Positions 1-64,000 of a stretch of 64,000 nucleotides of DNA are shown here, one piece after another. The notes beneath the pieces were generated by a model that was given only the letters and a program-made list of their open reading frames with translations, did no database searches and had not been told where the DNA came from. Position 1 is the stretch's first letter; each line of letters begins with the position of its first letter. A program made the translations under genes and the position numbers. This DNA is from Clostridiales bacterium (lineage in GTDB: Bacteria; Bacillota; Clostridia; Oscillospirales; Oscillospiraceae): NCBI GenBank assembly GCA_902362775.1, contig CABIXV010000001.1, positions 574,654-638,653 of the forward strand, given 5' to 3'.

Positions 1-46
1 GGTCCCCGGCCTTCTGCCTGGGGATGACACAAATAAACTTCTTCAT
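1..46 (-). CDS. N-terminal fragment of an unidentified protein, cut by the window edge
   Basis: On the minus strand an ATG at 46 opens a frame that runs off the window, giving MKKFICVIPRQKAGD. A weak AAAGGA lies 10 nt upstream of the ATG; a stronger AGGAGG is about 29 nt away, so the true start could be further upstream in the same frame. The gene would be divergent from the CARF-HEPN gene, with about 165 bp of shared upstream DNA. Fifteen residues are too few to assign a family. Confidence 0.4.
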   Translation of the reverse strand, partial: MKKFICVIPRQKAGD

Positions 47-150
47 GGGAACGCGGTCCTTTCTGTTTGATCTTTCCTCCTGGCTCCAATTACGGAGCCA
101 TAACGGGCCATTTTTACATATTGTAGCACACATCCTCTCCGTTTGACAGA

Positions 151-239
151 CCTATCCGGCCCTTCTTCTCCCCTATCCGGACATTTTTTTACCAGAGAAG
201 CGGGATTCCCTTGTTCCAAAGATGTTGGGATGCTATAAT
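151..239 (+). promoter_or_regulatory. Promoter region of the CARF-HEPN gene
   Basis: An extended -10 element TGCTATAAT lies at 231-239, 44 nt before the chosen ATG at 283. The -35 area TTGTTC (211-216) is poor, as is usual with an extended -10. Two direct copies of CTATCCGG sit just upstream, at about 152 and 173. This promoter is why the start is placed at 283 and not at the in-frame ATG at 211, which lies upstream of it. Confidence 0.6.
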
Positions 240-282
240 AATTATGATTATTTTCCGGCGGAAGCTAAAAGGGAGTGTCCCC

Positions 283-2166
283 ATGTCCACACGGATCATC
301 AGCTTTTTCAGCGATCTGCGCCCTGGCCTGACCGAACGTTTATACCGCTATCCCGACCAGCAGGGCCGGCCGCCCCTGTCTGGAGCTCACACGAACGAGG
401 CTCCGCTCTACTATTTGCTGACCACCTTTGCCCCGGTGGATGAGATCCTGTACCTGCGCACCCGCCAAGTAAGGGAGGACCAGGTGGACTGCGGCCGCGA
501 GGGATCTCTCACTGCTGAGGAGTACCTCCAGAAGCGGGTGGCCCGCTTCTGCCAAGACCGGGAGCTGCCCCAGCCCCAGATGACGCCCCGAGACTACGAC
601 CCGGCCAATCCGAACATGGAGCAGGCCCTCCGGGCCCTGCTGACCGACATCCAGCCCAGGGACCGAATTTATTTGGATGTGACAGGCGGCCCCCGGAACG
701 TCAGCTTTCTTATGCTGCTCCTCACCCGTGCTCTGTCCTATAAAAACTGCTCGGTGGAGCAGGTGGTATACAGCAGCATCGTCAACGGCCAGAACGCGGT
801 GGTGGAGCTGGCCAATGTGCCCCAGCTCTTTGACATCATCAACGGTCTCCATGAGTTCACCTCCTTTGGCAGCGCCGACACTCTGGTACGGGTGCTGGCC
901 CAGGACCCCGCACCTCAGGTACAGGACCTGATCCGTGACCTCCAGGCCTTTACCGAGGCCATCCGCCTGTGTCGGGCGGACCTGGACCTTCTGGAGCAGA
1001 TGCTTGCCGACCTGAACCGCGACCTGGACCGGTGTGGAGCACTCCAGGGCAGCCACCCCCTGTTATCTGCTCTCCTCCCTGTCTTTCGGCAGGAGCTGGG
1101 CTTTGGCGACCGGAAGCTTACCATCACCGGCCTGGTCCGCTGGTGCGCCCAAAACCGGATGATCCAGCAGGCTATGACCATCTATAATGAGCATCTGGCC
1201 CACGCCATGATCCAGGGGGAGACCCCCTATCTTCTGGTATCCCCTGATGCCAGGGAGCTGCTGTCCCGTGAACCCTTCTACGCCAAATCCCAGAGAGAGG
1301 TCACCGACTCCGACTGCTTCCAGAGCTTCTCCTACCATCTGGTGGGCGAGCTGGAGCGCTGGGCCCTTTCCAACGGAAACGCCCCCTTCCCCAAGCTCGC
1401 CGGAGCAGAGCGACGGCAGGCCCTCCAGCGGGCCCTGTCCCAGCCGGAGACGCGGGTGGCCCTGATGGTAGAGGCGGCCGCCGACCCGGTGGAGGGACAG
1501 GCCGTTCCCCCCGCCCTGCCCTGCCTGCCCGCGGATAGTCAGGCTTTGGTCCACCTTCTCCGGGCCCTGTTCCAGTCCCCTGGACAGCGGCGGACCCGAG
1601 AGGGCAGCTTGTCTTATCTGGCCCAGCAGGACCAGTTGGATCTGGCTCTGCCAGTGCTTCAAAAGGACTGGAAAAAGGATAGCCAGATGGCCGATGTACT
1701 GGAGCGGCTGGCCGATCCCGGACACAATGGCGACCGTCTGCGCCGGATTCTCCTCACCCCGCTGTCCGCCGCCCCTTACCGCCAGGTGGTGCTGGACCTG
1801 CTGGACCGCCGGAAGCTCCGGCTCCGTCCCGGTGCGTCGGTGGCGGTCTTTGTCCGCCTGGCCCTGGACAACCAGTATGTCAACCTGATGCGCAACCAGA
1901 TCAACCACGCCTTGGGCGACTCCAGCAACCGGGGCAAGATGCACGCCCTGAACCGGCTGGGCTACCATGCCAACCTGGGCCGTCTCACCACCCAGGAGCT
2001 GGCCTCCTTCTTCCTGGAGTCTGTAGGCCGGCTGGAGCACTTGGGCCGCGAGGTCAAGGCCGCCAGCGGCGCTCCACTCCCCCAGCCGCCGGAGTCCCCA
2101 TCCCCCCAGGTCACAGAGGACCTTCTGCGCCAGCTCCAGGAAAAGGCCAATGCCAAGATGCTATGA
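283..2166 (+). CDS. CARF-HEPN protein, Csm6/Csx1-like (TM1812-type) putative cyclic-oligoadenylate-activated RNase
   Basis: 627 aa from the ATG at 283 (GGGAG seven bases upstream). The N-terminal ~190 residues look like a CARF ligand-sensing Rossmann fold: the segment around D132-V-T134-G-G-P-R138 follows a hydrophobic strand, as in the D-x-T-x-G-x-R loop of TM1812/Csx1 proteins, with an upstream TNEAPLYYLL segment. The middle is helical. Near the C-terminus R537-N-x3-H542 matches the R-x4-6-H active site of HEPN RNases. CARF proteins normally bind cyclic oligoadenylates made by Cas10 in type III CRISPR immunity and then cut RNA. No cas10, cas6 or CRISPR array is in this window, so the trigger must come from elsewhere or the protein has another role. 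It is followed by a strong terminator and is probably monocistronic. Family placement is by motif; the exact subfamily is uncertain. Confidence 0.72.
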   Translation: MSTRIISFFSDLRPGLTERLYRYPDQQGRPPLSGAHTNEAPLYYLLTTFAPVDEILYLRTRQVREDQVDCGREGSLTAEEYLQKRVARFCQDRELPQPQMTPRDYDPANPNMEQALRALLTDIQPRDRIYLDVTGGPRNVSFLMLLLTRALSYKNCSVEQVVYSSIVNGQNAVVELANVPQLFDIINGLHEFTSFGSADTLVRVLAQDPAPQVQDLIRDLQAFTEAIRLCRADLDLLEQMLADLNRDLDRCGALQGSHPLLSALLPVFRQELGFGDRKLTITGLVRWCAQNRMIQQAMTIYNEHLAHAMIQGETPYLLVSPDARELLSREPFYAKSQREVTDSDCFQSFSYHLVGELERWALSNGNAPFPKLAGAERRQALQRALSQPETRVALMVEAAADPVEGQAVPPALPCLPADSQALVHLLRALFQSPGQRRTREGSLSYLAQQDQLDLALPVLQKDWKKDSQMADVLERLADPGHNGDRLRRILLTPLSAAPYRQVVLDLLDRRKLRLRPGASVAVFVRLALDNQYVNLMRNQINHALGDSSNRGKMHALNRLGYHANLGRLTTQELASFFLESVGRLEHLGREVKAASGAPLPQPPESPSPQVTEDLLRQLQEKANAKML

Positions 2167-2182
2167 ACTATATTTCAAAGGA

Positions 2183-2222
2183 AAATGCCCCGGCTGTTCT
2201 TTTTGAACAGCCGGGGCATTTC
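2183..2222 (+). terminator. Intrinsic terminator of the CARF-HEPN gene
   Basis: A 15-bp perfect stem (AATGCCCCGGCTGTTC and its complement) with a TTTT loop is followed by a T-rich stretch. It ends 17-56 nt after the CARF-HEPN stop codon and separates that gene from the C39 gene. Confidence 0.85.
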
Positions 2223-2347
2223 TCTATGAAAAAAAGTTTCCTGCTTCACTTCTCTGACTGATCCTTCTCCGGATAGGGTAACTGTACGGTCCAGCGCCTG
2301 CCGGATATCCCCAGCGGCCCCAGGCCGCTGTTAGAAAGGAAGGATTT

Positions 2348-3202
2348 ATGATGAAAAACTCCCGTGTCCCGGCCCTCCTCCTGGCCATCAGTCTGATCAC
2401 GACCTCACTCCCCGCCGCCTTCGCCGCCGGTGAGGCGGCGGGCCAGAGTACCGCTTCTTCGGTCGTCCCACTCCTCTCCTATGCGGGGGTGGACGGCGCG
2501 TCCTCCTTCCTCCATCTGCTGGGCACCCTTTTGGGGCCCAACCCTCTGCTGGCCCTGATGCAGCAACCCTCCGAGCCGGAGGAAGCCCAGCCGGTGGAAC
2601 CCGCGGCCCCCGCCCTGCCCGACCGTCGGGTGATCGACACCCCTTACATCAGCCAGGTGACCCCGGTGTACGCCCCGGTAGGCTGCGAGCCCACCTCCCT
2701 GCTCATGGGGCTAAAGGCCAAGGGCTATGCCCAGGAGGTAGACCTGCGCTCCTTCCTGGACGCCATGCCCAAGCATGAGTACGACCCCGCCCAGGGCTTT
2801 GCCGGCTCCCCTTATCAGCCCGACCAGAGCAAACGCACCACCATCTACCCCGCCAAGCTGGCGGAGTACGGGCGCCAGTATGGAGACGTGGCAGATTTCT
2901 CCGGACGGTCTGTGGAGGAGCTCCAGAGAGAGCTGCTGTCAGGCAACCCGGTCGTGGTTTATGTCACTCTCTGGTGGGCGGAGCCCTACTACCGCACTTA
3001 CCGCATGGGGGACCATGAGGAGACCTTGCTGCGAAACAACCACGCAGTCCTTCTGTGCGGCTATGACAGCCAGACCGACCAGTACAATGTAGCCGACCCC
3101 TATAACGTGAAGTGTCAGGGGCAGGACTACTTTTACTGGCAGGACGCCTCTGTGCTGGAGCCTCTGTACCTGGTCCGGCAGCACGCCGTGGTAGTGCGGT
3201 AA
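2348..3202 (+). CDS. Secreted C39-like papain-fold cysteine protease/amidase
   Basis: 284 aa with a clear Sec signal peptide (about residues 1-27, ending AAFAAG), then a low-complexity Pro/Glu linker (about 73-92) and a Peptidase_C39_2 / YvpB-like domain. The catalytic triad is visible: C113 in VGCEPTS, H232 in NNHAVLLCGYD and D250 in VADPY. It probably acts outside the membrane on peptides or cell wall cross-links; the substrate is unknown, and proteins of this type are not the C39 domains of bacteriocin exporters. The start has AAGGAAGG upstream, with a second ATG directly after the first. It has its own upstream region, with a CCGGATAG motif at 2269, between two terminated units. Confidence 0.8.
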   Translation: MMKNSRVPALLLAISLITTSLPAAFAAGEAAGQSTASSVVPLLSYAGVDGASSFLHLLGTLLGPNPLLALMQQPSEPEEAQPVEPAAPALPDRRVIDTPYISQVTPVYAPVGCEPTSLLMGLKAKGYAQEVDLRSFLDAMPKHEYDPAQGFAGSPYQPDQSKRTTIYPAKLAEYGRQYGDVADFSGRSVEELQRELLSGNPVVVYVTLWWAEPYYRTYRMGDHEETLLRNNHAVLLCGYDSQTDQYNVADPYNVKCQGQDYFYWQDASVLEPLYLVRQHAVVVR

Positions 3203-3371
3203 CTTTTTTCCCAGCTCGCTTCTCTCCCTCATTTCCGTCCGGACAGTACCCTGGGCACCGGAAGCGGTGGGAAAAATAATTTTTCTGTTTCCCTTCTCTC
3301 CCGCTCCCGGAGCCGGACAGTACCTTGTAAGTCACAGCGGCCCGGCATCCGTCGAAAGAAAGGAGGTCGCT

Positions 3372-3614
3372 ATGGACCATTCTCCTCTGTCCCATTCCAT
3401 CGCCGCCATGGTTCGGCGCGAGAGTGTTCAGGCCCATCGGGAGCTGGACCGCCGGCAGGAGCAGCTCCAGCAGTTACTGGACTATAACCAGACCCACGAC
3501 CTGGACCCCAGGCTGACGGAGGGCTTTTACCGCTGCCTGCGGACCGCCCTCCAGGCTATGGACCTGGCCCAGTGGGACGTTCTTTCCCTCTCCTTTCTGG
3601 ACCCCCTCCCCTAG
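3372..3614 (+). CDS. Hypothetical 80-aa protein
   Basis: The ATG at 3372 is preceded by AAAGGAGG with ideal spacing; the same frame is open further upstream, but without a ribosome binding site and through the duplicated upstream motif. The product is hydrophilic, helical and Gln/Leu rich (LDRRQEQLQQLLDYN), possibly a short coiled coil. No known domain was recognised. It is followed at 79 bp by the 240-aa gene on the same strand and is likely co-expressed with it. The function cannot be stated. Confidence 0.6.
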   Translation: MDHSPLSHSIAAMVRRESVQAHRELDRRQEQLQQLLDYNQTHDLDPRLTEGFYRCLRTALQAMDLAQWDVLSLSFLDPLP

Positions 3615-3693
3615 TCAATGCCGGCCTCTGGAGGAGCCGCCGCCTGACTTCCCCCATTCCGTCCCAATATGATACATTAAGGAGGTTATAGAT

Positions 3694-4416
3694 ATGAAAG
3701 AAATTTTTTGGATCTCTCATTCTCCCATCCACCAGGAGGAGTACCAGGACCTCTGCCAGCGGTCCGGAGCGCCTCTTCTCATCCGGCCTATGGAGCCGGA
3801 ATCGCTGGAGGAGCAGCTCCATCTGCGGGGCAGCCGGGTGGAATCTCTGGTAGTCAATCTGCCTCTGCCCAAGGCCGCCCAGGTCTTCCGCACCGCCGCC
3901 GGCCGCTTTCCGGTCCTGTTCCGGGCCTCCCAGAGGATCGCCACCGGGCGCAAAGTCCCCGGCTACTGCAGCGGGCTGCCGGAAGACGAGTACGAAAAGC
4001 GGTTTGTGGGCTGGCGCAGGCTGCTCCGCTGCGACGTGGAGGAGCTTCCCGCCGCCCAGCTCTCCCTTCCCCCCGCGTCTGGCCGTGTCTTTCTCTGGCT
4101 GTCCCGCCACCAGCTCTCCCAGCCGGCCCTGGACGCTCTCCAGGTCGACTGCGGGCCAGTGACGGTCCTCCAGTACCCCCTCCCCATCCGGGATGTAGCT
4201 GACCTGCTCCCTCTGCTGCCTATGGCCGACCTTGTGGGGGCTGTTCTGCCCCCTCAGATGCTGTCCCAGCTGAAGCTGCTGCTTGGGGACACCCCCCTCC
4301 TCCGCTCCGATTTCTCCCCCCAGGACGGCTTCCATCGCTGGCAGACACTCCTCTCCTGCTCTGTGGAGTATGAGCTTTTACCTCAGTTGGTCCCTGAACA
4401 GCTCCACACCGCTTGA
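3694..4416 (+). CDS. Hypothetical 240-aa protein
   Basis: The start follows AAGGAGG at the right distance. The product is soluble, with alternating hydrophobic strands and helices suggesting an alpha/beta fold; features include an N-terminal KEIFWISHSP strand and a late ADLVGAVLPPQMLSQL segment. There are no transmembrane segments or signal peptide. No family was recognised. It lies between the 80-aa and 259-aa unknown genes, all in one direction with short gaps (79 and 44 bp), which suggests one transcription unit of unknown purpose downstream of the CARF-HEPN gene. Confidence 0.6.
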   Translation: MKEIFWISHSPIHQEEYQDLCQRSGAPLLIRPMEPESLEEQLHLRGSRVESLVVNLPLPKAAQVFRTAAGRFPVLFRASQRIATGRKVPGYCSGLPEDEYEKRFVGWRRLLRCDVEELPAAQLSLPPASGRVFLWLSRHQLSQPALDALQVDCGPVTVLQYPLPIRDVADLLPLLPMADLVGAVLPPQMLSQLKLLLGDTPLLRSDFSPQDGFHRWQTLLSCSVEYELLPQLVPEQLHTA

Positions 4417-4460
4417 TTCTATCCCTCTATCCTCATTTTTTGTATACAGAAAGGAGTTTT

Positions 4461-5240
4461 ATGATGAGAAACTACACCCAGGAGCAGAAGCTCCAGCTCC
4501 AAACTCTGATCAGTCAGGAGGCAATGCTGCCCGCCAAGCTGTTCAAGTACCTACGCTCCGAGGAGCATCTCCCTTCTCTGTTGGCCCTGGTGGATGTGCC
4601 CGGCTTTTCGGAGCCCCTGATGTGCTCCGTCCCCGCCAATCAGGTGGACCGGTTGAATAAGCCCGTGTCCATCCGGGACCTGCAGCCGGGCTTCCGGGTG
4701 GTCCTCCGCGGGCTTGAGGAAGACGGCAGCCTGACGGCCTCCCGCCGACGGGCCCAGGAGCTGATCTATGACCGCCTCTTCCTTCATCCCGACCGCCGCC
4801 AAGTCTACCAGGGCCGGGTAATGGGCATCTCCCCGCAGGGCTTCTTTCTGATGGTGGAGGATCAGCCCGCCATCCTCCTCCGGGAGTTTTACCGCCCCAC
4901 AGAGGGGCAGGAGGTCTCCGTGGGCGACCTGCTCCCTGTCTGTTTCGCCAACTCCTCTCCCCATCAGCGGCTCTGGTTCCGCTCCCCTCAGGATGAGAAC
5001 TACCTCAACTATCCCTTCCTGGAGGAGCTGGAGCCCGGCCTGATCTTCCCGGCACGTGTCGTGGGCACTCGGAACGCCTCTATTTTCTTCCAGATCTTTC
5101 CCGGCTTCAATGCCATCTCCCCCCGCCCGGATGGCTGGCAGGCGGCAGCGGGTGACCAGATCCTATTCCAGATCAGCGGTGTATCCCGGGATCAGGCCAA
5201 TCTTAAGGCCTGGGGCAGACCCCTGTGCCCCGTAGCCTGA
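4461..5240 (+). CDS. Hypothetical protein with two OB/S1-like segments
   Basis: 259 aa; ATG at 4461 (a second ATG follows at once) with AAAGGAG in front. After a helical N-terminus (about 1-55), two segments resemble S1/OB beta-barrels: about residues 110-165 (YQGRVMGISPQGFFLMV) and about 190-255 (PGLIFPARVVGTRNASIFF). S1 folds often bind RNA, but this reading is by pattern only. It is the third of four unidentified genes in a row on the plus strand. Nothing else indicates its function. Confidence 0.6.
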   Translation: MMRNYTQEQKLQLQTLISQEAMLPAKLFKYLRSEEHLPSLLALVDVPGFSEPLMCSVPANQVDRLNKPVSIRDLQPGFRVVLRGLEEDGSLTASRRRAQELIYDRLFLHPDRRQVYQGRVMGISPQGFFLMVEDQPAILLREFYRPTEGQEVSVGDLLPVCFANSSPHQRLWFRSPQDENYLNYPFLEELEPGLIFPARVVGTRNASIFFQIFPGFNAISPRPDGWQAAAGDQILFQISGVSRDQANLKAWGRPLCPVA

Positions 5241-5284
5241 ATCCCACACCCGGTGATGATTTGATTTGAATGGAGGTTTTTTAG

Positions 5285-5917
5285 ATGGATACACTTTACA
5301 CGCTGAAGGACCGGAATCAGCGCTACTATGCGGCCCAGGTCCCTGGCGGCCGGACCGACTGCCCAGACCGGGCCGACACGCTCACTCTGGATAAAGTCAG
5401 GGAAGTGATGAAGCGCCCTGCCATGGCCGGCAGCTGCTGGCAGATGGAACCCGCCGCCAAGACCAAGTCCACCCCCGCCCCTCTGCGGCCCTTTGACTGT
5501 TTCCCTACACCCAGGCCAGAGGTACAGGCGGGCTCCGCCCCAGCTCCTGTTCCTGCTCCGCCCTCGGATGGAGCCCCCTCTCCCTCTGAACTTCCGTCCC
5601 GTTCCGCCGTCCCCCTTTCCCCCGCACTGGGGCGGCTGGCCTCCTCCCTACGCGCCTTTTTGACCCAGCAAAAGGGGCATCTGGAGGCACGCCGGGACCA
5701 GCTCCGTGGTCGGAAGGATTCTCTGCTCCAACAGGCAGCAGCGAACCAGCTGACGGGGCAGGCGCTTACCCAGTTCTACCAGCAGCTCCAAAACACCCTG
5801 CTGGAGTCCGCTCAAGCGGAGCAGGACCTAGCCCTGGCAGTGGAGCTTCTGTCTGCCCCAGACGATAACCAACTGCTCCAGTCCCTCCAGCGGGCGCAGA
5901 AGGGAGGGGCAGCGTGA
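5285..5917 (+). CDS. Hypothetical protein with Pro-rich linker and C-terminal coiled coil
   Basis: 210 aa; GGAGG lies 9 nt before the ATG. Residues about 1-60 form a small compact domain (YTLKDRNQRYYAAQVPGG). Residues about 60-115 are a Pro/Ala/Ser-rich linker, and about 120-205 are strongly helical with heptad-like Leu/Gln spacing, probably a coiled coil. No known family. It is the last gene of the plus-strand unknown cluster and ends at a bidirectional terminator facing the XRE regulator. Confidence 0.6.
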   Translation: MDTLYTLKDRNQRYYAAQVPGGRTDCPDRADTLTLDKVREVMKRPAMAGSCWQMEPAAKTKSTPAPLRPFDCFPTPRPEVQAGSAPAPVPAPPSDGAPSPSELPSRSAVPLSPALGRLASSLRAFLTQQKGHLEARRDQLRGRKDSLLQQAAANQLTGQALTQFYQQLQNTLLESAQAEQDLALAVELLSAPDDNQLLQSLQRAQKGGAA

Positions 5918-5937
5918 GCTTCGCCGGAGGAAGAGAA

Positions 5938-5974
5938 AAGGGCGTTTCCTCCAGTATCAGGAGGAAACGCCCTT
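5938..5974. terminator. Bidirectional terminator between the unknown cluster and the XRE gene
   Basis: A 15-bp perfect inverted repeat (AAGGGCGTTTCCTCC and its complement, 7-nt loop) sits in the convergent gap between the 210-aa gene and the XRE regulator. The A/T flanks allow it to work in both directions. Confidence 0.75.
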
Positions 5975-5997
5975 GCTCCGCCGAAATCAGAGCGCCT

Positions 5998-6450
5998 TCA
6001 GTTCTGTCTGTCCAGCTCCCGACGGACAGTCCGAGACAAGAGCTCCTGCCCTTCGGGAGAGCGGAGCACTTCTAGTACCATCGTCCGCACCAGCTCCTGA
6101 AAGGGAGCACTTCGCAGGAAGGAATCGAACACAGTTCCCTCTCCTCCCACAGACTGAGCGGAACTCCGAGGCTCCCGCCTGGGAGGGGGAGATTGGACCG
6201 GGTCCTCCTGGTACGCGCCTTCTAGCCAGCTTTCTTGACGGGTACGGTCGTCGCTCTCTCCCCGGAGGTAAAATATGGACACGCCAAAGTAGGCGGCCAG
6301 CTTCTCCTGCTGCTCCTGGTTGGGTGTTTGGCGGCCCGTTTCAAACTTCTCAATGGCGTTCTTAGGAAGGCCCAGAGCTGCGGAAAGGCCAGGCCGGCTC
6401 ATTCCCCGCTGGGTCCTCAACTCCTCGATTCGCTGTGCCAATGTGATCAT
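5998..6450 (-). CDS. XRE-family helix-turn-helix regulator
   Basis: 150 aa. Residues about 3-60 form a lambda-repressor-type HTH (LAQRIEELRTQRGMSRPGLS, then a recognition helix near KNAIEKFETG) followed by the common YFGVSIFYLRG turn. The C-terminal half is a Pro/Ser linker and a helical tail with no known effector domain. The ATG at 6450 is preferred over the one at 6456 because AGGAGGG is 8 nt upstream of the former and only 2-3 nt from the latter. It is convergent with the unknown cluster and may regulate itself or the inverted-repeat promoter at 6590-6630. Confidence 0.8.
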   Translation of the reverse strand: MITLAQRIEELRTQRGMSRPGLSAALGLPKNAIEKFETGRQTPNQEQQEKLAAYFGVSIFYLRGESDDRTRQESWLEGAYQEDPVQSPPPRREPRSSAQSVGGEGTVFDSFLRSAPFQELVRTMVLEVLRSPEGQELLSRTVRRELDRQN

Positions 6451-6488
6451 GGTCATTTCCCTCCTGGTTTTGTTGTCTTCCAGAGCCT

Positions 6489-6517
6489 ATTATACCTCCT
6501 TTTTTCCTCATTGGAAA
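6489..6517 (-). promoter_or_regulatory. Promoter of the XRE regulator
   Basis: On the minus strand a perfect TATAAT (6489-6494) with a TTTCCA -35 (6512-6517) at 17 bp lies about 40 nt before the start. A GC-rich hairpin of unknown role (GCCGTCCAC pairing with its complement, 6533-6556) is just upstream. Confidence 0.5.
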
Positions 6518-6589
6518 GAGGTATGCGAAGGCCGTCCACGTACTCATGTGGACGGCTCTCTCTTGTTGTCGTCGCTGCCCCTATCTTCT

Positions 6590-6630
6590 GTTCCTATTGA
6601 CACCATAGTCCTTCCTGGTAAAATAGGAAC
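6590..6630 (+). promoter_or_regulatory. Plus-strand promoter enclosed by an inverted repeat, with no obvious gene
   Basis: TTGACA at 6597-6602, a 16-bp spacer and TAAAAT at 6619-6624 form a good vegetative promoter. The arms GTTCCTAT (6590-6597) and ATAGGAAC (6623-6630) form an inverted repeat around it, the layout of a repressor operator. Downstream up to the minus-strand tRNA-Ser there is no credible protein gene: the first ATG gives only six codons. The 6457-6990 gap therefore holds this promoter, the XRE promoter and the repeat hairpins upstream of tRNA-Ser. A small RNA transcript is possible. Confidence 0.45.
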
Positions 6631-6770
6631 TGCTCATACCAGTGTCAAACGGTATTTCCCGCCAGAATAATAGCTGGGTGGTAAGGTGAACTATGAGCCC
6701 CCCTGACTTTTGAAACCGTTGGCATAGGAGAGCGGACAAATGACGTCTCTTTTGCCACAGGCATAAAAAG

Positions 6771-6990
6771 ACGTCGGAGCAAACGATATAACGTTTGCTC
6801 CGACTTGGAAAGGGCGGTTAAAATCGATATTTTTTCCCTGATAAAACAAAACTGCCGTGCGGCAGCCCCAAAGCGCAACCCAGCGCAAGCGGTTGCGCTT
6901 TGGAAGCGAGAAGCAGCAGAATGAGCGCGCGATGAGCTTTGTCCTGGAAGGAAAAAGCTCATCGCAAGCGATATGACGCTTGCGACGAGC
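6771..6990 (-). repeat. GC-rich hairpin repeats 3' of tRNA-Ser
   Basis: Three inverted repeats lie downstream of tRNA-Ser on the minus strand: GTCGGAGCAAA...TTTGCTCCGAC (about 6774-6811, followed by TTTTTATG on the minus strand), an AAAGCGCAACC-type hairpin (about 6868-6902), and a CTCATCGCAAGC...GCTTGCGACGAG hairpin (about 6958-6990). The first is a good intrinsic terminator. A closely related copy lies beside tRNA-Lys at 37384-37417. Confidence 0.6.
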
Positions 6991-7079
6991 TGGCGGAGAC
7001 GGTGGGATTCGAACCCACGTGCGGTTGCCCGCAAACTGATTTCGAGTCAGCCCCGTTATGACCACTTCGATACGTCTCC
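6991..7079 (-). tRNA. tRNA-Ser(CGA)
   Basis: Class II tRNA, 89 nt including the encoded CCA. Acceptor GGAGACG pairs with CGTCTCC, the anticodon arm is GCTGA-CTCGAAA-TCAGT (anticodon CGA), there is a long variable arm, and the T-loop is TTCGAAT. It is read on the minus strand, with the hairpin terminators described at 6771-6990 following it. Confidence 0.93.
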
Positions 7080-7173
7080 ATTTGGATTCACATTTAAGTC
7101 TATGTGATAGGATATCAAACTATTGGGGAGAAATCAAGCACTTTCTTGTTCTCTCTCCAGGAAAGGACAAACC

Positions 7174-7635
7174 ATGTATCGTATCCTGTTCGTATGCCAC
7201 GGCAACATCTGCCGTAGCCCCATGGCGGAATTTATTATGAGGGATCTGGTCACACATGCTGGTCTTGGTGGGAAGTTTCATATTGACTCTGCCGCCACCA
7301 GCAGGGAAGAGCTGGGAAATCCAGTCTATCCTCCTGCCCGGCGCAAGCTGGCGGAACATGGCATCAGCTGTGCCGGCAAGACGGCCCGGCAGCTGACACA
7401 GGAAGATTATAGCCAATATGATCTTCTCATTGGCATGGACCGCACCAATCTCCGCAATATGTCCTATATCTTAGGCGGCGACCCAGAGGAAAAACTCCAC
7501 CTGCTGCTGGAGTTTGCGGGTCGTTCTGGAGAGGGCATCGCGGACCCCTGGTATACAGGCGACTTTGAGAGCACCTTCCGGGACGTTTTAGCTGGCTGTA
7601 AGGGGTTATTAGCTCACTTTACCGGTACGAAATAA
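7174..7635 (+). CDS. Low-molecular-weight protein-tyrosine phosphatase
   Basis: 153 aa. The P-loop C8-H-G-N-I-C-R14-S is at the N-terminus, and the general-acid loop DPWYTGDFE is near residue 120. Both are diagnostic of the LMW-PTP family, which dephosphorylates phosphotyrosine proteins in the cytosol; no partner kinase is adjacent. The start at 7174 has GGAAAGG upstream; an earlier in-frame ATG at 7123 lies close to tRNA-Ser and lacks a ribosome binding site. It is convergent with rubrerythrin. Confidence 0.9.
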   Translation: MYRILFVCHGNICRSPMAEFIMRDLVTHAGLGGKFHIDSAATSREELGNPVYPPARRKLAEHGISCAGKTARQLTQEDYSQYDLLIGMDRTNLRNMSYILGGDPEEKLHLLLEFAGRSGEGIADPWYTGDFESTFRDVLAGCKGLLAHFTGTK

Positions 7636-7636
7636 A

Positions 7637-7680
7637 ACAGAGAGTGGAGCACAACACTCCACCCTCTGTCACTCTTTTCT
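7637..7680 (+). terminator. Terminator after the phosphatase gene
   Basis: A 13-bp stem with one mismatch (ACAGAGAGTGGAG against CTCCACCCTCTGT, 7-nt loop) followed by CACTCTTTT. It lies between the convergent phosphatase and rubrerythrin genes. Confidence 0.7.
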
Positions 7681-7683
7681 TAA

Positions 7684-8226
7684 TTAGCCGAAGTAGCGCT
7701 TCAGCAGGCCCTCAAAAGCCTTGCCGTGGCGGGCCTCGTCGCGGGCCATCTCATGCACGGTGTCGTGGATGGCGTCCAGCCCCAGCTCCTTGGCCTTCTT
7801 GGCCAGCTCGAACTTGCCGGCGGTGGCGCCGTTCTCAGCGTCCACACGCATCTCCAGGTTCTTCTTGGTGGAGTCGGTCAGCACCTCGCCCAGCAGCTCG
7901 GCAAACTTGGCGGCGTGTTCAGCCTCCTCATAGGCGGCCTTCTCCCAGTACAGGCCGATTTCAGGATACCCCTCCCGATGAGCCACACGGGCCATGGCCA
8001 GATACATACCGACCTCAGAGCACTCGCCCTCAAAATTCATACGCAGGCCCTTGATAATCTCCTCGTCCACGCCCTGAGCCACGCCCACAACGTGCTCGGC
8101 GGCCCAAGTCTTCTCACCAGCCTGCTCCTTGAACTTCTCGGCAGGAGCCTTGCAGATGGGGCAGAATTCAGGGGCAACGTCGCCCTCGTGGACATAACCG
8201 CAAATGGTACAAACAAACTTTTTCAT
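7684..8226 (-). CDS. rbr: Reverse-type rubrerythrin (N-terminal rubredoxin domain), peroxide scavenger
   Basis: 180 aa. An N-terminal rubredoxin site C6xxC9...C22xxC25 is followed by a ferritin-like diiron domain with helices carrying [20 protein letters not shown] and [12 protein letters not shown]. This domain order is the reverse of classical rubrerythrin and is typical of clostridial H2O2 reductases. The ATG overlaps the stop of the upstream PerR gene by four bases, so the two are co-translated as an oxidative-stress operon. Confidence 0.92.
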
Positions 8227-8642
8227 GATCGTGTTTCCTCCTTACTTTTTTTCTGTTTTATACAGTCGGGACAAAGTCCATGCAGGGTGAGCTCATGGCG
8301 GTAGACCATCAGCCCATATTGCTGACTGACGGCATGGTCCATCTCACTGTCCAAAGTAAGATGGGGCAAATCGATGACCGCGCCGCAGTATTCGCAAACA
8401 AAGTGGCTATGGGGGGTGACAACGGCGTCAAAACGCTCCTGTCCCTGAATGACTCCTACGCTCCGAATATCGCCTCTCTCCTGAAAGAAGATGAGATTGC
8501 GGTACACGGTGCCCAGGCTCAGGTCGGGATGGCTGGGTTTCAACTGCTGGTAGATCCACTCGGCGGAGGGATGGCAGCTGGTGCCCTGAATGGCGGCCAG
8601 GATGGCCTCTCTCTTTTTACTGTATCGAATGGACCGTTCCAT
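8223..8642 (-). CDS. perR: PerR/Fur-family metal-dependent repressor
   Basis: 139 aa from the ATG at 8642, chosen because a purine-rich GGGGGG tract is 7 nt upstream. It has an N-terminal winged helix ([23 protein letters not shown]), then the Fur dimerisation domain with a structural zinc site CEYC...CPDC and the HSHFVC metal region. Next to rubrerythrin it is most likely the peroxide sensor PerR rather than iron Fur; the assignment rests on context. Its own promoter carries a candidate box (8655-8671), suggesting autoregulation. Confidence 0.87.
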
Positions 8643-8654
8643 ATCCGCCCCCCC

Positions 8655-8712
8655 TAACAATAGTAATTATCGTTTGCTATTTAATCATAACATATGGGAC
8701 TGAGTTTGTAAA
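8655..8712 (-). promoter_or_regulatory. perR-rubrerythrin promoter and candidate Per/Fur box
   Basis: On the minus strand TTTACA (8707-8712), 17 bp and TATGAT (8684-8689) form the promoter. Just downstream, the AT-rich GATAATTACTATTGTTA (8655-8671) resembles Fur/Per boxes at the expected repressor position. The -35 sits in the loop of a GGGACTG/CAGTCCC hairpin (8697-8722), which may also end transcription from the plus side. Confidence 0.55.
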
Positions 8713-8739
8713 GACCCAGTCCCAAAAATTTTTTATCTC

Positions 8740-9423
8740 TTATCCTCCCCGCTTTAGCCGGCGCAAAATCTCTGCTTCCACCCGGTCCCCGTACTTCATC
8801 CCCAGCAGAAAGAGAGCCAGGCCGCCCAGTCCGATAGGGGCCATAGCCCACAGCGGCAGCCGGAGGGAGGCGCCACCTAATGCGCTGGCGAACAGCAGGC
8901 CCCAAGGGCGGGCGCACAGCGCAATGAGCGCGAACCTGCGAAACGGGATCTCTGTCAGGCCTGCCAGGATGCACAGCACATCGTCCGGAAAGAAGGGAAA
9001 CAGGAAAGCCAGCAGCAGAAAGATATCCGTTTTCGCTCGAATCACGTCCTGGTAGCGGTCTGACAGCCTTCGGCTGACCAGCCGGTCAGCAAAATCTCTG
9101 CCCAGCACTCGGGCCAGCCAAAAGACCAGGAGGGAGCCGGCCATCACTGCCCCAAAAGTGAGCCAGAAGGAAGGCCAGGTACCAAAGAGCACACCCCCGG
9201 CCGCGGCGCTGATATTGCTGGGAATCGGAGCCAGTACCACTGACAGGAACTGGAGCAGGAAAAAAATCAGGTGTGAATAAGGAGCGAACCGGCGGATATA
9301 CTCCTGCAGCCCTTCTGCTGAGGTTGCTGCCTGGAAAAAGCCGCTTCGGTACAGGAACAGCCCTCCTCCCAAAAGGAGCAGCAGGGCGAGGACCAGGATC
9401 AAACTCTGCTTTTTCTTCTTCAT
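8740..9423 (-). CDS. TVP38/TMEM64 (DedA-superfamily) membrane protein
   Basis: 227 aa. A first transmembrane helix at about 8-25 is followed by the VTT-domain core: a loop with APIPSNISAAAGGVLFG (about 65-82), more helices, and FLFPFFPDDVLCILAGLT (about 140-157), the second re-entrant half. The C-terminus is basic. Such proteins act in membrane lipid handling or transport; the substrate is not known here. It is the last of the metF-side minus genes, 86 bp downstream of metF. Confidence 0.85.
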   Translation of the reverse strand: MKKKKQSLILVLALLLLLGGGLFLYRSGFFQAATSAEGLQEYIRRFAPYSHLIFFLLQFLSVVLAPIPSNISAAAGGVLFGTWPSFWLTFGAVMAGSLLVFWLARVLGRDFADRLVSRRLSDRYQDVIRAKTDIFLLLAFLFPFFPDDVLCILAGLTEIPFRRFALIALCARPWGLLFASALGGASLRLPLWAMAPIGLGGLALFLLGMKYGDRVEAEILRRLKRGG

Positions 9424-9509
9424 GACGACCGCCTTCTCCTGTGGTTTTCCTCATCCTACCACAGGAAAATTAGGATATCTGGTAGTTTTCCTTAAAAATT
9501 GTTAAAATC

Positions 9510-10376
9510 CTACACCGACCGGATGGAGGTCAGGCTGCCGGCAATTTGCTGGGCTACCGCGGGGTCATTCATGGTGTACAGGTGGATGCCCTCTACTCCT
9601 CCAGCAATGAGATCGGAGATCTGGTCAATAGCATAGGCGATGCCAGCCTCCCGCAGGGCAGCCGGATGGTCGCCATACCGGGCTAGGATACGGGTCAGCT
9701 TGCTGGGCAGGCTGGCGCCGCACATGGACACCATCCGCTGGATGGAGGACCTGGACAGCACGGGCATGATGCCGGCCTCAATGGGCACATCAATGCCGGC
9801 AATCCTGGCCCGCTCCAGGAAACGAAAGAAATCCTCATTGTCAAAGAACAGCTGGCTGACCAGATGCTGGGCCCCGGCATCCACCTTTTCCTTCAGGTGG
9901 CGAATATCGCTGACCAGGTCAGGGCTCTCCAGGTGTCCCTCGGGGTAGCAGGCGGCAGACACTCCGAAGTCGCTGTGGGCACGGATATAGGACACCAGAT
10001 CGCTGGCGTGGGCAAAGTCTGTCTTGGGTGGGATATCCGGATTCACATCCCCCCGGAGCGCCAGGATGTTCTCCACCCCTTCGGCCTTCAGCTCCTCCAG
10101 CAGCCGGTCCACGTCCTCCCTGCCAGCCGCCACACAGGTCAAGTGGGCCATGGCCGGGATGTGGTACTGGTTTTGGATCAGTCCGGCGATCTCCCGTGTA
10201 GACTGGTTCACCTGGGACCCTCCCGCCCCGAAGGTGACGCTAATAAAGTCTGGGTGGATGTCCCGCAGGCCGTCCAACGTCTTGTAGATGCTATCTACTG
10301 GGCTAGTCTTTTTAGGGGGAAACACCTCACAGGAGAAAACCGTGCGCCCCTTCCCAAATAATTCTGCTAACTTCAT
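9510..10376 (-). CDS. metF: Methylenetetrahydrofolate reductase
   Basis: 288 aa, the normal length. It catalyses reduction of 5,10-methylene-THF to 5-methyl-THF for methionine synthesis or one-carbon metabolism. The N-terminal SCEVFPPKK, ISVTFGAGGS, NILALRGD and LVSQLFFDN segments match the FAD-binding TIM barrel of MetF. The ribosome binding site AAAGGAAGAG precedes the ATG. It follows the NUDIX gene by 30 bp and is probably in one operon with exoA and the NUDIX gene. Confidence 0.94.
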   Translation of the reverse strand: MKLAELFGKGRTVFSCEVFPPKKTSPVDSIYKTLDGLRDIHPDFISVTFGAGGSQVNQSTREIAGLIQNQYHIPAMAHLTCVAAGREDVDRLLEELKAEGVENILALRGDVNPDIPPKTDFAHASDLVSYIRAHSDFGVSAACYPEGHLESPDLVSDIRHLKEKVDAGAQHLVSQLFFDNEDFFRFLERARIAGIDVPIEAGIMPVLSRSSIQRMVSMCGASLPSKLTRILARYGDHPAALREAGIAYAIDQISDLIAGGVEGIHLYTMNDPAVAQQIAGSLTSIRSV

Positions 10377-10406
10377 GGAAATTCTCTTCCTTTCTGTTGA
10401 TGTGCA

Positions 10407-10928
10407 CTAGGCCAAAACAGAGGGCGTCAGGCTCTCCCGATGGTCCACGTAATATTCCACCACCTGGTGGGAAATGGCCGGATGGGCGTTTACCATAGTC
10501 AGGGCCTCCTCTGGAGTGACCCAGACCGCCTGGTCCACCTCCTGGGAGAGGTGGAACTCCTCCCGGTGGACGTTTGCCACAAAGCCGATCATCAGCATAT
10601 CCTTTTTTCCCAGCCAGTAGGTCCCGGTGAAGTGGAGCCCCCGGACCGCAAGGCCCAGCTCTTCCCCAATCTCCCGGGCCGCGCACTCCTCGGCGCTCTC
10701 TCCCGGCTTTATATATCCGGACACCAGCACATAGTGCTGGGTGGAGATATACCCCTGGCGCAGAAGGGCCACATTCCCCTCTTCGTCCACCGCCAGAGCG
10801 ATGATACAGGTGGAGAATATGTCAAATAGAGGCCGCTTACAGCGGTCGCACCATGGCATCAGCCCCTCGTCCCCGATCTCCTTTTGGACGGCTCTCGTCC
10901 CACAGTGTGGGCAGTATTCAAATCGCAT
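10407..10928 (-). CDS. NUDIX hydrolase with N-terminal zinc ribbon (NudC-like)
   Basis: 173 aa. Cys pairs CPHC and CDRC (about residues 6-31) form a zinc ribbon, followed by a Nudix box from GYIKPGESAEE to REIGEELGL (about 91-113) matching G-x5-E-x7-REUxEExGU. The arrangement recalls NudC NAD(H) pyrophosphatase / RNA deNADding enzymes, but the protein is shorter and lacks an obvious SQPWPFP motif, so the substrate is open. Gaps are 24 bp from exoA and 30 bp to metF. Confidence 0.82.
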   Translation of the reverse strand: MRFEYCPHCGTRAVQKEIGDEGLMPWCDRCKRPLFDIFSTCIIALAVDEEGNVALLRQGYISTQHYVLVSGYIKPGESAEECAAREIGEELGLAVRGLHFTGTYWLGKKDMLMIGFVANVHREEFHLSQEVDQAVWVTPEEALTMVNAHPAISHQVVEYYVDHRESLTPSVLA

Positions 10929-10952
10929 GGCGTTTCCCTCTCCGTCTTAATA

Positions 10953-11711
10953 TCATACGTCCAGCTCCAGCAGCACCGGACAGTGGTCGCTGCCTTCTAC
11001 GTCAGCGAGAATCTCCGCCCGGCGGATCTTATCCCGCAGGCGGTCGGATACGATAAAGTAGTCGATACGCCATCCTGCGTTGTTCTTCCGGGCATTGAAC
11101 CGATAGGACCACCAGGAGTAGGCCCCGGTGGTGTCGGGATAGAGGAATCGGAACGTGTCAGTAAAGCCGGAGGAGAGCAGAATCGTCATCTTCTCCCGCT
11201 CCTGGTCGGAGAACCCCGCGTTCATCCGGTTGGTCTTTGGATTTTTCAGGTCGATCTCCTGGTGGGCCACGTTCAAGTCCCCGCAGTAGATGACCGGCTT
11301 TTGCCTGTCCAGAGAGCTAAGGTAATCCCGCAGGTCGTCCTCCCACTCCATCCGGTAGTCTAGCCGCTTCAGGCCATCCTGGGAGTTTGGGGTGTAGCAG
11401 CACACCAGATAGAACCCCTCATACTCTAGTGTAATGAGCCGCCCCTCGTGGTCGTGGAGGTCCTTGTCCATACCGTAGGCCACAGAGATGGGGGTATGGG
11501 GGGTAAACACGGCGGTTCCGGAGTACCCTTTCTTCTCCGCGGAGTTCCAGTATTCCAGGAGACCCTCCCCAATGGGGACATCCGCCTGTCCCTGTTCCAT
11601 CTTGGTCTCCTGCAGACATAGGAAATCCGGCCGCCGCTCCTGATAAAAGTCCAAAAAGCCTTTTTTCATACAGGCCCGCAGCCCGTTCACATTCCAGGAT
11701 ATAAATTTCAT
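10953..11711 (-). CDS. exoA: Exodeoxyribonuclease III (AP endonuclease)
   Basis: 252 aa. Motifs of the ExoIII/APE1 family are in order: SWNVNGLRA at the N-terminus, LCLQETKM (metal-binding Glu, about residue 36), YTPNSQDGL, CGDLNVAHQEIDL, SYRFNARKNNAGWRIDY and the final GSDHCPVLLEL His. It cleaves abasic sites in base-excision repair. It starts about 110 nt downstream of the tRNA-like element on the same strand. Confidence 0.94.
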   Translation of the reverse strand: MKFISWNVNGLRACMKKGFLDFYQERRPDFLCLQETKMEQGQADVPIGEGLLEYWNSAEKKGYSGTAVFTPHTPISVAYGMDKDLHDHEGRLITLEYEGFYLVCCYTPNSQDGLKRLDYRMEWEDDLRDYLSSLDRQKPVIYCGDLNVAHQEIDLKNPKTNRMNAGFSDQEREKMTILLSSGFTDTFRFLYPDTTGAYSWWSYRFNARKNNAGWRIDYFIVSDRLRDKIRRAEILADVEGSDHCPVLLELDV

Positions 11712-11822
11712 TGTTTGCTCCTCTGTTGTTCAAAAATCCCCGTACCCACCCTCGTCTCCGGTCAGTGCTGGGTTGTGCGTGATGCCAAATCACAATGCGG
11801 TCATGCGCAGTCGGGGCATTAC

Positions 11823-11936
11823 GATAAGCCGGGGAATCGAACCCCCGCGTCCGCCCAAGGACGCATACCAATGGTTGGCTCATTCTCAGCCAAAGAGATC
11901 GCACTCGCTCCGGAAACTATCCTTTGTCAGCTTATG
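11823..11936 (-). ncRNA. Unclassified tRNA-like structured RNA
   Basis: On the minus strand a 6-bp ATAAGC/GCTTAT stem closes about 114 nt. Inside are a TTGGCT-GAGAATG-AGCCAA hairpin with a 7-nt loop, a GCGTCC-TTGGGC-GGACGC hairpin resembling a long variable arm, and a T-arm-like GGGG-GTTCGATT-CCCC. The loop lacks U33, the T-arm is one base off canonical, no CCA is encoded, and the 5' stem overlaps the stop codon of the DIP1984 gene. It is therefore not an ordinary tRNA, and nothing tmRNA-sized fits. It could be a degenerate tRNA, a tRNA-mimicking RNA or a leader of exoA. Confidence 0.45.
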
Positions 11937-12384
11937 ACAGTTCTGTGGACCAGTTGGTCTGCTGCAGCTTGTTATCCAAAAGGCGCAGCTGCTGGGCCAT
12001 CCGATCAGTGTCCTTTTGCAACTGGGCCACGTCTACTGTGCTGAGAATCTTAATCTCAGAGCGGGTTGCCCGGCGGGTGGTCTGCCCCGCCTGTTGAAGA
12101 AGATCCCGGTACACGCTGATTTTCAGGGACAGGCAGTCCTTTTTCGCAATCAGTTCCGTAAGGGTGAGACCATCCACCATTGTTCTGCTGTTGGTAAGAT
12201 TGATGCGGACCATCAGTTCCTCCAGCCTAGCGGCGCAGTGCTCCAGTTCCTCCAGAAGCACCTCGGGAGCTTCCGCAGGGCGCTCTCCTTCCTGGACGAG
12301 GGCGCTGTTCTCCAGCCGATTTCGGAGCTGCTCGATGCGACGGTTCAGGTCCGCCCGTTCCTGCAGGGCCTCTGCCAGTTTCAT
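11932..12384 (-). CDS. DIP1984-family protein
   Basis: 150 aa from the ATG at 12384, which has AAGGAGG 8 nt upstream; an earlier in-frame start would have no ribosome binding site. The protein is almost entirely helical (LAEALQERADLNRRIEQLRN; VRINLTNSRT; TDRMAQQLRLLDNKLQQTNW) and matches the DIP1984 / septicolysin-like family of unknown function. The conserved ALQERADL and QxTNW ends are both present. It may be co-transcribed with the tRNA-like element, which begins at its stop codon. Confidence 0.8.
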   Translation of the reverse strand: MKLAEALQERADLNRRIEQLRNRLENSALVQEGERPAEAPEVLLEELEHCAARLEELMVRINLTNSRTMVDGLTLTELIAKKDCLSLKISVYRDLLQQAGQTTRRATRSEIKILSTVDVAQLQKDTDRMAQQLRLLDNKLQQTNWSTELS

Positions 12385-12494
12385 GGCGGGATCCTCCTTG
12401 TCATTTTTTATGGTTATCATTATAGCCATGGCGGTCTGGTTTGGCAAGAGATGAAATAAAGCGCCCGCCGAAGCGGACGCTCTGAAATGGGCCG

Positions 12495-12920
12495 TTACAA
12501 AAGCCTGCCCTCTCCGCCCATGAGGGTGGTAATCGCTTCTATACGCTCCAGTGGGAACGGAGGCATAGCAAGGGGCTTCAGCGCGATGGACATAAGCTTC
12601 ACAGGGTTGTCGTCCGCTGCTGACCGGTTGGAACTTAGCTTACCGCACCGGCGGCACCGGTGGATGACCGCCCACTCTCCGTTTTTCCGGACCCAGACCC
12701 CGATGGGGTCCATCACGCCACCACACTCGGCGGCCCGGTCCCCAGGCTCCTCATCCATATGCAGGCTGGACAGGCAGTTGGGGCAGTGGTTGCGGTGATC
12801 GCTGCCCGCCGCCTCCGGCGTCACCAGCCAGCCGCACACCTTACAGGTAAAGCTATCTCGGCAGGGATGTGTCTTATAGTAGCCTTTTTCAAATATTTTC
12901 CGTTTATTTTCCCGATTCAT
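12495..12920 (-). CDS. RNHCP-domain zinc protein
   Basis: 141 aa. CKVCG, RNHCPNCLSSLHMD, a paired WVRKNGEW strand and HRCRRCGKLSSNRSAADDN make up the RNHCP domain (named for the Arg-Asn-His-Cys-Pro motif), a zinc-ribbon family of unknown function, possibly nucleic-acid binding. AGGAGGAAA precedes the ATG. The 5' leader contains a hairpin and a tiny reading frame, annotated separately. Confidence 0.85.
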   Translation of the reverse strand: MNRENKRKIFEKGYYKTHPCRDSFTCKVCGWLVTPEAAGSDHRNHCPNCLSSLHMDEEPGDRAAECGGVMDPIGVWVRKNGEWAVIHRCRRCGKLSSNRSAADDNPVKLMSIALKPLAMPPFPLERIEAITTLMGGEGRLL

Positions 12921-12958
12921 GGGGATATTTCCTCCTAAAAGATATCATGTGTTCTTTT

Positions 12959-13113
12959 GGGAGGCGCGCGAAGCGTTTGGGCGCAAACCTCCCGGTTTAA
13001 CCCACAAGCTCCGAATCATAATGATAATTCATCTTGGTTTCCTCATTTTCTATTTTTGTCGTCGCCGCGGCCGCAGCACCGCCATTATACTGTAAAGTGA
13101 GTGGAAAAGGCAA
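12959..13113 (-). promoter_or_regulatory. Promoter and leader of the RNHCP gene, with an 11-codon frame and a hairpin
   Basis: On the minus strand the promoter is TTGCCT (13108-13113), 18 bp, TATAAT (13084-13089). The leader then contains a possible 11-codon frame, MNYHYDSELVG (13032 down to 12997, GAGGAAA upstream), and a GGGAGG...CCTCCC hairpin (12959-12993) before the RNHCP start. This could be an attenuator, but no U-run follows the hairpin. The rest of the 12921-13219 gap is the divergent asnA promoter. Confidence 0.4.
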
Positions 13114-13153
13114 GTTCAGAAACAAAATCGTAATAAAACTGTAAAAAACGCCG

Positions 13154-13182
13154 TTGCGCTCCCGCAAATAATTCGTTATAAT
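13154..13182 (+). promoter_or_regulatory. asnA promoter
   Basis: TTGCGC (13154-13159), a 17-bp spacer and a perfect TATAAT (13177-13182) lie about 35 nt upstream of the asnA ATG. The RNHCP promoter faces the other way. Confidence 0.6.
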
Positions 13183-13219
13183 AAGGGAGATTCGATTGAA
13201 AAAGGAGGACCCTGCCACC

Positions 13220-14233
13220 ATGCCTCAGATCCACATCCCCCAGGGTTATACTTCCCTGCTGTCCATCTATGAAACACAGAAGGCCATCGGTCTACTCAAC
13301 CGGCTCTTTGAGGATAAGCTGTCCGGTGCTCTCCGCCTCCACCGGGTGTCCGCCCCCCTGTTCGTCTCCTCCACCTCCGGGCTGAATGACGACCTGAATG
13401 GCGTAGAGCGGCCCGTGTCCTTTGACATCAATGGCTGTCAGGAAACCGCGGTGGTGGTCCACTCCCTGGCCAAGTGGAAGCGCCTGGCCCTGAAACGCTA
13501 CCAGTTCCAGGTGGGTGAGGGGCTGTACACCGACATGAACGCCATTCGTCGAGACGAGGCACTGGACGCCCTCCACTCCGCCTATGTAGACCAGTGGGAC
13601 TGGGAGAAAATCATCTCCAGAGAGGACCGGAACCTGGATTTCTTGAAGCAGACCGTCCGCTCCATCGTGGGCGCCCTGGCCGAGACCCAGTCCTTCCTCC
13701 ACACCGTGTTTCCCCAGCTGTCCGTCCTGCCCAAGCTGACCCGTGAAGTGACCTTTATCACCTCCCAGGAGCTGGAGGACCTGTACCCCCAGTTGACCCC
13801 CAAGGAGAGGGAGCACGCCTTCACCCAGGAGCATCCCGTCACCTTTCTCATTGGCATCGGGGGCAAGCTCCGCTCCGGCCAGCCCCACGACGGTCGGGCG
13901 CCCGACTATGACGACTGGTCCCTTAACGGCGACCTGCTGGTGTGGGACAGCGTCAACGGTCAGTCTCTGGAGCTGTCCTCCATGGGCATCCGGGTAGACC
14001 CTGAGGCGCTGGACCGGCAGCTCGCTCTGGCCGGCTGTGACGACCGGCGCGGCCTGCCCTTCCACAAAATGCTGCTGAACGGCGAGCTGCCTCTGACTAT
14101 GGGCGGCGGCATCGGGCAGTCCCGGGTGTCTATGGCCCTGTTAGGCAAGGCCCATATCGGAGAGGTCCAGAGCTCTCTCTGGGATGAGCCCAACCTCAAG
14201 GCCGCCGAGGAGGCCGGCGTCATCCTGCTGTAA
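13220..14233 (+). CDS. asnA: Aspartate-ammonia ligase
   Basis: 337 aa, near the usual 330. It forms asparagine from aspartate, ammonia and ATP. Class-II synthetase-like motifs are present: the N-terminal HIPQGYTSLLSIYETQKAI, VEGLYTDMNAIRRDE, the VDQWDWE segment and the C-terminal LPLTMGGGIGQSRVSMALL. The ATG at 13220 follows AAAGGAGG at 11 nt; an in-frame TTG start further upstream lacks a site. It is transcribed from its own promoter and followed by efp. Confidence 0.95.
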   Translation: MPQIHIPQGYTSLLSIYETQKAIGLLNRLFEDKLSGALRLHRVSAPLFVSSTSGLNDDLNGVERPVSFDINGCQETAVVVHSLAKWKRLALKRYQFQVGEGLYTDMNAIRRDEALDALHSAYVDQWDWEKIISREDRNLDFLKQTVRSIVGALAETQSFLHTVFPQLSVLPKLTREVTFITSQELEDLYPQLTPKEREHAFTQEHPVTFLIGIGGKLRSGQPHDGRAPDYDDWSLNGDLLVWDSVNGQSLELSSMGIRVDPEALDRQLALAGCDDRRGLPFHKMLLNGELPLTMGGGIGQSRVSMALLGKAHIGEVQSSLWDEPNLKAAEEAGVILL

Positions 14234-14278
14234 TGGGAGAAATTTACCGGCCCGCTTCATCAAATCCCAGGAAACCCC

Positions 14279-14307
14279 TTGTCAAAGCAGGGAAAATAGG
14301 GTAAAAT
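14279..14307 (+). promoter_or_regulatory. efp promoter
   Basis: TTGTCA (14279-14284), a 17-bp spacer and TAAAAT (14302-14307) lie 38 nt before the efp start. Confidence 0.65.
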
Positions 14308-14345
14308 AAATCAGCTTATTTCAACGATAATGGAGGATGATTCCT

Positions 14346-14915
14346 ATGGCAATGATTTCTGCCAGCGACTTCCGCAATGGCGTGACTTTTGAAATGGACG
14401 GAAAGGTCATGCAGGTAGTCGAGTTTCAACACGTGAAGCCCGGCAAAGGCGCCGCCTTCGTCCGCACCAAGATGAAGAATATTATCACCGGCGGTGTCAC
14501 CGAAACTTCTTTCAATCCCACCGCTAAATTTGAGCAGGCCTTCGTGGAGCGCAAGGACATGGAGTATAGCTACAACGACGGCGACCTGTACTATTTCATG
14601 GACATGGAGACCTTTGATATGCTGCCCATCAGCAAGGATTTGCTGGGCGACTCCTTCCGGTTTGTTATGGAGAATACCCCCTGCAAGGTCATGTCCTATA
14701 AGGGCAGCGTCTTTGGCGTGGAACCCCCCAACTTTGTTGAGCTGGTGGTCACCGAAACCGATCCCGGCTTCAAGGGTGACACCGCTACCAATGTGACCAA
14801 GCCCGCTACTCTGGAGACCGGCGCCGAGATCAAGGTCCCCTTGTTCATCAATCCTGGCGACAAAATCAAGATTGACACCCGCACCGGCGAGTATCTGGAG
14901 CGTTGCAAGGGTTAA
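14346..14915 (+). CDS. efp: Translation elongation factor P
   Basis: 189 aa. An N-terminal KOW-like domain carries the [13 protein letters not shown] loop that reaches the peptidyl-transferase centre, followed by two OB domains ending in [12 protein letters not shown] rescues ribosomes stalled at polyproline. The ATG at 14346 (MAMISASDF) follows TGGAGG at 9 nt. The CD1247-type gene follows by 77 bp, a common pairing in Clostridia. Confidence 0.96.
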
Positions 14916-14992
14916 GCGTCCCAGCCGTCGTGAGTCCCACCTAACAACCGTAGGCCGGGGTTTGTCCCCGCCGCCTGAAAAGGAGAACGATT

Positions 14993-15400
14993 ATGACTAT
15001 TTCCGAAAAAGTCGCCTATCTCAAAGGTTTGGCCGAGGGCCTGAATTTGGATACCGAGAAGTCCAAGGAGGGAAAGCTCATCTCTGTAATGATCGGCATT
15101 CTGGAGGAGGTCGGCCTGTCCATCGAGGACCTGGAGGAGAACGCTCTGGCTCTGGGAGAGGAAATCGATGTGCTGTCCGATGACCTGGCTGATGTGGAGT
15201 CCGTGGTCTTTGACGAGGATGAGAACGACGAGGAGGACTACGACGACGACTGGTTTGAGGTGGAGTGCCCCACCTGTGAGGAGCCTCTCATCATCGACGA
15301 CGAGGCTCTGGCGGAGGGCTTTATACAGTGCCCCAACTGTCAGTCCAAGTTCTCTTTGGACCTGAGCGACGATGTGGTGGAGGCTGACGAGGAGGAGTAA
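14993..15400 (+). CDS. CD1247-type acidic zinc-ribbon protein
   Basis: 135 aa. The N-terminal half (about 1-65) is the helical CD1247 N-terminal domain (KVAYLKGLAEGLNLD). An extremely acidic stretch (about 70-88) precedes a zinc ribbon CPTC...CPNC (about 92-121) and an acidic tail. The family function is unknown; its constant position after efp suggests a translation link. A strong terminator follows. Confidence 0.83.
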   Translation: MTISEKVAYLKGLAEGLNLDTEKSKEGKLISVMIGILEEVGLSIEDLEENALALGEEIDVLSDDLADVESVVFDEDENDEEDYDDDWFEVECPTCEEPLIIDDEALAEGFIQCPNCQSKFSLDLSDDVVEADEEE

Positions 15401-15434
15401 CCCCCTTCCCCTCTCTCCCGTTCAAAAAGTGACC

Positions 15435-15470
15435 GAGGAGGCGCGCCAGACGGCGCGCCTCCTTTTTTCC
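15435..15470 (+). terminator. Terminator of the efp operon
   Basis: An 11-bp GC stem (GGAGGCGCGCC with its complement, AGAC loop, 15437-15462) is followed immediately by TTTTTT. Confidence 0.92.
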
Positions 15471-15525
15471 TTTGGTCATGAAGCGCCCTCCCCGCGAATA
15501 GAGTGACAGGGAGGGGTGATCATCG

Positions 15526-17061
15526 TTGGGCGAAAAAATGTTGTCGACGGGCAAGGGGGCGCTCTTCCTCACCGCTGTAGGCGCGGTATCCCAGATACTG
15601 GGCTTCGGCTACCGTGTGGCCCTGTCTCGGGCCGTAGGGGCGGAAGTCATGGGGCTATACCAGCTTATCATGCCAGTGTATTCGGTCCTTCTCTCTCTGA
15701 CCGCCATTGGCCTGACCTCCGCCATGTCTAACCTTACCTCCCAGTATCTGGCCCTGGGCAACCGTAGGGGGCTGTCCCAGACAATGGGCACCTGCCTGCG
15801 GGCCTTTTTTCTCCTTCTGCTCCCTCTAGGCGCGCTGGTCATCTGGCTGTCCGACCCCATCTCTGTGGAGCTGTTGGGGGACGCCAGGACCCAGCTAGGT
15901 CTTATTCTGCTGGTCCCCTGTGTTGCCCTTACCGGTGTGGAAAATCTACACAAGCACTTCTTTTATGGGGCGGGGCTGGTTCGGCCGCCGGCCATCGTCG
16001 AACTAGTGGAGCAGTTCATCCGGACGGCAGCGGTGCTTGGACTGCTGCTCTTCTTTCTGCCTCAGTATCCGGAGCGGGTGGTCGGGCTTATCGTCCTGGG
16101 GATGGTGATCTGCGAGGTATTCTCCGCCTGCACCCTGTCCGTCCTGTACCGCCGTCGGTTAGGCCGCTTAGGGCTGAACGGGCCGGGGGAAACCGCCCGA
16201 ATCCGCCGGAAGCGAGTGCTCTCCATTGCCCTGCCTGTAGGGGCCAACGCCCTGCTGGGCAACCTGATGGGAGCGGCCAACGCCACTTTAATTCCCCAGA
16301 AGCTGGTAGAGGGAGGGATGGAGCGGTCGGCGGCCATCTCCGAATTCGGTGTGGTCTGTGGCATGACCATGCCCATGCTCTCCCTTCCCATTGTCTTTCT
16401 GGGCGCCCTCAATCTGGTCCTGGTCCCCCGTCTGGCTCGGGCCTGCGCCTTAAACTGGCCGGGTGAGGTGCGGCGGCTGTCCTCCCGAGCCATGGCTGCC
16501 GTCTCTGTCCTCACTCTGCCTGCCATGGCTCTGATGGTGGTGCTGGGCCCTGACCTGGGCCGGCTCATGTTCAAGCAGGATGGCGTAGGAGAGCACCTGA
16601 TCCCTCTGGCTGTTACCACCGCCATGAGCTGCTACTGCTCCGTGTTGGCCGCCGTCCTCAACGGAGTTGGCCGCCAGAAGGAGGTGGCCGCTGTTTCCCT
16701 GCTAGGTGGCGGGGTGCAGCTGGCCTGCACTCTGGTTCTGATCCCCCTGCCTGGCCTTGGAATGAAAGGCTATGTGGCCGGAGCTCTGGTATCCACCGCG
16801 CTGGAGCTTGTCCTGTGCCTGTCTCTTGTTCTACGGCACACAGGTCTGCGGCCCCAGCTCTTCCGCTGGATGACTGCCCCTGGGCTGGCCTCTCTCCTGG
16901 CCGCATTGAACACCAATCTTCTGCTCCGGTATCTAAAGGCCAGCGGGCTTCCTCCCCTTTGGGCTGGGCTGGGCAGTCTAGCCTTCGCTCTGGTCCTCTA
17001 CCTGGCCGCTCTTCATGCCCAGGGAGTCAGCCTGCGGGATACACTGCGGGTCAAGTGGTAA
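15526..17061 (+). CDS. SpoVB-like MOP-superfamily flippase
   Basis: 511 aa, about 14 transmembrane helices, of the polysaccharide/lipid II flippase group. The N-terminal GALFLTAVGAVSQILGFGYR and GLYQLIMPVYSVLLSLTAIG match the SpoVB/YtgP type. It probably flips an undecaprenyl-linked intermediate for cell wall or spore cortex. The TTG at 15526 is preferred because AGGGG is 9 nt upstream; the ATG at 15538 would be too far from it. It stands alone between two terminators. Confidence 0.85.
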   Translation: MGEKMLSTGKGALFLTAVGAVSQILGFGYRVALSRAVGAEVMGLYQLIMPVYSVLLSLTAIGLTSAMSNLTSQYLALGNRRGLSQTMGTCLRAFFLLLLPLGALVIWLSDPISVELLGDARTQLGLILLVPCVALTGVENLHKHFFYGAGLVRPPAIVELVEQFIRTAAVLGLLLFFLPQYPERVVGLIVLGMVICEVFSACTLSVLYRRRLGRLGLNGPGETARIRRKRVLSIALPVGANALLGNLMGAANATLIPQKLVEGGMERSAAISEFGVVCGMTMPMLSLPIVFLGALNLVLVPRLARACALNWPGEVRRLSSRAMAAVSVLTLPAMALMVVLGPDLGRLMFKQDGVGEHLIPLAVTTAMSCYCSVLAAVLNGVGRQKEVAAVSLLGGGVQLACTLVLIPLPGLGMKGYVAGALVSTALELVLCLSLVLRHTGLRPQLFRWMTAPGLASLLAALNTNLLLRYLKASGLPPLWAGLGSLAFALVLYLAALHAQGVSLRDTLRVKW

Positions 17062-17064
17062 ACG

Positions 17065-17100
17065 AAAAAAGGACTGCCGCAAAAAGCGGCAGTCCTTTTA
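17065..17100. terminator. Bidirectional terminator between the flippase gene and rplL
   Basis: AAAAGGACTGCCGC pairs perfectly with GCGGCAGTCCTTTT around an AAAAA loop; A and T runs on both sides serve both strands. It shows that transcription ends after rplL and does not continue into rpoB. Confidence 0.92.
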
Positions 17101-17116
17101 AATGCATGGGGACAGC

Positions 17117-17494
17117 TTACTTCAGCTCGACCTTGGCACCGGCCTCTTCCAGCTTCTTCTTCAGCTCCTCGGCCTCGTCCTTGGACACGCCCTCCTTCAG
17201 AGCCTTGGGAGCGCCCTCGACGGTAGCCTTAGCCTCGGCCAGACCCTGGCCGGTGATCTCGCGGACGGCCTTGATGACCTTGATCTTGGCAGCAGCGTCA
17301 AAGCTGGCCAGAACCACGTCAAACTCGGTCTTCTCCTCAGCGGCGGGAGCAGCAGCGCCGCCAGCAGCGGGAGCGGCCATAGCGGCGGCGGACACGCCGA
17401 ACTCCTCCTCCAGAGCCTTGACCAGCTCGGACAGCTCCAGCACGGTCAGAGCCTTGACTTCCTCGATCAGAGCAGTAATCTTCTCACTTGCCAT
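17117..17494 (-). CDS. rplL: Ribosomal protein L7/L12
   Basis: 125 aa. It has the N-terminal dimerisation region, the Ala/Gly-rich hinge ([18 protein letters not shown], about 37-54) and the C-terminal factor-binding domain ([20 protein letters not shown]). AGGAGG precedes the ATG. It is the last gene of the rplJ-rplL unit, 77 bp after rplJ. Confidence 0.97.
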
Positions 17495-17571
17495 GATAAT
17501 TTACCTCCTAATTGTGTAATCAAAATCTAAATTTTTTCTCCCCACCGGGGAGCGGGGAAAGGTACGCCGAC

Positions 17572-18129
17572 TTACTCGGCGGCAGGGGCTTCCTCAGCGG
17601 GGGCAGCGGCCTCCTCGGTAGCAGGGGCGGCTTCGCCGCCCTTCTCGGCGATGGCCTTCAACACGATAGCCAGACTGGTGATAGGAGCCAGCATCATGCC
17701 CAGAGCCTGAGCCTGCAGAACATCCTTAGCGGGCAATTCGGCCAGAGCCAGGATCTCCTCCAGGGACAGCACCTTGCCATCCATGAAGCCGCCCTTGATG
17801 TTGAAGCGATCGCCCAGCTGCTTGGCGTACTTGTTGACCACACGCATGGGAGCGATTGGGTCGCCGGCGCTGGTCGCCAGGGAAGTGGTGCCGTTGAGCA
17901 CCTCATCCAGGCTTTCCAGGCCCACATTGTTCAGGGCGAACCGGGCCAGAGTATTCTTCACCACGCCATACTGCACCTCGTTCTGGCGCAGCTCGACGCG
18001 CAGAGCGGTGTCCTCGGCAACGGTGATACCCTTGTAATCCACCAGCACGCCGCTGGCGGCGCCCTTCAGCTGCTCCGTCAGAGCGGCCACAACAGCCTGC
18101 TTCTCAGAAAGGACCTTTGCGTTAGGCAT
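17572..18129 (-). CDS. rplJ: Ribosomal protein L10
   Basis: 185 aa with the L10 core ([40 protein letters not shown]) and an Ala/Glu-rich C-terminal tail. L10 anchors the L7/L12 stalk and represses its own mRNA through the leader immediately upstream. GGAGGTG lies 8 nt before the ATG. Confidence 0.97.
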
Positions 18130-18162
18130 TTTGGATTCACCTCCAGAAATTGTTTCCGCGCA

Positions 18163-18275
18163 ACAAAAAACCTCCGGTCAAAAGACAGGAGGACAGTACC
18201 ATCAAAAGGTATTCTTTTGAAAGCACTCTCGGCAGGACTTACTCCGGCGGGCCGGAACCTGCTGTCTTTGAACGC
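18163..18275 (-). ncRNA. L10 leader RNA with attenuator terminator
   Basis: Between the rplJ promoter and its start, the minus strand carries the conserved GACAGCAGG / CCTGCCGAG pairing of the Firmicutes L10 leader (about 18225-18268). It is followed by a CCTCC...GGAGG hairpin with TTTTTT (18165-18192) that can end transcription. This is the expected autogenous control of rplJ-rplL by L10. Confidence 0.82.
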
Positions 18276-18282
18276 GAATGAT

Positions 18283-18311
18283 ATTTTATCATCCCGGACA
18301 GGCCTTGTCAA
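18283..18311 (-). promoter_or_regulatory. rplJ-rplL promoter
   Basis: A consensus TTGACA (18306-18311), 17 bp and TAAAAT (18283-18288) on the minus strand. The -35 lies in the loop of a CCGGACAGG/CCTGTCCGG hairpin (18294-18327), which may also terminate transcripts coming from rplA. Confidence 0.85.
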
Positions 18312-18401
18312 GCAAAACCTGTCCGGGCATGACAAACAAAATTGGGGCACAGCGCAGCCGCCAGATCGAGGACCAGGTCCTCCCAGCGGTACGCGCGCGT
18401 C

Positions 18402-19094
18402 TTACATCAGCTTGGCGCCGTTGACTTTCACACCGGGACCCATGGTGGATACCACGGTGCAGCTCTTGATATACTGGCCCTTGGCGGCGGCGGGCTTGGC
18501 CTTAACAATGGCGCCCATGATGGCGTTGAAGTTCTCAGCCAGCTTCTCAGGACCAAAGGAAACCTTGCCGATGGGGCAGTGGATGATATTGGTCTTGTCC
18601 AGACGGTACTCCACCTTACCGGCCTTGATCTCGTTGACGGCCTTGGTCACGTCCATGGTGACGGTGCCGGCCTTGGGAGAGGGCATCAGGCCCTTGGGGC
18701 CCAGCACCTTACCCAGACGGCCTACCACGCCCATCATGTCGGGGGTAGCCACTACCACGTCGAAGTCGAACCAGTTTTCCTTCTGGATCTTCTCCACCAG
18801 GTCCATCTCACCTACGTAGTCAGCGCCAGCAGCCTTGGCCTCGTCCGCCTTGGCGGCCTTGGCAAAGACCAGCACGCGCTGGGTCTTGCCGGTGCCGTGG
18901 GGCAGAACGATGGCGCCGCGGACCTGCTGGTCAGCGTGGCGGGAGTCGACACCCAGTTTCACGTGGAGCTCCACGGTCTCATCGAACTTAGCGGTGGCGG
19001 TATCGACGACCAGCTTCATGGCGTCGGCGGTATCGTACAGAGCGTTGCGGTCGATCTTCTTGGCGCTCTCCTGATATTTCTTACCTCTAAACAT
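18402..19094 (-). CDS. rplA: Ribosomal protein L1
   Basis: 230 aa, standard length, with [35 protein letters not shown] and PNMMG-like loops ([20 protein letters not shown]). It forms the 23S rRNA L1 stalk. AGGAGGG precedes the ATG, 12 bp after rplK. It ends the rpmG-secE-nusG-rplK-rplA unit. Confidence 0.97.
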
Positions 19095-19106
19095 CTCTAA
19101 CCCTCC

Positions 19107-19532
19107 TTACTCGCCCACCAGGATGCCCATGGAACGGGCGGTGCCGGCGATCATGCTCATAGCGGCCTCGATGGAGGCGGCGTTCAGGTCGGGCATCTTG
19201 ATCTCGGCGATCTTGCGGACGTCTTCCTTGCTGATGGTGGCCACTTTGTTCTTATTGGGCACGCCGGAGGCCTTCTCCAGATTACAGGCCTTCTTGATCA
19301 GCACGGGGGCGGGAGGAGTCTTGGTGATAAAGGTAAAGGAGCGATCGGCGTATACGGTGATGATAACGGGGATGATCATACCCACGTCGTTCTTGGTTCG
19401 CTCGTTGAACTCCTTGGTAAAGGCGGCGATATTCACGCCGTGCTGGCCCAGAGCGGGGCCAACAGGGGGGGCGGGAGTCGCCTTGCCGGCGGGGATCTGA
19501 AGTTTTACATATCCAGTTACTTTCTGTGCCAC
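19107..19532 (-). CDS. rplK: Ribosomal protein L11
   Basis: 141 aa using a GTG start at 19532 (GGAGG 9 nt upstream); this gives the normal [15 protein letters not shown] N-terminus and family length. The Pro-rich [18 protein letters not shown] loop and the C-terminal rRNA-binding domain are intact. The frame is open further upstream, but that part has no L11 homology. Confidence 0.97.
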
Positions 19533-19703
19533 GAAAGAGCACCTCCATTTGAAAAATGTGGTCGTTTGGCGGAGCGGTAATCGCTCCTCCCACTTGTGCG
19601 GGCCGCTTTTGTAGGGCGCGGCGACCCTGGTGCGCCATTTATGACCCAACCTGAAGCATGCGGCGCGCCATAGCCGCCGCATCCTGCGTCCAGTCGGTCA
19701 TTG

Positions 19704-20228
19704 TCAGGAATTTGCGGGCTCCACCTGGTCCAGCTCCAGCTCCACGGGGGTCTCGCGTCCAAACATGGACACTACCACCCTAACCTTGCCGCGCTCCAGG
19801 TCAATTTCTTCCACGGTGCCCAGGAAGGACTCCAGGGCGCCCTCGGTGATCTTGACCGTGTCGCCCAGCTGATAGCTGACTACGATCTCGCGCTTCTCCA
19901 CCCCAAGGGCAGCCACGTCGTCTTCAGACAGGGGGATGGCCTTATTGCCCTCGCCCAAAAATCCGGTGACGCCGCGGATATTGCGCACCACGTGCCAGGT
20001 CTCGTCGTTCATCACCATCTTGACCAGGACATAGCCGGGAAAGACCTTCCGCTCCACGTCCTTGGGACCGTTGTCGGTAATCTCGGTAACCGTTTCCATG
20101 GGGATGCTGATCTCGTGGATCAGATCTCTCATGTTGCGGTTCTCCACATACTTCTCGATGGTGGCCTTCACCGTATTCTCATACCCGGAATAGGTGTGTA
20201 CCACATACCAGTTCGCGTTGTCAGCCAT
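19704..20228 (-). CDS. nusG: Transcription termination/antitermination factor NusG
   Basis: 174 aa. The N-terminal NGN domain (WYVVHTYSGYENTVKATIEK; VFPGYVLVKM) binds RNA polymerase and the C-terminal KOW domain (GDTVKITEGALESFLGTVEE) contacts NusE or Rho. It sits in the classical secE-nusG-rplK order with an 11-bp gap from secE. Confidence 0.97.
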   Translation of the reverse strand: MADNANWYVVHTYSGYENTVKATIEKYVENRNMRDLIHEISIPMETVTEITDNGPKDVERKVFPGYVLVKMVMNDETWHVVRNIRGVTGFLGEGNKAIPLSEDDVAALGVEKREIVVSYQLGDTVKITEGALESFLGTVEEIDLERGKVRVVVSMFGRETPVELELDQVEPANS

Positions 20229-20239
20229 AGTCCGCGCCC

Positions 20240-20536
20240 TCAGCCCAGCAGGGAAAGGATCAGGCCGATCCCCTTGTTGGCCACCAGGTCAAACAGCCAG
20301 ATAAAGATGCCAACCACGACCACACAGGCGATGACGATCAGGGTGTTGTTGACCGTCTGCTTGCGGGTGGGCCACTGGACTTTCTTCAGCTCGCTCTTCA
20401 TATCCTTGAGCCACTTGCCAATGCGGGCAAAGACGCCGGGCTTGGACTTTTTCTCGGACTTCTTGTCCTTCTTGGCCTTGTCGGCCTTGTCAGAAGCAGT
20501 CTGGGCAGTCTGCTCCAGCTTCTCGTTCTCAGCCAT
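20240..20536 (-). CDS. secE: Preprotein translocase subunit SecE
   Basis: 98 aa from the ATG at 20536 (AAGAAGGG 8 nt upstream). A long Lys/Asp/Glu-rich N-terminus is followed by the conserved amphipathic helix (WLKDMKSELKKVQWPTRKQT) and one transmembrane helix (LIVIACVVVVGIFIWLFDLV). It is part of the SecYEG channel. Confidence 0.95.
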   Translation of the reverse strand: MAENEKLEQTAQTASDKADKAKKDKKSEKKSKPGVFARIGKWLKDMKSELKKVQWPTRKQTVNNTLIVIACVVVVGIFIWLFDLVANKGIGLILSLLG

Positions 20537-20575
20537 GTTGCTACCCTTCTTTCCTTTCAGCCTGTGAGGCTCCAA

Positions 20576-20743
20576 TTACTTGGTCTCATTGTGGACGGTG
20601 TGCTTTCTGCAGAAGGGGCAGTATTTGTTCAGCTCCAGGCGGTCAGGGGTATTCTTCTTGTTCTTCATGGTGTTGTAGTTTCTCTGCTTGCACTCAGAGC
20701 ACCGCAGGGTGATCTTAATGCGCGCGCCGGCTTTGCTTGCCAT
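20576..20743 (-). CDS. rpmG: Ribosomal protein L33
   Basis: 55 aa with two zinc-binding CxxC pairs ([11 protein letters not shown] and [10 protein letters not shown]) and the N-terminal [18 protein letters not shown] lies upstream. It is the first gene of the secE-nusG operon, 39 bp before secE. Confidence 0.95.
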
Positions 20744-21036
20744 TTGTTCGGCACCTCCTTTTGAATTTACAGGGACCGCCGCAGCGGCCCGCGTTGAGTC
20801 GGACGGGAGAAAAAGCGTTCCTAAAACAGAAAACGCCGGACCCGGCCATATTGCCAGATCCAGCGACACAAGGGCGCAATACGCCATGGTCTACGGTGGG
20901 ATCCGGCTCTGTTGCCTCCCTGTGTTCCAAGTATGGCCAAGGGGGTCGGACGTCAAACACCGTAAAAATGCGCACGACAAAAAAGCCCCTTTTCACAGGT
21001 ATGGGATACTATATCATCTTTCCCGCTATTCGTCAA
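20744..21036 (-). promoter_or_regulatory. Promoter and 260-nt structured leader of the rpmG-secE-nusG operon
   Basis: On the minus strand TTGACG (21031-21036), 17 bp and TATAGT (21008-21013) form the promoter. The long leader contains ACACAGGG pairing with CCCTTGTGT (20918-20925 with 20866-20874) around a conserved-looking ACCGTAGACCATGGCG core. This resembles a ribosomal-protein autoregulatory leader, but I could not match it to a named class. The rest of the gap up to csoR holds a GGCGGCGGG...CCCGCCGCC hairpin (about 21076-21113) that probably ends the csoR transcript. Confidence 0.55.
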
Positions 21037-21133
21037 GCTATTTTTTATTTTTTATAAGTTAAGGTAAGAAACGGGATGGGCGGCGGGCCCCTATTTGTAG
21101 GACCCGCCGCCGCAGTCTACTCAAATATTCGCT

Positions 21134-21397
21134 TCAGTCCGTCAGCTTATCCAGCAGGGCAGCCAGCTCTTCCAGCTTGGCGTCCGGGTCGCCGGAGGCG
21201 GCCGCCTCCCGGACGCAGCAGTCCATATGGGCCCTGAGCACCATCCGGTTGGCCTTTTTCAGGATGGACTGGGCGGCCATGATCTGGCTGGATACATCCA
21301 GGCAGTAGCGGTCCTCCTCCACCATCTTCAAAATGCCGTCGATCTGCCCGCGGGCGGTCTTTAGCAGCCGGTTCACCTGGGCGTGGTCTGCCTTCAC
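21134..21397 (-). CDS. csoR: CsoR copper-sensing repressor
   Basis: 87 aa, all helical. The copper triad is present at exact CsoR spacing: C32, H57 and C61 (25 and 4 residues apart). It represses the copA operon until Cu(I) binds. Its ATG overlaps the copA stop by four bases, so it is made from the same mRNA. A matching operator lies at the operon promoter. Confidence 0.93.
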
Positions 21398-21603
21398 TTG
21401 ACAGACACCACCTCATAGCCTGCCTCGGTGACGGCGTCGGTGAGCACCTTGTCATCCACTTCCTTAGATAGGGACAAAACGGCGGACTTATCCTCCAGAC
21501 TCATCTCTACCTTGTCCACTCCGTCAATGGCGGACAGGGCCTTCTCCACCCGTCCGGTGCAGTGGCCGCACATCATGCCCTCGATTATCATGGTCTTGTT
21601 CAT
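21394..21603 (-). CDS. copZ: Putative CopZ copper chaperone from an internal start within copA
   Basis: In frame with copA, Met786 is an ATG at 21603 preceded by AAGGAGG with a 10-nt spacer. Initiation here would give a free 69-aa HMA protein ([20 protein letters not shown]) identical to the CopA C-terminus. Free CopZ proteins of this size deliver Cu(I) to CopA and CsoR. Whether the site is used is inference from the strong Shine-Dalgarno; the linker before it ([12 protein letters not shown]) also looks like a former gene junction. Confidence 0.5.
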
Positions 21604-23958
21604 CGTTTCTGTTCCTCCTTGCTCTGTTTCCTTTATCTCCAGGGGGCAGGCTCCCTCCCGGGCGCTCCGCTCCTCTGTGGGCGGGGATTTGAATTTGCTT
21701 TTGAAAAAGCGCAGGCGCAGGGCATTTGTCACTACGCAGACCGAGCTTAGGCTCATGGCGGCAGCGGCAAACATGGGATTGAGCTGCCAATGGAGGGTGG
21801 TATAAAATACACCGGCAGCCAGAGGAATACCCAGCGAGTTATAGAAAAATGCCCAGAACAGGTTTTCTTTGATGTTTCGGATGGTGGCCCGGGACAGCTC
21901 CACCGCGGAGGCCGCGTCCAGCAGGTCAGACTTCATCAGCACGATGTCCGCGCTTTCGATGGCCACGTCAGTCCCGGCTCCGATGGCCAGTCCCACGTCC
22001 GCCCTGGCCAGGGCGGGGGCGTCGTTGATGCCGTCGCCCACCATGGCCACTTTCCTGCCCTGATCCTGGAGCTCCTTCACCTTCCGCTCCTTGTCCTGAG
22101 GCAGGACCTCGGCCATCACCTGGGTCACCCCCAGTTCCTTGCCAATGGCGTCGGCAGTGCGCCGGTTGTCGCCGGTGAGCATAACCACGTCCAGCCCCAG
22201 CGTCCGGAAAGCTGCCACGGCGGCCGCGCTGGAGGGTTTGGGGGTGTCCGCTACCGCGATAAGGCCCAGCACCCGCTCCCCGTCCGCAAAGTACAGAGGC
22301 GTCTTTCCCTGGGCGGCCAGAGTGTCCGCCTGGACCCCAAATTCGGCCAGGTCCACTCCAGCCTCCTCCATCATCGCCCGGTTTCCCCCCAGGAAGTATC
22401 GGTCTCTGATGGTTGCCCGCACCCCTCGGCCATGGACGGCCTCAAAGTTGCCCACCGAAGTGATGGGCAATTTCCTGCTCCTGCTCTCCTCTACGATGGC
22501 GGCAGCCAGGGGATGTTCCGACGGCCCCTCCAAACAGGCTGCCAAGGTCAGCAGGCCGTCCTCCTCCAGATCAGCCGCCGGCAGGATATCGGTCACCACC
22601 GGCTTTCCCTGGGTCAGGGTGCCGGTCTTGTCCAGTACCACCGTATCAATGGTGTGGAGGGTCTCCAGCGCCTCAGCGGATTTGATGAGGATGCCGTTTT
22701 CCGCTCCCTTTCCGGTCCCCACCATAATGGCCACGGGGGTGGCCAGCCCCAAGGCACAGGGGCAGGAAATGACCAGCACCGCCACGCCGGCAGTGAGAGC
22801 TTTTGTCACGTCCCCGCCGGTGACAACCAGCCAAACGACGGCGGTGACCGCGGCAATCAGCATTACCACCGGGACAAAGACGCCGGCTACCTTATCCGCC
22901 AGCTTGGCGATGGGAGCCTTGGAGGCAGAAGCCTCCTCCACCAGTCGGATCATCTGAGCCAGAGTGGTATCCTCCCCCACCCGGCTGGCCTCAAAGGTAA
23001 AGAAACCGGATTTGTTGATGGAAGCGGCGGCCACCTTATCCCCCACAGATTTGTCCACAGGGAGAGACTCCCCGGTGAGGGCAGACTCATCCACAGCGGA
23101 TTGGCCCTCTACGATCACGCCGTCCACTGGGATGGACTGGCCCGGCCGGACCACCACTCGGTCCCCCACCTGGACCTCTTCCACGGGAATCTCCACCTCC
23201 ACCCCGCCCCGAAGGACAGAGGCCGTCTTGGGCGCCAGGTCCATCAGGCGGGTGATAGCCTGGCTGGTCTTGCCCTTAGAGCGGGTCTCCAAAAATTTCC
23301 CCAGGGTAATCAGGGTCAGGATCATTCCAGCAGACTCGAAATACAGGTCCATGTGGTAGCGGGCCACCCGCTCCATATCCCCATGGCCCAGTCCATAGCC
23401 CATCTGGTAAATGGCGAACACGCCATAGATAACCGCGGCGATGGAGCCCACGGCGATCAGGGAGTCCATGTTGGGTGCCCGATGCCAGAGCGTTTTAAAG
23501 CCCACCTTGTAATACTTATCGTTGAGATACATGATAGGCAGAGTAAGGAGCAGCTGGGTCAGCCCGAAGGCTACGGCGTTCTCATGTCCCAGCAGGAAGG
23601 CAGGCAGGGGAGCGCCCATCATGTGGCCCATTGAGATATAGAATAGGGGAATGAGAAAGACGAAGGACCAGATCAGCCGACGCTTCATAGAGGCCAGCTC
23701 CCGCTCCATGGTGTCATCTTTTTGCGGGGCAGCCGCCTTTCCTTTTTCCTGGGGCAGGGAGGCGCCATAGCCAGAGGCGGTGACCGCCTGAATGATATCC
23801 TGTGCCGTGACGACACCTTCGTCGTACTCCGCTACCATGGAGTTGGTCATCAGACTGACCGCGGCACTTCTGACGCCCTCCATCTTGCTGACCGCCTTCT
23901 CCACATGGGCGGAGCAGGCGGAACAGGTCATGCCTGTGATATTGAATTTTTGCTTCAT
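21394..23958 (-). CDS. copA: Copper-exporting P1B-type ATPase with C-terminal metallochaperone domain
   Basis: 854 aa from the ATG at 23958 (GAGGTG upstream). N-terminal HMA domain with C12xxC15; TGES at 295-298; the Cu(I) signature C399-P-C401; phosphorylated D443 in DKTGT; SEHPLA; and [12 protein letters not shown]. The last ~69 residues form a second HMA domain with GMMCGHC, a copper chaperone placed at the C-terminus. An internal ribosome binding site and ATG precede it (see copZ). The frame is open another ~74 codons upstream inside the leader, but that peptide is Arg/Pro-rich and unlike a CopA, so it is excluded. It exports Cu(I) across the membrane. Confidence 0.95.
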
Positions 23959-24233
23959 CGTATCACCTCGTTGCGCTGTCCCCCTCCGCCCATATGGGGT
24001 GCGCCGCGCTCCACACTGCGGAGGCGGCACAAATTCGGAGCGGAGGATTTTCGGGGGCGGCTCTGCTGCCTTAGAGATTACAGTGCGCGTGCCACCATTC
24101 AAATAGAACGGTCTGAATGGGAAACGGAGCAGGCGCTGCCTGTTTGATTGAATTCCTGCTTCCTGTCCTCGCTCCACCATATCCTCCAGCTTTGCCGCTC
24201 AAAGATATCGCTTTCCAAGGTATCGCCGGCTTA

Positions 24234-24291
24234 TTTATACCCCCCCTGGGTGGGGTGTATATATCATACCCTGACATCTCAGCTTTGTCAA
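24234..24291 (-). promoter_or_regulatory. copA promoter with CsoR operator
   Basis: On the minus strand TTGACA (24286-24291), 17 bp and TATGAT (24263-24268). Overlapping the start point is a GC-tract palindrome, ATACCCCCCCTGGG then TGGGGTGTAT (24237-24260), the classic CsoR operator form. The ~300-nt stretch from here to the copA ATG is a long leader with no other gene seen. Confidence 0.85.
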
Positions 24292-24326
24292 GAGGATAGT
24301 ATGGGCGTTTTTCCGGATCTTATCAA

Positions 24327-24360
24327 AAGAGCCGCACGGCTGTACACCGCGCGGCTCCTT
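24327..24360 (-). terminator. Terminator of the Enzyme I operon
   Basis: On the minus strand GAGCCGC pairs with GCGGCTC around a GC-rich inner hairpin and is followed by TTTTGAT, just after the Enzyme I stop codon. Confidence 0.75.
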
Positions 24361-24366
24361 AGTCTG

Positions 24367-25992
24367 TTACTCCGCTGGACGGTCTTCGGATAAATCCAGA
24401 CCGCTAATCAATTCTCTTAAGGGCAGAATGAACTCTGGGGATATGGACAAGCTGTCCACCCCCATCCGGAGGAAGGTCTCCGTCAAATCAGGATCTGCCC
24501 CCAGATCTCCACAGATCGACACCCGGAGCCCGTGCCGGTGTCCCTCCTCCACGGTGTGGCGGATCATCCGCAAAACGGCTGGGTGCCGGGGATCGTAAGC
24601 GCCGCCGGCGCGGCATCGATCTGCCGCCAGAGTATACTGGGTCAAATCGTTGGTCCCCAGGGAAAAAAAGTCCGCCTCTAAGGCCAGCTCATCCGCCAGC
24701 ACAACGGCGGCAGGCGTTTCCACCATGATCCCCACTCTCACTTCTCCCGGCTCCCAGCCCTGGCTCTGCAACTCACTTCGGCACTCCTCCAGGATCTCCC
24801 TTGCCCTCCGGACCTCCCACGGGGCTGTCACCATGGGCAGCATCAGGGAAACTGGTCCCAGAGCACCAGACCGGAGAATAGCCCGGAGCTGTGGGCGAAA
24901 CAGGTCGGGACGGGCTAGGGACAGCCGGATACCCCGGCATCCCAAGGGGGAGCTGTCCCCCTCAAGCCCCAGACAGGGGGCCTGTTTGTCTCCCCCCACA
25001 TCCAAGGTCCGGATGACCACCGGCCGGCCAGCCATCGCCCGCACCACCTGGGAATAGGCGGCAAACTGTTCCTCCTCATCCGGACAGGTATCCCGGTCCA
25101 GGAAGAGGAACTCACTTCGGAACAGCCCCACGCCCTGGGCGCCCTTCTGCCGGGCCAGCTCCCCCTCAGCGCCGCTGCCAATATTGGCCAGCAGCGGCAT
25201 CTCCCGGCCATCCAAAGTAACTGTATCCCGGTCTCTCCACTGGTTTAACCGCAGCCGCTCCTCCCTGCCCTTACGGGCCATCTGCTCCCCCTCCTCCACT
25301 ATCTGCTCTGTGGGGTCAAGGTACAGCCAGCCCCGGTCTCCATCCAGCATGGCTGTTCTTCCCTGCCAGTCCTCCTGGATTTCTACCCCCATCACAGCCG
25401 GGACGCCCATGGCCCGGGCCAGGATCGCGGTATGGCTGCTGGCCCCCACATCTCGGGTAACCAGCCCCAACAGCTTGTCCCGGTCCAGTCCGATCAACTG
25501 GCTGGGGGACAATTCCTCTGCCGCCAGAATGGACGGCTCCCCGCCCAGCAAGTCCTCCTCCCGGACTCCGGTAAGCAGGTCCGCCACCCGGCGCGTAATG
25601 TCCCTCATGTCGTCGGCCCTGGCCTGCATATACTCGTCCTCCATAGCGGAAAAGAGGGCGGTGAACCGCGCTCCCGCCCTCTGAACCGCTTGGCAAGCTC
25701 CCTCTCCCCGGCGAATGGAGGTGTGCACCGCCTCCTGGTAATCCGGGTCCTCCAGCAGCATCTGGTGGATGCGGAAAATGGCAGCCGCCTCCATCCCCGC
25801 CTGGTCCAAGGCCCGTCCATAGAGGTCCTCCAGCTGGTCCATGGCGCCGCGCCGGGCGGCCTCAAAGCGGTTCAGCTCCTCCTCCGGGGACAATGTCGGC
25901 CCGGCTGTATCAGTTCGGCCCATTCGGGGACAGATGCGGATGGGACCTAAGGCAATTCCGCCGATGCTCCATGTCCCCCTGATCGCCTCCAT
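24367..25992 (-). CDS. Phosphoenolpyruvate-protein phosphotransferase (Enzyme I), paralogue type
   Basis: 541 aa, slightly shorter than typical Enzyme I (~570). The phospho-histidine domain has H187 in DVGASSHTAILARAMGVPAV, where GGRTSHTAI is usual. The PEP-binding barrel has GVGLFRSEFLFL, RTLDVGGDK, GIMVETPAA, FFSLGTNDLTQYTLA and the catalytic Cys in SICGD. The CGEMA-type motif is CGDLGADP. It should phosphorylate the adjacent HPr from PEP. No Enzyme II gene is near. Last gene of the operon, 14 bp after HPr. Confidence 0.9.
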   Translation of the reverse strand: MEAIRGTWSIGGIALGPIRICPRMGRTDTAGPTLSPEEELNRFEAARRGAMDQLEDLYGRALDQAGMEAAAIFRIHQMLLEDPDYQEAVHTSIRRGEGACQAVQRAGARFTALFSAMEDEYMQARADDMRDITRRVADLLTGVREEDLLGGEPSILAAEELSPSQLIGLDRDKLLGLVTRDVGASSHTAILARAMGVPAVMGVEIQEDWQGRTAMLDGDRGWLYLDPTEQIVEEGEQMARKGREERLRLNQWRDRDTVTLDGREMPLLANIGSGAEGELARQKGAQGVGLFRSEFLFLDRDTCPDEEEQFAAYSQVVRAMAGRPVVIRTLDVGGDKQAPCLGLEGDSSPLGCRGIRLSLARPDLFRPQLRAILRSGALGPVSLMLPMVTAPWEVRRAREILEECRSELQSQGWEPGEVRVGIMVETPAAVVLADELALEADFFSLGTNDLTQYTLAADRCRAGGAYDPRHPAVLRMIRHTVEEGHRHGLRVSICGDLGADPDLTETFLRMGVDSLSISPEFILPLRELISGLDLSEDRPAE

Positions 25993-26006
25993 GAAACCAG
26001 CCTCCT

Positions 26007-26264
26007 TTACAGGTTCTCCCGGAAAAAACGCTCCAGGACCGCTATGGACCTCTCCTCATCTCCCCCTTGGACGGTCACGGTGATCTGATCCCCCTGGCGC
26101 ACGCCCAATGTCATCAAGGCGATGATCCGGGTAGCCTCCACCGCTGTCCCTCCTTTGATTATGGCAACCGTGCTGTCCAGGCCTCTGGCTGTCTGGACCA
26201 ATAGGCCGGCAGGCCGGGCATGGAGGCCCAGCGGGTCCTTTACCGTGTACGGAAACTGCTTCAC
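26007..26264 (-). CDS. HPr-like phosphocarrier protein lacking Ser46
   Basis: 85 aa from a GTG at 26264 (AGGAG upstream; the open frame further upstream overlaps the kinase gene and is not HPr-like). His15 is intact in GLHARPAG, so it can accept phosphate from Enzyme I. The regulatory Ser46 position, normally followed by IMGVM, is Arg46 (EATRIIALMTLGV). It therefore should escape HPr kinase/CcpA control. It sits between the PfkB kinase and Enzyme I. Confidence 0.88.
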   Translation of the reverse strand: MKQFPYTVKDPLGLHARPAGLLVQTARGLDSTVAIIKGGTAVEATRIIALMTLGVRQGDQITVTVQGGDEERSIAVLERFFRENL

Positions 26265-26293
26265 CTGGTCACTCTCTCCTTTTCCCTCAAGAC

Positions 26294-27223
26294 TCACAGT
26301 TCCTCCGCCCTGGGCATAGCCGGGATCGCTCCGCTTCTGGAGCAGGTGATGGCAGCCGCTCGGTTGGCATAGGTCAGAATGTCCCGCAGCTCCTCTGCCG
26401 TCAGCCCCGCCATCGGCTCCCTTCCCCGGCTGCACAGCCGGGCCAGCACAGCCCCCAGGAAGGTATCTCCGGCTCCGTTGGTGTCAGCGACCTGGACCGA
26501 GGCACCGGGGACAGAAAAGCTCTCTCCCCGCCAGCGGCAGAAGGCCCCCCGCTCCCCCAGCGTGACCAAGATCAGGGAAATGCCCCGCTCTTCCAACAGG
26601 CGGCTGCCCTCCTCTGGGTCCCGCGTGCCGGTGAGGAGGGGGAGCTCCTCCTCTGACAGCTTGATCACATCCACCAGGGGCAGAGGTATGGCCATCCACT
26701 GGGCGGCCTCCTCTGGATTCTTCCACAGGGGCGCCCGATAGTTGGGGTCATAGCTGACCAGGACGCCTGCTCGGTGGGCGTGGCGGGCAGCGAAAATGGT
26801 AGCGTTTCGCTCCAGTCCCGCCGTCAGGCTCACCGAGCCAAAATGGAGAAATTTGGTGCGGCCCAGAGCCTCCTCATCCACCTCCTCCGGGCTTAAAGTG
26901 CAGTCGGCCCCCCGGATGAACTGAAAGTCCCGCTCTCCCCGCGAGTCTACCGACACCACAGCCAGGGTGGTGGGCTGGCTGCCCGTCCGCAGGCCGGAGC
27001 AGTCCACGCCATTTTCCTCCAGCACCCGGCGCAGGTAGGCGCCAAAGCTGTCCCGGCCCACTTTTCCAAAAAAGGCGGTCTCCGCCCCCAGCCGCGCCGC
27101 CGCTACCGCCACATTGGCGGGGGCTCCTCCTGGATTGGCGGCAAAGGCTGGGATTCCCTGATCTGTTGTTCCCGTCTGGGTCAGGTCGATGAGGACCTCT
27201 CCAACGCTTATGATATCTCTCAT
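26294..27223 (-). CDS. PfkB-family carbohydrate kinase (fructokinase-like)
   Basis: 309 aa from the ATG at 27223, which overlaps the stop of the antiporter gene by four bases. It has the N-terminal SVGEVLIDL, PGGAPANVAVAAARLG (PfkB signature 1, about 30-45) and near the C-terminus DTNGAGDTFLGAVLARL (signature 2, catalytic Asp). The pattern fits ATP-dependent fructose or related sugar kinases; the substrate is not certain. It is translationally coupled to the transporter upstream. Confidence 0.88.
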   Translation of the reverse strand: MRDIISVGEVLIDLTQTGTTDQGIPAFAANPGGAPANVAVAAARLGAETAFFGKVGRDSFGAYLRRVLEENGVDCSGLRTGSQPTTLAVVSVDSRGERDFQFIRGADCTLSPEEVDEEALGRTKFLHFGSVSLTAGLERNATIFAARHAHRAGVLVSYDPNYRAPLWKNPEEAAQWMAIPLPLVDVIKLSEEELPLLTGTRDPEEGSRLLEERGISLILVTLGERGAFCRWRGESFSVPGASVQVADTNGAGDTFLGAVLARLCSRGREPMAGLTAEELRDILTYANRAAAITCSRSGAIPAMPRAEEL

Positions 27224-28551
27224 AATGCCGCCGCCTTCTTTCTCTTCTTTTCCTTCCAGACCAGGCAAGCCCACCAGCACAGGGACACCAGATAGAGGTA
27301 GACCGCCAGGGGCAGCGCTGACGCTCCCACCCCAAGGGTGGTCAGCGGGACGCTGGCGGAGATGGCCCAGGGCACCAGACCGGCTAGATTAAGCACAGAA
27401 TTTCCGAGATTGACCGCCAGTTCCATGGAATCCAGGCCCCGCCGACGGTACTCCCCCTCCATCAGTTGGGCCCCCATCACAATGCCCACAGCCTGGTTAC
27501 AGAACAGGCCGCAGCAGCCAAAGGACAGCAGGATGTGGACGGGGAACAGACCTACCCGGTCTACCAGATGCCCCACCCGGTCAGTCACCGGATCCAGCAG
27601 CCCGGTCCCGTTGAAGATACCAGAATAGGCGCAGGACAGGACCACAGTCAGCACGACGTTGATCATGGAACTCAGGCCTCCGCCGGCCATAATGTCCGCC
27701 AGACCCGGTTGAGCTGTCTGGTAGCCCACCAGACAGGCCAGCAGCAGTTCACCCAGATCCATCCCTTGGACGAACAGGGCGCAGATGGCGGCCAGGACAC
27801 AGCTGACAGCGATGGACAAGAACGCGCTTATTTTGAGCCAGGGCAGAAGGAGCACGGCGGCGGCTGGAAGAAGTGTCACCCAGCTCAACTGAAAGCCGCT
27901 CTCTAAAGCCTCGATGATGTGGCTGTCTACCTGCCGGATGGGACACAGGATGGATAGGACACCGTAGACAGCCAGCGACAAAGCCATGGGCAGAGGGGTA
28001 GTGCGCCACATCTCGTGCTGAAAGGCCCTCTGCTCCGCCCCTGACACCGCCGCTGTCAGCGCCGCGGAGGAGGAAGCGGGGGACAGCCGCTCTCCCACAT
28101 AGATCCCGGATATGATAGCCCCGGCGGTGACGGTTAGATCGGCCCCGCCGCTGCGGGCGATGGCCATCAGGATCACTCCCGCGGTGCCCACTACACCGAA
28201 GGAACTGCCAAAGGCCAAGCTGAACAGGGCTGGCAGCAAAAAGGCCACCAGGATGAAGGTCCTGGGTGTGATGAGTTGTGCGCCTCCCCAGACGAAGAAG
28301 GCCACCGTCCCCCCCGCCCGCCACAGGGCGGTGAGCAGCCCGATCAGGACCAGGATACGCAGCACCTTTACTGAGGTCTTCATTCCAGTCAGGGTCATTT
28401 GGACCAGGTCAGCCGCCCGGTGTCCCCGGTGCAGCCCGACCAGGAAAAAGCACACCAGCCCCACCAGCAGGGCCAAAAACTGGGGCAGCCCCATGACCAT
28501 ACAGCAGGCCACACAAGCCAGGAACACCCCAAACGCCGCAAAAAGATCCAC
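27220..28551 (-). CDS. NhaC-family Na+/H+ antiporter-like transporter
   Basis: 443 aa with about 11-12 transmembrane helices. SFGVVGTAGVILMAIA, SGIYVGERLSPASSSAALTAAV and FNGTGLLD match the NhaC/ArsB-like ion transporter fold. GTG at 28551 is chosen because AGGGGAG is 6 nt upstream; an ATG at 28608 would add 19 hydrophilic residues. It is the first gene of a four-gene operon with PfkB, HPr and Enzyme I, so the true cargo may be an organic solute rather than sodium. That is inference. Confidence 0.78.
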   Translation of the reverse strand: MDLFAAFGVFLACVACCMVMGLPQFLALLVGLVCFFLVGLHRGHRAADLVQMTLTGMKTSVKVLRILVLIGLLTALWRAGGTVAFFVWGGAQLITPRTFILVAFLLPALFSLAFGSSFGVVGTAGVILMAIARSGGADLTVTAGAIISGIYVGERLSPASSSAALTAAVSGAEQRAFQHEMWRTTPLPMALSLAVYGVLSILCPIRQVDSHIIEALESGFQLSWVTLLPAAAVLLLPWLKISAFLSIAVSCVLAAICALFVQGMDLGELLLACLVGYQTAQPGLADIMAGGGLSSMINVVLTVVLSCAYSGIFNGTGLLDPVTDRVGHLVDRVGLFPVHILLSFGCCGLFCNQAVGIVMGAQLMEGEYRRRGLDSMELAVNLGNSVLNLAGLVPWAISASVPLTTLGVGASALPLAVYLYLVSLCWWACLVWKEKKRKKAAAL

Positions 28552-28691
28552 TTTTTTCTCCCCTTTTATCCCTCTCCGCCCGAGATGGGACACTTTTTCA
28601 TCCCGCAATACTACAATCGTGCCATGCCGTCGGTCCGCTCGGTCCCCTCCTCAGGGCTGTCAGTCCCGTTGTGTCCCTCCTGTTTGCCGCC

Positions 28692-28720
28692 ATTATAGCA
28701 TTTTTTCGCTCCAGTGTCAT
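28692..28720 (-). promoter_or_regulatory. Promoter of the antiporter-PfkB-HPr-Enzyme I operon
   Basis: On the minus strand ATGACA (28715-28720), a 17-bp spacer ending in TGC, and TATAAT (28692-28697): a strong extended -10 promoter. The leader to the GTG is about 130 nt. This, with the divergent shikimate kinase promoters, accounts for the gap 28552-28941. Confidence 0.65.
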
Positions 28721-28787
28721 CCGGTTTTTCAGCATGGCCCACCATTTCCTTTTCGTCCTGTCCCCCCTTTCTTTTCCAAAAAAGGTA

Positions 28788-28922
28788 TGGTATAATAAAT
28801 TCTCAGAGCATATGGGACAATACTATTTTTCGGGGCCGGGCCGCTGTCCGACCATTTTGTTGTGCGCCTCCCTCTCCCTGGAATCGTTCCTATGCCCTTG
28901 GCATACTGGAGCATATTATAAT
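28788..28922 (+). promoter_or_regulatory. Two candidate promoters for shikimate kinase
   Basis: An extended -10 TGGTATAAT at 28788-28796 and a second TATAAT at 28917-28922, 20 nt before the TTG start. Neither has a good -35. The first would give a leader of about 140 nt. Confidence 0.4.
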
Positions 28923-28941
28923 AGGGAAAGGCGGAATCTTT

Positions 28942-29538
28942 TTGGACAACCTCGTACTCATCGGTATGCCTGGTTCTGGCAAAAGCACTGTGGGGGTTCT
29001 GCTGGCCAAGGCCCTGGGGTTGAGCTTTGTCGATGTAGATCTGGTCATCCAGCGGCGGGAGGGGGCCCTTCTTCAAGAGATCCTGGATACTCAGGGGGCC
29101 GAGGCTTTTCTGGACGCGGAGGAGGAAGCTGTCCTCTCCCTTCAGTGTCAGAACGCGGTCATTGCCCCAGGGGGAAGCGCGGTATGCCGGGAAAAAGGCG
29201 CGCTGTATTTGAAGGAACTGGGACGGGTCATCTATCTCCGCGTCCCTCTGGAGGAGCTGGACCGCCGCATCCAGGATCTGGCCACCCGGGGCATTGCCAT
29301 GGCTCCGGGACAGGGCCTGGCGGATTTAATGGCCTATCGAGGCCCCCTTTATGAAAAATATGCCGATCTCATCGTCGATTGCCTGCCTGGTCAGACTCTT
29401 GCCCAGACTACGGGTGCGGTTCTGGACTGTCTGTCCCAGGACCTCTCTGCCCCAGCCCACGGGGTCAATGTGGGCCAGACGGCAGCGATCCGGCTCCGTT
29501 CTGAATCAGAAAAGGAAGGATCCAATGACATTTCGTGA
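28942..29538 (+). CDS. aroK: Shikimate kinase
   Basis: 198 aa. Walker [12 protein letters not shown] near the N-terminus, then the shikimate-binding VDVDLVIQ (DxD) and the IAPGGSAV loop. It phosphorylates shikimate in aromatic amino acid synthesis. The TTG at 28942 has AAAGGCGGA upstream; the frame is open further up but without signals. The last ~25 residues extend past the usual end, and the helicase gene starts inside them (14-bp overlap). Confidence 0.85.
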
Positions 29539-31405
29539 TTTGGGGCTCAACGCCTCCATCCTGCGTGCCCTGGAGGAGCAGGGCTATGCCAAGCCCTCTC
29601 CCATCCAGGAGAAGGCCATTCCCCCTGCCTTGAAGGGCCGGGACGTACTGGGCTGTGCCCAGACTGGCACGGGCAAAACCTGCGCCTTTGCCGCCCCCAT
29701 TCTCCAGCGGCTGGCCGCCTCTCCCGCCGCCGGCCGTCCGATCCGTGCCCTGATCCTCACCCCTACCCGCGAGCTGGCCATCCAGATCGGAGAGAGCTTT
29801 GCGGCCTACGGCAAGTATCTGAAGCTGCGCCACACCGTCATTTTCGGCGGCGTGGGTCAAGCCCCCCAGGCCGAGGCGCTGAAGCGGGGGGTGGATATCC
29901 TGGTAGCCACTCCGGGCCGGCTCATTGATCTCCACGACCAGGGGCTGATCTCCGCCAATCATCTGGAAATGTTTGTCCTGGACGAAGCCGACCGGATGCT
30001 GGATATGGGCTTTATCCACGACGTGAAAAAAATACTCAAGTGGCTGCCCCAAAAGAAGCAGACGCTCTTTTTCTCTGCTACCATGCCCCCGGAGATTACC
30101 GAGCTGGTAAACTCTCTGCTGAAGGATCCGGTCAAGGTCGCGGTAGATCCGGTATCCTCCCCGGTGGATGCCATCCACCAGACCGTATACTTCGTAGACC
30201 GGGGCAATAAGACCCAGCTTCTGGCGCTTCTGGTGGAACAGTTGAAGGTGAAGAACGCGCTGGTCTTTACCCGGACCAAGCATGGGGCCAACAAGGTGGC
30301 CCGGGACTTGGTCAAAGCGGGGATCCCTGCCGCCGCCATCCACGGCAATAAGAGCCAGACCGCCCGGCAGCAGGCCCTGTCTGACTTTAAGGCTGGCCGG
30401 ATCCAATGCCTGGTGGCCACTGATATCGCCGCCCGTGGGCTGGACATCGAGGAGTTGTCCCACGTCTTTAACTACAATCTGCCCGAAGTCCCGGAAACCT
30501 ATGTCCACCGCATCGGCCGCACCGGCCGAGCGGGCCGTGAGGGCGTGGCCGTGGCCCTGTGCGATTTCTCGGAAAAACCCCTGTTGAAGGATATTGAGAA
30601 GCTTATGGGACGAAAGGTACCTGTGGTGGAGGACCACCCCTGGCCTATGGAGGTCTTTGAGGCCCCCAAGCGGGACAAAAACGGCAAGCCCATCAACGCT
30701 GAGGACGCCGAGGCCCGGGCCGCTGCCAAAGAGCTGCGCCGGATGCGGGACCAGAGCCAGAAGGAGACCCTCCAGCGCAAGGCGGCCCAGGCCCAGCAGA
30801 AGGGCCAGGAGGCAGGAGAGCAGGAGGAAAAGCGTTCCCGCTCCCGCCGCCGGAAGAAAAAGGCCGGTCAGTCTGAAGGGGTACCCCCCGGCACCGCACC
30901 CGCCGCCCTCCAGGATTACGAGAGTCCCATCCGCCGCTCCGAACCACCCAAGCGAGGAGTACGTCCCGGCACGCTGATGGACACCGGCGACGCCATGCCA
31001 CGCACCGATTTCCACCGGCCCAACCCTCTGGACAGCGATGTCATCATGGACGCCACCGCCCGGCTTCTGGCGCCCCGGCGCTCCCCCCTGGTTCCCTCTC
31101 GCGGCGGGAGTGACCGAAAGGAGAGCCGTGCCGGCAAGGGACATGGCAGCAGAGAGGGCCAGCCGGCCCCCCAGCCCGGTCAGGCGCACCGGCAGAAGGC
31201 CAAGTCCCGCGCCGGGCAGCAGTCCGAGTCCAAGGGGGCTGCGCCCAAAGGCCCGCTGGAAAAGAAGTCCGGCGGCAAGAAGCGGACCTCCCGCCCCGAC
31301 AGGCGCCATTCCCAGCCACTGGAACCCCGCCGGAATGGTCAGCCTAAGGACTCCACCGAGCAGCATAGCCTGATGAAGCCCTATTACTTGGATATTGGCA
31401 GATGA
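29525..31405 (+). CDS. DEAD-box RNA helicase with basic C-terminal tail
   Basis: 626 aa. Motifs in order: Q motif (GYAKPSPIQ), [21 protein letters not shown]-like [47 protein letters not shown] and [10 protein letters not shown]. Residues about 430-626 are a Lys/Arg/Gln-rich, low-complexity tail like those of CsdA/RhlE-type cold-shock and ribosome-assembly helicases. AAGGAAGG precedes the ATG, which lies within the end of aroK. Confidence 0.93.
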
Positions 31406-31510
31406 TCCCGGTGGACGGAGCAGAGGGGCTCTCTCCCGCTTCCATGTCCGCTCCCAGTCAATTTGTCTTACAAAATACTATTTAATATACAGAATATGGA
31501 GGAAAACAGT

Positions 31511-32851
31511 ATGGATTATCAGGCCCTCTATCAGCAGAAGCTGACCACCGCCGACGAGGCGGTCAAGGTGGTCAAGTCCGGTGACTGGGTAGATTACACC
31601 TGGTGTACCAACCACCCCATTGCCTTGGACAAGGCCCTGGCCGCCCGGCAGAATGAGCTAACCGATGTCAAGGTCCGGGGCGGCGTCACCATGTGGATGC
31701 CCGAGATCGCCAAGGCCGAGGACGCCGGGGAGCACTTCGCCTGGCACTCCTGGCACTGCAGCGGAATTGACCGGAAGATCATCGCCAAGGGAATGGGTTA
31801 TTTCAGCCCCATGCGCTACTCCGAGTTGCCCCGGTTCTACCGGGAACACCTGGATCCCGTAGATGTGGTAATGCTCCAGGTCACCCCCATGGATAAGCAT
31901 GGCAACTTTAATTTTGGTCTGGCCTGCTCCCACCTGGCGGATATGCTGGCCCGGGCGAAGTGCGTCATCGTAGAGGTCAATCAAAATCTTCCCTGGGTCT
32001 ATGGCCTGACTGGTACAGAAATCAACATTCAGGACGTGACATATGTGGTGGAAGGAGATAATCCCCCCATCGCCCAGCTTGGCGCCGGCGGCCCTGCTAC
32101 TGAGGTGGACAAAGCGGTGGCCAACCTGGTGGTGCCCCAGATTCCCAACGGTGCCTGCCTGCAGCTTGGCATCGGTGGTATGCCCAACGCTATCGGCGCC
32201 ATGATTGCTCAGTCCGATCTAAAGGATCTGTCTGTCCATACCGAGATGTATGTGGACGCCTTCGTGGACATGGCCGCCGCCGGCAAAATCACCGGACGGC
32301 ACAAGGCGCTGGATAAAGGCCGCCAGGTCTTTGCCTTTGCGGCTGGCACCCAGAAGCTGTATGACTACGTGGACCGCAATCCCGACGTGATGGCTGCCCC
32401 TGTGGACTATACCAATGACGTCCATGTCATGGCACAGATCGACAATTTCATCTCCATCAACAACGCCATTGACATGGACCTGTTCGGCCAGGTCAACGCT
32501 GAGTCTGCCGGCATCAAGCACATCTCCGGCACTGGCGGACAGTTGGACTTCGCCATGGGCGCTTACCTGTCCAAGGGGGGCAAGAGCTTCATCTGTATGT
32601 CCTCCACCGTCACCGGCAAGGATGGCACGGTCAAGAGCCGCATCGTCCCCACTCTGACTCCCGGCTCCATCTGCACCGACCCCCGGTCCTGCACCCACTA
32701 CATCGTGACTGAGTACGGAATGGTATGTATGAAGGGCCTGTCCACTTGGCAGCGCGCTGAGGCAGCCATCTCCATCGCCCACCCTGATTTCCGTGAACAG
32801 CTCATCAAGGACGCGGAGAAAATGGGCATCTGGCGGCGCAGCAACAAGTAA
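31511..32851 (+). CDS. Acetyl-CoA hydrolase/transferase family protein, probably butyryl-CoA:acetate CoA-transferase
   Basis: 446 aa, the usual length for this class. An active-site-type glutamate lies in [10 protein letters not shown], and the C-terminal half has [20 protein letters not shown] and [11 protein letters not shown]. It exchanges CoA between an acyl-CoA and acetate; in Oscillospiraceae the closest named role is butyrate formation, but 4-hydroxybutyrate CoA-transferases are close relatives, so the acyl donor is inferred. GGAGG lies before the ATG; a strong terminator follows. Confidence 0.85.
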
Positions 32852-32864
32852 AAAGCTTGCTAAT

Positions 32865-32900
32865 AAAAAATCCCTGTGTCCAAAAGGCACAGGGATTTTT
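32865..32900. terminator. Terminator between the CoA-transferase and the DUF3006 gene
   Basis: AAAAAATCCCTGTG pairs with CACAGGGATTTTT around a 9-nt loop. Its A and T flanks serve both strands; the DUF3006 stop codon touches its right edge. Confidence 0.9.
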
Positions 32901-33061
32901 CAAATCAGCTCCCACTGAAAGTCCTCCCACTTCAACCGGCTGCCCACCGTGGTCCCCTCCGGCAGCAGGAACATGGTAATAGAGTGCTCCCGCCCCCCAT
33001 CAGACAGCAGGTCGGCGTAATCTCCGTTGACTCTCTGAACTGTGTAAAAAATCGGGTCCAA
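32900..33061 (-). CDS. DUF3006-like small protein
   Basis: 53 aa using a TTG start at 33061 (GGAGAG 8 nt upstream, inside the end of the preceding gene). The sequence pattern VQRVNGDYADLLSDGG followed by FLLPEGTTVGSRLKW matches the short beta-rich DUF3006 family, whose members often follow secreted metallo-hydrolases. A CTG overlapping the upstream stop is another possible start. It is translationally coupled to the membrane protein upstream. Confidence 0.6.
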   Translation of the reverse strand: MDPIFYTVQRVNGDYADLLSDGGREHSITMFLLPEGTTVGSRLKWEDFQWELI

Positions 33062-33063
33062 TT

Positions 33064-33639
33064 TCAGCTCTCTCCTTTCTCACATCCCGTCTGCTCCTTA
33101 CAGGACCGGCGGATCTGGAAATAAAATACGAGATAACTGATTACATCCAGCACAAAGATCAGTTGAAAAATCACATTTCGGGCAAACTTTTTCCCCGTCA
33201 GGTTGCCCAGCCGGTACTGCACATACAGCCCGCTGATGGAGTAGGCCGAGGTGGCCAGCACCACGGAATAGGCAAAGGCTACGCCAAGAAATCCGAAGGG
33301 CAGCAAGATCTGCAGACCTGGAATCACGAGAAAGGCGGCTAACATCATTGACCAGATCTGCAGGTGCGTGATAAAAAAGGGGATGGTCAGCAGCTTCATG
33401 GCCAAGGCCAAGTGATTCAGCCTTCTCCGGGCGGAAAGGTCTGCCTGGACTCGCCTCACCCGCTTGATCAGAAAGATGATGGCTACCACGGCAAGAATCA
33501 GGTTGGCGATCACCGCCGGCGGCAGCAGTCCCCATGGGATATCCAGGTCTCCACTCCCGTCCGACAGCAGAATGGGTCCCAGTAAAACGGCCTGGGTCCC
33601 ATAGAGGCTGACTAAATAAAGAGCGCTTATGATGATCAT
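33064..33639 (-). CDS. Hypothetical multi-pass membrane protein
   Basis: 191 aa with about five transmembrane helices (about 2-22, 35-60, 88-112, 114-136, 155-178). There is a basic loop (KRVRRVQADLSARRR) between helices 2 and 3 and a Cys-rich cytosolic tail (RRSCKEQTGCEKGES). It resembles the uncharacterised small membrane proteins of clostridial genomes; I do not recognise a named family with confidence. Start at 33639; a DUF3006 gene follows directly. Confidence 0.65.
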   Translation of the reverse strand: MIIISALYLVSLYGTQAVLLGPILLSDGSGDLDIPWGLLPPAVIANLILAVVAIIFLIKRVRRVQADLSARRRLNHLALAMKLLTIPFFITHLQIWSMMLAAFLVIPGLQILLPFGFLGVAFAYSVVLATSAYSISGLYVQYRLGNLTGKKFARNVIFQLIFVLDVISYLVFYFQIRRSCKEQTGCEKGES

Positions 33640-33738
33640 GTCTACTCACTCCTCAACGCCCTGTAAAAAGTCCGTTTTATGGGACTGCTCTTTTCCTATA
33701 CTTAGGTTGTCGATCAGACAAGAAAGGAGCAGAACATT

Positions 33739-33858
33739 ATGGATTACAGCATCGTTTGGGTACGGGGACATGTGGAGGTCTACGACTGGGCAGGGCGGTT
33801 CTGCTTCTCTGCCGATAACGAGCGGGAGGCCAGAGAGGAACTGGCTCTCACCGCGTAA
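33739..33858 (+). CDS. 39-aa small protein
   Basis: ATG at 33739 with AAAGGAGC upstream; product MDYSIVWVRGHVEVYDWAGR continuing to a helical Glu-rich end (EREAREELALTA). It has its own terminator 10 nt after the stop, a compact single-gene layout that argues it is real. A beta-hairpin then helix is likely. The function is unknown. Confidence 0.65.
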   Translation: MDYSIVWVRGHVEVYDWAGRFCFSADNEREAREELALTA

Positions 33859-33867
33859 ATTCAACTT

Positions 33868-33898
33868 GGGGGTGCGCTACAGGGGCGCCCCCTTTTCT
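33868..33898 (+). terminator. Terminator of the 39-aa gene
   Basis: GGGGGTGCGC and GGGCGCCCCC form a GC-rich hairpin followed by TTTTC. Confidence 0.7.
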
Positions 33899-33923
33899 TA
33901 TTGGCTGCCCCGGTGTTCTCCGT

Positions 33924-34544
33924 TCAGGAGTCGATAAAGCTGCGGATACGCAGCTTCACTCCCAACCGGTCAGCGATGTCCCGGCAGTTCTGGATCTCCT
34001 CTTGCGTCTTGTCCTTGTCCACAATAGTCAGCACCACATGGGGCACATAGCGCTTGGCCTCTCCGGCAAAATCCAGCATGGCCTGATAGGCCGCCTCCCC
34101 CTGAACGGGGTGGCACAGGGCGGTGTAGTCCGCCGCGTTGTCCGAGTTGAGAGAAATAGACAGGGTATCGATGCGTCCCTTTAGCTCTGGGCACACATCC
34201 CGGCCCAGAATCAGATTGGCGTGTCCATTGGTGTTGATACGCACTGGGGGCAGCTTATCCCCGAAACGCCCCTTCAGCTCGTCCACCAGCCACAAGATAT
34301 CATCCAGGCGGTAGGTGGGCTCACCATAGCCACAGAATACGATCTCCCGGTAGGAGCACACATCCCGGCTCAAAAAGCTGTCCAGAGCCTCCTGGCGGGT
34401 AGGCTCCCGCTCCAGCCACAGGGAGTCCTCGGTATAGATGGACCCCTGCGCCCTGCCGTGGCGCAGGCAGAATTCGCAGTTGCAGTTGCATTTGTTGGTC
34501 AGGTTCACATACAGCGCGTCCTCATATTCATAGGTAATGGTCAT
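33924..34544 (-). CDS. TatD-linked radical SAM protein
   Basis: 206 aa, short for a radical SAM enzyme. The iron-sulfur motif is C-N-C-N-C-E-F-C near residue 20, giving the CxxxCxxC pattern, followed by IVFCGYGEPTYR (the GGEP-like motif) and RINTNGHANL. This matches the family found beside TatD nucleases (TIGR04038 type). The tatD gene is indeed two genes upstream. Its ATG overlaps the stop of the membrane protein by four bases. The substrate is unknown. Confidence 0.88.
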   Translation of the reverse strand: MTITYEYEDALYVNLTNKCNCNCEFCLRHGRAQGSIYTEDSLWLEREPTRQEALDSFLSRDVCSYREIVFCGYGEPTYRLDDILWLVDELKGRFGDKLPPVRINTNGHANLILGRDVCPELKGRIDTLSISLNSDNAADYTALCHPVQGEAAYQAMLDFAGEAKRYVPHVVLTIVDKDKTQEEIQNCRDIADRLGVKLRIRSFIDS

Positions 34545-35221
34545 GGTAGATCCGTCCTCTCCTTTTTCTTCTTGGGCAGCATAGGTGGAAAGACACCTGT
34601 GCGCACCCCCACAAACCGAATGATGATCCAGGCAGCCGCGAAGGCCGCGGCCCAGGCCAACAGGCCGTGGTATTCCACATAATCCTCCTGGCTAGCCGTG
34701 GCGTGGCCCCCCTCCATGTCAATATAGCAGGTATCCACGGTAACTCCATGGTACTTGTTCAGCTCCTCCAGCTGGTCGTCCGTCAGGGACTCCCGCGCCA
34801 GAGTGCCGATGGGCAGGCGGGCATAGCTGGCTGTCATAGGGGTCTCCCCCTCCTCCCGGTATACCACGCTGTCCGAGTTGACTTTGGCGGCGATCCGTGT
34901 GCCGTCTTCCAACTGGAAAATATGCCAGAATAGTCCGTCGATATAGCCGCCGGGGCTGTTGCTATTCAGAGTAATGGAGTCCATCTCCATCGTAAAATAC
35001 TCGTTGTTCTCCATATCAGCCAAGGTCTCAGCCAGAGGGATATCTTCACTGGCCACCGCACCGACTGAGCCTTCTTCCGCGGCGTTCTTCTCCAAATACG
35101 CCTGGTACCCCTCCTCCAGTGTCTGTTCGTACAGGTATTGCGCTCCAAAGGCGATCCCAGCCGACAGCAGCACAGTCAGCAGTAAGTCCCAGCGCCAGTA
35201 CCAGATACTACGGCGCCTCAT
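34541..35221 (-). CDS. Membrane protein between tatD and the radical SAM gene
   Basis: 226 aa from the ATG at 35221 (GGGGGAG upstream; it overlaps the tatD end by 14 bp). One transmembrane helix at about 13-33 and another at about 185-207 flank an external domain of ~150 residues with no known match, ending in a basic KKKKERTD tail. The bitopic shape and overlapping genes suggest a functional unit with TatD and the radical SAM protein. The function is unknown. Confidence 0.7.
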   Translation of the reverse strand: MRRRSIWYWRWDLLLTVLLSAGIAFGAQYLYEQTLEEGYQAYLEKNAAEEGSVGAVASEDIPLAETLADMENNEYFTMEMDSITLNSNSPGGYIDGLFWHIFQLEDGTRIAAKVNSDSVVYREEGETPMTASYARLPIGTLARESLTDDQLEELNKYHGVTVDTCYIDMEGGHATASQEDYVEYHGLLAWAAAFAAAWIIIRFVGVRTGVFPPMLPKKKKERTDLP

Positions 35222-35999
35222 TAGGCTCTCCCCCTTCGATGCCAAAAAACCGTTTCCCGTTCTCCAGGGTGATACGGGCCACCTCATCCGGAGTCAGCCC
35301 CTTCACCCGGGCGATGGCTTCCGCCACCAGATGAACATGGCTGGAGTCGTTCCGCTTTCCCCGGAAGGGTTCCGGCGTCAGGTAGGGGGAGTCAGTCTCA
35401 ATCATAATCCGGTCCATGGGCAGCCAGTCGATGACCTCCAGGGCCTTCCTGGCGTTTTTGTAGGTAATGACGCCGGTGAAGGACAGCATCCATCCCAGCT
35501 TGACCAGCACCTTGGCGTCCTCCAGGCTGCCGGAATAACAGTGGTACACCCCGGTAACCTGGGGATACTCCCGGACAATGGTCAGGCAGTCCTGATGGGC
35601 TTCCCGGTCATGGACGATAACGGGCAGATGGAGGGACTGGGCCAGCTCCAGCTGGCGGCGAAAGACATTCTGCTGTAAGGCCCGAGGCGGGTTATCCTTC
35701 CAGTAGTAGTCCAGTCCGATCTCTCCAATGGCCCGGACCTTCGGGTGGGCGGCCAACGCCCGCAGCTCCAGTAGAGCCCCGTCTTCCCAGTCTCCACAGT
35801 CGGAGGGGTGGACCCCTACTGCCGCGTAGACATAGGGAAAGCGGTCTGCCAGCTCCAGGGCCGTCTTTGAGCTCTCCAAATCACAGCCGGGATTTAAAAT
35901 CAGCTCCACCCCGCATCCCGGCATGGAGGCCAGCACCTCCAGCCGGTCGGCGTTGAAGGCCCCGGAGTCATAGTGGGCGTGGGTGTCGAATACCGCCAT
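35208..35999 (-). CDS. tatD: TatD-family metal-dependent DNase/hydrolase
   Basis: 263 aa. FDTHAHYD (metal His pair), GVHPSDC, IGEIGLDYYW (metal Glu), VIVHDREA and ETDSPYLTPEPFRGKRNDSS are the amidohydrolase-barrel motifs of TatD. These enzymes remove nucleotides from DNA ends or act on D-aminoacyl-tRNA. It is the first gene of the tatD / membrane protein / radical SAM unit. Confidence 0.93.
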   Translation of the reverse strand: MAVFDTHAHYDSGAFNADRLEVLASMPGCGVELILNPGCDLESSKTALELADRFPYVYAAVGVHPSDCGDWEDGALLELRALAAHPKVRAIGEIGLDYYWKDNPPRALQQNVFRRQLELAQSLHLPVIVHDREAHQDCLTIVREYPQVTGVYHCYSGSLEDAKVLVKLGWMLSFTGVITYKNARKALEVIDWLPMDRIMIETDSPYLTPEPFRGKRNDSSHVHLVAEAIARVKGLTPDEVARITLENGKRFFGIEGGEPNEAP

Positions 36000-36035
36000 A
36001 GGCTACCCCTCTCTTCTTCATCAAGCGTGTCTTTT

Positions 36036-36064
36036 ATCATACTCCCATCCCCTCAAAAATGCAA
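36036..36064 (-). promoter_or_regulatory. tatD operon promoter
   Basis: On the minus strand TTGCAT (36059-36064), 17 bp and TATGAT (36036-36041), about 35 nt before the tatD start. Confidence 0.55.
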
Positions 36065-36217
36065 GTGGATGGCCCCCCTGTCTCTCCTTCATTCACGTCG
36101 GTATGGGGGGGACTCCTCCCTTCTTCCTCCTGCCCCCCAAAAAAGGCAGGTCAGCGGTATTCCCCTTGCCCTTTGGCGCAAAGCCTGATATGCTGTCGTT
36201 GAAAGGAGGGGTCCCTC

Positions 36218-36655
36218 TTGAAGATCTCAGTAGAACACGCCCCTTTAGAGGAAAACGAGGTCATCCTGCGCTGTTCCAACTTGGACCAGGAGATGCTCTG
36301 GGTGCTGTCCATTCTCCGCTCCGGCCTGCAAAAATTGTGTGCGTGGGATGAGCGACGCGAGGTCACCCTCCTCTCTCCCAGTGAGGTAGTGTACTGTGAG
36401 AGTGTGGATGACCACACCTTCCTCTATACCTCCGCGGCAGTCTATCAGACTGCTCTTAGCTTGGCGGAGCTAGAGGGGCGGTATGGAAGCCTTGGCCTTT
36501 TCCGCACAGGCAAGTCGTCCATCGTCAATCTTCACCGTGTCCGCGCCCTGAAAAGTCAGCCTGGCGGGAGGATCGAGGTCACTTTGGAAACAGAGGAGAG
36601 GCTGGTGGTCTCCCGCCACTATGCGCCCCTGCTGCGGGAGCGGCTGGGACTGTGA
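36218..36655 (+). CDS. LytTR-type DNA-binding regulator without receiver domain
   Basis: 145 aa using a TTG start (AAAGGAGG 8 nt upstream). Residues about 45-140 form a LytTR domain (VTLLSPSEVVYCESVDDHTFLY, FFRTGKSSIVNLHRV-like segment, LVVSRHYAPLLRERL). The N-terminal 45 residues are a short helical part; there is no phosphoreceiver domain. The next gene is a DUF3021-like membrane protein, the usual partner that controls such regulators. Confidence 0.85.
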   Translation: MKISVEHAPLEENEVILRCSNLDQEMLWVLSILRSGLQKLCAWDERREVTLLSPSEVVYCESVDDHTFLYTSAAVYQTALSLAELEGRYGSLGLFRTGKSSIVNLHRVRALKSQPGGRIEVTLETEERLVVSRHYAPLLRERLGL

Positions 36656-36673
36656 GAGAAAGGAGTGTTATCT

Positions 36674-37123
36674 ATGTTCAGAGAAGAATTTATCCACTAT
36701 TACAGCTGGGGCGTCACCATGAAGTACCACATGGGCGTCTATACCGCGGCCCTTGTTTTCACTGACTGTATTGCCCAATGGCTTATGGGGCGGCAATCCA
36801 TCCCCATCCTGGTCCTGGGGGAGATGCTGCTGGTATCTATGGGGGTGGCTGTCCTTGAGTCCTGGATCTTTCCCCGGAGAGAGGTATGGGAGGGCGAGGC
36901 CCTGATACGCCGCACCGCCCTGTGGGCACTGGCATCCAATCTGGGATTCGTAGGAGGGGCAGCCCTGTGCGGCTGGTTTGATGGCGTTCCTCTGTGGGGT
37001 GCCGCGCTGTTGGCTCTTTTTCTGGAGTTCGGTCTGGCTTCCATGTGGTTCGCTGACCATGTGGCTCTCCGGCGGGATACCCAACGGCTCAACGAGAGGC
37101 TGCGCCAGTATCAGAATGAATAG
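36674..37123 (+). CDS. DUF3021-like four-helix membrane protein
   Basis: 149 aa from the ATG at 36674 (AAAGGAG upstream; a GTG at 36665 overlaps that site). Four transmembrane helices (about 15-35, 42-62, 75-96, 102-124) and a charged C-terminal tail (ALRRDTQRLNERLRQYQNE). It lies 18 bp after the LytTR gene and is probably a membrane co-regulator that holds it. A terminator follows. Confidence 0.75.
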   Translation: MFREEFIHYYSWGVTMKYHMGVYTAALVFTDCIAQWLMGRQSIPILVLGEMLLVSMGVAVLESWIFPRREVWEGEALIRRTALWALASNLGFVGGAALCGWFDGVPLWGAALLALFLEFGLASMWFADHVALRRDTQRLNERLRQYQNE

Positions 37124-37134
37124 ACGGCAAAACT

Positions 37135-37169
37135 ACGGCAGGACATCTGAAGGGATGTCCTGCCGTTTT
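37135..37169 (+). terminator. Terminator of the LytTR operon
   Basis: ACGGCAGGACATC pairs with GATGTCCTGCCGT and is followed by TTTG. The stretch from here to tRNA-Lys (37418) carries repeat hairpins but no gene. Confidence 0.85.
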
Positions 37170-37305
37170 GTCGGACATTTCCGAGCCATACGCAGCAAAG
37201 CCCATTTTGATTCCAAATCAAATTGCAGCCCAGTGCAGCAATACATATGTATTTTACCTTTTGAATCATCACCACCGGTCCAGCCGGTGAGTTCCAATTA
37301 TAAAA

Positions 37306-37417
37306 AAGTCGGAGCAAGCGGTTGCGATTTGGAGAGGATGAGCAAGTGGGCGGGGGGATAACGCTTTTTGCACACACATAAAAAAGCGTCGGAGCAAAGA
37401 GAAACTTTGCTCCGACG
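37306..37417 (-). repeat. Hairpin repeats 3' of tRNA-Lys, related to those after tRNA-Ser
   Basis: On the minus strand GTCGGAGCAAAG/CTTTGCTCCGAC (about 37388-37416) followed by GCTTTTTTATG is an intrinsic terminator for the tRNA array. A partial second unit (GGAGCAAGCGGTTGCGATTT, about 37310) is further on. Both share sequence with the 6771-6990 repeats. Confidence 0.6.
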
Positions 37418-37493
37418 TGGTGACCCAGCGGGGACTCGAACCCCGGACCCACGGCTTAAAAGGCAGTTGCTCTACCGACTGAGCTACTGGGTC
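37418..37493 (-). tRNA. tRNA-Lys(TTT)
   Basis: 76 nt with encoded CCA. Acceptor GACCCAG/CTGGGTC, anticodon loop CTTTTAA (TTT), T-loop TTCGAGT. The anticodon stem ACTGC/GCCGT has one T-C mismatch. Last of five minus-strand tRNAs. Confidence 0.93.
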
Positions 37494-37571
37494 ATATATA
37501 TTCTTTTTTGAAATATTGGCTCCGGCACAAGTCCATAAGAAGTCGCCAGAGGCTGATGTCTCCATCAGATT

Positions 37572-37646
37572 TGGCAGGGATGGCTGGACTCGAACCAGCG
37601 AATGAGGGAGTCAAAGTCCCTTGCCTTACCACTTGGCTACACCCCT
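37572..37646 (-). tRNA. tRNA-Gln(TTG)
   Basis: 75 nt with CCA. Anticodon arm AGGGA-CTTTGAC-TCCCT (TTG), T-loop TTCGAGT, acceptor pairs with one G-T. Confidence 0.93.
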
Positions 37647-37711
37647 GTATCTGCCGCGAAGAAAAGGCAAGGGCCGGAGCCGAAGCTCCCGGCCCTTACG
37701 CCTTATTGGTC

Positions 37712-37789
<78 letters not shown>

Positions 37790-37926
37790 ATATCGCTGAC
37801 TGTTCACAGATTGGCTCCCAAAACCGGGGGCCTTCGCCCTGTCAGAGGACCATCCAACTTGAGAGGATAAGGGGAGAATACAGGGGCGGACTACGCCACA
37901 ATGTCCAGAACAAAATTGCTCCGACA

Positions 37927-38003
<77 letters not shown>

Positions 38004-38006
38004 GTA

Positions 38007-38080
38007 TGGAGCGGGTGATGGGAATCGAACCCACGCGACCAGCTTGGAAGGCTGGGATTCTACCATTGAACTACACCCGC
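38007..38080 (-). tRNA. tRNA-Gly(TCC)
   Basis: 74 nt with CCA. Anticodon arm CCAGC-CTTCCAA-GCTGG (TCC). First gene of the tRNA array, only 3 nt before tRNA-Arg. Confidence 0.94.
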
Positions 38081-38205
38081 ATAGAAGGCGCGGTCCTTCC
38101 ACGTCAGCCTTGAAATTGTAGCACACCAAGACCCGGTTTGTCAATCCCTTTTCTTCTGTTTACAGCAATTCATAAAATATTTCTCTCTCCGGCAGGGATT
38201 CCGGT

Positions 38206-38243
38206 CAAAACCGCGGGGAGGGGGGCTGCCCCTCTCCCGCGTG
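38206..38243 (-). terminator. Terminator of the CNNM/CorC gene
   Basis: On the minus strand CGCGGGAGAGGGG pairs with CCCCTCCCCGCG-like bases (one mismatch) and is followed by GTTTTG. Confidence 0.65.
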
Positions 38244-38247
38244 TTCC

Positions 38248-39561
38248 TTATGTAGCCGCTTTCCGGACCAGAGCCGATTGGATCCGGTGGTCCGCCACTT
38301 TTTCCACCTGGATATCCAGTCCGTTGACTTGAACCGCCGGCCGGCTGCCGTCCTCTGGAATGGTACGCAGGCAGCTGAGTACCATTCCACCCACCGTGTC
38401 ATAGTCCAGGTCGCCGGACAACTCGATCCCCAGAGTTTCGGCCAGTTCCCCCACGCTCAACGCGCCGCTGGCTCTCCACAGGCCTTCGCCTATCTGTTCC
38501 AGTTCCGGCGGCTCCGCAGGGTCGTACTCATCATAAATATTGCCCACGATCTCCTCCAGCAGGTCTTCCACCGTGATAACACCTGCCAAACTTCCATATT
38601 CATCCATCACCACAGCCAGATGTATCTTCTTTCGCTGCATATCCCGCAGCAGGTCGCCGGCGGACAGGCTGTCTGGTACCAGGTAGGCCGGGCGCATCAG
38701 CTCCCGCACCGTATGGCCGCCCCGGCCCGTCCAGTCCAGCAGGAAGTCCCGGGCATAGAGCACACCCACCACATCGTCGTCGTCCTCTCCACATACAGGA
38801 AAGCGGGACAGCCCACTGCTTTGAATTACATCCAGCACCTCCTCCCGATCCGCGTCTTCCCACAGGGTAATTACATCTGCTGCCCGGGTCATCACATCGC
38901 CCACAGCCTGCTCAGAAAAGTCAAATACATTATGTAGCAGTTCCTTTTCCTCCGCGTCAATAGCGCCATTTTCATTCCCCAGGTCAATCATCATGCGGAT
39001 CTCATCCTCGGTGACCTGCTCCTCCTCCACCTCCACGGGCACCCCAATCAGCCGCAGCACCCCATTGGTGGAACAGGAGAGCAGAAAGATCACAGGCCGG
39101 GCCAGCACTGCTATGGCGGATACCACTCGACAGGAAAAGCGAGCCATCTCCATAGGCTTCTGCATGGCGATCCGCTTAGGTACCAGCTCTCCGAATACCA
39201 GTGTAAAGTAGGATAGGATCAAGGTAATGAAAATCACAGACAGGGTATCCACCACCGATATGGGCAACATCGTGATACCCAGATCCTCGCAGAACCAACG
39301 CACCAAGTACTCCGAGAAGCTGTCGGCGGCAAAAGCCGAGGCCAGAAAGCCAGCCAATGTGATTCCGATTTGGATGGTGGACAAAAATCCGGCTGGCTCC
39401 TCCACCATCTTTAGCAGCCTGGGGGCCAGCTTGTCCCCCTCCTCCTCCAACTTGCGCAGCTTATTGGCGTTTAGAGAGATCACGGCAATCTCTGTCGCCG
39501 CAAAAAAGGCATTTATCACGATCAGTACCACCTGGAGCAGCAGTTGGAGCGCTATGGTCAT
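38248..39561 (-). CDS. CNNM/HlyC-CorC family membrane protein (DUF21, CBS pair, CorC domain)
   Basis: 437 aa from the ATG at 39561 (AAAGGAGG, 10-nt spacer). An N-terminal DUF21 region (about 1-190) with three to four helices (LLLQVVLIVINAFFAATEIAVI) is followed by two CBS domains (about 205-335; MTRAADVITLWEDA, MRPAYLVPDSLSAGDLL) and a C-terminal CorC/HlyC domain (about 345-437). Members transport or control Mg2+ or Co2+. The long leader (39605-39766) may sense a metal. Confidence 0.9.
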   Translation of the reverse strand: MTIALQLLLQVVLIVINAFFAATEIAVISLNANKLRKLEEEGDKLAPRLLKMVEEPAGFLSTIQIGITLAGFLASAFAADSFSEYLVRWFCEDLGITMLPISVVDTLSVIFITLILSYFTLVFGELVPKRIAMQKPMEMARFSCRVVSAIAVLARPVIFLLSCSTNGVLRLIGVPVEVEEEQVTEDEIRMMIDLGNENGAIDAEEKELLHNVFDFSEQAVGDVMTRAADVITLWEDADREEVLDVIQSSGLSRFPVCGEDDDDVVGVLYARDFLLDWTGRGGHTVRELMRPAYLVPDSLSAGDLLRDMQRKKIHLAVVMDEYGSLAGVITVEDLLEEIVGNIYDEYDPAEPPELEQIGEGLWRASGALSVGELAETLGIELSGDLDYDTVGGMVLSCLRTIPEDGSRPAVQVNGLDIQVEKVADHRIQSALVRKAAT

Positions 39562-39604
39562 CAAATCAGTTCCTCCTTTGATTTCTTCCGCCTGTGCTGA
39601 CATA

Positions 39605-39796
39605 TGCAAAAGGCATGGCCCGCTCCGCGCAAAGCGAAACAGGCTATGCCTTTTTTCATCTGTTATCGATTTGTAAGTGACAGGGACCGTCTCGGTCAGG
39701 ATCCATAAGAATCGAGGGGCTCCTTTTTACACAGGCTTCCGGCGCCGCTGTGGCACCGGCCAACATTATCATATCCAAAGGCGGCTCTCACGTCAA
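39605..39796 (-). promoter_or_regulatory. Promoter and structured leader of the CNNM/CorC gene
   Basis: On the minus strand TTGACG (39791-39796), 17 bp and TATGAT (39768-39773). A leader of about 200 nt follows with a GC-rich fold (GGCCGGTGCC / GGCGCCGG), a GACCGAGACGGTC hairpin and finally GGCATAGCC pairing with GGCCATGCC followed by TTTTGC (39609-39652), which looks like a terminator. The order suggests transcription attenuation, perhaps a metal riboswitch, but I could not match a known class (M-box and yybP-ykoY signatures were not recognisable). Confidence 0.5.
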
Positions 39797-39843
39797 GGCA
39801 TTCCCCGCAACCTTAACGCTTTATTGACAGGCGCTCCGTTCGT

Positions 39844-40905
39844 TCAGCGCAGAGCCGTGTCACAGAAGGCGCAGCAATCCACCCCACCGTTCTTTTTCAC
39901 CAGAGGCGGCAGATACGGTTGTGTCTGGGTGATGCACCTGGGGTTGGAGCACACCGGCTTGGTCCCGATCTCCACCGCCTCCGTCCGTTCCAGCCGGGGC
40001 TGGTTCGCCAGGTCGGACAACAGGGCCATCCGTGCAAACATCCCGTACCGAGCCTGCTGAAAATAGGCCGCCCTGGGATCGTCATCCACATCCACAGTGA
40101 TCTCATCCACCCTGGGCAGGGGGTGCATGACCAGCATCTTCTCCTTGGCCCGGTCCAGCTTCCGCCGCGTGAGAATATAGATTCCTTTGTTCCGCTCATA
40201 TTCCAGGGGATCTACAAACCGCTCACGCTGGATCCGGGTCATATACAGCACATCCAGTTGTGGAATGACCGCCTCCAGCCCCGTGACTTCCGTAAATTTC
40301 ATCTCATTTTCCAGCATGAAAGCCCGCACATAGTCGGGGACGGCCAGCTCGCGGGGCGAGATCAGGAAAAAGCGGATATGTTCAAATTTGGCCATGGCCT
40401 TGATGAGGGAGTGGACCGTGCGCCCATTCTTCAAGTCGCCGCACAGTCCGATAGCCAGTCCATCCACGCCGCCCAGCAACTTGGTCATGGTCGTCAGGTC
40501 AGCCATGGTCTGAGTGGGATGCATATGGCCGCCGTCCCCGGCGTTGACCACCGGAACATGGGAGTAGAGGGAGGCCGCCTTGGCCGCCCCCTCCCAAGGT
40601 GTACGCATGACAATAACGTCGGCGTAGCTGGACACCATTTTAATGGTATCCTTTAGCGTCTCTCCCTTGGCCACAGAGGAGGAATTGGGGTCCGCGAACC
40701 CAAATACCGTCCCACCCAGCCGAAGCATGGCGGTCTGGAAGGAAAAGTTAGTTCGGGTAGAGGGTTCGTAAAACAAATTGGCCGCCACCTTGCCCCGACA
40801 TACATCAATGAACTTCTCCGGGGCGTCTATGATCTGACTGGCCCTGGCATATAGCTGATCCCACTCCTGGCGGGACAGGTCGCCAAAATCGATCAGGTGC
40901 CGCAT
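39844..40905 (-). CDS. pyrB: Aspartate carbamoyltransferase with PyrI-like C-terminal zinc motif
   Basis: 353 aa, about 45 longer than the usual catalytic chain. FYEPSTRTNFSF (carbamoyl phosphate site), SSSVAKGETLKDT, the HMHPTQTMAD segment and MHPLPRVDE are all present. After about residue 310 there is an extra segment VCSNPRCITQTQ...CCAFCDTALR whose four cysteines copy the zinc site of the PyrI regulatory chain (CxxxxC...CxxC). It makes carbamoyl aspartate in pyrimidine synthesis. No pyrI gene is in the window. Confidence 0.92.
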   Translation of the reverse strand: MRHLIDFGDLSRQEWDQLYARASQIIDAPEKFIDVCRGKVAANLFYEPSTRTNFSFQTAMLRLGGTVFGFADPNSSSVAKGETLKDTIKMVSSYADVIVMRTPWEGAAKAASLYSHVPVVNAGDGGHMHPTQTMADLTTMTKLLGGVDGLAIGLCGDLKNGRTVHSLIKAMAKFEHIRFFLISPRELAVPDYVRAFMLENEMKFTEVTGLEAVIPQLDVLYMTRIQRERFVDPLEYERNKGIYILTRRKLDRAKEKMLVMHPLPRVDEITVDVDDDPRAAYFQQARYGMFARMALLSDLANQPRLERTEAVEIGTKPVCSNPRCITQTQPYLPPLVKKNGGVDCCAFCDTALR

Positions 40906-41086
40906 CGTCCCTCACTCCTCATCTTTTTTCTTCCAGCTATCCTACCACAAACCACCCCGCTCCGCAAGGTGGCAGAACAACTTTTCCTATTTTTTAACTC
41001 AGGAGCACACCAATAAATCACAAAAATTTCCCCGCATGAAAATCATCCATTTCCACACCCTAACAAATGTGAATGGAGGGTCTCAT

Positions 41087-41602
41087 TTGGTCTGGTTTTG
41101 GTATTTTTTGATATACAGCTTTTTTGGCTTTTTGTTAGAGGTGTCCTATGCCCGGATCACCGGGGGATATCCGGAACGCAAATGTCTGTTGGTGCTGCCT
41201 CTATGCCCCGTCTATGGGTTGGGTGCCTGCGCCATTTTGCTATTGGCTCCAGTCAAAGGCTTTCCTCCGGCCGTCTTTCTGTTGGGCGGACTAGCGGCCA
41301 CAGCGGTAGAATATGGGGTCAGTCTCTTTTATGAAAAAGCCCTTAAGGTTTCCTTCTGGGACTACCGAGGATTGCCAGGCAGCATCCACGGCAGGATATG
41401 TATGCCCTTTTCTCTGGCTTGGGGTGTTCTAGCTCTGCCTCTGATCTACTGGGTTCATCCGGCTCTAGCGCCATTGGTTCAGGCCATCCCAGGGCCGGTC
41501 AGCCTGTCCGCCGTGACAGCGGTGGGGGCGGACTCCTTGATTTCTCTGGCACTGTTGGCTCAAACCCATGACCGATCCTGTCTGGAGTGGCGCCGATCCT
41601 GA
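41087..41602 (+). CDS. CmpB-type putative ABC-transporter membrane protein (PF06541-like)
   Basis: 171 aa from a TTG at 41087 (GGAGGG 6-7 nt upstream); an upstream ATG at 41036 lacks a binding site. Five to six hydrophobic helices with the family hallmarks FFGFLLEVSYAR, CPVYGLGA, EYGVSLFYEKAL and WDYRGLPGSIHGRICMPFSLAWG. Despite the family title, the function is unknown. It stands alone, and its end overlaps a tRNA-like remnant. Confidence 0.85.
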   Translation: MVWFWYFLIYSFFGFLLEVSYARITGGYPERKCLLVLPLCPVYGLGACAILLLAPVKGFPPAVFLLGGLAATAVEYGVSLFYEKALKVSFWDYRGLPGSIHGRICMPFSLAWGVLALPLIYWVHPALAPLVQAIPGPVSLSAVTAVGADSLISLALLAQTHDRSCLEWRRS

Positions 41603-41638
41603 TACCGGCGAAAGCGCCGTTCTACCATTAGAGCAGAT
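41593..41638 (-). pseudogene. Possible degenerate tRNA (5' half)
   Basis: Read on the minus strand, GATCATC-TG-CTCTAATGGTAGA resembles an acceptor and D-arm, followed by a GGCG-CTTTCGCC hairpin where an anticodon arm should be. No matching T-arm or 3' acceptor strand follows. It may be a tRNA fragment left by recombination, or chance. Confidence 0.25.
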
Positions 41639-41792
41639 GATCGTTTTCTTTTTGTAAATGCAAGTCTAACAATCCCACGACTGGCTATCTTACAGAGCAA
41701 ACTCCGCCGCGTTCCTCCACAGTCACGCAACGAGGCTGTAACCCACTTATGTTTTTGCCTGTCCCCAAGGAATCAGTCTCTAATAACTGTAA

Positions 41793-41834
41793 CAAAAAAG
41801 CAGCCCCGGAAAATCGCAATTTTCCGGGGCTTTT
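41793..41834 (-). terminator. Terminator of rplM-rpsI
   Basis: On the minus strand AGCCCCGGAAAA pairs with TTTTCCGGGGCT, followed by GCTTTTTTG. Confidence 0.92.
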
Positions 41835-41853
41835 GAACGTTTTTGATATAAAA

Positions 41854-42258
41854 TCAGCGTTTGCTGAACTGAGGCGCACGACGGGCGGCTTTGAGGCCGT
41901 ATTTCTTGCGCTCCTTCATTCTGGGGTCGCGGGTCAGGAACCCGGCGGCCTTCAGAGCAGGGCGGTACTCCTCGTTGACCAGCAGCAGAGCGCGGGCAAT
42001 ACCGTGACGGATGGCGCCAGCCTGGCCGGTGACGCCGCCGCCGGTAACGGTGGCCACGATGTCCACCTTACCCACAGTCTCCGTGGTGACCAGGGGCTGA
42101 CGGACAATGAGCTTCAGGGTCTCCAGACCAAAGTAGTCGTCGATGTCACGGCCATTGATGGTGATGGCTCCGGTGCCGTTCTCGAACAGGTGCACGCGGG
42201 CCACGGAGGACTTCCGGCGGCCGGTGCCGTAGAAATAAGGCTTCTTGCTCTTATACAT
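41854..42258 (-). CDS. rpsI: Ribosomal protein S9
   Basis: 134 aa. [13 protein letters not shown] at the N-terminus, [19 protein letters not shown] in the middle and the basic tail ending FSKR, which reaches the P-site tRNA. It lies 16 bp after rplM. Confidence 0.97.
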
Positions 42259-42274
42259 GATCTAAATCCTCCTC

Positions 42275-42706
42275 TTACTCAGCGTCCCAGACCTGGGGCT
42301 TCTGGGCAGCGTGCTCATGCTCGCCGCCGCGGTAAATGTGCAGGCGAGTCAGGGAGTCCTTGGCGATGATGTTCTTGGGCAGCATCCCGCGGATGGCCAG
42401 CTTCATGGCCAGCTCGGGCTTAGTCTGCATCAGGGTGCGGTACTTCACTTCCTTCAGGCCGCCCACCCAGCCGGAGTGGGAGCGGTAATACTTCTGGTCC
42501 AGCTTCTTGCCGGTCAGAACAGCCTTCTCAGCATTGATGACGATAACGAAATCGCCGCAGTCGGCGTTGGGGGTAAACTCGGGCTTGCGCTTACCGCGCA
42601 GCAGATCAGCGGCCAGAGCGGCTGTCTTGCCCAGAGGCTTGCCAGCAGCGTCCAGGACGTACCAGCTGCGCACGATGTTCCCCTTGTTTGCCATAAAAGT
42701 GGACAT
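42275..42706 (-). CDS. rplM: Ribosomal protein L13
   Basis: 143 aa from the ATG at 42706 (GGAGG 8 nt upstream). NKGNIVRSWYVLDAAGKPLG, GDFVIVINAEKAVLTGKKLDQK, YRSHSGWVGGLKE and VRGMLPKN-like IRGMLPKNIIAKDSL identify L13. First gene of the conserved rplM-rpsI pair. Confidence 0.97.
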   Translation of the reverse strand: MSTFMANKGNIVRSWYVLDAAGKPLGKTAALAADLLRGKRKPEFTPNADCGDFVIVINAEKAVLTGKKLDQKYYRSHSGWVGGLKEVKYRTLMQTKPELAMKLAIRGMLPKNIIAKDSLTRLHIYRGGEHEHAAQKPQVWDAE

Positions 42707-42797
42707 AGGTGAAACCTCCATTTTCCTCTACTTATCTCAACCATTTGGTCAATGATAAAAACATTTTGCCCAACTCTGTACAAGCGGAGCGTTTTGT

Positions 42798-42826
42798 ATT
42801 ATAGTACGGGAGTAAGCGGGTGTCAA
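42798..42826 (-). promoter_or_regulatory. rplM-rpsI promoter
   Basis: Consensus TTGACA (42821-42826), 17 bp and TATAAT (42798-42803) on the minus strand; a leader of about 85 nt precedes rplM. Confidence 0.9.
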
Positions 42827-42981
42827 CTGATATTTCATGTTTTTTTAGCAAAAGATTAGATATCTTTTATTTTCTCTTATATTCTTCCGATATCTCTTGA
42901 TATCTCATTTTTAATTTTTGTTTTTATTCAGTCAAAACTTCAGTTTTTGTAACAGTTTTACTCAAATGGAGGAGATCCCCC

Positions 42982-43746
42982 ATGAACAAGATTCTATCCC
43001 TGACTCGCCGGTGTGTAGAGGACTATCATATGATACAGCCCGGCGACCGGGTAGCCGTCGGTGTATCCGGCGGAAAGGACTCCTTGGTCCTGTTGATGGC
43101 GCTGGCCAAGCTGCGTGAGTTTTACCCTATCCCCTTCACGGTAGAGGCTTTTACCCTGGATATGGGTCATTCCGATGGGAGGGACGGGATGGACTTCTCC
43201 CCCATCACCCGTCTGTGCGGAGAACTAGGTGTTCCCTACACCATACTGAGCAGTGAGATCCATCACATCATTTTCGATATCCGCCGGGAGAAGAACCCTT
43301 GCTCCATGTGCGCGAAAATGCGCCGTGGGGCTCTTCACCAGGCCATTCTGGACCGGGGCATCACCAAAATAGCCCTGGGCCACCACTATGATGACGCCAT
43401 TGAGACCTTTTTCATGTCTTTGATCTTTGAGGGGCGGCTGTCATGTTTTCAGCCTGTCACCTTCTTAGATCGGACCGGCATCACCCAGATTCGCCCTCTC
43501 CTCTATTGTGGCGAAAATCTGATTCAGCACACGGCTCAGAGGCTGGGATTGCCCGTAGTCAAAAATCCCTGTCCAGCCAATGGGAACACCAAACGGCAGG
43601 AGATCAAGGAGCTCATCTACGAACTTCAGGGACGCTACCCTGGGCTGAAAGCCCGCGCCTTCGGCGCCATGCAGCGCCTTCCCTTGCCGGAGTGGGGACC
43701 AGTGGAGCACCGGAGGCGGCCTTTGCCGGAGGAGCTTGGCGAATAA
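42982..43746 (+). CDS. TtcA-family tRNA thiolation-type PP-loop enzyme
   Basis: 254 aa. The PP-loop ATP-pyrophosphatase motif GVSGGKDSLVLL (about 29-40), an internal NPCSMCAKMRRG (CxxC) and LGHHYDDAIETFFM, with a final KNPCPANGNTKRQEIK, match TtcA-type enzymes that 2-thiolate cytidine in tRNA using an Fe-S cluster. Clostridia have several relatives, so the exact target base is not certain. It is preceded by an unusually AT-rich stretch (about 42835-42965). Confidence 0.85.
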   Translation: MNKILSLTRRCVEDYHMIQPGDRVAVGVSGGKDSLVLLMALAKLREFYPIPFTVEAFTLDMGHSDGRDGMDFSPITRLCGELGVPYTILSSEIHHIIFDIRREKNPCSMCAKMRRGALHQAILDRGITKIALGHHYDDAIETFFMSLIFEGRLSCFQPVTFLDRTGITQIRPLLYCGENLIQHTAQRLGLPVVKNPCPANGNTKRQEIKELIYELQGRYPGLKARAFGAMQRLPLPEWGPVEHRRRPLPEELGE

Positions 43747-43811
43747 CAGGACGGTGTGCTCCTACTAGATACAATATACTCAGTTATACCAGAGGTACCG
43801 TCGGGAGACAT

Positions 43812-43858
43812 AAAAACGGCCGCCTGTGCAGAAATGCACAGGCGGCTTTCTGATTTCT
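43812..43858. terminator. Bidirectional terminator between the TtcA-like and acetyltransferase genes
   Basis: GCCGCCTGTGCA pairs with TGCACAGGCGGC around GAAA. A run of A on the left serves the minus strand, TTTC on the right the plus strand. Confidence 0.85.
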
Positions 43859-43860
43859 CT

Positions 43861-44520
43861 CTATTCTTTCGCCAGCAAGTGTTCCAAGCTCTGGCGCACC
43901 TTTTCTAGGTCCGGGTCGCAGAGCAGCGGCAAGACAGATACCAGCGCCTCTCCCTCCAGTTCCCACCACCGGAACCGGAGGAGTAATTCAGTCAAACTCT
44001 CATCAAAGCGCCGCTTCAGAAAGCGGGCTGGGTTCCCCCCATAGACAGTATAAGGCGGTACATCCTTCGCCACCACAGAGCAGGCAGCGATAATAGCCCC
44101 GTCGCCAATGCTCACCCCCGGCAGGATGACGCTATTCCGCCCTATCCAAACGTCATTTCCCACTACCGTGTCCCCTTTGAAGGGCAGTTGCTCCAGGTGG
44201 GGCGGGGTATTTTCTGCCCAAGCTCCCCCAAAGACATGGAAGGGATAGGTGCTGACGCTACTGATCCGGTGATTGGCCGAGCCCATAATAAACTGCACGC
44301 CGCTGGCAATGGCGCAAAATCTACCGATGATCAGCCTGTCCCCAAACTCCGGCCAGTTGAACAGGACATTATTTTTCTCAAAGGACGTGGGGTCCACAGG
44401 GTCGTCGTAGTAAGTATAATCCCCCACAGAGATGTTAGGGGCAGTAATCACATTTTTCAAAAAGCAGGTAGTCCCATACGCATTGGGGAACAACACATTG
44501 GGATCCGGGATTCGGTCCAT
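43861..44520 (-). CDS. CatB/Vat-type hexapeptide-repeat O-acetyltransferase
   Basis: 219 aa. Left-handed beta-helix repeats (IGRFCAIASGVQFIMGSANH, VVGNDVWIGRNSVILPGVSIG, AIIAACSVVAKDVPPYTVYG) with the NH and GNDVWIG catalytic region of xenobiotic acetyltransferases. Family members include streptogramin A (Vat) and chloramphenicol (CatB) acetyltransferases, but many chromosomal relatives have other or unknown substrates, so resistance cannot be claimed. AAAGGAGG precedes the start. It is a single gene. Confidence 0.85.
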   Translation of the reverse strand: MDRIPDPNVLFPNAYGTTCFLKNVITAPNISVGDYTYYDDPVDPTSFEKNNVLFNWPEFGDRLIIGRFCAIASGVQFIMGSANHRISSVSTYPFHVFGGAWAENTPPHLEQLPFKGDTVVGNDVWIGRNSVILPGVSIGDGAIIAACSVVAKDVPPYTVYGGNPARFLKRRFDESLTELLLRFRWWELEGEALVSVLPLLCDPDLEKVRQSLEHLLAKE

Positions 44521-44674
44521 TTCAAATCATTCCTCCTTTAAAGTCGATCTTTCACATCCTTTCTCCCTGTATATACAGTAGCTACCGCCCGCCTTTTCCG
44601 CATCTCTTTCATATTATCCACCTTATTTTCATTTTCTTAATTTTAACAGAGCCGGTACGGCCATCCTCGGGCTC

Positions 44675-45247
44675 TCATAGGCCGGGTCCGGGACGGTGCT
44701 CCAGAAAGCAGCCCTCCTCATGGGACCAAATGACCCCTACGGCCTGGAGGTAGGCGTAGATGATGACTGTCCCCACAAAAGTCATTCCCCGTTTTTTCAG
44801 ATCCTTGGATACCCGGTCGGACAGCGGGGAGCTGGCCTTCCCCTGCTCACAGACCACCTGGCCCTCCGTCCAGTGCCACAGATAGCGGTCGAAGCTGCCC
44901 CATTCCCTCTGAATCTCTCGGAACACCCGGGCGTTCTGGACGGCGGCAGCGATCTTCCTCCCGTTGCGGATGATGCCTGGGTCACTTTTCAAGCGGGCCT
45001 GCTCCTCCGGTCCATAGGAGCACACTTTCTCCAGGTTGAAGCCGTCAAAGGCCCTGGAAAAAGCCTCCCACTTATTGAGGACACACTCCCAGGACAGTCC
45101 AGCCTGAAAATTCTCCAGGATCAGCATTTCAAAGAGCTTTTGGTCGTCGTGGACGGGGACCCCCCACTCCTTATCGTGGTATTGGAGGTACCGGGGGTTG
45201 TTGGGGTTAGCCCACGGGCACCTTGTCTTTCTATCTGGCCAGTCCAT
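44675..45247 (-). CDS. tag: DNA-3-methyladenine glycosylase I
   Basis: 190 aa from the ATG at 45247 (GGAGGGGG upstream). CPWANPNNPRYLQYHDKEWG, LILENFQAGLSWECVLNKWE, and KRGMTFVGTVIIYAYLQAVG are Tag motifs; the zinc-site Cys and His near the termini are present (C13, H186-type). It removes 3-methyladenine. It directly follows ogt, forming an alkylation-repair pair. Confidence 0.93.
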   Translation of the reverse strand: MDWPDRKTRCPWANPNNPRYLQYHDKEWGVPVHDDQKLFEMLILENFQAGLSWECVLNKWEAFSRAFDGFNLEKVCSYGPEEQARLKSDPGIIRNGRKIAAAVQNARVFREIQREWGSFDRYLWHWTEGQVVCEQGKASSPLSDRVSKDLKKRGMTFVGTVIIYAYLQAVGVIWSHEEGCFLEHRPGPGL

Positions 45248-45258
45248 GCTCCCCCTCC

Positions 45259-45798
45259 TCACAGCGCCGTTCCCCGTGTAGGGGTGCTGAGTGTTGTCAC
45301 ATCAATCCCCTCCAAAGAGAGGAGATACCTTTTCTTTTCCAATCCTCCGGCATAGCCGGTCAAGCTGCTGTCGCTCCCCACCACCCGGTGGCAGGGAATG
45401 ATGATGGAGATGGGATTATGCCCCACCGCGCCGCCCACTGCCTGGGCCGACATGGAGGCTCTGCCCAGGCGAGCCGCCATCTCTTTCGCCAGGTGACCAT
45501 AGGTCGTCAGCTCTCCATATGGAATCTGGCACAGCAGCTCCCACACCGCTTGGCGGAACTCTCCGCCCCGCGGCGCCAAGGGGAGCTCCGACGGGTCAGG
45601 CCTCTCCCTTGCAAAGTACCGCTCCAGCCATGTTCGGGTCATAGCAAAGACGGGCAGGTCATCCCTTTGGACCAGTTCCTCCCGGATGGCGCCGCCAAAA
45701 TATTTCTGGCCCTCCATCCACAGGCCTGTCAGACTGGTCCCATCGCTGGCCAGCATAAGAGGGCCGACGGGTGAATCATAGCTGGTCCGGTAGTACAT
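45259..45798 (-). CDS. ogt: Methylated-DNA-protein cysteine methyltransferase
   Basis: 179 aa. The N-terminal ribonuclease-like domain is followed by FRQAVWELLCQIPYGELTTYG and the active site IPCHRVVGS, with C accepting methyl groups from O6-methylguanine. It lies 11 bp upstream of tag. A TATAAT with an upstream TGG (45909-45914, minus strand) is a likely promoter; the rest of the 45799-46096 gap holds only this and the ychF promoter. Confidence 0.94.
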   Translation of the reverse strand: MYYRTSYDSPVGPLMLASDGTSLTGLWMEGQKYFGGAIREELVQRDDLPVFAMTRTWLERYFARERPDPSELPLAPRGGEFRQAVWELLCQIPYGELTTYGHLAKEMAARLGRASMSAQAVGGAVGHNPISIIIPCHRVVGSDSSLTGYAGGLEKKRYLLSLEGIDVTTLSTPTRGTAL

Positions 45799-46022
45799 CG
45801 TTTTTCCTCCTCTACTCTATGTTTCAAACCGCCCAGGTACGCTCCCGCCTGAAATTGGCTTCTGGCGGTGAGGGAAGGGACAAGGCGGTTAGATTCTTTC
45901 ATAGAACTATTATACCATATTTCTCTAAAAATCGCCCCGTTTTTTTATCCGCTGGACCGGCCTTTTGGGCCACTCCACAGGGAAAATCCAAGCCTCCCCG
46001 TCGGATTTCTGCCTGTCACCCC

Positions 46023-46051
46023 TTGCATCCCCGGCTTAAAACAGATATAAT
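46023..46051 (+). promoter_or_regulatory. ychF promoter
   Basis: TTGCAT (46023-46028), a 17-bp spacer and TATAAT (46046-46051), 45 nt before the TTG start of ychF. Confidence 0.65.
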
Positions 46052-46096
46052 ATTTGGGCTGATTCATAAAAATACCATTTAGAAAGAGGGATCGCC

Positions 46097-47185
46097 TTGA
46101 AATTGGGCATCGTGGGGCTTCCAAACGTTGGAAAGAGCACCCTGTTCAACGCCATCACCAACGCTGGCGCCGAGAGCGCCAACTACCCCTTCTGCACCAT
46201 CGACCCCAACGTGGGCATGGTGGCTGTCCCTGACTACCGGCTGGATAAGCTGTCCGAGATGTACCACCCCAAGAAGACCACACCAGCGGTCATCGAATTT
46301 GTGGACATCGCCGGTCTGGTGAAGGGAGCCAGCAAGGGAGAGGGCCTGGGCAACAAATTCCTGGGCAACATCCGCATGACCGACGCCATTGTCCATGTAG
46401 TCCGGTGCTTTGATGACGACAACGTCATCCATGTGGAGGGGTCCACTGATCCCGTCCGGGACATGGACACCATCGACCTGGAACTGGTAATGGCTGATTT
46501 GGAGATGGTAGAGCGGCGCATTGACAAGGCCAAAAAGATGGCCAAGGGGGACAAGAAGTTCCTTCAGGAGGCGGCCGACTTTGAGGGTCTGCGGGACTGG
46601 CTCAACGACGGCAAATCCGCCCGCTCCTATGAAGCGGTGGATATCGCCGCCGAATATCCCGACTGTGAGTTGCTGTCCTTAAAGCCCGTCATCTACGCCG
46701 CCAATTTGGACGAGGAGGGATTCTCAGATCCCCACTCCGTCCCCTACTACCAGCAGGTGGAGGAGCGCGCCGCCGCTCAGGGGGCCCAGGTCATCCCTGT
46801 GTGCGCCAAGCTGGAGGCGGAGATCGCCCAGCTGGACGGCGAGGAGAAGAAGATGTTTCTGGACGACCTGGGGGTAGCCGAGTCCGGCCTGGACCGGCTG
46901 GTGAAGGCCAGCTACACCCTGCTGGGCCTGATCTCCTACTTGACCTCCGGCGAGGACGAGTGCCGGGCCTGGACCATCGCGAAGGGGACCAAGGCCCCCC
47001 AGGCCGCTGGCAAGATACACTCCGATTTTGAACGGGGTTTCATCCGGGCTGAAGTGGTCTCTTACGAGGACCTGATGGCCTGCGGCACCATGGCCGCCGC
47101 CAGGGAGAAGGGCCTGATCCGCTCTGAGGGCAAGGAGTATGTCGTCCAGGACGGCGATATCATCCTCTTCCGATTTAATGTATAG
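46097..47185 (+). CDS. ychF: YchF/OLA1-type ATPase
   Basis: 362 aa with a TTG start after AAGAGGG. G1 [13 protein letters not shown], switch region [11 protein letters not shown]3 [16 protein letters not shown] and a NKxE-like variant (NLDEEG) typical of the ATP-preferring YchF group, plus a C-terminal TGS domain ([19 protein letters not shown]). It is a ribosome-associated stress regulator. Confidence 0.96.
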
Positions 47186-47304
47186 GACCTGTCCGCCTAG
47201 CCAGGAGCACCCCGCGCCCCACCGACACGCGGCGTTGAAGGCGGGGGCCGCCGTTCTGTCTGGGCTCTATATCTGAATATTGATCGCTGAGAGGTAGCTG
47301 CTAC

Positions 47305-47862
47305 ATGAATATTATGGTCGATCTGTTCGTCACCTTCGCCAAGGTGGGGGTATGCACCTTTGGCGGCGGCTATGCCATGCTTCCCATCCTTCAGCGGGAG
47401 GTGGTGGAGAAAAAGGGCTGGGCCACCGAGGAGGAGCTCACCGACTACTTCGCCGTGGGACAGTGCACCCCCGGTATTATCGCGGTAAATACCGCCACTT
47501 TCATCGGATACAAGTACAGGGGAATCCCTGGCGGTGTGCTGGCCACCCTGGGCCTGGTCTTTCCCTCCCTTGTCATCATCACCTTGATCGCCGCCTTCCT
47601 GTCCAACTTTGCGGATATCCCTGTGGTCCAGCATGCGTTGGCGGGCATCAACGCCGCTGTGGTGGCCCTGATTGCCGCCAGTGTGGTCAAGCTGGGCAAG
47701 TCCAACTTGAAGGACGCCCTGTCTGTATGTATTTTCCTGGCCGTCCTGCTGCTGGCCTTCTTTGTGGACCTGTCCCCCGTCATTCTTATTGTGTGCTCCG
47801 GCGTGGTTGGCTATGTGGCCCGTATGATAGCCGGTATGAAGAAGGGAGGGGCTGACCAATGA
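47305..47862 (+). CDS. Half-size chromate transporter (first subunit)
   Basis: 185 aa, one CHR domain with about six helices. FAKVGVCTFGGGYAMLPIL, QCTPGIIAVNTATFIGYK and LVFPSLVIITLIAAFL match the CHR family. Its stop overlaps the start of the second CHR gene by four bases, the usual arrangement of paired short-chain ChrA proteins that pump chromate or an unknown anion. Confidence 0.88.
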   Translation: MNIMVDLFVTFAKVGVCTFGGGYAMLPILQREVVEKKGWATEEELTDYFAVGQCTPGIIAVNTATFIGYKYRGIPGGVLATLGLVFPSLVIITLIAAFLSNFADIPVVQHALAGINAAVVALIAASVVKLGKSNLKDALSVCIFLAVLLLAFFVDLSPVILIVCSGVVGYVARMIAGMKKGGADQ

Positions 47863-48422
47863 TCTTACTGCGCCTGTTTTTTGAATTTGCCAAGGTGGGC
47901 CTCTTTGCCGTGGGCGGTGGACTGGCCACCATCCCCTTCCTCCAGGACATGGGGACCCGCACTGGCTGGTTCACCGACGTGGAGCTGACCACCATGATCG
48001 CCGTGTCCGAGTCCACCCCCGGTCCCATGGGCGTCAACATGGCCACCTATGTGGGCTTTGAGATCCTCGGTCTACCCGGCGCTGTGGTTGCCACTCTGGG
48101 GCTCATCTTCCCCTCCATCGTAGTTATCATCATCATCGCCGGCTTCCTCCAGAAATTCCGCCAGTCCAAGGCGGTGGACGTCGTCTTTTACGGCCTGCGC
48201 CCCGCCTCTACCGGGCTGATTGCCTCCGCTGGGTTGAGCGTGGCTGTTTCGGTATTCCTGCTGGTGGGCGGCACCGCGGAGCACACCTTTGCCCTCCACT
48301 GGCCTTCTATCGCCCTGGCCGTAGCTATCTTCCTGTGTATGCAGACCAAGAAGCTGAAGAAGCTCCATCCCATTGTCTTTATCGCCGCTGCCGCCGTGAT
48401 CGGCGCTATATTCCAGTTTTAA
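47859..48422 (+). CDS. Half-size chromate transporter (second subunit)
   Basis: 187 aa, second CHR domain. FAKVGLFAVGGGLATIPFLQ, ESTPGPMGVNMATYVGFE and LIFPSIVVIIIIAGFLQKFR. It is presumed to pair with the preceding protein in antiparallel fashion. A terminator follows. Confidence 0.88.
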   Translation: MILLRLFFEFAKVGLFAVGGGLATIPFLQDMGTRTGWFTDVELTTMIAVSESTPGPMGVNMATYVGFEILGLPGAVVATLGLIFPSIVVIIIIAGFLQKFRQSKAVDVVFYGLRPASTGLIASAGLSVAVSVFLLVGGTAEHTFALHWPSIALAVAIFLCMQTKKLKKLHPIVFIAAAAVIGAIFQF

Positions 48423-48429
48423 AGCGGAC

Positions 48430-48466
48430 AGCGCCCGCCCCACGGAGGGGCAGGCGCTCTCTTTTC
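48430..48466 (+). terminator. Terminator of the chromate transporter pair
   Basis: AGCGCCCGCCCC pairs with GGGGCAGGCGCT (one mismatch) and is followed by CTCTTTT. Confidence 0.8.
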
Positions 48467-48501
48467 ACGTTCCACTACCATCTAAATTACGAGGGACCGA
48501 T

Positions 48502-49065
48502 ATGTACATAGATAAAAACCGCTATACCACCCGCCCCACTGACGACCGCATCCCCCAGGAATTTGCCATCTATGACCGGCTGGAGGAGCTGTCCATTCCC
48601 TTTGTCCGGGTTGACCATGACCACGCCGACACCATTGAGTTCTGCCAGGAGGTAGAGGCGGTCCTGGGCTCTAAGATCTGCAAAAATCTGTTTCTCTGCA
48701 ACCGCCAGCAGACGGAGTTCTATCTGTTGATGATGCCGGGCGACAAGCCCTTTAAAACCAAATTCCTGTCCGCCCAACTGGGGTGCGCCCGGTTGTCCTT
48801 CGCCGATGACGGCCATATGCGAGACTTCCTTCAGACCGTTCCCGGCTCCGTATCCGCTCTGGAGCTGCTCTTTGACGCCCAACATCAGGTCCAGTTGGTC
48901 ATTGACCGGGATCTGCTGGCCGACGAATTCATCAGTGGCCACCCTGGCCGCTCCACCTCTACCCTCCAGTTGAAGCGGGAGGATCTGCTGAGATTTGTGG
49001 AGTCCACCGGCCACAGCCCCATCTATGTGGATCTGCCCGACCCCCGTATGGAGGATCAGGCATGA
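48502..49065 (+). CDS. YbaK/ProX-type aminoacyl-tRNA editing protein
   Basis: 187 aa. It resembles the editing domain associated with prolyl-tRNA synthetase: CKNLFLCNRQQTEFYLLMM with the conserved Lys, FKTKFLSAQLGCARLSFA and VIDRDLLADEFISGHPG. Free-standing forms (ProXp-ala/PrdX) hydrolyse Ala-tRNA(Pro). It is monocistronic with a terminator directly after. Confidence 0.85.
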   Translation: MYIDKNRYTTRPTDDRIPQEFAIYDRLEELSIPFVRVDHDHADTIEFCQEVEAVLGSKICKNLFLCNRQQTEFYLLMMPGDKPFKTKFLSAQLGCARLSFADDGHMRDFLQTVPGSVSALELLFDAQHQVQLVIDRDLLADEFISGHPGRSTSTLQLKREDLLRFVESTGHSPIYVDLPDPRMEDQA

Positions 49066-49110
49066 AAAAGCCTCCGGCCCCTTGCTAACGGGCCGGAGGC
49101 TTTTGTTTTC
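49065..49110. terminator. Bidirectional terminator after the tRNA-editing gene
   Basis: AAAAAGCCTCCGGCCC pairs with GGGCCGGAGGCTTTT, followed by GTTTTC; it serves the convergent CofE-like gene as well. Confidence 0.9.
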
Positions 49111-49113
49111 CTG

Positions 49114-49818
49114 TTATGCCCGGCGGATGATGCCCATGGGCGTACATTCCTCTCCCTGGCCCAGGGGGTTATCCCCCAGGATCTTGGCGATCTGGTCCAT
49201 AGAGGGCTGTTTTTCCGAGAAACCTAAAATATTGGCCCCCAAGTCGTTGATGTCCACGATGGCCACCGGGTGTCCAAGGGCCTTCGCCAGACTCTTGGCC
49301 GTCCCCATGGGGTCGGCCGGAGTGAGGACCACATAGTGGTCATAGGGCGGAATGGTGCCCTCCGTAGGGCCGTCGATGCCTCTGGCTTTCGGTCCGGCCA
49401 CAATGTAGAACCACCCCTTCTTTCCCAGCAGCTTGCCGATGACCGAGCAGAAGGCGGCGAAGAGGATGCGCAAGGTACCGCACTCCTGAAGGGCCATCTC
49501 CATAGTCTCCGGAATCCCCAGGCCAATGCCCGCCGGGGTCTTAGTGACATAGCGGCTCAAGGTGACGGCCAGCTTACGGGGCTTAATATCCTCCATGGGG
49601 ATGGCACGGCACTGGGTACAGGCCACTGCCTTCTCCGAAATGAAGAGAATATCTCCCTCCCTCATCAGATCCTGGGGATATTTTTTCACCACGTCCGCCA
49701 TATCGTCATCCTTTGTGATCAAGTGTGTCTTGACCGGGATACGCATATAGTCCACCCCATCCACCGCGCGGATCAGGTTTTTCCCCGGATTGGGGGTAAA
49801 GTTCATCTCTTCGCTCAT
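49114..49818 (-). CDS. CofE-like (F420-0:gamma-glutamyl ligase domain) protein
   Basis: 234 aa. RIPVKTHLITKDDDM, GDILFISEKAVACTQCR, SRYVTKTPAGIGLGIPETM and DINDLGANILGF fit the F420 ligase fold. True CofE adds glutamate to coenzyme F420 in methanogens and actinobacteria; gut Clostridia do not normally make F420 and no cof genes are near, so this homologue probably has another ligase or binding role. AGGAG precedes the start. Confidence 0.78.
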   Translation of the reverse strand: MSEEMNFTPNPGKNLIRAVDGVDYMRIPVKTHLITKDDDMADVVKKYPQDLMREGDILFISEKAVACTQCRAIPMEDIKPRKLAVTLSRYVTKTPAGIGLGIPETMEMALQECGTLRILFAAFCSVIGKLLGKKGWFYIVAGPKARGIDGPTEGTIPPYDHYVVLTPADPMGTAKSLAKALGHPVAIVDINDLGANILGFSEKQPSMDQIAKILGDNPLGQGEECTPMGIIRRA

Positions 49819-49920
49819 TTGTGAAGCGCTCCTCTCAACGGGCAGCGTGATGCCCTAAACATTATCGCCCAGCAGCGGCTCCTATTATAACACCGGCGGC
49901 CTTCGAGAGCCACATTTTTT

Positions 49921-51213
49921 TCACTCCGCCTCCCGCCCCAGCAGGACGCTGCCCTCCACAGCGGTGAAAGTTACCTGTCTGATCTGATTGTGCAGGTTCT
50001 CCCCGCTTTGGAGGGCAACCTCTGTATACCGGGTGGTGTGGCCCCGCCACAGGCCGTCCCGCTCCTCCTCAAAGAGGACAGGCAGGGTCCGCCCCACAAA
50101 CCGCTCCAGGTATTCCCGCTCCATCTGGGCGGCCACGGCCGCTCCCCGCCGAGCCCGCTCCTCCTTGATGGCCTTAGGCACCTGGCCCGCCATCTGGGCC
50201 GCCGGAGTGCCCGGCCGCCTGGAGTAGGGGAAAATGTGCATGGCGGAAAATGCGCACCGCTGGATAAAGTCCATTGTCTGCCCAAATTCCGCCTCCGTCT
50301 CCCCCGGAAAGCCCACGATCATATCCGTAGTGATGGCCGGGTCCTCGAAGTGGTCCCGCAGCAGGGCCACGCTCTCATAAAACCGCTCTGTGTCATATTT
50401 CCGGTTCATCCGCTTCAGGGTGGCGTCACAGCCGCTCTGCATGGACAGGTGGAAGTGGGGACACAGGTTGTCCAGCCGGGCCGCCCTGGTACAGAACTCC
50501 CTGGTGACAGTCCGGGGCTCCAGAGAGCCCAGCCGGACCCGGCAGCCGGGGACCGCCTGACACACCCCTTCGACCAGGTCGATGAGAGCAGTGCCATCCT
50601 TTCGCTCCTGTCCCCATGAGGAAATTTCGATGCCGGTGAGGACCAGTTCCTGGTAGCCCTCCGCCGCCAGTTGGGCGGCCTGTTCCTTCGCTTTTTCCAA
50701 AGGCAGGGACCGGATGGGGCCTCTGGCGTATGGGATGATACAGTAAGTACAGAAGTTGACGCAGCCGTCCTCCACCTTCAGCATGGCCCTGGTGCGGCCC
50801 TCCAGCCCGCCGGCGGGCAGGACCTCAAAGGCCCGCCTTTTCAGCGCGTCGTCCAGGGCGGTGATGGGCTGGCGCTCCCGCCAGGTCCGCTCCAGCAGGT
50901 CTACAAAGCCGGCCCGGTCCCCGGTGCCGGACACCAGGTCAATGGACAGCCCCTCCAGCTCCGCCGGATGCGTCTGGGGATAGCAGCCGCACACGGCAAT
51001 GACGGCGTCCGGGGCGCGCTTTCTGGCCCGGCGGATCACCTGTCTGGACTTCTTGTCACTTACTGCGGTGACCGTGCAGGTGTTGATGATGTAGGCGTCT
51101 GCCTCTCCCTCAAAGGGCACCAGAAGATGGCCACGGGCAGTCACGATCTGCTCCAGGGCCTGTGTCTCGTACTGGTTGACCTTGCATCCAAGGGTGTAAA
51201 AGGCGATTCTCAT
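49921..51213 (-). CDS. mtaB: tRNA (t6A37) methylthiotransferase MtaB
   Basis: 430 aa. N-terminal UPF0004 domain (FYTLGCKVNQYETQAL; NTCTVTAVSDKKSRQ; VCGCYPQ), a radical SAM site CVNFCTYCIIPYARG (CxxxCxxC) and a C-terminal TRAM domain. It adds a methylthio group to t6A at position 37 of tRNAs. Its ATG overlaps the stop of the cupin gene by four bases. Confidence 0.94.
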   Translation of the reverse strand: MRIAFYTLGCKVNQYETQALEQIVTARGHLLVPFEGEADAYIINTCTVTAVSDKKSRQVIRRARKRAPDAVIAVCGCYPQTHPAELEGLSIDLVSGTGDRAGFVDLLERTWRERQPITALDDALKRRAFEVLPAGGLEGRTRAMLKVEDGCVNFCTYCIIPYARGPIRSLPLEKAKEQAAQLAAEGYQELVLTGIEISSWGQERKDGTALIDLVEGVCQAVPGCRVRLGSLEPRTVTREFCTRAARLDNLCPHFHLSMQSGCDATLKRMNRKYDTERFYESVALLRDHFEDPAITTDMIVGFPGETEAEFGQTMDFIQRCAFSAMHIFPYSRRPGTPAAQMAGQVPKAIKEERARRGAAVAAQMEREYLERFVGRTLPVLFEEERDGLWRGHTTRYTEVALQSGENLHNQIRQVTFTAVEGSVLLGREAE

Positions 51214-51545
51214 GCGCCGTGGTTGGGAATGATGGCCACCAGGACCAGGTCCTCGGTGCCGTCATTCATCAGGCGGTGGCCATGGCCCTTGGGGCAGTAA
51301 TGAAAGCTGCCGGGAGCCAGCGGCTCGTCCACTCCGTCACACAGTACCTTTCCGGTCCCGGACAGGATATAGAACGCCTCGCTGTCCACCTCATGGGTGT
51401 GCATCCCCAGGTGGCTGCCGGGGGTCAGGCGGATCTGCATGATCTTGTTATTTTCGTCCTGGAAGGTCCGGGTGTACATCTCCCCCTCCCCGCCTCGAGG
51501 CTTGGGGACCAGGTTCTCCTGCAGCTTTTCAAACTCTATGAGCAT
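51210..51545 (-). CDS. Small cupin-domain protein
   Basis: 111 aa. A single cupin barrel with the metal motif GSHLGMHTHEVDSEAFYILSG (motif 1, HxH...E) and PGSFHYCPKGHGHRLMN (motif 2). The reaction is unknown. AAGGAGGA precedes the ATG. It is translationally coupled to mtaB downstream. Confidence 0.88.
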   Translation of the reverse strand: MLIEFEKLQENLVPKPRGGEGEMYTRTFQDENNKIMQIRLTPGSHLGMHTHEVDSEAFYILSGTGKVLCDGVDEPLAPGSFHYCPKGHGHRLMNDGTEDLVLVAIIPNHGA

Positions 51546-51601
51546 AATTTTTCCTCCTTATGTTGCGCTCTTTCCCTCTGTCTTTCAGGGGAGAGCAGTT
51601 C

Positions 51602-53020
51602 TTACGGCTTGATATCCTGGGGCAGCAGCTCCATCAGCTGCTCCCTGGTGGGGCCGTCCAGCTGGGCCACCCGGTCCGCCTGACGAGCCACCGCCTTCTC
51701 AAAGAGGTTGCGTACCTCTCTGGCGTTGCCAAAGTTCTCGTCCCGGTTCCGGTACAGCTCCTCCAGTTCCCTTCGAGCCAGCCCCTCCCCCTCTCCGGAC
51801 AGGGCATAGCCGTTCTTACGGCACATGGACACGAAAATATCCATAAGCTGGGCGGCGTCGTAGTCCTCAAAGAAGAAATACTTGTTGAATCGGGACTCCA
51901 GTCCCGGATTGGCGTGGATGAATCGCTCCATCCGGTCCGTGTAACCGGCCACGATGACGATCAGGTCCTTTCGGTGGTCCTCCATGTTTTTCAGCAGCAC
52001 CTCGATGGCCTCATGTCCGAAGTCGTTGGCGCTGTCCGAGCTGGCCAGGGCGTAGGCCTCATCGATAAACAGCACGCCGCCCACCGCCTTCTGTACCGCC
52101 TCCTGGGTTTTCAGGGCAGTCTGGCCCACAAAACCGGCCACCAGTCCGGACCGGTCCACCTCCACCATCTGCCCGGTGGACAGCACCCCTATCGCCTGGT
52201 ATATCTTGGCCAGCAGCCGGGCTACCGTGGTCTTGCCAGTCCCCGGATTTCCCATGAATACCAGGTGGAGGGACATGGGCGGGACGGGCAGGCCCGCCTC
52301 CTCCCGAAGCCTGCGCACCTTCACCAGATTGATGAGGCTCTTCACATCGGACTTCACCTTGTCCAGGCCGCATAGCCCGTCCAGCTCGGCCAGCAGCTCC
52401 TCCAACTTGGGACGTTCAGCGGCAGGCCCTTCCTCTTTCTTTTCCGTGGGCTCCTCCCTCTGCGGCTGGGCAGGGGGCGGAGGCGGGACAGGCCGTCGGG
52501 CGATGAAGTCGTCCGCCTTCAAGGCGGGACGGTCAGCACGCAGCCCCTCCTGGTCGCACAGGTGGAGGAGAGTGTCGTTACAGGAGTTGACAAACCCCGC
52601 CTCGCTCTCGCTCACCACATCGTCCACAGCGGCCAGCAGGAGTAGGACCAGGGTAAGCTGGTCAGCAAATCGCCGGGCCAGAGTGGTTCCCTTCATCCGG
52701 TCGTACCGGAGCAGGTCCTGGAAAAAGGCGGGGGGCTGAAACAGGTCAAAGCCGGCCACCCCTGTGGCCACCTCCCAGTACAGGGCGGAGGGCACCGGAT
52801 TCCCGGCAGAATAGACCGCATTATAAAATTCCACATGTCGGGGAGTGATGGCGCTGGCGTTGTCCGCCTGCCACACCCCCAGGGCATATTGGCGCATATA
52901 GCCGTCCACCTGACGGCTGAACGTCAGGCGCAGAGCCGGGTCCGGAATCAATTTGCGGAAGGCGGTGACGATTTCGTTGTACTGCTTATGCACCTCGCCG
53001 GCGGTCATAGTCCCCTTCAT
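51602..53020 (-). CDS. CbbX/SpoVK-like AAA ATPase with helical N-terminal domain
   Basis: 472 aa. Residues about 1-170 form a helical, TerB-like domain of unknown role; about 175-200 is a Pro/Glu-rich linker; about 205-472 is an AAA domain like CbbX/SpoVK (MGNPGTGKTTVARLL Walker A, GVLFIDEAYAL Walker B, VAGYTDRMERFI, ESRFNKYFFFEDY). Probably a remodelling ATPase; in spore formers the family member SpoVK is needed for spore maturation. The target is unknown. Confidence 0.85.
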   Translation of the reverse strand: MKGTMTAGEVHKQYNEIVTAFRKLIPDPALRLTFSRQVDGYMRQYALGVWQADNASAITPRHVEFYNAVYSAGNPVPSALYWEVATGVAGFDLFQPPAFFQDLLRYDRMKGTTLARRFADQLTLVLLLLAAVDDVVSESEAGFVNSCNDTLLHLCDQEGLRADRPALKADDFIARRPVPPPPPAQPQREEPTEKKEEGPAAERPKLEELLAELDGLCGLDKVKSDVKSLINLVKVRRLREEAGLPVPPMSLHLVFMGNPGTGKTTVARLLAKIYQAIGVLSTGQMVEVDRSGLVAGFVGQTALKTQEAVQKAVGGVLFIDEAYALASSDSANDFGHEAIEVLLKNMEDHRKDLIVIVAGYTDRMERFIHANPGLESRFNKYFFFEDYDAAQLMDIFVSMCRKNGYALSGEGEGLARRELEELYRNRDENFGNAREVRNLFEKAVARQADRVAQLDGPTREQLMELLPQDIKP

Positions 53021-53179
53021 CGCGCACCCCTCTCTTCCCGCGCCAGCGGCACGGGGGCTTTGTTCCTTTTATTATAAAAGAAAGGGGGGCGGCGGTCAAG
53101 GATACACGCCTCCCTTTCTCTCCTTCTCACGAAATTCCGACATAAGATTATGAACATTTTGTTATTTCGACATTTTTCG

Positions 53180-53208
53180 TTGACGACACTATAAAATCCT
53201 TGTACAAT
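53180..53208 (+). promoter_or_regulatory. Promoter of the zinc-ribbon/SH3 membrane protein
   Basis: TTGACG (53180-53185), 17 bp and TACAAT (53203-53208), 56 nt before the ATG. A second TATAAA lies inside the spacer. Confidence 0.5.
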
Positions 53209-53263
53209 GGACTATATCCCCTTGTTGACGCAAGGATATCCTAGCTTGTGGAGGAACTCGATC

Positions 53264-54265
53264 ATGGCAGAAAAACAGGCCCCCTCCCGCCGCGGCGGAG
53301 CCAGCACCCAGAATGCTCCCCGGCGCAACGATGTGATACGCTGTGACAAATGCGGCGAGTACTACGCAACTACTTATAAACGCTGTCCCTTCTGTGACGA
53401 GCGCCCTGGACGGGGCGGAGGCAGTGGACGGCGTGTGGCCAATACCCGAGGCGGCGGCTACGGAGGACCGGTGAATCCGGTCCAGGTGGTAGCTCTGGTC
53501 ATCTCTCTGGTCTTGATCATCGCCGCGCTGTTTATCGTCTTTACCAAACTGCTCCCCCTGTTTACCCAGGACAAGGACGGTGGCTCCTCCTCGGCGGGTA
53601 CCAGCCAGAGCACCTCCATCGGCGGCTCCACCTCTACAAGCTCCCCTGACGGCAGCTCCCCCAATTCCAGCCAGAGTGGCGGAGACCAGTCAGAGCAGCC
53701 GGATCCCCAGCCCGACCCCGAACCTGTGGCTGTGTCCAGCCTGACGCTGAATAAGTCCGACATCACCCTCCAGGCCAATGAAACATTTGAATTTGTGGTC
53801 AAGGTGGACCCCGCCGACGCCACAGTTGCCTGGTCCAGCAGCGATGAGTCGGCCCTGACCGTCACCCAGGACGGTATGATCACCAATGTGAATACCACCG
53901 GTGATCTGGTCAAGGTCACGGTCACCGCCACCGCCGGAGACAAGACCGCCCAGTGTACTGTTTACTGCAGGGGTTCTGGCACCTCCTCCAGCGGCAGCAC
54001 CGGCGGCCAGAGTGGAAATACTGGCTCTACCGGTGGGAGCACTGGAACTACCGGCACCATCGCCCCTAACACGCCCGCCACCATTGTAAACGCTGAGAAC
54101 GGTTTGAATATCCGCTCCGGCCCAGGCAAGGAGTACGACGTGGTGGCCAGTGCTTCCAACGGCGCCAAGATCACCGTCTTGGAGGAAACCAACGGCTGGT
54201 GCAAATTTGACTACGGCGGAGGCAAAATCGGCTACATATCCAAGGACTATGTCTCGGTCGGCTGA
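53264..54265 (+). CDS. Membrane-anchored protein with zinc ribbon, Ig-like and SH3 domains
   Basis: 333 aa from the ATG at 53264 (GGAGG, 9-nt spacer). A cytosolic zinc ribbon CDKCGEYY...CPFCDE (about 26-46), one transmembrane helix (about 72-96), a Ser/Thr/Gly/Pro-rich linker, a bacterial Ig-like (Big_2) domain (about 160-245; SLTLNKSDITLQANETFEF), another Gly/Ser/Thr linker, and a C-terminal SH3 type 3 domain (about 275-333; NIRSGPGKEYDVV) that usually binds cell wall. A plausible sensor or wall anchor; function unproven. A terminator follows. Confidence 0.82.
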   Translation: MAEKQAPSRRGGASTQNAPRRNDVIRCDKCGEYYATTYKRCPFCDERPGRGGGSGRRVANTRGGGYGGPVNPVQVVALVISLVLIIAALFIVFTKLLPLFTQDKDGGSSSAGTSQSTSIGGSTSTSSPDGSSPNSSQSGGDQSEQPDPQPDPEPVAVSSLTLNKSDITLQANETFEFVVKVDPADATVAWSSSDESALTVTQDGMITNVNTTGDLVKVTVTATAGDKTAQCTVYCRGSGTSSSGSTGGQSGNTGSTGGSTGTTGTIAPNTPATIVNAENGLNIRSGPGKEYDVVASASNGAKITVLEETNGWCKFDYGGGKIGYISKDYVSVG

Positions 54266-54278
54266 TATTCATTGAAAG

Positions 54279-54306
54279 CTGGGGCCCGCTGGGCCCCAGT
54301 TTTTCT
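54279..54306 (+). terminator. Terminator of the SH3-domain gene
   Basis: CTGGGGCCC and GGGCCCCAG form a perfect stem followed by TTTTTC. Confidence 0.88.
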
Positions 54307-54353
54307 TGACATTCCAATTAGACAGTTGTAAAATATAGATAGACAAACGTCTA
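54306..54353 (+). promoter_or_regulatory. Promoter/operator of the BlaI-M56 pair
   Basis: TTGACA (54306-54311), 17 bp and TAAAAT (54329-54334). A TAGAC-AAAC-GTCTA palindrome (54340-54353) lies just after the start point, and a second ATTAGAC half-site is in the spacer (54317-54323). This is the layout of a BlaI/MecI-type autorepressed promoter. Confidence 0.75.
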
Positions 54354-54369
54354 ATAAGGAGGTGCCGAT

Positions 54370-54747
54370 ATGACCGACGCGCTGACCCGACTTCCCGACG
54401 CGGAGCTTGAGGTGATGCAGGCCCTGTGGGCCCTGGACACCTACCCTGCTCACACGGCGGACATCGCCGCCCGGCTGGAGCGGGACTGGAAGGCCCCCAC
54501 CCTGCTCAAGCTGCTCTCCCGGTTGGAGGAACGGGGCTTCGTCCGAGGGGAGAAGGCCGGCAGAGCGAACCTGTATACCCCGCTGGTCGCCCAAAAGGAC
54601 TATCTGAAGGCCGAGAGCCGCTCCTTTCTGGACCGGCTCCACGGCGGCTCGCTGCCCAGTCTGGTGGCCGCCCTGCTGCCCGACGCCAAGCTGACCCAGG
54701 AGGACGTGGCCGCGCTGGAGGCGCTGCTGGAAAAAGGAGGTCGCTGA
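54370..54747 (+). CDS. BlaI/MecI/CopY-family repressor
   Basis: 125 aa. A winged helix at about 5-75 (LPDAELEVMQALWALD; TADIAARLERDWKAPTLLKLLSRLEERGF) and a C-terminal dimerisation helix. In the family, a partner M56 protease triggers repressor cleavage and derepression. It is followed 1 bp later by the M56 gene. A ribosome binding site AAGGAGG precedes the start. Confidence 0.92.
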   Translation: MTDALTRLPDAELEVMQALWALDTYPAHTADIAARLERDWKAPTLLKLLSRLEERGFVRGEKAGRANLYTPLVAQKDYLKAESRSFLDRLHGGSLPSLVAALLPDAKLTQEDVAALEALLEKGGR

Positions 54748-54748
54748 T

Positions 54749-57337
54749 ATGGCAGAAAATCTGACCCATCTTCTGGCCACCAGCCTGGGCTTTGGGGCCC
54801 TGATCGCCCTGCTTCTGTTCCTGCGCCGGCGGCTGGAGGGGCGGTTTGCCCCAACCTGGTGGCGGCAGGTGTGGACCTGGCTGATGGTGGTCATGTTCCT
54901 GTACCTGCCCGCCCGGTCCTTTCTGGCCGTCTGGGTACCCTCCCTCGTTGATGTGGCCACCCCCCAGGCGGTGGTGGAGGGGGCTTACGACCGGGTGAAC
55001 GGCTATTCGCGGGACCACGAGCGGATCGTGGAGGCCGGGAGCGGCGGGGGCGGCGGAGCTATGGCGACCATTGATGGAGAAAATATCTGGTTCCGACACC
55101 ATGTCCACTATGAGGATGCCGCGGGCCGGGATGTGCTGATCCGGGACAACGACTACCTGCGCACGGTCACCATAGACGGCACCACCACCTATACCGTCCA
55201 CTGGACTGGAATGGCCTATCTTGTTTACTGGCTGACCGCCGCCGCCCTCTTTTTCGGGGGGCTGGTCCGCTATGGGCTGTTCCGCCGCCGGGCTCTCCGG
55301 CAGAGCATCCCCGTCGGGGAGGAGGATCTGGCCGCCCTGGCGGAGCAGAGGAGGGTGGTGGGCTGTGACCGCCCGCTGGAACTGTACCGCTGCACCCTGG
55401 TCCACACTCCGCTGCTCATGGGATTTCTCCACCCGGTCATTCTGCTGCCCCAGGGCCAGACCGGCGGCAGTCTGGGGACCGCCCTGGCTCACGAGCTGAC
55501 CCACCTGAAGCACCGGGACACCGGCTATCTGCTTCTGATTTCTCTGGTCCGAAGTCTCCACTGGTTTAACCCTCTGGTATGGCTCATGGCCCGCCGGGCG
55601 CGGCAGGACGTGGAACTGTGCTGTGACTACGAGCTGCTGAAGGTCCGGGACGAGGCGGGCCGCCGGGCCTATGGCCGGACCCTTCTGGACCAGATGACCG
55701 CCGGGGAGCATGGCCTGTCCCGGCTGACCACCGGCTTTTCCGGGGACAAGAGGGAGGTCTTTGCCCGCTTCCGGGCCATCATGGACAGCTCCCCCAAGCG
55801 CCGGGGCCGGGCGGCGATGGCGGCGGCGATGGCCGCCGCTGTGCTGGCAGGCAGCCTGGTTGGCTGTCAGGCCGAGGCAGATAGGCCGGAGGGGGATGGA
55901 GCCTGGATCACCGCCCTGGACCCGGAGGCGGGCACAGTCGCCTATGTCCCCCTGACCCGGGAGCAGCTGTCCGACCCCGACGCCCTGTGGGATGAGGTAT
56001 TTTCCGGAAATCTCCTGTCCCGTGAGCGCACAGCGGAGCTGGCGGAGGGGGCGTCTCTGCTCCACACTTGGGAGGGGGAGGCCTACTCCCTCAACCCCGT
56101 TACCATTCAGCACACCGTTGGCATGTCCCAGGCCGGTGTCCCCGGCGAGGTGGTGCTGGACGGAGCGGGGCGGGCGGTCCGGGTCCAGCTCTCTGACAGC
56201 GCCCATTTGGCTTTGGACGGGGCCAGCCTGGACTTTACTGGCTGGTGCGGCCGGATAGAGCTTCCGGGGCCGGGGGCCGCCCTTCTCTCCTCCATTCCTG
56301 TGGAGCCGGGCAGCATCTTTTTCTACGACGGCGGGGATAGTGTAACCATCGACCCGCAGAGCAGACAGGGCGCTGACAGCGACCACACTCAATATACCCT
56401 GCCGGTGTCAGCGGAGGCCGCCCAGGCCTGGGCAGAGCTGGAGGGGGACGATTTGGCCTATGGATATACCCTCACGGTAGTGGACGGCACGGTTACTCAA
56501 ATTGAGGCGAGGCCCTCGCCGGGGGCCTACCTTCCGTTGCCTCCCTCTGACGCGCTGAAGGCCATGTCGGACCTTCAGGGCGGGGATATTGCGGATATCT
56601 CCTTCTCCGGCGGCCCAGTGACCGTCGGCTGGGCGGAGGGGTTGGACCGGGATAAGCTGGCCCGTATGATCCGTCAGGCCGCCGGACAGCCTCAGGTTCC
56701 AGAGGCTGTCACGCACAGTGACGAGGGCTTTCTGGACTATGGGCTTTGGACACTGAACCTCTATCTCAAAGACGGCAGCCGCCTTTCCCTCTACGCAGGG
56801 CGGGCAGAGGATCAGGTCAGCATCTCGGAGACCGTCCATCTGCAAGAATGCCCGGAGCTGTATTACTTGATCCGTTCCGCCTCAGACAGCACCCAGCACA
56901 TCGCCGTCACAGACCCTGCCATCCTGGAGGTAATGGATCAGGTGCTGACAGATACCCTGGCCCTGTGGAATACGCCGGACCACGGCGGCGAATACAGGGC
57001 GTCCTATCTAGACGCTCAACTCACTGCCCTCTCCCTGCTGGAACCTCCGGAACCACTGGGGGACAGCGTGGCGCTGTACGGTTATGACCTGGGCTTTGTG
57101 GTGGATGACCTATTCAATGCCCCATGGGCGGACAGCTCCTGGGTAGACAGCCAGCTTCGCTATCATACCGGACTTAACGCTTATCTGGCGGCAGAGCGTG
57201 GAGGGGATGGCTCCGTCCTCCGCTGGGGTACCTTTCTGCACAAGTGCTCTCCGCCCTTTGGCAGTTGGGATGAAGAAATGCGGAGCGCCTTTTCCACCAG
57301 CGCCGCCCACGCCCTGGAGCGGGGCGGGGTGGAATAG
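54749..57337 (+). CDS. BlaR1-like M56 metalloprotease with a large novel C-terminal sensor region
   Basis: 862 aa, longer than BlaR1/MecR1 (~590). Transmembrane helices near 8-25, 40-64 and 155-177; the M56 zinc site H248-E-L-T-H252 with the downstream ELCCDYELLK acid; then a helix at about 360-382 ending in LVGC. The remaining ~480 external residues (about 383-862) have none of the penicillin-binding motifs (SxxK, SxN, KTG) in canonical form and appear to be several beta-rich modules. So it signals through BlaI, but the inducer is probably not a beta-lactam. Confidence 0.85.
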   Translation: MAENLTHLLATSLGFGALIALLLFLRRRLEGRFAPTWWRQVWTWLMVVMFLYLPARSFLAVWVPSLVDVATPQAVVEGAYDRVNGYSRDHERIVEAGSGGGGGAMATIDGENIWFRHHVHYEDAAGRDVLIRDNDYLRTVTIDGTTTYTVHWTGMAYLVYWLTAAALFFGGLVRYGLFRRRALRQSIPVGEEDLAALAEQRRVVGCDRPLELYRCTLVHTPLLMGFLHPVILLPQGQTGGSLGTALAHELTHLKHRDTGYLLLISLVRSLHWFNPLVWLMARRARQDVELCCDYELLKVRDEAGRRAYGRTLLDQMTAGEHGLSRLTTGFSGDKREVFARFRAIMDSSPKRRGRAAMAAAMAAAVLAGSLVGCQAEADRPEGDGAWITALDPEAGTVAYVPLTREQLSDPDALWDEVFSGNLLSRERTAELAEGASLLHTWEGEAYSLNPVTIQHTVGMSQAGVPGEVVLDGAGRAVRVQLSDSAHLALDGASLDFTGWCGRIELPGPGAALLSSIPVEPGSIFFYDGGDSVTIDPQSRQGADSDHTQYTLPVSAEAAQAWAELEGDDLAYGYTLTVVDGTVTQIEARPSPGAYLPLPPSDALKAMSDLQGGDIADISFSGGPVTVGWAEGLDRDKLARMIRQAAGQPQVPEAVTHSDEGFLDYGLWTLNLYLKDGSRLSLYAGRAEDQVSISETVHLQECPELYYLIRSASDSTQHIAVTDPAILEVMDQVLTDTLALWNTPDHGGEYRASYLDAQLTALSLLEPPEPLGDSVALYGYDLGFVVDDLFNAPWADSSWVDSQLRYHTGLNAYLAAERGGDGSVLRWGTFLHKCSPPFGSWDEEMRSAFSTSAAHALERGGVE

Positions 57338-57481
57338 CACCCCAACGACAGTGCGTGAGGCCGGCGGCAGAAAGCCGCCGGCCTCTTGAAATTTCCCATA
57401 AATTACGGTAAGATAACAAAAGAAACTGGGCGGCGGGGCCGCTCTTGTCAACGAGATTCACTCCATAGGAGGTTTTTTATC

Positions 57482-59404
57482 ATGCGGGACGGATTTATCA
57501 AAGTGGCCGCCGGTACCCCGGAGATCCGGGTGGCCGACTGTGCCTATAACGCCCGACAGTGCATCGCCCTGATCCGGGAAGCTCAGGGGCAGGGCGTCAA
57601 AGTCCTGGCCCTTCCGGAATTATGTCTGACCGGCTATACCTGTGGCGACCTGTTTTTCCAGGACACCCTGCTCCGCGGCGCCGAAGATGCGCTGGGGCAG
57701 ATGCTGGAGGCCACCCGTCCCGTGGATATGCTGGTGGCCCTGGGGCTTCCGGTGCGGGCGGAGGGCAAGCTTTACAACTGCGCCGCTGTGCTCTGCCGGG
57801 GGGAGCTGCTGGGGCTGGTGCCTAAAACCTGCCTGCCCAACTACGGGGAATTTTATGAGAAGCGGTGGTTTGAGCCCGGGCCGGAGGAGGAATTTCTCTC
57901 TCTGACCCTGTGCGGACAGGAGGTCTTTCTGGGCAAGCGCCACCTGTTCCGGTGCGACACTCTGCCCGATCTGGTGGTCGGCGTGGAGATCTGCGAGGAT
58001 CTGTGGTCCTCCGCCCCCCCCTCCGTTTTTCTGGCCCAGTCCGGCGCCACTCTGATCCTAAATCTGTCGGCTTCCAACGAGACGGTGGGCAAGGCGGACT
58101 ATCGACGGGCTCTGGTTGCCGGTCAGTCCGGGCGTCTGATGTGCGGCTATGTCTATGCCGACGCCGGCGAGGGGGAGTCCACCACCGATCTGGTCTTTGC
58201 CGGCCACAATCTGATTGCGGAAAACGGGACCGTCCTGGCGGAGCGCCGCTTTGCGGATGGACTGACTGTCAGCGAGGTGGATGTGGCCCGGATCGCCTTC
58301 GAGCGCCGCCGCATCACTACCTTCCCCCCCGCCAGACAGGAGCGGATGGACTGGTCCGAATTCTCGCTGGAGCCGGTGGAAACCTCCCTCACACGCCCCA
58401 TTGGGACAAATCCCTTTGTCCCCGACGACAGCGGTGACCGGGACCGGCGCTGCCGGGAGATCCTGCATATCGCCGCTCTAGGCTTAAAAAAGCGGCTGGC
58501 TCATACTGGGGCCAAAAGCGCCGTGGTGGGGCTGTCCGGTGGGCTGGACTCTACCTTGGCCCTGCTCATCACCGCCAGGGCCATGGATTTGCTAGGCCGG
58601 CCCCGCACGGACATCACCGCTGTCACCATGCCCTGCTTTGGCACCACCAGCCGTACCAAGTCTAACGCCCAGCTGCTGGCCGAGCGAATCGGGACCACAT
58701 TCCAGACCATCGATATCGGCGAGGCGGTGCGAGTCCACTTCCGGGATATCGGCCAGTCTATGGACGACCTATCCGTCACCTTTGAAAATGGCCAGGCCCG
58801 GGAGCGTACCCAGGTTCTGATGGATGTAGCCAACCACCAGGGTGGGCTGGTCATCGGTACAGGCGACCTCTCCGAGCTGGCTCTGGGCTGGGCCACCTAC
58901 AACGGAGACCATATGTCCATGTATGGCGTGAACGGCTCTATTCCTAAAACTCTGGTACGCCATCTGGTGGCCTACTCCGCAGATACGGTGGAGCCCTCCG
59001 ACCCCGAACTGGCCGCCGTTCTGCGGGATATCCTGGACACTCCCGTCTCTCCAGAGCTGCTCCCCCCCAAGGAGGGGGAGATCGCCCAACGGACCGAGGA
59101 TCTGGTTGGACCCTACGAGCTGCACGACTTTTTCCTTTACTACGCCGTCCGCTGGGGCTTCTCCCCCCGCAAGGTGTTCCGGCTGGCCTTGTACGCCCTG
59201 GGGAACTACTATGACCGGGCGGCCATCCTGAAGTGGCTCCAAAATTTCTACCGCCGCTTCTTTGCCCAGCAGTTCAAACGCTCCTGCCTGCCCGACGGGC
59301 CCAAGGTGGGCTCCCTGACTCTGTCTCCCCGTGGAGACTGGCGGATGCCCAGCGATGCGGTGAACTCCCTCTGGATGGAGGAGCTGGATCAGCTTCAAAG
59401 CTAA
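57482..59404 (+). CDS. nadE: Glutamine-dependent NAD+ synthetase
   Basis: 640 aa. N-terminal CN-hydrolase glutaminase with the triad in LPELCLTGY (Glu), PKTCLPNYGEF (Lys) and VGVEICEDLW (Cys); C-terminal synthetase with GLSGGLDSTLALL (PP-loop) and TGDLSELALGWATYNGDHM. It converts nicotinate adenine dinucleotide to NAD+ using glutamine nitrogen. AGGAGG precedes the ATG at 57482. Confidence 0.96.
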   Translation: MRDGFIKVAAGTPEIRVADCAYNARQCIALIREAQGQGVKVLALPELCLTGYTCGDLFFQDTLLRGAEDALGQMLEATRPVDMLVALGLPVRAEGKLYNCAAVLCRGELLGLVPKTCLPNYGEFYEKRWFEPGPEEEFLSLTLCGQEVFLGKRHLFRCDTLPDLVVGVEICEDLWSSAPPSVFLAQSGATLILNLSASNETVGKADYRRALVAGQSGRLMCGYVYADAGEGESTTDLVFAGHNLIAENGTVLAERRFADGLTVSEVDVARIAFERRRITTFPPARQERMDWSEFSLEPVETSLTRPIGTNPFVPDDSGDRDRRCREILHIAALGLKKRLAHTGAKSAVVGLSGGLDSTLALLITARAMDLLGRPRTDITAVTMPCFGTTSRTKSNAQLLAERIGTTFQTIDIGEAVRVHFRDIGQSMDDLSVTFENGQARERTQVLMDVANHQGGLVIGTGDLSELALGWATYNGDHMSMYGVNGSIPKTLVRHLVAYSADTVEPSDPELAAVLRDILDTPVSPELLPPKEGEIAQRTEDLVGPYELHDFFLYYAVRWGFSPRKVFRLALYALGNYYDRAAILKWLQNFYRRFFAQQFKRSCLPDGPKVGSLTLSPRGDWRMPSDAVNSLWMEELDQLQS

Positions 59405-59466
59405 CCGGAAATAGGCTATCAGCCGCTTTTGAGACCCAGCCCAAATCCGCCTGCAACAGAAAAGGC

Positions 59467-59502
59467 AAACCGCGGCCCCGGTGTTTCGGGGCCGCGGTTT
59501 TT
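59467..59502. terminator. Bidirectional terminator between nadE and the LysR gene
   Basis: AAACCGCGGCCCCG pairs with CGGGGCCGCGGTTT around a GTGTTT loop; T/A runs flank both sides and the LysR stop lies at its right edge. Confidence 0.88.
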
Positions 59503-60430
59503 ACTGCAGCACTTCCTTTGTAATCTCTATAAACCGCTCGCCAAAATGGGACAAATATCGGTCCTGACGAAATCCAGCTACCAGCTTGCTGAAGGTGGAG
59601 GGGTCCGTGAGGGGAAACAGGTCTACCCCACCCGCCGATGCCGTGGGGGATGGAATGGCCCGTAGAAACAGCTCCGGACAAATGGTAATCCCGATGCCAG
59701 ATTGCGCCATCGCTAAGGTGGTAACCGTATTTTCTGTTTCCAAAATCAGCTTTGGCTTGAAGTAATACCGGCTGAAATACTGATCAATAATATTCCGTGT
59801 CCGGTTTCCCCGCTTAATGAGGATAAAAGGCACCTGCTGGAACGCTCCGATATCCGCTCCCTGTGCAAACTGGGCCCGGACCTCCTCCGCTCGCTCGCCA
59901 AATAACTCGTCGGTGAAGGCTCTGGGCACCACCATGACTAATCTTTGCTCCGTCAGAGGTTCGGTTCGCACACCATCCATCATGATGGGCTGAAAGCAGA
60001 TAATCAGGTCCACTCGGCCGTGGGACAGCTCGTCCTCCAACTGGGTAGAGTTTCCCTCAAAAAGAGAAAATTCCACCAAAGGGAACTCCTGTCGAAATTT
60101 TGGCAGGATATCCGGCATAAGCGCCAGACCGCAGGTATGGGAGATCCCGACCCTCAGCATTCCTAAGTAGTGGCGGTTGATATCTCCTACTTTGGTCTGA
60201 TATTGGCTGTACAGGTCTAGGATCTGGGTAGCCGTTTCCACCAGCAGACCGCCGGCATAAGTCAGAGACAGTTTGGGGGAGCGGGTAAAGAGCTTAACAT
60301 CCAGTTCCCGCTCCATATTGCTGATGTGATTGGACAAGGACTGTTGGGAGATATACAGCCGCTCTGCGGCCCGAGTAATGTTTAGTTCTTCAGCTACCAT
60401 CAAAAAATATTTTAGATGCAGAAAATTCAT
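59501..60430 (-). CDS. LysR-family transcriptional regulator
   Basis: 309 aa from the ATG at 60430 (GAGG upstream). Winged HTH MNFLHLKYFLMVAEELNITR...RLYISQQSLSNHISNME and a periplasmic-binding-like effector domain. It is divergent from the 2-hydroxyacid dehydrogenase and probably controls it with a small organic-acid inducer. The frame is open further upstream but that stretch overlaps the promoters. Confidence 0.9.
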   Translation of the reverse strand: MNFLHLKYFLMVAEELNITRAAERLYISQQSLSNHISNMERELDVKLFTRSPKLSLTYAGGLLVETATQILDLYSQYQTKVGDINRHYLGMLRVGISHTCGLALMPDILPKFRQEFPLVEFSLFEGNSTQLEDELSHGRVDLIICFQPIMMDGVRTEPLTEQRLVMVVPRAFTDELFGERAEEVRAQFAQGADIGAFQQVPFILIKRGNRTRNIIDQYFSRYYFKPKLILETENTVTTLAMAQSGIGITICPELFLRAIPSPTASAGGVDLFPLTDPSTFSKLVAGFRQDRYLSHFGERFIEITKEVLQ

Positions 60431-60470
60431 ACTTAGCCTCCTTGACTTTGACGGAGTTCCTTCACTTTTT

Positions 60471-60557
60471 TTGTGGTATGCAACTATTTTATCACAGTCA
60501 AACAGTTGTGGCAACCATAACCAAAAAAGTGATATTCTTGGCAAAGATTTTGTGGCA
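60471..60557. promoter_or_regulatory. Divergent LysR / 2-hydroxyacid dehydrogenase control region
   Basis: Three direct copies of TTGTGG(T/C)A start at 60471, 60506 and 60550. The lysR promoter on the minus strand is TTGCCA (60509-60514), 17 bp, TAAAAT (60486-60491). On the plus strand TGGCATAAT is an extended -10 inside the third copy. The repeats overlap both promoters and are candidate LysR sites. Confidence 0.55.
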
Positions 60558-60630
60558 TAATAGGGATAGTGAAAAAGGAAATCAACAAAAGGTATGTCCA
60601 AACATATTTTTAAGGAAGGATTGATCATTT

Positions 60631-61572
60631 ATGAAGTGCCTCATCATTGACGCAGTCCATAGCTCTATTGCCGAGGAGCTCGGCAAGTACATGCAGGTCG
60701 ATACGAAGATGCTCCCCACCCAGGAGGAGCTGGTCGCTCTGATCCCTGACTATGACGTACTCATCATGCGGGTGGACCCCGCCATTAACAAGGAGATTTT
60801 GGACGCTGCCAAGAATCTAAAGGTCATCGGAGTCTGCTCCGTGGGTCTGAACCACATTGATATGGACACGGCGAAGGAGAAGGGCATCCAGGTCATCAAC
60901 GCCCCCGGCTTGAACGGAAACGCCGTTGCCGAGCTGACCATTGCCAAAATGCTGGATATCGCGCGTCATACCATCCCTGCCTGCTATGACGTGAAGGTAA
61001 ACAAGAACTGGGACAAGTATAAGTTCGTAGGCTCTGAGCTGCGTGGCAAGACTCTGGGCGTGCTGGGCTTCGGCCGCATTGGTCAGCGCGTGGGTGAACT
61101 GGGCCGTGCCTTCCTGATGAACGTGGTCGCTTATGATCCCTATCTGCCCGCCCATGTGTTTGAGGAGCAGAAGGCCACCAGCATGACCATCGATGAGGTG
61201 TTGAAGGTGTCTGATTATGTAACGATTCATATGCCTCTCACCGACGAAACCAAAAATCTGTTCAATGCTAAGTCCATCGCCGAGATGAAGGACGGCGCTG
61301 TGGTTCTGAATATGGCTCGCGGCGGCATCGTCAACGAGAAGGATATGTATGAGGCGCTGAAGTCCGGTAAGCTGGGTGGCTACGGCTCGGATGTCATGGA
61401 GAACGAGCTGGCTGCTGGCGGTTTGACTGAGGGTGCCGGCTTTGACTCCCCCCTGTTTGAGTGTGATAACTTTATCGTCACCCCCCACCTGGGTGCCCAG
61501 ACAGTGGACGCCTCCCGTGACATCGGCGCTCACATTATCGCCAAGGTGAAAGAGGCCCTGTCCCTAACCTAA
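60631..61572 (+). CDS. D-isomer-specific 2-hydroxyacid dehydrogenase
   Basis: 313 aa. The NAD-binding GFGRIGQRVGELG motif (about 148-160), NMARGGIVNEKDM with the catalytic Arg, and the catalytic His in TPHLGAQT match the SerA/LdhD/hydroxypyruvate reductase superfamily. The natural keto acid cannot be told from sequence. AAGGAAGGA precedes the ATG. It is transcribed divergently from LysR. Confidence 0.9.
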   Translation: MKCLIIDAVHSSIAEELGKYMQVDTKMLPTQEELVALIPDYDVLIMRVDPAINKEILDAAKNLKVIGVCSVGLNHIDMDTAKEKGIQVINAPGLNGNAVAELTIAKMLDIARHTIPACYDVKVNKNWDKYKFVGSELRGKTLGVLGFGRIGQRVGELGRAFLMNVVAYDPYLPAHVFEEQKATSMTIDEVLKVSDYVTIHMPLTDETKNLFNAKSIAEMKDGAVVLNMARGGIVNEKDMYEALKSGKLGGYGSDVMENELAAGGLTEGAGFDSPLFECDNFIVTPHLGAQTVDASRDIGAHIIAKVKEALSLT

Positions 61573-61589
61573 TCTTCCCTATTTTATTT

Positions 61590-61616
61590 AAGCTCTCCGG
61601 CCAAGCCGGAGAGCTT
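61590..61616 (+). terminator. Terminator of the 2-hydroxyacid dehydrogenase
   Basis: AAGCTCTCCGGC pairs with GCCGGAGAGCTT and is followed by ATTTTTG. The rest of the gap up to 61889 holds two more hairpins (AAACCGTCC/GGACGGTTT near 61785, and the ilvD terminator) and a possible 56-codon minus-strand frame described in findings. Confidence 0.85.
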
Positions 61617-61825
61617 ATTTTTGCCCTGTTTAGGCGAGCAGCAGCTGCTCACCACCGGGGCTGTTTCAATCTCTGTGTTGTCTTTGTTGAAGTCCTTCAG
61701 GTTCCATTGTCTGAGCCTGTTCTGGGTAATCCATCTTGTGACGATCCCTTTCATGAAGCGCCGAAAACCGTCCGCAGTGGGACGGTTTCACGTGATTTCC
61801 CAAAATGATATGCAAGGCGACTTTT

Positions 61826-61866
61826 TAACAAAACACTGGGGCTCCCATATAGGTGGGAGCCCCCTC
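61826..61866 (-). terminator. Terminator of ilvD
   Basis: On the minus strand GGGGCTCCCA pairs with TGGGAGCCCC and is followed by AGTGTTTTG, downstream of the ilvD stop. Confidence 0.65.
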
Positions 61867-61889
61867 TTTGTTTCTAGCAGACGCACTGT

Positions 61890-63551
61890 TTATTCCAAAA
61901 TAGCGCCCCTGTCAGCGGACGACACCAGCTTGGCGTACCGGGCTAGATAGCCGGTCCTGATCTTGGGTTCGGGGCAGGACCACTTGGCCTTCCGGGCAGC
62001 CAGCTCCTGGTCAGGCACCTTCAGAGTGATGGAGTGGTTGGGGATATCAATGGCAATTCGATCCCCCTCCTCCACCAGTCCGATGGGACCACCGCTGGCC
62101 GCCTCCGGGGACACATGGCCGATGGAGGCGCCCCGGGTGGCGCCGGAGAAGCGGCCGTCGGTGATGAGAGCCACGTCCTTGTCCAGTCCCATTCCGGCGA
62201 TGGCGGACGTGGGGTTGAGCATCTCACGCATACCAGGTCCGCCCTTGGGTCCCTCATAGCGGATGACCACCACGTCCCCGGCCGCGATCTTGCCATCATA
62301 GATGGCCTGGATGGCATCGTCCTCACAGTCAAACACCCGAGCGGGGCCTTCATGAACCATCATCTCAGGGGCCACGGCGGACTGCTTCACCACACAGCCG
62401 TCGGGGGCCAGGTTGCCCTTCAAGACGGCGATGCCGCCGGTCTTGGAGTAGGGATTGTCAACAGGCCGGATGATTTCGGTATTCCGGTTGACCACACCCG
62501 CCAGATTTTCCGCCACTGTCTTGCCGGTGCAGGTCATCAGGCTGGTGTCCAACAGACCGGCTCCGGCCAGCTCCGCCATCACGGCGTAGACGCCCCCTGC
62601 CCGCTCCAGATCCTCCATATAGGTGTCCCCGGCGGGAGCCAGATGGCACAGGTTGGGGGTCTTGGAACTGATCTCGTTGGCCATGTCAAAGGACAGCTCA
62701 ATACCGCACTCGTGTGCGATAGCGGGCAGGTGGAGCATGGTGTTGGTGGAGCAGCCCAAGGCCATGTCGATGGTCTCGGCATTGTGGAAAGCCGCCTCGG
62801 TCATAATATCCCGTGGGCGAATGTCCTTGGCTACCAGGTCCATGATCTGCATTCCGGCGTGCTTGGCCAGCCGCAGACGGGCGGACCAAACAGCTGGAAT
62901 GGTACCGTTGCCCCGCAGTCCCATGCCGATGGCCTCGGTCAGACAGTTCATGGAGTTGGCGGTATACATGCCAGAGCAGGAGCCACAGGTGGGACAGGCG
63001 TTGTTCTCATACTCCTCCACCCCGGCCTCGTCCAGCTTGCCGGCGTAGTAGGCGCCCACCGCCTCGAACATATGGGACAGGCAGGTGCGGCGTCCGTCAT
63101 TCAGAGTTCCGGCCAGCATGGGGCCGCCGGACACGAAGATGGTGGGGATATTTACCCGGGCGGCGGCCATAAGCAGGCCGGGCACGTTCTTGTCGCAGTT
63201 GGGGATCATCACCAAGCCGTCAAACTGGTGGGCCATAGCCATGGCCTCGGTAGAGTCAGCGATGAGGTCCCGGGTGACCAGGGAGTATTTCATGCCCACA
63301 TGGCCCATGGCGATGCCGTCACACACGGCAATGGCTGGAAACTCCACTGGAGTGCCCCCGGCGGCCCGGATTCCGGCCTTCACAGCCTCGGCGATCTTAT
63401 CCAGGTTCATGTGGCCGGGGACAATCTCATTGTAGGAGCAGACTACGCCGATCAGGGGCCGCTCCAGCTCCTCCTTAGTATAGCCCAGGGCATAGAGCAG
63501 AGAGCGGTTCGGCGCGGCAGGCACGCCTTTTTTTACAACATCAGAGCGCAT
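61890..63551 (-). CDS. ilvD: Dihydroxy-acid dehydratase
   Basis: 553 aa from the ATG at 63551 (GGAGG 8 nt upstream). [15 protein letters not shown] and [19 protein letters not shown] provide the Fe-S cysteines; [12 protein letters not shown] and [21 protein letters not shown] are C-terminal hallmarks. It makes the keto acids of valine and isoleucine. It stands alone, divergent from a GntR regulator instead of in an ilv operon. Confidence 0.95.
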
Positions 63552-63583
63552 ACAGTAAGCCTCCTTAAAAATCAAGCCATCAG

Positions 63584-63643
63584 TTGTCTGATAACTATTG
63601 AATTGTCTGACCATATAGTATATCATGGGGGAAAGGATGTCAA
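63584..63643 (-). promoter_or_regulatory. ilvD promoter with candidate GntR operators
   Basis: On the minus strand TTGACA (63638-63643), 17 bp and TACTAT (63615-63620). Two direct TTGTCTGA copies (plus-strand coordinates 63584-63591 and 63603-63610, 19-bp period) lie downstream of the -10; the second, TTGTCTGACCA, resembles FadR/LldR-type GntR half-palindromes. Confidence 0.6.
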
Positions 63644-63658
63644 GAGGAGGCGGACACA

Positions 63659-64000
63659 ATGGGCTCAAATTTATCCCAGCAGACTGCAGAACGGCTCTAT
63701 AACCAGATCGTGGCCGAGGGGCGGCTGTCCCCAGGAGACAAGCTGCCCAACGAGGTAGACCTGTCCCATGAGCTGGGGGTCAGCCGGGCCACCCTGCGGG
63801 AAGCCATCCGGGCGCTCACCGTCCAAGGGGTGTTGGAGGTCCAGCGGGGCCGCGGTACCTTTGTGTCCCGGCAGGTGGCTGAGATTGAGGATTTTGGCTT
63901 TGGCCGCCTGGAAGAAATCAGGGGCCGACTGCGGGACCTGTTCGAGCTGCGGGCTATCTTTGAGCCCCAGGCCGCCCGTCTGGCCTGCGTCCGGGCCACG
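63659..64000 (+). CDS. FadR-type GntR regulator, truncated by the window end
   Basis: The ATG at 63659 follows GAGGAGG with 8-nt spacing; 114 codons are visible and the frame is open at the edge. The winged HTH ([53 protein letters not shown]) is followed by the start of an all-helical FCD domain ([20 protein letters not shown]). It probably represses ilvD and/or genes to the right. Confidence 0.88.

Follow-up and report, generated by a model that had tools for sequence, protein, structure and literature searches.

The window, as the whole 64,000-nucleotide stretch of DNA analysed here will be called, opens 282 bases ahead of a gene for a predicted ribonuclease of the Csx1/Csm6 type that quite probably belongs to the outer margin of a type III-D CRISPR locus lying mostly to the left of the window. 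The cas operon itself would be located left of base 1, and the CARF-HEPN gene looks lonely mainly because the window ends where a CRISPR-linked partner gene begins. The features concerned are the following:

46..1, minus strand: putative CARF-only gene, first 15 codons plus one base, truncated by the window edge; begins MKKFICVIPRQKAGD
47..282, no strand assigned: divergent promoter region between the CARF-only and CARF-HEPN genes, 236 bp, with an extended -10 on both strands
283..2166, plus strand: predicted CARF-HEPN ribonuclease of Csx1/Csm6 type, 627 aa, 627 open codons
2166..2238, no strand assigned: inverted repeat, likely terminator; a strong repeat (pair I2) right after the CARF-HEPN stop
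3694..4416, plus strand: tandem two-domain 'WISRH' protein, 240 aa, whose single-domain relatives adjoin type III-D loci

Translation from ATG 283, a start that agrees with the N-termini of the relatives, yields a CARF domain (approximately residues 1-185) followed by a helical linker and the C-terminal HEPN motif R537-N-x3-H542. The first-pass annotation of this DNA had read a CARF loop and a HEPN motif in one protein, and both are present where it placed them, as D132-V-T-G-G-P-R138 and R537-N-Q-I-N-H542. The kinship with Csx1 and Csm6 that it proposed was borne out by profile searches, PADLOC model PDLC01032 (Csx1/Csm6) matching residues 18-332 with an E of 3.1e-36 and two PADLOC CARF_HEPN models matching at about 1e-30. 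A Pfam scan returned no family at E <= 1, and NCBIfam returned TIGR02221 alone, at 31 bits, below its cut-off of 76.25. The top Foldseek match of the structural model was the cA4-bound Csx1-Crn2 of Marinitoga (PDB 8y6z, 8y7g, 8y75), and a sequence search of solved structures gave one chance match (E 1.5). Of the two folds anticipated, the CARF-HTH core was recovered in this way, and the HEPN part is modelled at low confidence, with a pLDDT under 50.

A 627-aa copy sharing 96% identity (P0002) exists in one other assembly and belongs to a cluster of 228 member sequences; it was the sole match to the whole window protein (P0001) among the 7,997 best candidates scored. A search with residues 110-330 produced six matches. 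A 14-row alignment combined the window protein and its 96% copy with seven sequences of related genomes and five that the protein search had returned. Residues G135, G136, R138, R537, N538 and H542 are identical in every row, T134 and N541 are each kept in 13 (replaced once by Q and once by A, respectively), and residue 132 is D in 10 rows and E in four. Below the 96% copy, the closest relatives are merely 27-28% identical across the full alignment. The R-x4-H motif, earlier called intact, is therefore conserved in 14/14 sequences. At the level of sequence, the product of 283-2166 is confirmed as a CARF-HEPN protein of the Csx1/Csm6 kind with this motif intact, and it is predicted to be active as an RNase; CARF-HEPN effectors as such are already well known, and the window protein adds one member. 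That it should be an inactive or decaying copy is hardly credible: its middle region is divergent and modelled with low confidence, but the frame is open, the active-site residues are intact and an equally long copy occurs in the other assembly, in a cluster of 228 member sequences. As a separate observation, the CARF-HEPN protein P0006 (769 aa) carries a second, PADLOC-matched CARF at its C-terminus, at residues about 600-765.

The extended -10 promoter first attributed to the gene is present, and the monocistronic organization is plausible. The element TGCTATAAT occupies 231-239 of the plus strand ahead of the gene; it is paired with a weak -35, and this promoter is absent from the promoter-scan list. 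A single-gene transcript is reasonable because the strong inverted repeat at 2166-2238 follows the stop, a repeat that is missing from the terminator-scan list. On the minus strand, the extended -10 TGCTACAAT at 128-120 with a -35 CTGTCA from 149 is placed for the CARF-only gene. An own promoter and a terminator-like repeat, and no cyclase or cas gene recognised close by within the window, would suit an RNase that works alone and answers to a second messenger from a non-CRISPR cyclase or to another stress signal, as the annotation suggested. We consider this very unlikely: both recognisable neighbours come from type III-linked families, and the seven relatives of the protein found in related genomes all lie within type III loci.

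The first of these neighbours is cut by the window edge. Minus-strand bases 46..1 read as ATG and 14 more codons, giving the peptide MKKFICVIPRQKAGD. A protein search with five CARF-only partners returned 601 relatives at E <= 1e-10, and 118 of the best 120 among these 601 supplied 68 distinct N-termini for a PSSM, from which the window sequence was excluded. With this PSSM, the peptide scores 33.6 bits over 15 residues. When 131,489 start codons from 1.53 Mb of fetched DNA were scored, with overlapping loci counted, just seven known partner genes and the window gene exceeded 8 bits. The seven partner genes, some of which recur in several loci, score 16 to 49 bits, and true members of the family can score below the window peptide, for example 25 bits. 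In related genomes the CARF-only genes begin with MKKFFTVIPLQ..., LKKFITFIPRQ... or similar. Judged on its 15 N-terminal residues, the left-edge gene would belong to the type III-linked CARF-only family (PADLOC PDLC01821, CARF2--CARF), whose product may act as a ring nuclease or as a sensor.

The CARF-only model matches 13 of 400 related genomes. Six of the seven genomes with a CARF-HEPN relative have a CARF-only gene near it, directly after it in five and about 1 kb away, with array-like repeats between, in the sixth. The seventh, G351, is without one and was dropped from the 13 before the Fisher count, its match to the CARF-only model being the CARF-HEPN gene itself. Where present, the CARF-only gene runs with the CARF-HEPN gene; the divergent order of the window is found in 0/7 relatives. 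In genome G021, the 19.9 kb examined contain a CARF-only gene and nothing recognisable as a cas gene, and PF22335 is matched below its cut-off on a different contig; accessory modules can therefore stand apart.

The second neighbour belongs to the uncharacterised gene cluster that the annotation had noted. The cluster is present, and it holds the WISRH protein, built of two tandem copies of a domain of ~120 aa. An HMM made from five single-domain proteins of type III-D neighbourhoods, with no window row, ranked ORF 3694-4416 first of the 916 ORFs of the window (E 1.8e-22; two domains, 2.2e-9 and 2e-11), the runner-up scoring E 0.17. Neither Pfam nor PADLOC matched this protein at E <= 10, and a fold search with its model gave no match. 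The domain was encountered in five of the 400 family genomes (G098, G252, G291, G351 and G282), and type III-D genes are no more than ~2 kb away from any of these copies; the two closest relatives, those of G098 and G252, are not independent, and the G282 contig stops just past the RAMP gene, at the expected CARF-HEPN position. The census profile, A4, was built with both halves of the window protein in addition to the WISRH rows of G098, G252, G291 and G351, so that only G282 is new. Co-carriage with CARF-HEPN amounts to 4/5, at a Fisher p of 1.7e-7 that ignores kinship and includes the four genomes that made the profile. One of 128 class-level genomes, G860, contains a distant copy (L140 9637-9993, 28% identity) amid housekeeping genes, and the 19.9 kb examined there revealed no cas relative; this copy led us to give up the idea of a strict bond between WISRH and CRISPR. 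The WISRH protein and ORF 3694-4416 as queries found nothing in viral contigs, and the protein matched neither phage records (tblastn) nor plasmids. In those portions of the literature that the search covered, no account of a WISRH family was found. WISRH thus appears to be an undescribed neighbour family that is associated with type III-D loci in related gut bacteria, and may be a further messenger-handling protein.

The genomes surveyed make up the family to which G001, the source of L001, belongs; on the strength of the metF match, this is taken to be the family of the window too. The A1 search detected CARF-HEPN relatives in 7/400, and this comparison of neighbourhoods ran contrary to the orphan status first assigned, all seven relatives sitting in type III loci and six of these in III-D. 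The PF22335 Cas10 was found in six of the seven genomes, G252 keeping just the 3' part of cas10. Relatives of Csx10, Csx7, Csx19 and the TIGR03986 RAMP protein occur in six stretches (L092-L097, with L132); the seventh, from G391, has a divergent cas10 and a csx7-like match only. Regarding the gene names in L095, TIGR03986 is above its curated NCBIfam cut-off and Csx10, Csx7, Csx19, Cas6 and Cas10 are below theirs; the RAMP gene in L081 matches PADLOC Cas7_IIId at 2.8e-82. By a crude exact-repeat search, array-like repeats were observed in six of the seven stretches and none in L096. A cyclase motif is carried by all six CARF-HEPN genomes with a Cas10 palm, as AGDD in five and DGDD in G391, and also beyond the carriers, as AGDD in G282 and DGDD in G317. 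The literature search listed no type III-D study in Oscillospiraceae.

Several peculiarities of these loci may be recorded. A sigma-factor-like gene of ~272 aa lies between the CARF-only gene and cas6 in L092, L093, L095 and L096 and also adjoins the CARF-only gene in L098 and L129; its NCBIfam sigma matches are weak (L095). In G252 (L096 3119-3776), cas10 is minus its 5' part and relatives of csx10, csx7, csx19, RAMP, CARF-HEPN, CARF-only and cas6 are kept, a WISRH gene being located just upstream of the cas10 remnant. The G391 CARF-HEPN relative (L098 8779-10932; 718 aa) adjoins the divergent type III locus and has a longer N-terminus, the loop DVQGGNR and the HEPN motif RNTIAH.

The orphan reading is unsupported because of the CARF-only start at the left edge, the WISRH neighbour and the type III loci of the relatives. 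The statement that no CRISPR genes are in sight was correct for a Cas10-sized gene, III-D Cas relatives and arrays, and failed for the CRISPR-linked genes at 46..1 and 3694-4416. Between 12000 and 64000, all 15 ORFs that reach 450 aa were scanned and no Cas10 was among them; ten L095 proteins used as tblastn queries matched the CARF-HEPN gene alone in the window, with no III-D Cas relative; and a crude search for exact 22-mers at 50-90 spacing revealed no CRISPR array. The window without cas10, RAMP gene or array, and a left-edge gene seen for 15 codons only, count against the edge of a III-D locus, as do the divergent order, the 27-28% identity, G021 and G860 without cas genes and the low-confidence HEPN model. 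Some of the same facts would fit a detached accessory module, in which the CARF-HEPN, CARF-only and WISRH genes respond in trans to a Cas10 encoded elsewhere in the genome or survive from a locus that has been lost: no core cas gene occurs across 64 kb to the right, the G021 CARF-only gene lacks a recognised cas gene in its 19.9 kb, G252 has lost the 5' part of cas10 with its effectors intact, the CARF-only and CARF-HEPN genes are divergent, and inter-locus signalling has been proposed in the part of the literature consulted (PMC11229360). Type III cas genes are, however, close to 7/7 family relatives, and we hold a detached module to be unlikely.

The surrounding DNA was compared with other genomes by means of the metF-like gene at 9510-10376, which is up to 88% identical to those of MAGs labelled Lawsonibacter or Oscillospiraceae. 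The metF scan kept 80 of 218 loci, none from the same species at this best identity of 88%. The DNA similarity of the first 20 kb of the window to the 80 loci starts at 7679 or later, except in L030, where it starts at 6241, at the XRE gene. Since locus similarity starts further right, 1-5950 is variable DNA beside the XRE gene and tRNA-Ser (6991-7079). The XRE regulator pointed out beside the CARF-HEPN gene does exist and probably lies outside its system, because its relatives at 57-59% identity, in L030 and L031, are chromosomal loci around metF. The window protein has no relative in named species genomes (single-protein scan, 30 pattern stretches); together with six relatives it has no match in the 80 metF loci, and together with A1 it found nothing in viral contigs. 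It matched no phage record (tblastn), and plasmids gave one weak match, annotated csx2, in Persicobacter.

Other candidates in this region were rejected. Nothing supported a part in CRISPR for 4458-5240 and 5285-5917, PADLOC being silent at E <= 10 and the fetched loci being without a relative at E 1e-3. The fetched loci likewise contain no relative of the C39-like cysteine peptidase encoded at 2348-3202 (PF13529, E 4e-23), for which membership of the system is unsupported; its gene lies between the CARF-HEPN and WISRH genes and its start resembles a signal peptide by eye. Further right, a 35-nt direct repeat, 83% identical, occurs at 6749-6783 and 37364-37398, each copy near tRNA genes, and a minus-strand terminator-like hairpin at 6773-6804 overlaps one copy.

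If the gene indeed marks the edge of a III-D locus, a crRNA-guided Cas10 complex would sense foreign RNA and its palm domain would synthesise cyclic oligoadenylate, most likely cA4, which would bind the CARF domain of the CARF-HEPN dimer. The HEPN sites (R537/H542) would then cleave RNA indiscriminately and the infected cell would be slowed or stopped. The divergent CARF-only protein, and perhaps the tandem WISRH too, could sense, sequester or degrade the same messenger. In the portions of the literature seen, Csx1 proteins are described as HEPN RNases activated by cA4 and Csm6 proteins as activated by cA6 (PMC11229360, PMC12409355). For the window protein, cA4 would be the likelier messenger, because the best ligand-bound fold matches are cA4 proteins. 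One may go further and propose that tandem WISRH represents an undescribed type III-D accessory family handling cyclic oligoadenylate, as ring nuclease or messenger sponge, and forms with the divergent CARF-only and CARF-HEPN genes a three-gene control module mobile between III-D loci; this is offered tentatively, as a doubtful but conceivable extension.

Two consequences follow from placing the gene at the edge of a III-D locus: a CRISPR effector may seem an orphan because of the point at which a window stops, and cas10 and III-D genes are predicted immediately to the left of base 1. As a possible additional regulator of cyclic-oligoadenylate signalling, the WISRH family is a concrete and testable candidate.

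The window protein shares with Csx1 and Csm6 an N-terminal CARF with a D-x-T-G-G-x-R loop, a helical linker and a C-terminal HEPN R-N-x3-H. It is matched by their models (PDLC01032, CARF2 clade) in CARF and linker only (residues 18-332), its middle region (about 330-520) is divergent and cas genes are not in view. The CARF-HTH core of Marinitoga Csx1-Crn2 aligns with it across 258 residues at 14-16% identity, whereas the Crn2 ring-nuclease domain is not fused in the window protein. The type III-D loci L092-L097 comprise cas10, csx10, csx7, csx19, the TIGR03986 RAMP gene, CARF-HEPN and usually CARF-only and cas6; the CARF-HEPN relative, the CARF-only N-terminus and the WISRH-domain relative recur there as in the window, where in contrast the pair is divergent, WISRH is duplicated in tandem and the cas operon is not visible. 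WISRH may bear a likeness to Csx16. According to the parts of the sources seen, Csx16 and Csx20 (PMC12409355) and Crn4 (PMC12830947) are, like WISRH, small extra proteins at type III loci, and some such small ring nucleases are described as Rossmann-like (PMC12409355, PMC12830947). Compared by description, in the portion of the source consulted, Crn4 consists mainly of beta strands (PMC12830947), whereas the WISRH model is alpha/beta.
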